Source: an uncultured Eubacteriales bacterium (GTDB lineage: Bacteria; Bacillota_A; Clostridia; Christensenellales; Aristaeellaceae). From it: a DNA stretch of 12,766 nucleotides. Positions 1 through 12,766 of the stretch are shown piece by piece (the first letter of the stretch is position 1; each line of letters opens with the position of its first letter). Location: contig CACYNZ010000178.1 in NCBI GenBank assembly GCA_902775835.1, positions 1 to 12,766 on the forward strand. The letters are read 5' to 3'. A program made the position numbers and the translations under genes. Below the pieces are notes generated by a model. It made no database searches. It had not been told where the DNA came from and saw only the letters and a list, made by a program, of their open reading frames with translations.

Positions 1-19
1 TTCGACGGAGAAATGAAAA

Positions 20-67
20 ATTCGATATCAACCCCGTTATTTATGTTAAGGGCCTATGATATCGAAT
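20..67. repeat. Inverted repeat with TCGATATC/GATATCGA arms
   Basis: ATTCGATATCA at 20-30 is mirrored exactly by TGATATCGAAT at 57-67, an 11-bp perfect inverted repeat with a 26-nt gap. The arms share the 8-bp core TCGATATC with the inverted repeat around the promoter at 422-494. The right arm covers the ATG at 56. No convincing -35/-10 pair lies between the arms. It may be a second binding site for the ribbon-helix-helix protein encoded at 508-966; this is inference. Confidence 0.5.
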
Positions 68-367
68 CTTTGGCGCCGCAAGCGCCGAGTGGGTTCAAAG
101 GTTGACGGACATATCAACATAGATCTGGATGTCGAGAAGCTTCACAGTAAGGGCGGAACAGCAACGTATGCAGAAATAAAGGCATATGTTGAAGAAAAGT
201 ATGGTTTCAAGATTTCTTCCCTCTATATCGGTCAGATCAAGGATAAGGTTGGTATCAAGGAGAGGAAGAACTACAACACTGGATCAGGAAACGGAAGGGT
301 GCCTACTTGCCCGCCTGAGAAGGAAGAGGCAATCATGGATGCTTTCCGGCATTTCAACCTGATATAG
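56..367 (+). pseudogene. Orphan C-terminal tail of RlmD/RumA-type RNA methyltransferase
   Basis: The 103-aa frame matches, from about residue 12 to the end, the conserved C-terminal tail that follows the methyltransferase domain in many Bacillota RlmD-type 23S rRNA (uracil-C5)-methyltransferases. Recognisable pieces are SKVDGHI, TATYAEIKAYV, SSLYIGQIKDKVGI and the ending PPEKEEAIMDAFRHF. That family match is from memory. The catalytic SAM-binding domain and the TRAM domain are absent. In-frame stops at 14-16 and 47-49 show it does not continue upstream, so it is either a remnant or a free-standing version of the tail. The first ten residues (basic, RRKRR) look like read-in from a junction. 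No good ribosome site precedes ATG 56. A strong terminator follows directly. A much weaker second copy may lie at about 2380-2520. Confidence 0.6.
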
Positions 368-379
368 AGATAATGAGTT

Positions 380-415
380 AAGAGGTGTCCTGGAAACAGG
401 ATGCCTCTTTTTTTT
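380..415 (+). terminator. Rho-independent terminator after the RlmD tail
   Basis: A 13-bp stem (380-392 with 397-409) pairs completely, with two G-U wobbles, around a GAAA tetraloop. It runs into an eight-T tract (408-415). It ends transcription of the frame at 56-367 and insulates the promoter at 443. Confidence 0.9.
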
Positions 416-421
416 ATGGAA

Positions 422-494
422 TAAATCGATATCTTTTTATTTTTGACAATCCGGGTTCTCGCTTGTATACTCAAAATAAATAGATATCGATTTA
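422..494. promoter_or_regulatory. 20-bp inverted-repeat operator flanking the RHH promoter
   Basis: The arm at 422-441 and the arm at 475-494 are reverse complements with a single mismatch; the core is AAATCGATATCT / AGATATCGATTT. The left arm ends one base before the -35 box and the right arm starts just after the -10 box and covers the probable transcription start. Arm centres are about 53 bp apart, close to five helical turns. Placement on both sides of the promoter of a gene for a DNA-binding protein suggests autorepression by that protein. The repeat is seen directly; the binding protein is inferred. Confidence 0.7.
443..471 (+). promoter_or_regulatory. Sigma-A type promoter of the RHH gene
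   Basis: TTGACA at 443-448 and TATACT at 466-471 are separated by 17 bp, an almost perfect housekeeping promoter. Expected start of transcription is about 477-479, giving a short leader before the ribosome site at 498-503. Confidence 0.9.
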
Positions 495-507
495 ATCGGA
501 GGGCGCT

Positions 508-966
508 ATGGCAAAGAGAAGGGGAAGACCCAGCGTAGAAGATAAAAGGAATAATCAGTACAGAGTTCTGATGAACGATGTAGAGGATAGGATGCTTGCA
601 TATTGTAGCCGGCTGACGGGTTTGCCAAAGTCCCAGATTTTCCGAAAGGGTGTCGAAGCGTATTATCAGCAGGTTCTGCTGAATGAGTACGGTAAGAGTT
701 ACGGACAGGATTATGACGGCCATATCAGCTTGAAGCGGGTTGTCGAATGCCCTCATTGTGGAGCGCAGAACGGAATTGACTGTGAAGATTACATCACAGA
801 TGAGCTTTCATATGAGAGGCAAATTGGATCGGAGATAGAGCATTGCTTTGACTGCGAAAATTACGAATGCATTTCCTGCGGGGAGACGTTCCATATTCAC
901 GGAAGTATTCATGAGTACCCGGTAGGAGCATATGATTCTGAAGAGATCAAAGTAGAGAGGGAATAA
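508..966 (+). CDS. Ribbon-helix-helix regulator with C-terminal zinc-finger domain
   Basis: A 152-aa protein. The basic N-terminus KRRGRPSVEDK, then a strand-like QYRVLMN and helices to about residue 57, fit an Arc/CopG-type ribbon-helix-helix DNA-binding domain. The C-terminal half carries three CxxC pairs (C81/C84, C113/C116, C121/C124), probably binding one or two zinc ions. The start is set by GGAGGG at 498-503, 4 nt before the ATG. The promoter and the 20-bp inverted repeat directly upstream suggest the protein represses its own gene. RHH proteins of this size often act as antitoxins or plasmid/ICE regulators, but no toxin follows: only a 9-codon stub remains downstream (969-998). The zinc domain could be a sensor or a partner-binding module. 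The RHH call is firm; the rest is inference. Confidence 0.75.
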   Translation: MAKRRGRPSVEDKRNNQYRVLMNDVEDRMLAYCSRLTGLPKSQIFRKGVEAYYQQVLLNEYGKSYGQDYDGHISLKRVVECPHCGAQNGIDCEDYITDELSYERQIGSEIEHCFDCENYECISCGETFHIHGSIHEYPVGAYDSEEIKVERE

Positions 967-968
967 CG

Positions 969-998
969 ATGCCAAAGAATATTGATTCATTTGTCTAA
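969..998 (+). pseudogene. Nine-codon stub of a truncated second cistron
   Basis: ATG 969 starts 2 nt after the stop of the RHH gene and encodes only MPKNIDSFV before TAA at 996. Such close spacing is typical of a translationally coupled partner gene. The short length and the abrupt change to an opposite-strand gene just beyond suggest that the partner was lost in a rearrangement near 1000. It could also be chance. Confidence 0.25.
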
Positions 999-1027
999 GG
1001 AAATGTATACCCCACGTTGATTCGGAT

Positions 1028-1234
1028 TTACATTTCTTCAATAATTTCAACCAGATCACCTATATCACAGTGGAAAACCTTGCACAAGCGCATAATAATT
1101 TCCAATGATACAGGTTCTTCACGGCTAAGCTTTGACATTGCATAGCCGCTTATTTCCGCAGCAACAGCCAAATCGCCTTTCTTCATTTTGTTATTTCTCA
1201 TCATTCGCCACAATTTCTGGTAGCTGATCCTCAT
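1028..1234 (-). CDS. Small XRE-family (HTH_26-type) regulator
   Basis: A 68-aa protein on the minus strand, starting at the ATG whose complement is 1232-1234. An excellent AGGAGG ribosome site (complement of about 1241-1247) precedes it, so the longer open frame reaching 1327 should not be used. The sequence begins MRISYQKLWRMMRNN and continues with KKGDLAVAAEISGYAMSKL, the helix-turn-helix of Cro/CI-like proteins of the compact HTH_26 type. It ends with the usual LCKVFHCDIGDLVEI helix and tail. These mini-repressors are common on integrative elements and phages. No target gene can be assigned; the divergent neighbour at 1295 is only a fragment. Confidence 0.8.
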   Translation of the reverse strand: MRISYQKLWRMMRNNKMKKGDLAVAAEISGYAMSKLSREEPVSLEIIMRLCKVFHCDIGDLVEIIEEM

Positions 1235-1294
1235 ATTGATTCCTCCTAGAAGCCTCTGTGAATGCTTGTGATGGGAAACGCAAATAGATAATAG

Positions 1295-1813
1295 ATGCAT
1301 GAAAAATTCGTATTTATTGATGACCAAATTGTTTGGACTGGTTCCTTAAATGTATTAAGTTTTTCTGGAAACACTACTGAAATAATGAGTCGCTTTTATA
1401 CTCCAAATAATGGAACTGAAAACATATTCTCCACTTATGCTAAAATGCTTAAAATTCCTTATTTATTATCAATTTCTCAGGATAAGGAACAATTACAATG
1501 TCCAATTTGTCATAAAGATTTGATTTTGAAAACAAGCACAACCGGATGGTATTGGAATTGCGAAAATGATGATTTTAAACTGGATGATTCTCAATCTTAT
1601 CCAAAAGATGGAATGATCTCATGTAAAAAATGCGGCGCTCCTTTACGTTACCAGAGAAAAAAGCAGCCTAGGTGGGAGTGCACTCAAGATCCTCGGCATT
1701 ATCAGCAAATAAACAGAGCGGATCTACTGCTGCCGGGAATGAGAAGCCTTATATCTCCTGAAAGTGAATTCTCGGAACTTGAAAAATACTTTAGGGAAAA
1801 GGAAAACAAATAA
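1295..1813 (+). pseudogene. C-terminal fragment of a PLD (HKD) nuclease with double zinc ribbon
   Basis: The 172-aa frame opens exactly on a phospholipase-D/HKD motif: H2xK4 then D9, six residues, then G16-S17-x-N19. It then carries cysteines arranged as two treble-clef/ribbon modules (C69/C72 with C89; C110/C113 with C129 and H135). In Bacillota this tail is found at the end of large helicase proteins with a PLD nuclease domain; that recollection is from family knowledge, not a search. PLD enzymes need two HKD motifs or a dimer, and everything before the motif is missing. The in-frame codon before ATG 1295 is a stop (1292-1294) and no ribosome site is visible. Base composition is visibly more AT-rich than its neighbours. 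I read it as a transferred, 5'-truncated gene. If translated, it could still dimerise, since HKD nucleases can act as dimers. Confidence 0.7.
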
Positions 1814-1870
1814 CCTGCAATAGAAAAACAAACGTTGCCTTATGCACATGAAAAGAAAAGGAGACGGAAT

Positions 1871-2380
1871 ATGCCGCCTATAAGGGTGGCGGTAAGTCAG
1901 AATCCTAAAAGCACCAACTTTTGATCGACTGAATGTAGTACTCAATACAGAGAACATTGAAAAAGATCAGAAAGCTTCACCCTTTGTAATAAGCAGATAG
2001 TCTTTCTGAACGCATAGGATATAAGAAGCATCTCCATTCTTCTTCAAATATGCTTTCACATAGACAGATATCCCAAACATATCCTGGCCAATACCAGGCA
2101 TGCGACCTATGAGTATGAAGGCATCAGGATTCACAATTTATCAGACGTAAATTCCGTCAGACTGGTTGCTGAAGCAAGAATACAGGCTTTGGGCGAGCCT
2201 TGGAATGATATACGTGGTGTGGCAGCTTTGATCCTTATTGTGATTCTATCGTTGGAGAGATTAAAGCAAATTGAGTTTTGGCAGCGGGTTTGGGATATGT
2301 ATTGCGGGGCTTTTATGTTCTTTGGAGTATTCAGAGTATATCGAAGCTTGGAAGTATTCGCACTGACCTATTGGCCCTAG
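1871..2380 (+). pseudogene. Multiply frameshifted unknown gene (copy A)
   Basis: A ribosome site (AAAAGGAGA, about 1857-1865) precedes ATG 1871. Sensible coding sequence then hops between frames. 1871-1921 reads MPPIRVAVSQNPKSTNF. After a shift at the TTTT run (1919-1922) it reads DRLNVVLNTENIEKDQ onward to a stop at 1998-2000. A third frame gives DSLSERIGYKKHLHSS. From about 2069 the fourth segment includes NTRHATYEYEGIRIHNLSD and runs to a stop at 2378-2380. The joined product would be about 165-170 residues. Part of it (2069-2146) is about three-quarters identical in DNA to 4541-4617, which proves that this was once a real duplicated gene. I do not recognise the family. Confidence 0.5.
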
Positions 2381-2389
2381 AGAAGACGG

Positions 2390-2520
2390 GGGCAGCACTG
2401 AGCGCAGCAGTGTTGACGATATGTTCCTATGCGCTGTATGGAATAGTTTGCCTTGAGATTTTCAACCTGTATATTGTCCAAATTAAGGATATAGCTGGGA
2501 TACCAATTGCATTCCGGGCA
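2390..2520 (+). pseudogene. Possible second, heavily decayed RlmD-type tail
   Basis: The translation around 2459-2500 reads IFNLYIVQIKDIAGI, closely resembling ISSLYIGQIKDKVGI in the orphan tail at 56-367. DNA of the two stretches (about 205-250 and 2458-2505) agrees at roughly 70% by eye. Weaker matches (GCAGC, ATATGTT, GTATGG in the same order) extend upstream. The typical ending with PPEKE is not found. It is best viewed as a relic, or possibly a coincidence of low complexity. Confidence 0.35.
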
Positions 2521-2861
2521 CATGGCAAAGAATGTCATCTCAAGACGCTCCTTCCGGAGCATTTTTGCGTTCAGGGGATAGAAATAACAGACGGGAACGT
2601 GGTATTCTGCTCAAGCCATAGGGTCAGCGGGAAAGAAGAACAAATGCTGACAATTATTTTGAATCAGATTTGAAAACACGACTTGAGAAAAAAGGCATCA
2701 CACAATACAGAAGGAACTCGCCAGGTGAATGATTGTGCTTCTTCCCTGCGTGAACCGGATGATTCGCTGGAGGGAGCAGTCTGTCAATAGGAATTTTTGA
2801 AAATGATGGATAAGCTTGCTGCGATGCGGAGCTGATATATTTGAAAAAGTGTGTCGGCTGA
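2521..2861 (+). other. No intact gene; decayed coding traces
   Basis: About 2540-2672 encodes LPEHFCVQGIEITDGNVVF, which faintly recalls the N-terminus of ISL3-family transposases, but the zinc-finger part and the rest are missing, so this is only a guess. A small hairpin (GCTCC-TTCC-GGAGC, 2547-2560) followed by ATTTTT lies inside it and is too weak to call a terminator. From about 2724 to 2891 one frame reads sensibly (NDCASSLREPDDSLEGAVCQ) but has three in-frame stops. No promoter, RNA or repeat was identified. Confidence 0.3.
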
Positions 2862-3029
2862 TGCCTTGACTCGGGGTTTGATGAGGAAATAAAATGTGAA
2901 CCAGCAATCCGGGTTTTATGGTTTTATCTATTGTCTGGATCCTCGTATTGTTATGATGGTTTTCCGGATCAAGAGCTCTGTTATTGGCTTTATCTGGTTA
3001 TAGTCGCTCTGATCATTGCAATCCTATGA
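2862..3029 (+). pseudogene. Startless open frame ending in a membrane segment
   Basis: Between a stop at 2859-2861 and TGA 3027-3029 one frame is open for 55 codons and reads plausibly: a Cys/acidic stretch (DSGFDEEIKCEPAIRVLW) and a C-terminal hydrophobic helix (YWLYLVIVALIIAIL). It has no ATG, GTG or TTG start in frame and no ribosome site. It is probably the tail of a small membrane protein whose beginning has been lost. The family is unknown. Confidence 0.3.
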
Positions 3030-3115
3030 ATACAAGCCACGTCAGGACGGTGTGACTCTTGGGCAGAACCTAAAATCTAAGAAGGAATCATGTATTGGGG
3101 CTTGAGGAGGTCATT

Positions 3116-4441
3116 ATGAAGAGTGCCAGAATATTACTATGTTTGTTGATGCTTGTCTGCGTGCTTGCCGGATGTGCTGCACAGCCAAATGCAGAAGGTT
3201 CTGTTTCTGTACAGACGCCTGCAGGTTCTGAACAGTTTAACCGCTCATATGCTTCAGATTCCTTTAGGAATATGCTGCAGCAGCATCCTGATATTCAGGA
3301 ATTGATTGAGAAATCGATTGCACAGGCTGCGGTTATCAATCCGGACCGGACGACAAATCCGGTTCAGTCACTTGATGAACTGTATGGTTTCCTCGACTAT
3401 ACCGTAACATGTATGCCGTGGAACATTATGCCTGAGGAACGATACGGCAGTTTTGCGACAAAATGTGATCAGAGTATCCTCTATGTTTACTGGCTTTTGG
3501 ATCAGCCCCTGCAGGAGCTGGAAAACAAAGACCTGTTTTATCCGTCAGTGGAATATCTGGAACCGGTATACCAGTGGCTGACGGAATATAATAATACCTG
3601 GAGAGACTTCCTGGATTCTGAAGAATCGTGGAAGCAGGAATATCTTGATATGCTTTTGAAGGATCCCTCCTGGAATCTGGATAAAGGCTGGTATGAGTCT
3701 CCGGAAAACTGGCATTCTTTCAATGAGTTTTTCTCCAGAAAGCTTTCCGGAGATGCGGCACGGCCCATTGCGGCTCCGGAGGATGATTCGGTTGTGATTT
3801 CGCCGGCGGATTCACTTCCACAGGGCCTCTGGAAGATTGACGATGAGGGATTGTTCTATGCTGATCCTATTCTGAGAGAGGACGGCGTTACGATCAAGGA
3901 CTCCACTTTTATTTCCGTCGAGCAGCTCCTGGGAGAAGAAGGTGCTGAATATGCATCCCTGTTTCACAATGGGTATCTGACTCATACCTATCTGAACTAT
4001 GACGATTACCACAGATATCATTTTCCTGTTTCCGGCACGGTCGAGACAGTGTACACGATTCCATATGCGAATGCGGTGGGCGGTATTGTCTATTGGGATG
4101 AAGAGAGCGGATTGTATGTCCTGGAATCGAATTCCCTTTCCTGGCAGAGCATAGAGACAAGGGGATGCGTGCTTATCAATACCGACTACGGAATGGTTGC
4201 TGTGATCCCGGTTGGAATGGGGCAGGTTTCAAGCATTAATTTTCTGGACAGTGTAAAGCCCGGGACAAAAGTAAAAAAGGGAGACGAGCTGGGCTACTTC
4301 CTGTTTGGAGGTTCAGACTGTGTAATGTTGTTTGAAGGCAGTTCGGGTTTCCAGCTTACCGTTTCGGAAGGAGCCAAAGGAGGCTACTCTGCCGGTTACG
4401 CCCATGTATATTGCAGGGAGGAATATGGCAGGTTTCAATAA
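3116..4441 (+). CDS. Lipoprotein phosphatidylserine-decarboxylase-family enzyme (PSDC + PSD)
   Basis: A 441-aa protein, starting at ATG 3116 with GAGGAGG at 3104-3110. Residues 1-20 form a lipoprotein signal peptide: basic start, hydrophobic core, lipobox LAGC with acylated Cys20. Residues about 70-205 resemble the helical PSDC domain found in front of some PSD domains. The PSD domain follows: NEFFSRKL at 203-210, SPAD with Asp232, DYHRYHFP with His299/His302, and FGGSD with Ser400. In the family, cleavage before this Ser creates a pyruvoyl group, so the Asp/His/Ser set needed for self-cleavage and decarboxylation appears complete. The usual site is LGST; here it is GGSD. Predicted location is the outer face of the membrane, which is odd for a phospholipid biosynthesis enzyme. 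The length and layout also recall PsiD, the PSD-family tryptophan decarboxylase, so a free amino acid could be the substrate. No pssA neighbour is seen. Copies of one decayed gene flank it on both sides. Confidence 0.85.
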   Translation: MKSARILLCLLMLVCVLAGCAAQPNAEGSVSVQTPAGSEQFNRSYASDSFRNMLQQHPDIQELIEKSIAQAAVINPDRTTNPVQSLDELYGFLDYTVTCMPWNIMPEERYGSFATKCDQSILYVYWLLDQPLQELENKDLFYPSVEYLEPVYQWLTEYNNTWRDFLDSEESWKQEYLDMLLKDPSWNLDKGWYESPENWHSFNEFFSRKLSGDAARPIAAPEDDSVVISPADSLPQGLWKIDDEGLFYADPILREDGVTIKDSTFISVEQLLGEEGAEYASLFHNGYLTHTYLNYDDYHRYHFPVSGTVETVYTIPYANAVGGIVYWDEESGLYVLESNSLSWQSIETRGCVLINTDYGMVAVIPVGMGQVSSINFLDSVKPGTKVKKGDELGYFLFGGSDCVMLFEGSSGFQLTVSEGAKGGYSAGYAHVYCREEYGRFQ

Positions 4442-4698
4442 CTCGGGATCAGTATATGCTGCCTCATACATATGAAGAGAACATTTGAAACAGACAGGAA
4501 TGCTTTCTCACATTGACAAACAGGGGATTTCTCAGTAGGCTATCCCAAACTGGTCCGGGAAATACCAGACATACGATCTATGACTATGAAGGAATGGAGT
4601 TCCATAATATATCAGACTGGCTGATGAACCAGGAATAAGAATTTCAGGCAAATGGCGAAATTATACAAATTGGGGATTTGTGCATGTGAAGGGAGGCT
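4442..4698 (+). pseudogene. Decayed unknown gene fragment (copy B)
   Basis: The stretch 4541-4617 is about three-quarters identical to 2069-2146 and encodes the same peptide, NTRHTIYDYEGMEFHNISD here against NTRHATYEYEGIRIHNLSD there. Upstream, MLSHIDKQGISQ (from about 4500) parallels MLSHRQISQ in copy A. Frames change between these pieces by one-base differences, and a TAA ends the frame at 4636-4638. No start site or promoter is visible. Together with copy A it brackets the PSD-like gene, suggesting that a segment was duplicated before both copies decayed. Confidence 0.5.
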
Positions 4699-4716
4699 GA
4701 GGAGCGTTTGGAACAT

Positions 4717-5217
4717 ATGTATTCATTGGCGAGGATTCTTCTTATATGGCTTCTTTGCCTTTTAAGCGTATTTTTTCATGAGCTGGGCCATGCAATGGGA
4801 TATCGGATTTCCACAGGAAAAGCAAAATGGAAAGTCATTGCGGGATCTGGCCCCAGGATGTTTGGCACGTCGAGATATATCTTCTGCTTGATCCCTGTAG
4901 GCGGTTATTTCATTCCGGATGAAGAAGAAGGAACAAAAAAGGCAAAGATGATAATGCTTGCTGGCGGACCTTGCGTTTCTTTGATTCAGGCCATCTTGTA
5001 TGGCATCCTTCGTTTCTGTATTCCGGAGTTTGTTCAGTCCGGAAGTGGTCTCTAAAGTGGTCTCTATGAAGTCCTGCTTTCGGTATCCGCCTTCCTTTTA
5101 TATTTTAACTTCTTTCAGTTTCTGTTCACTGTCATTCCGATTCGCTACAGGATCATATGCAAGGGGCACGAAAGCGACGGTTTGCAGATCATTCATGTTT
5201 TGAAGAATAAAGTCTGA
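4717..5217 (+). pseudogene. M50-type membrane metalloprotease gene split by a duplication-made stop
   Basis: The frame opens with a hydrophobic segment and the zinc motif FFHELGHAMGY (HExxH), then an IPVGGYF loop and AGGPCVSLI, the order seen in M50/site-2-protease relatives. It stops at TAA 5053-5055. The stop sits at the seam of a 12-bp tandem duplication (5042-5053, 5054-5065). Removing one copy restores an open frame from GSGLYEVLL through a hydrophobic segment to SDGLQIIHVL, ending at TGA 5215. The SDG motif is the expected distal M50 signature, so the intact protein would be about 162 aa. Because 12 is divisible by three, the downstream part is still in frame. Start: ATG 4717 is preferred; TTG 4708 is only 3 nt from GAGGAG (4699-4704) and so less likely. 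Small M50 proteins of this type often accompany peptide or signalling systems, but no partner is evident. Confidence 0.75.
5042..5065 (+). repeat. 12-bp tandem duplication creating a stop codon
   Basis: GAAGTGGTCTCT (5042-5053) is followed directly by AAAGTGGTCTCT (5054-5065), 11 of 12 bases identical. The seam reads TAA in the frame of the M50-type protease gene. Loss of one unit by replication slippage would restore the gene without a frame change. Confidence 0.9.
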
Positions 5218-5260
5218 CAGATCGACAAATTCCAGTTTCCCGAGATGACCGGAGGGCACG

Positions 5261-5422
5261 ATGAAGCAGATATCGAACAAGGAATATGAAAAGCATCAGC
5301 AGTACCTGACCGACCAGCTGCATGGTAGAACCCTGACGCCGGACGGGCTCCGAATTATCAGCGCCAGCATTGACTGTGATCCCGAAAAGATCGCCAAGCA
5401 TATGCTGGAGATGCTGACGTAG
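5261..5422 (+). CDS. Small conserved-looking hypothetical protein (53 aa)
   Basis: ATG 5261 follows GGAGGG (5251-5256) at good spacing and encodes 53 residues beginning MKQISNKEYEKHQQYL, with a middle of LTPDGLRIISASIDCDPEKI and ending AKHMLEMLT. The composition is soluble, helical and coding-like. Similar small proteins with the LTPDGLR...DPEKI..HMLEML pattern occur on mobile elements of gut Bacillota as far as I recall, with no known function. The frame continues beyond TAG (5420-5422) for eight sense codons (FRSEGIVQ) before TAA 5447-5449, so the TAG may be a late nonsense change that trims the tail. It lies 43 nt downstream of the restored M50 frame and could be in the same transcript. 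Confidence 0.6.
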   Translation: MKQISNKEYEKHQQYLTDQLHGRTLTPDGLRIISASIDCDPEKIAKHMLEMLT

Positions 5423-5470
5423 TTCAGGAGCGAAGGGATTGTTCAATAACTCGGAAAAGTAGGGACAGAC

Positions 5471-5692
5471 GTGAGTACTGAACTGATACTCTTTACAAGC
5501 GGGGATGTTGCACTGAGTGTGCCAATCACCCCCGAAGAGAATACGGTATGGCTGAGCCAGGCACAGATGGTTGAGTTATATGGAAGAGATGTGTCTGTGA
5601 TCTCCAGGCATATCAATAATGTATTCAAGGAAGGGGAAGTCGAAAAGGAAAGCAATTTGCATTTTTTGCAAATTGCCGGTTCGGACAGGCCA
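5471..5692 (+). pseudogene. RhuM-family N-terminal fragment
   Basis: Starting from GTG 5471, about 74 residues match the N-terminus of RhuM (virulence RhuM family, PF13310): LILFTSGDVALSVPI, NTVWLSQAQMVELYGRD, VISRHINNVFKEGEVEKES and QIAGSDRP. Full RhuM proteins are about 330 aa and continue with a line such as 'vkfYnLDvIisvGYRV'; here that is missing and the sequence changes at about 5693 into another gene. RhuM genes occur on pathogenicity islands and near restriction or toxin-antitoxin loci; their function is not settled. No stop separates it from the next frame, so a RhuM-zinc-ribbon fusion of 157 aa could be made from GTG 5471. Confidence 0.7.
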
Positions 5693-5701
5693 ACTGGAAT
5701 A

Positions 5702-5708
5702 GGGAGGG
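5702..5708 (+). promoter_or_regulatory. Internal ribosome site deciding the start of the zinc-ribbon gene
   Basis: GGGAGGG lies 8 nt before GTG 5717. This internal site supports independent translation of the downstream protein, and hence the view that the RhuM part is an upstream remnant rather than a true domain. Confidence 0.6.
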
Positions 5709-5716
5709 AAAAACAC

Positions 5717-5944
5717 GTGCAATGCCCATATTGCGGAAAGGAAATGCAGAAAGGAATTCTGTCCGGTGATGGACGGTCAAACGTCTGCTGGAAAGCCGGT
5801 GAAAATAAAACAGGCTTCATGGACAGCTTCTTTGGAACGGGAAAACTTACCGCCGTAAAACATACGCTGGCATCATTCAGCATAGAAACGTACTTCTGCG
5901 ATCAGTGCAAAAAAATGATTTTTGACACAGATATTCAGAAATAA
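5717..5944 (+). CDS. Small zinc-ribbon protein, DUF6487-like
   Basis: From GTG 5717 the product is 75 aa, starting VQCPYCGKEMQKG and ending YFCDQCKKMIFDTDIQK. The CPYC (C3/C6) and CDQC (C61/C64) pairs at opposite ends form a zinc ribbon, with a glycine-rich middle. This is the layout of DUF6487 (PF20097-type) proteins, whose function is unknown. Typical members have a W and a hydrophobic stretch between the pairs; here CWKAGEN and TGFMDSFFGTG fill that place. The frame is joined without a stop to the RhuM fragment upstream. A ribosome site at 5702-5708 makes GTG 5717 the probable native start. Confidence 0.65.
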   Translation: MQCPYCGKEMQKGILSGDGRSNVCWKAGENKTGFMDSFFGTGKLTAVKHTLASFSIETYFCDQCKKMIFDTDIQK

Positions 5945-6012
5945 GTTCCGGTTTGAGGGGGATTCCGGCCATATACGCGGGTATCCGGATATGAATACAT
6001 ACCCATGACGCA

Positions 6013-6053
6013 ACCAGACATAACGAAATACCGAGAATTCTGTTATGTCCGGT
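6013..6053. promoter_or_regulatory. 12-bp inverted repeat upstream of the ABC operon
   Basis: ACCAGACATAAC (6013-6024) is mirrored by GTTATGTCCGGT (6042-6053) with one mismatch; the arms are separated by 17 nt. It lies 62 nt before the ATPase start and has no T tract, so it looks more like an operator than a terminator. The XRE-AbrB protein encoded at the end of this operon is the natural candidate to bind it. No clear -35/-10 pair with normal spacing was found nearby. Confidence 0.45.
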
Positions 6054-6115
6054 TGGTGGAAGATCATGCAACCAAGCCCTACAATAATCATATAAATCAT
6101 ATTTTGGAGGTTTGT

Positions 6116-6838
6116 ATGGTGATTGCAGAAGTCCGGGATCTGGTGAAAAAGTATCCTTCATTTGAGCTGAAGAGCGTATCCTTCAGCCTTGAGAGCGGAA
6201 GGATTACAGGCTTTATCGGCAGAAACGGCGCAGGAAAAACAACAACGATCAAGGCCATGCTGAACATGATCCATCCGGATGCCGGAACGATTCGATATTT
6301 TGGCAGGCCTTTCCTGGACAGTGAGGCGGATGTAAAGAAGCGCATCGGCTATTCCACGGGAAGCATGAGCTGGTATCCGAGGAAAAGAATACGGGATATT
6401 GTCGATACTGTAAAAAGGTTCTATGATACATGGGATGAAGCAGCATATAGAAAGTATCGGGATCTCTTTGCGATCGACGAGATGAAAACGCCGCTTGAAC
6501 TGTCTGAAGGGATGAAGGTGAAAGTCAATCTTCTGCTTGCGCTTGCCCACAGGGCCGAGGTGCTGATCCTGGATGAGCCTACAAGCGGCCTTGATCCGTT
6601 TTCCCGCAATGAGCTGCTGGGCGTATTTGCGGAACTTCGGAATCATGGCGTGGCCGTGTTTTTCTCTACCCACATTATTACCGATATAGAAAAGTGCGCG
6701 GATGACATCATCTATATTTCCAAAGGCCGGATTGTCGCGGCCATGCCGAAGACGGATTTCATCAGCCGCTACTGTGAAAACGGAGACAGCCTTGAAGACA
6801 CGATGCTCCGTCTGGAAGGTGGTGCGGTCTATGCGTAA
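6116..6838 (+). CDS. ABC transporter ATP-binding protein (ABC-2 type)
   Basis: A 240-aa ATPase, starting at ATG 6116 with GGAGG about 5 nt upstream; the open frame extending back to 6005 lacks a ribosome site. Walker A is GRNGAGKTT (35-43), the signature is LSEGMKVKV (129-137), Walker B is VLILDEPTSGLD (149-160) and the switch His is H186 in STHI. The Q-loop region reads GYSTGSMSW and lacks the usual Gln. The LSxGMK signature and length fit the subfamily that works with two-to-six-helix ABC-2 permeases (BcrA/YtrB-like), often in antimicrobial peptide or antibiotic resistance. Its last 8 nt overlap the permease gene. The substrate cannot be read from the sequence. Confidence 0.9.
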   Translation: MVIAEVRDLVKKYPSFELKSVSFSLESGRITGFIGRNGAGKTTTIKAMLNMIHPDAGTIRYFGRPFLDSEADVKKRIGYSTGSMSWYPRKRIRDIVDTVKRFYDTWDEAAYRKYRDLFAIDEMKTPLELSEGMKVKVNLLLALAHRAEVLILDEPTSGLDPFSRNELLGVFAELRNHGVAVFFSTHIITDIEKCADDIIYISKGRIVAAMPKTDFISRYCENGDSLEDTMLRLEGGAVYA

Positions 6839-7484
6839 CATACTCCGGAAAGAAATGCGGCTGAGCGCATCGGTGCTTTCATACCTGTTTATTCTGTCTG
6901 CCCTGATGTTTCTGCTGCCCGGTTATCCCATTCTGGTCGGGGCCTTTTTCGTGACACTCGGCATATTTCAGGGGTTTCAGAAAGCCAGGGAAGCAAACGA
7001 CATTGTGTTTTCCGTACTCCTTCCTGTCGCCAAGAAGGATATTGTAAAGGGAAGATACCTGTTTGTCTGCCTGATCGAGGGCTGTGCGCTCCTGCTGATG
7101 GCAGTCATTGTCTGTCTGCGCATGACGGTCTTATCAGATGCCGCTGTATACCGCAGCAATGCTCTGATGAATGCCAATTGCTTTGCGCTGGGTGTGGCGT
7201 TTGTGATCTTCGGTCTGTTCAACTGGATCTTTGTAGGCGGATTCTTCAGGACAGCCTACAGTTTTGGACGTCCCTTTGTGCTCCATATCATAGTCTGCTT
7301 CCTGGTGATCTTTGCGGCGGAAGCGCTGCACCATGTTCCGGGACTGGAAAGGCTGAATGCCTTCGGCACGGATGATATTGCCATGCAGCTGATGCTGCTG
7401 GCGGCAGGAATCCTCATATACTTTGTGACAAGTGTGCTGTCGTGCAGCAGGGCATGCAGAGCGTTTGAAGAAATCGATCTTTGA
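6831..7484 (+). CDS. ABC-2 type permease (ABC2_membrane_5-like)
   Basis: A 217-aa membrane protein starting at ATG 6831, overlapping the ATPase gene by 8 nt, a sign of translational coupling. After MRNILRKEMRL there are about six hydrophobic segments: roughly 14-29, 32-48, 76-97, 116-138, 148-165 and 184-204. The KKDIVKGRYLF stretch after the second segment is typical of PF13346-type permeases that pair with small ABC ATPases. The longer open frame beginning at 6702 lies within the ATPase gene and is not the true start. With the ATPase it would form an exporter or a sensor-type complex; the substrate is unknown. Confidence 0.85.
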   Translation: MRNILRKEMRLSASVLSYLFILSALMFLLPGYPILVGAFFVTLGIFQGFQKAREANDIVFSVLLPVAKKDIVKGRYLFVCLIEGCALLLMAVIVCLRMTVLSDAAVYRSNALMNANCFALGVAFVIFGLFNWIFVGGFFRTAYSFGRPFVLHIIVCFLVIFAAEALHHVPGLERLNAFGTDDIAMQLMLLAAGILIYFVTSVLSCSRACRAFEEIDL

Positions 7485-7497
7485 GGAGAATACGGCA

Positions 7498-7938
7498 ATG
7501 CTGAAAGATAATCTGGTCATGCTGCGGAATCTTCATGGGTATTCGCAGGAGGCAATTGCGGAGAAGATAGGCATTTCCCGGCAGGCGTATGCAAAATGGG
7601 AAACCGGTGCCACGGTTCCTGATGTGGAAAAATGCAGTCTCCTGGCGGAAGTATACGGGACGACGATAGACAGCCTGATCCGAACGGAACCGCTGGAAGG
7701 CGTGGGCATGATTCCGCCCGCGCCAAAGGGAAAGAATATCTGGGGAACCGTTGCGGTGAGTGACAGAGGCCAGATTGTGATTCCCAAGGGTGCGAGAGAT
7801 CTGTTCGGGCTGTCGGGAGGCCGGCGGGTGATTGTTCTGAGTGACGAAAACGGGATTGCCCTGGTACCGGAGGAAACATTCGTGGCGAACATGAAAAGAG
7901 CCATGGAATTGATGGAAAGAAAGGCCGATGAACCATGA
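7498..7938 (+). CDS. XRE helix-turn-helix regulator with C-terminal AbrB/SpoVT domain
   Basis: A 146-aa protein starting at ATG 7498; the ribosome site TTGAGGAG overlaps the stop of the permease gene, so it belongs to the same operon. Residues 2-61 are a Cro/CI helix-turn-helix (LRNLHGYSQEAIAEKIGISR, then QAYAKWETG). Residues 82-128 match a SpoVT-AbrB swapped-hairpin domain (GTVAVSDRGQIVIPKGARD). It thus carries two different DNA-binding folds, of which AbrB domains also dimerise. As the last gene of an ABC operon it is probably the local regulator. Candidate operators are the inverted repeats at 6013-6053 and 8010-8044. This fused architecture is known in Bacillota; the target here is inferred. 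Confidence 0.88.
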   Translation: MLKDNLVMLRNLHGYSQEAIAEKIGISRQAYAKWETGATVPDVEKCSLLAEVYGTTIDSLIRTEPLEGVGMIPPAPKGKNIWGTVAVSDRGQIVIPKGARDLFGLSGGRRVIVLSDENGIALVPEETFVANMKRAMELMERKADEP

Positions 7939-8009
7939 GCATGCGCGGATGCGTGCCGGATTCTGCGATGCCATGTCCGCTTCCGCCGGAGAAAACCGAA
8001 ACAAGACGT

Positions 8010-8044
8010 GTACCATGAGCGGCGACGGAGAATGAAAATGGTAC
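8010..8044. repeat. 7-bp inverted repeat GTACCAT/ATGGTAC
   Basis: GTACCAT (8010-8016) is mirrored by ATGGTAC (8038-8044), immediately before a TATAAT (8045-8050) that has no matching -35. The function is unclear; it could be a weak operator or a chance repeat. Confidence 0.3.
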
Positions 8045-8053
8045 TATAATGAT

Positions 8054-8107
8054 CGGGGCCGATGCGTCTCACCGGCGTGTCAGCCCCGGTTATTTTGCTT
8101 TTTTTGA
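8054..8107 (+). terminator. Rho-independent terminator of the ABC/XRE-AbrB operon
   Basis: CGGGGC (8054-8059) pairs with GCCCCG (8083-8088). The stem continues inward with a mismatch and several G-U pairs, and a T-rich tail including seven Ts follows (to 8107). It lies about 115 nt after the XRE-AbrB stop. Confidence 0.75.
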
Positions 8108-8116
8108 AGCATTCCC

Positions 8117-8143
8117 CTGCGTAAGGTATTGCTTGTTACGCAG
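8117..8143. promoter_or_regulatory. Inverted-repeat operator of the MerR gene
   Basis: CTGCGTAA (8117-8124) and TTACGCAG (8136-8143) are perfect 8-bp arms separated by 11 nt, 41 nt before the MerR start codon. The GTAA...TTAC type of dyad fits MerR-family operators. A TTGCTT (8129-8134) lies 19 bp before TAGGAT (8154-8159), matching the long spacer of MerR-controlled promoters, though both boxes are poor. Autoregulation is inferred. Confidence 0.5.
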
Positions 8144-8183
8144 CGTCATGTAGTAGGATGCGTGGCGAGAGGAGGTGAAGGCT

Positions 8184-8909
8184 ATGCCAAAATATACGAC
8201 GGGAGAGCTTGCAAAGCTCTGCGGCGTTACGGTCCGTACAGTTCAGTATTATGATACCAGGGGCATCCTGATTCCCAGTGAGCTTTCCGAGGGCGGAAGA
8301 CGGCTGTATTCGGATGGCGATCTGAAGCGCCTGAAGATCATCTGCTTTCTGAGGAACCTGGATCTTTCCATCGACGCTGTTTCCCAGATCCTGAAGGAAG
8401 AGCATCCTGAAAAAGTGATTTCACTGCTGGTGGAACAGCAGGAGCAGGCCCTTATGGATGAAATCTCCGACAAAGAGGAGAAACTGGAAAAACTGCGTGA
8501 ACTGAAAATCGGGCTGAAAGACAAAACAGACTTCTCGCTCGAAACCATCGGTGACATAGCCGTATTCATGGAAGGCAAGAAGAAACTGAAAAAAATGCGC
8601 TGGATGATGATCCTGATCGGAATCCCGGTTTCGGCGCTGCAATGGTTTTCCATCATTTTCTGGATCATCAGGGGCATCTGGTGGCCGTTCCTTGTCTGGG
8701 TGCTGGTGGCGGCTGTCTGGGGCACACTGGTCAGCCGGTACTACTTCAATCATGTGAAATACATCTGCCCGGAATGCCACGAGGTATTCAGGCCCACTCT
8801 GAAGGAAGCTTTCTGGGCGAATCATACCCCCACAGCGCGCAGGCTGACATGCACCATGTGCGGTCACAGGGGCTTCTGTGTGGAGATCTGGGGAGGTGAC
8901 GGGGAATGA
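8184..8909 (+). CDS. Membrane-anchored MerR regulator with C-terminal zinc ribbon
   Basis: A 241-aa protein, starting at ATG 8184 with AGGAGGTGA at 8170-8178. Residues 3-70 are a classic MerR winged helix (YTTGELAKLCGVTVRTVQYY, then GGRRLYSDGDLKRL). Residues about 75-115 form a charged coiled coil (dimer helix). Two hydrophobic segments follow at about 139-161 and 165-186, making a short hairpin. The C-terminus has CPEC (C195/C198) and CTMC (C223/C226), a zinc ribbon that also holds H199, H214, H228 and C232. By topology, the DNA-binding head and the zinc ribbon both face the cytoplasm with the hairpin in the membrane. The stop overlaps by 4 nt the start of a YhfC-type intramembrane protease, an intimate coupling. 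A dyad at 8117-8143 suggests autoregulation. The signal sensed is unknown; metal, redox or membrane stress are possible. Confidence 0.88.
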   Translation: MPKYTTGELAKLCGVTVRTVQYYDTRGILIPSELSEGGRRLYSDGDLKRLKIICFLRNLDLSIDAVSQILKEEHPEKVISLLVEQQEQALMDEISDKEEKLEKLRELKIGLKDKTDFSLETIGDIAVFMEGKKKLKKMRWMMILIGIPVSALQWFSIIFWIIRGIWWPFLVWVLVAAVWGTLVSRYYFNHVKYICPECHEVFRPTLKEAFWANHTPTARRLTCTMCGHRGFCVEIWGGDGE

Positions 8910-9748
8910 CGGAGTTTGAGAAGATTGTCATTGGCCGAGACAGCGTGCCGGCGCTGGCCGTGACCGTCCTTCTGATGATCGCAGTTCCTGTCATATTCTT
9001 CATTCTGTGGCGCGGGAGGCATAAAGCGCAGACGAAGCTCAGCTGGCTTATAGCCGGTGCGGTGGGATTTGTTGTCTCGGCCCGGGTACTGGAGCTCGGT
9101 ATACATTATTTCTGTATCGTTATGGATAATCCCGTTTCCAGATTCATTCAGGGAAATCATGCCGCATTCGTCCTGTACGGGGTCACCATGGCAGGTGTTT
9201 TCGAAGAGTGCGGACGGCATATCATTCTGAAATACGTCATGAAAAAGAACCGCACCCGCGAAAATGCGGTCCTGTATGGAATCGGTCACGGCGGAATCGA
9301 GATCCTGGCAGTCCTGCTGCCTTCGATGATTCTCTTTCTTGTCATTGCGGTGCTGTTTTCCACGGGAGACAGGGAAAACGCGCTCAGAACCCTGAAGATC
9401 ACGGAAGATACCGCGGCATCTGCCCTTCCATCTGTTCAGGCGGCTGCTTCGTTTGGCTGGGGCATGATGGCAATGAATGTCGTGGAGCGCGTATTTGCGA
9501 TGCTGCTCCATATCGGGCTGACCGTCATCGTATACTGCGGCATCGTGCAGGGGAGGAAGACGTGCCTGCCGTTGGCAGTTGTCCTGCATATGCTGATGGA
9601 TACGTTCCCGGCAATGTATCAGAGAGGCCTGGTGCCGCTGTGGGCAGTGGAGGTATGGACCGGTGTCTGGACATGCATTGTTGCATGCATTGCCGTGAAG
9701 CTGTACCGGCAGATGGAAGAAACTTCTCCGGCCGATACCGTTTCATAA
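8906..9748 (+). CDS. YhfC-family putative intramembrane metalloprotease
   Basis: A 280-aa multi-pass protein beginning at ATG 8906, in the ATGA overlap with the MerR gene. It matches the YhfC family (PF10086, related to CPBP/CAAX-type glutamic proteases). Motif one is FEECGR (E100, E101, R104). Motif two is GIGHGGIE (H128, E132). A third conserved stretch is VERVFAMLLH (E194, H202), and LHMLMD (H228, D232) completes the polar set. Seven or eight hydrophobic segments are visible (about 14-35, 46-70, 86-98, 136-151, 181-190, 197-213, 221-231, 244-264). All expected catalytic residues are present. Family members are annotated as peptidases from motifs; biochemical proof is scarce. The natural candidate substrate here is the membrane-anchored regulator made from the same transcript. 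Confidence 0.85.
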   Translation: MTEFEKIVIGRDSVPALAVTVLLMIAVPVIFFILWRGRHKAQTKLSWLIAGAVGFVVSARVLELGIHYFCIVMDNPVSRFIQGNHAAFVLYGVTMAGVFEECGRHIILKYVMKKNRTRENAVLYGIGHGGIEILAVLLPSMILFLVIAVLFSTGDRENALRTLKITEDTAASALPSVQAAASFGWGMMAMNVVERVFAMLLHIGLTVIVYCGIVQGRKTCLPLAVVLHMLMDTFPAMYQRGLVPLWAVEVWTGVWTCIVACIAVKLYRQMEETSPADTVS

Positions 9749-9819
9749 ACCGTGCGGAGACGGCTTTTGCCGGCAGCGGGGTTCCGCATGGGAAAAGCCT
9801 CTGTTTCTCATGGATGCCC

Positions 9820-9862
9820 GCTCCTTGACCTGTATGCATTTGCAGGTGAAGGAGCTTTTTTT
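9820..9862 (+). terminator. Terminator of the MerR/YhfC operon
   Basis: GCTCCTTGACCTG (9820-9832) pairs with CAGGTGAAGGAGC (9843-9855) over 12 of 13 positions, followed by seven Ts (9856-9862). It lies 72 nt after the YhfC stop. Confidence 0.9.
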
Positions 9863-10036
9863 ATATAATGATGGTAATCCCTTCTCCCTGAACGGCGCAT
9901 CATGCCGGAGGGGGAGGAACGGGCGCTTGATTTTTCCGTCGGTACGGTACATCATATATCCGGAGAACATCACGCCCGCGCAGAGCCGGGGATGGTCCGG
10001 AGGTCAGTGCCGCAGCGGGATGATCGGAGGAAGCGT
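9863..10036 (+). other. Gap with no recognisable gene
   Basis: An open frame from ATG 9902 runs into the arginase-like stub, but its first 45 codons show no family likeness and no ribosome site. A TATAAT (9864-9869) right after the terminator lacks a good -35. I see no RNA or repeat here. Confidence 0.4.
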
Positions 10037-10171
10037 GTGAAAAAGGTGTATGTCAATCCGCAGTGGCAGGGCGGAGCGGATCTTTCCACCTGGCATGGAG
10101 CGGAAGAACTGAACATGTATCTGGATGGACAGGACTATGCAGTCATGCTCTGTAGGCGCTTTTCTGCGTGA
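10037..10171 (+). pseudogene. N-terminal stub of an arginase/ureohydrolase-like protein
   Basis: GTG 10037, 5 nt after GGAGGA (10026-10031), opens a 44-aa frame starting MKKVYVNPQWQGGADLSTWH and continuing GAEELNMYLDGQDY. The PQWQGG...GA.EL...YL pattern resembles the first 40 residues of arginase-family proteins of gut Bacillota. The metal-binding GGDHS/DxHxD core is absent: the frame turns into unrelated residues and ends at TGA 10169-10171. The rest (about 250 aa) has evidently been deleted. The family call rests on this short stretch only. Confidence 0.4.
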
Positions 10172-10234
10172 CAGGGCAGGGAAGCATCAATGCCGCCATC
10201 GGCGGGGAAAATGGAATGCAGGAGGCGTAAACGC

Positions 10235-10747
10235 ATGAAGATTCTTGTACTGAACGGCAGCCCGAGACCGAACGGGAATACGGCCGGAATGGTAAAAACC
10301 TTTCAGCAGACCGCGGAAGAACACGGGCATGAGGTCAAGGTGGTCCATGTCTGCAGAATGGATATCCATGGATGTCTTGCCTGCGAATACTGTCATGGGA
10401 AGGGAAAGGGCCAGTGCATTCAGAAGGATGATATGCAGGCTGTCTATGCGGAACTGCGCGACACGGAGATGCTTGTGCTTGCCTCGCCGATCTATTATCA
10501 TGGGATTTCCGGACAGCTGAAATGCGCAGTGGACCGTTTCTATGCCGCGCTTTATCCGAAGGCGCCTGCATCGCTGAAGAAGGTGGCCATGTTCCTCAGC
10601 TCCGGCGATGATCATATGTATGACGGGGCAGAATTCTCATACGACGGGGATTTTCTTGGATATCTCGGTCTGGAGGGGCTGGGCATCTTCACAAACCATG
10701 ACAGCCATGTCATGGACAGGATCCGAGACATGGCTTCATCTCTGTAA
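10235..10747 (+). CDS. Flavodoxin-family FMN-dependent NAD(P)H oxidoreductase
   Basis: A 170-aa protein, starting at ATG 10235 with AGGAGG at 10220-10225; the earlier ATG at 10190 lacks a ribosome site. The N-terminus MKILVLNGSPRPNGNT is the phosphate-binding loop for FMN. ASPIYYHGISGQLKCAVDRF (83-102) is the second FMN-contacting segment of the Flavodoxin_2/FMN_red fold. C47, C50, C53 and C61 in the CLACEYC...GQC segment form the Cys cluster seen in iron-sulfur or two-Cys members of this family. It probably transfers electrons to quinones, nitro- or azo-compounds or a protein partner in the cytoplasm. It precedes a peroxiredoxin gene by 45 nt, so a shared role in redox defence is plausible. 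Confidence 0.9.
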   Translation: MKILVLNGSPRPNGNTAGMVKTFQQTAEEHGHEVKVVHVCRMDIHGCLACEYCHGKGKGQCIQKDDMQAVYAELRDTEMLVLASPIYYHGISGQLKCAVDRFYAALYPKAPASLKKVAMFLSSGDDHMYDGAEFSYDGDFLGYLGLEGLGIFTNHDSHVMDRIRDMASSL

Positions 10748-10792
10748 GGGGACACATAGTGCCCGGTACTCACGAGGAAAGGAGCGGTAAGG

Positions 10793-11244
10793 ATGCTGGA
10801 AACGGGAACAATGGCGCCGGAGTTTTCTCTGCCGGACCATAACGGGAAGATGCACAGCCTTGCGGACTATCGGGGCAGAAAGGTGATCCTGTACTTCTAT
10901 CCCGCGGACATGAGCCCCGGCTGCACCAGTCAGGCCTGCGGCTTCCGGGATCTGTATCCGCAGATACGCGAAAAGGCGCTGTGGTGCTGGGCATAAACGC
11001 GGACAGCGTGGCATCCCACAGAAAGTTCATGGAAGAACACGGACTGCCCTTCACGCTTCTGTCTGATCCGGACAGGACGGTGCTGCAGGCATACGATGTC
11101 TGGAAGGAACGGTCCATGTTCGGAAAGCCCATGATGGGGATTGAGCGTTCCACGTATCTCATTGACGAGGAAGGAACGATTATCCGGGCGTTTGGCCGGG
11201 TAAAGCCGAAGGACAATGCCAGGCAGATGTTCAGGGAACTGTAA
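10793..11244 (+). pseudogene. bcp: Frameshifted Bcp-type thiol peroxidase
   Basis: ATG 10793 opens MLETGTMAPEFSLPDHNGK, then YFYPADMSPGCTSQACGF, the Bcp/AhpC-TSA active site with peroxidatic Cys44 and resolving Cys49. The frame breaks after REK: it reads ALWCWA and stops at 10994-10996. One frame over, the family sequence continues as VLGINADSVASHRKF and runs to FGRVKPKDNA and a stop at 11242-11244. Adding one G to the GG at 10975-10976 restores REKGAVVLGIN and a 150-aa protein, the normal Bcp length. So a single-base loss in a G run has broken it, unless this is a sequencing error. The enzyme would reduce peroxides using thioredoxin in the cytoplasm. The first part alone keeps both cysteines but lacks the remainder of the fold. 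Confidence 0.88.
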
Positions 11245-11409
11245 ATATGACCGCGGCTGTGAGACGGAAAAAACGAAAACAGCGGCCATGCTGAACAGAC
11301 CGATGAAAAGCTGCCGCGTCCGTATCCCGGAAAGCATGAGGGATGCAGTGACGGAGGAATGAAAGGAATCTCAACGGAACGGGCAGAGCAATGCTGGAGG
11401 AGAATAAAG

Positions 11410-12766
11410 ATGAATCGAAACATCCTGACGGCCATCCTGGTATGGTTTCTGGTGCTTTCCATGACCGGCTTCAGTCCTGTGCATGCGGAAGAAAGCGCGG
11501 GTATCATTTCGCTGCAGCAGGAGGCGGAGCTGCAGCTTGAAAAAGAGCTTGGCGCTTTTGAGATTACCGCCAATCAGAGGGAACTGGCAAAACACAATGA
11601 AGCGGGATATCCCGTTCTGGATGCGGGAAGAGGCAACCCCAACTGGATCAATACACAGGCACGCTATGCCTTTACCCGTTTCTGCGACTTTGCCACCCGG
11701 GAATGTGAACTGGACATGTGTGAGGGCACCATGGCGGGGCATGCGCGGAAGGAAGGCATAGGCGAGCGTTTCCAGGCCGCCATGGACCCGGACAATAATG
11801 TGGACGCATTCCTGCTCAGCGCTGTGGACTGGTGCGTCCAGGCCCTGGGCATGGACCGGGACGTGCTGCTGAAGGAACTGGCGGATGCGGCGATCGGCGA
11901 TTACTATCCGACACCCAGCCGCTGTCTGCCCTGCATTGAGCAGATCCTGAACGCGTATCTGCAGTCCACGCTGTATCACGGCGTGGACCTGGCCGGGGAA
12001 ACGCAGGTCTTTCCCACGGAGGGCGGAAGCGCGGCCATGGTGTATATCTTTGAGGCGCTCAGTCACAACCGTCTGCTGAAGGCGGGAGACCGGATCGCCA
12101 TCGGCACGCCGATCTTCACGCCCTACATGCAGATTCCGTCGGTGAAGGATTACGGGCTGGTGTCTGTGGACGTCGCAAGCACGGAAGCGGATCAGTGGGA
12201 TATCGCGGAGACAGAGCTGGCCAAGCTGGAGGACCCTTCCGTGAAGGCGTTTTTCCTGGTCAATCCGTCGAACCCGGCATCCCATGCGCTGTCGGAAAAG
12301 ACGCTGGCACGCCTTGTACAGGTGGTGGAAAAGAATCCGGACCTGATCATTCTGACGGATGATGTGTACGGAACGTTTGTGGAAGACTTTCAGACGGTGT
12401 ACAGCGTCCTGCCGCACAATACGATTCTGGTGTACTCCTTTTCCAAGCTCTATGGTGTGACCGGATGGCGCGTTGGCATGATCGCCATGAACCGGGACAA
12501 TGTCTGCGACCGGCTGCTAGCCGGACTGCCCGAAAATGACAGGGCATTTCTGCGCAGTGAGTATTCCATTGTGTCATCTGAGCCGGATGCAATGAAATTC
12601 CTGGACCGCGTGGTTGCGGACAGCCGGTCCATCGGCCTGTACCACACAAGCGGTCTGAGCACGCCGAGCCAGGTGTTCATGGCGCTCATGTCCCTTACGC
12701 ATCTGGTGAACGCTGAGGAGGATCCGTATATCCGTCTGGCCAACGAGACGGTGCGCGCGCGGTATC
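11410..12766 (+). CDS. aspD: Aspartate 4-decarboxylase with apparent signal peptide (3' end outside the window)
   Basis: ATG 11410, preceded by TGGAGGAG (about 11393-11400), opens a frame that runs past the window end (452 codons seen; the family is about 530-550 aa). From about residue 50 it matches bifunctional aspartate aminotransferase/aspartate 4-decarboxylase, a fold-type I PLP enzyme that turns aspartate into alanine and CO2. Seen motifs: AGRGNPNW (72-79), TEGGSAAM (203-210), VNPSNP (284-289), TDDVYG (316-321) and YSFSKLYGVTGWR with the PLP lysine K346. Residues 1-26 look like a cleavable signal peptide (MNRN, a hydrophobic core, then SPVHA|EE). That would place this usually cytoplasmic enzyme outside the cell; the alternative is a membrane-tethered form. 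The usual partner, the aspartate:alanine antiporter AspT, is not in view. The 165-nt gap before it has no terminator, so it may share a transcript with bcp. Confidence 0.9.
   Translation, partial: MNRNILTAILVWFLVLSMTGFSPVHAEESAGIISLQQEAELQLEKELGAFEITANQRELAKHNEAGYPVLDAGRGNPNWINTQARYAFTRFCDFATRECELDMCEGTMAGHARKEGIGERFQAAMDPDNNVDAFLLSAVDWCVQALGMDRDVLLKELADAAIGDYYPTPSRCLPCIEQILNAYLQSTLYHGVDLAGETQVFPTEGGSAAMVYIFEALSHNRLLKAGDRIAIGTPIFTPYMQIPSVKDYGLVSVDVASTEADQWDIAETELAKLEDPSVKAFFLVNPSNPASHALSEKTLARLVQVVEKNPDLIILTDDVYGTFVEDFQTVYSVLPHNTILVYSFSKLYGVTGWRVGMIAMNRDNVCDRLLAGLPENDRAFLRSEYSIVSSEPDAMKFLDRVVADSRSIGLYHTSGLSTPSQVFMALMSLTHLVNAEEDPYIRLANETVRARY

Follow-up and report, generated by a model that had tools for sequence, protein, structure and literature searches.

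In the window, the 12,766-nucleotide stretch of DNA analysed here, a MerR-family regulator gene and a YhfC-family membrane protein gene probably form a self-contained regulator-effector cassette, in which a membrane-anchored MerR would activate its own operon and hence YhfC. Sequence comparison brings out the recurrent pairing of the two genes, a conserved promoter-operator nearly restricted to the cassette's own promoter, the integrity of the YhfC motifs and the likeness of the YhfC fold to a known superfamily. Described here are a MerR protein with a predicted membrane hairpin and a zinc ribbon, its conserved self-directed promoter, and the exchange of its YhfC partner for a CPBP protein. 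The features of the cassette and its control elements given below lie on the forward strand.

The MerR gene (8184..8909, 241 aa, PF13411 E 2.8e-20) appears in the open reading frame list with a GTG start at 8175; the ATG at 8184 is used instead, because the ribosome-binding site AGGAGG at 8170..8175 fits the ATG. The protein consists of several parts: a helix-turn-helix head (residues 4-72, 8193..8399), a long helix in the structure model that corresponds to the usual MerR dimer coiled coil (residues 75-111, 8406..8516), a predicted membrane hairpin (residues about 139-184, 8598..8735), and a C-terminal zinc ribbon, YxCPxCH...HTPxxRxLxCxxC...CxE, defined by invariant alignment columns (8760..8891), with its cysteines at C195/C198 and C223/C226. 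The winged helix-turn-helix head is confirmed by the PF13411 match, and its model resembles MerR structures. Hydropathy and sequence place the hairpin within a hydrophobic stretch from about 139 to 188, readable as a pair of segments joined by a short RGIWWP turn, where the model has helices at 132-163 and 167-188; both ends are predicted to be cytosolic, with a very short outer turn. The model (pLDDT 72, pTM 0.38) is weak in the hairpin and ribbon, and therefore no fold is assigned to the ribbon; no Pfam model matches this C-terminal half. The architecture proposed in the initial annotation (head, coiled coil, two membrane segments, CxxC/CxxC ribbon) is thus borne out by Pfam, hydropathy and model, with the membrane segments as predictions. 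Among the best 80 of 586 loci, the closest MerR locus, L001, labelled Christensenella sp., has 90% identity. A viral scan returned a single match, over 66 residues. Staphylococcus phage record OR844999.1 holds a full-length MerR relative at 15557-16261, with 31.5% identity.

The YhfC gene (8906..9748, 280 aa) matches PF10086 with E 1.6e-45, at 155.8 bits vs a curated cut-off of 24.2. Its start at 8906 overlaps the MerR stop, which ends at 8909, by the 4 nt ATGA, exactly as first annotated. The motifs E100, E101, R104 (9203..9217), H128, E132 (9287..9301), H202 (9509..9511) and H228, D232 (9587..9601) are located in a 55-sequence alignment, widened by an extra protein search and reaching down to 28% identity; E100, E101, H128, E132, H202 and H228 are invariant, and R104 and D232 are at least 90% conserved, in agreement with the earlier claim of an intact motif set. 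The predicted membrane fold is common to the CPBP/APH-1 superfamily, with APH-1 and TMEM147 as the nearest folds and APH-1 closer than Rce1; a sequence search for solved relatives with E up to 1 found none. Passages of a paper mentioning one YhfC describe the function as little known (PMC13096917). YhfC would probably act on a membrane peptide or protein, by processing or disabling it; a role in defence against membrane-active peptides is one example, put forward by analogy.

Upstream of the MerR gene, a -35 element TTGCTT (8129..8134), conserved across the aligned upstream regions, is separated by a 19-bp spacer from a -10 element TAGGAT (8154..8159). Inside this spacer lies the probable MerR operator, TTACGCAGCGTCA with the palindrome KACGCNGCGTMA (8136..8148), exact in 67 of 71 upstream regions. 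These regions are the window and 70 loci, the close ones taken from the best 80 of 586, after exclusion of nine loci with a start-codon pattern mismatch and one with less than 80 nt of upstream DNA. MerR promoters are known for an operator dyad between -35 and -10 elements 19-20 bp apart, and the window shows this layout. Farther upstream, the half-site CTGCGTAA (8117..8124) keeps TGCGT at 90% or more per position across the 71 regions, and the alignment consensus reads TGCGTMAGG-TATTGCTTG-TKACGCNGCGTCATG-TARRAT. The dyad initially annotated, CTGCGTAA-N11-TTACGCAG, is present at 8117-8143, but it is exact in only 21 of the 71 regions; its left arm is the upstream half-site, paired with the left arm of the better conserved 8136-8148 palindrome. 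A simple promoter scan of the window did not list the MerR promoter. At the other end, an intrinsic terminator (9820..9862) closes the gene pair, as had been proposed: a 14-pair stem at 9820-9855 followed by T7 to 9862, starting 72 nt past the YhfC stop, with a fold z of -3.9 and 1 of 200 shuffles as good. A simple terminator scan with a loop limit of 8 missed this stem, and its yield was no higher than in shuffles.

The window also holds other genes. Upstream of the MerR-YhfC pair, 6005-7938 carries ABC transporter genes and an HTH_3 plus MazE-like regulator; homologues of this transporter occur near L001, in a different place and orientation. A phosphatidylserine decarboxylase domain (3095-4441, PF02666, E 4.4e-40) follows an apparent lipoprotein signal, possibly as an exported form. 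A short Peptidase_M50 (site-2 protease family) frame at 4708-5055 (115 aa, E 4e-10) is probably truncated, the frame at 5471-5944 has a DUF6487 domain (residues 85-154) fused in frame to another N-terminal stretch, and a frame at 1295-1813, whose start is weakly PLD-like and which contains zinc-ribbon fragments, may be what is left of a longer gene.

Outside the regulator's own promoter, the promoter-operator pattern is hardly found. Across 40 genomes, the exact pattern occurs at 31 sites in 30 genomes, with 0 in the reversed control; in the remaining 10, the own operators deviate from the exact pattern or are unmatched. Thirty exact sites were inspected: a MerR gene adjoins 29 of them, being a different MerR in one case (G315), and the 30th (G313) precedes a decayed merR-yhfC remnant. 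With up to two mismatches allowed, 20 genomes yield 27 sites and 0 control matches. By coordinates, with not every site inspected, 21 of these fit the regulator's own operons; among the other six, three stand beside other MerR genes (G315; G004; G005:C65) and one at a merR-yhfC remnant, the last two being G298:C29 and G005:C54. Because the pattern includes the -35 and -10 letters, operators set in a different kind of promoter would escape it. As far as these sites show, the MerR circuit would act mainly on its own operon, and the near-restriction of the pattern to that promoter therefore makes YhfC the likely output. The same confinement weighs against the initial proposal, in which YhfC cleaves the MerR hairpin to release the DNA-binding head: once free, such a head would mainly activate the operon that encodes it.

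The pairing recurs in other genomes, so that uniqueness to this genome, which the initial annotation had named as a refutation, is not what is seen. In a MerR locus scan with one genome per species, the best 80 of 586 confirmed loci were kept (76-90% MerR identity), a sample biased to close relatives and, by label, mostly Clostridia from ruminant and other guts. L066 and L068, whose contigs end 302 and 1 nt past the gene, are left out of the partner count. In the 78 close loci so counted, YhfC adjoins MerR in 66, a CPBP protein replaces it in 7 and neither partner is present in 5 (L045, L056, L060, L061, L064), which gives YhfC or CPBP in 73 of 78. The CPBP assignment is confirmed by PF02517 for L033 and L078 and otherwise by tblastn to L033 (67-82% identity). 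For 57 of the 66 YhfC loci, the 4-nt overlap is where the longest YhfC frame begins. Among 402 flanking ORFs, chosen mechanically from 81 loci including the window, shared clusters span at most 6 loci and no further constant partner is found; with the flanks mostly unshared, the MerR-YhfC pair is therefore a conserved unit.

The exchange of YhfC for CPBP suggests that the two do similar work, and the presence of one or the other in 73 of 78 loci, more selective than expected of an arbitrary effector, points to a possible physical tie to the hairpin-ribbon part. A partner tree built by a quick method, in which row L069 is only 42% filled, has three YhfC/CPBP changes; its well-supported branches force only one, which leaves repeated swapping unproven. 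Whatever the partner, the consensus of the hairpin hardly changes, in a comparison of low power among close relatives (65 of 80 loci usable, 15 dropped for a missing anchor motif, with the 'none' class including L066, whose partner is off the contig); this constancy speaks neither strongly for nor against hairpin-partner contact. As separate observations, G002 holds two MerR-YhfC units (L013, L210) with YhfC proteins about 32% identical and the same operator kind at each, and at L058 a genome with a Spirochaetes label contains the pair, its MerR being 78% identical, through transfer or mis-binning.

In a class-level sample, the hairpin-ribbon profile is found in 39 of 291 genomes, on MerR, on XRE-type proteins of about 201-208 aa (HTH_3 confirmed for L137), or alone, and YhfC in 45 of 291. 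The two occur together in 8 genomes vs about 6 expected by chance, so that no whole-genome ribbon-YhfC link is found across the 291; in 4 of these 8 (G001, G092, G142, G248) they adjoin. That the MerR and YhfC genes merely travel together, with no functional link, would agree with this near-chance co-occurrence and with the 5 of 78 close loci (from the best 80 of 586) having neither partner type. It is nevertheless very improbable, given that ribbon and YhfC are neighbours in half of the shared genomes, that the pairing persists as the flanks change, and that both regulator classes, MerR and XRE, pair with YhfC.

The association is not obligatory on either side. In the class sample, 10 MerR-ribbon loci comprise three with YhfC next, two with ABC genes and five with neither, and at 20 other ribbon loci, whose neighbours were read by eye rather than scanned, YhfC stands next only at L097. 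An XRE-type hairpin-ribbon regulator lies beside YhfC in two genomes, G092 and G401. From the YhfC side, a ribbon neighbour is present at 4 of 41 loci in one set and 8 of 43 in another, overlapping set, the latter partly picked by likeness to the YhfC of L013 or from G001's order; in both sets most YhfC genes lack one. A Bacilli sample has the ribbon profile in 13 of 200 genomes (the weakest match, G504, being doubtful) and YhfC in 19 of 200, with none in common, and several Bacilli ribbon-MerR genes come after a hydrolase-like gene. Four more distant MerR relatives precede ABC transporter genes: by Pfam, L082 has PLDc_N, ABC ATPase and permease genes 3' of MerR and L083 an ABC ATPase and permease, while L087 and L088 resemble them by reading. 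The ribbon regulator is thus not always accompanied by YhfC, as seen in genomes whose search, for YhfC among the proteases, gave no match, and at the ABC-gene loci. Two other YhfC settings were noted: overlapping YhfC, SdpR-type autorepressor and DUF1648 genes on Ruminococcus albus plasmid pRUMAL02 (L272 2983-4790), and a small lipoprotein-like gene preceded by YhfC at L141, L144, L148, L153, L155, L156 and L159.

The operator core extends to some of these relatives. It lies 5' of the ABC-partnered L082 and L088 and of L093 and L094; with up to one mismatch it is not found upstream of L083, L084, L091, L092 and L099, and it is absent before the XRE-YhfC pair L137. In the reordered ribbon-YhfC-MerR operons L120 and L122, MerR is the third gene and the operator element precedes the first, so that a change of gene order leaves the element at the promoter. 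These two gene groups encode a stand-alone hairpin-ribbon protein, YhfC and a MerR-hairpin-ribbon protein. Among 14 distant relatives, a 19-bp spacer look-alike occurs in 12, also before core-less loci, and a spacer palindrome of at least 4 pairs in 9; both counts are without a shuffled control and are given little weight.

For the cassette, we infer anchoring, topology, binding, activation, signal, and YhfC activity and substrate along the following lines. A MerR dimer would be held in the membrane by its hairpin, exposing head and zinc ribbon to the cytosol, and at its own promoter would bind the palindrome within the 19-bp spacer. The hairpin-ribbon part may read a membrane-linked signal, upon which MerR would activate transcription in the manner of classical MerR proteins. 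The output would be its own operon and with it YhfC, a membrane protein of the APH-1/CPBP superfamily. YhfC, CPBP and ABC transporter genes replace one another downstream, as expected of an output, and this partner list, together with the SdpR group for YhfC, resembles envelope-defence functions by analogy.

A membrane-predicted regulator adjoining a candidate protease gene is also a candidate for regulated intramembrane proteolysis, the anchoring being predicted only. Release of the head by YhfC, which the zinc ribbon may gate as the initial annotation also proposed, would suit the tight gene overlap, the intact motif set, the YhfC or CPBP partner in 73 of 78 loci (best 80 of 586), the XRE-hairpin-ribbon regulators adjoining YhfC in two genomes, and a conserved proline and glutamine in TM1, residues able to loosen a helix. 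The initial claim is not supported, however: the pattern stays at the own promoter, ribbon regulators also turn up in genomes that gave no YhfC match and ahead of ABC transporter genes, and the hairpin shows no visible variation with partner, in the low-power comparison above. Moreover, the TM1 P/Q pair is kept in the ABC-partnered L082 and not fully in L083, and the YhfC fold is nearer APH-1 than Rce1. Judged from sequence, cleavage by YhfC would be compatible with all four of the former counter-points; release is nonetheless unlikely. An equally unlikely course is negative feedback, in which the output YhfC also binds or cuts the hairpin and shuts the switch off, so that activation needs no release. 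This would reconcile the selective choice of partner with the presence of regulators in genomes in which no YhfC was detected, and the nearest folds, APH-1 and TMEM147, have a funnel that takes up part of another membrane protein, as passages of PMC7505659 describe; the lack of visible covariation between hairpin and partner argues against it. Somewhat less doubtful, though still unlikely, is the idea that the hairpin-ribbon is a portable docking part, on a MerR or XRE head, for APH-1/CPBP-fold proteins, the partner holding or cutting the hairpin and thereby setting the switch. If so, a relative of APH-1, the gamma-secretase subunit, would lie at the heart of a one-component circuit in bacteria.

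In conclusion, the probably self-regulated cassette offers a way towards YhfC, a protein of little-known function found in 45 of 291 genomes sampled from one class and 19 of 200 from another: a paired regulator with a defined operator is a handle for finding the YhfC inducer, and hence YhfC's job. In the passages and abstracts of the open-licence papers searched, no description of a MerR/YhfC circuit was found, consistent within that literature with the initial annotation.

Compared with known systems, the classical MerR proteins (MtaN, TipAL, BmrR, CueR) have a soluble ligand domain or metal loop, whereas here a predicted membrane hairpin and zinc ribbon take that place. The DNA-binding fold of ToxR and CadC differs from the MerR head, and the ribbon of the window MerR, in contrast to these proteins, is probably cytosolic. 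ToxR and CadC likewise have a DNA-binding head tethered to the membrane, according to passages of PMC10269533, the tether here being predicted; in the text available from that paper, MerR matches only an author name in the references. PrsW-RsiW likewise links a membrane-anchored regulator to a CPBP-related membrane protease; its target is an anti-sigma factor, whereas cleavage of MerR is hypothetical and the regulator build is also found without YhfC. APH-1 of gamma-secretase and TMEM147 are subunits of complexes; in YhfC, none of the E/E/R, H/E, H and H/D residues is lost. The partner swapped in at 7 of 78 loci (from the best 80 of 586) belongs to the CPBP/Abi (CAAX-type) proteins, which have been tied to self-immunity against bacteriocins. 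SdpR-SdpI is an autoregulated membrane-linked switch of two proteins with an ArsR-type head, in contrast to the single MerR chain of the window, and YhfC itself lies in an SdpR-type gene group in R. albus.
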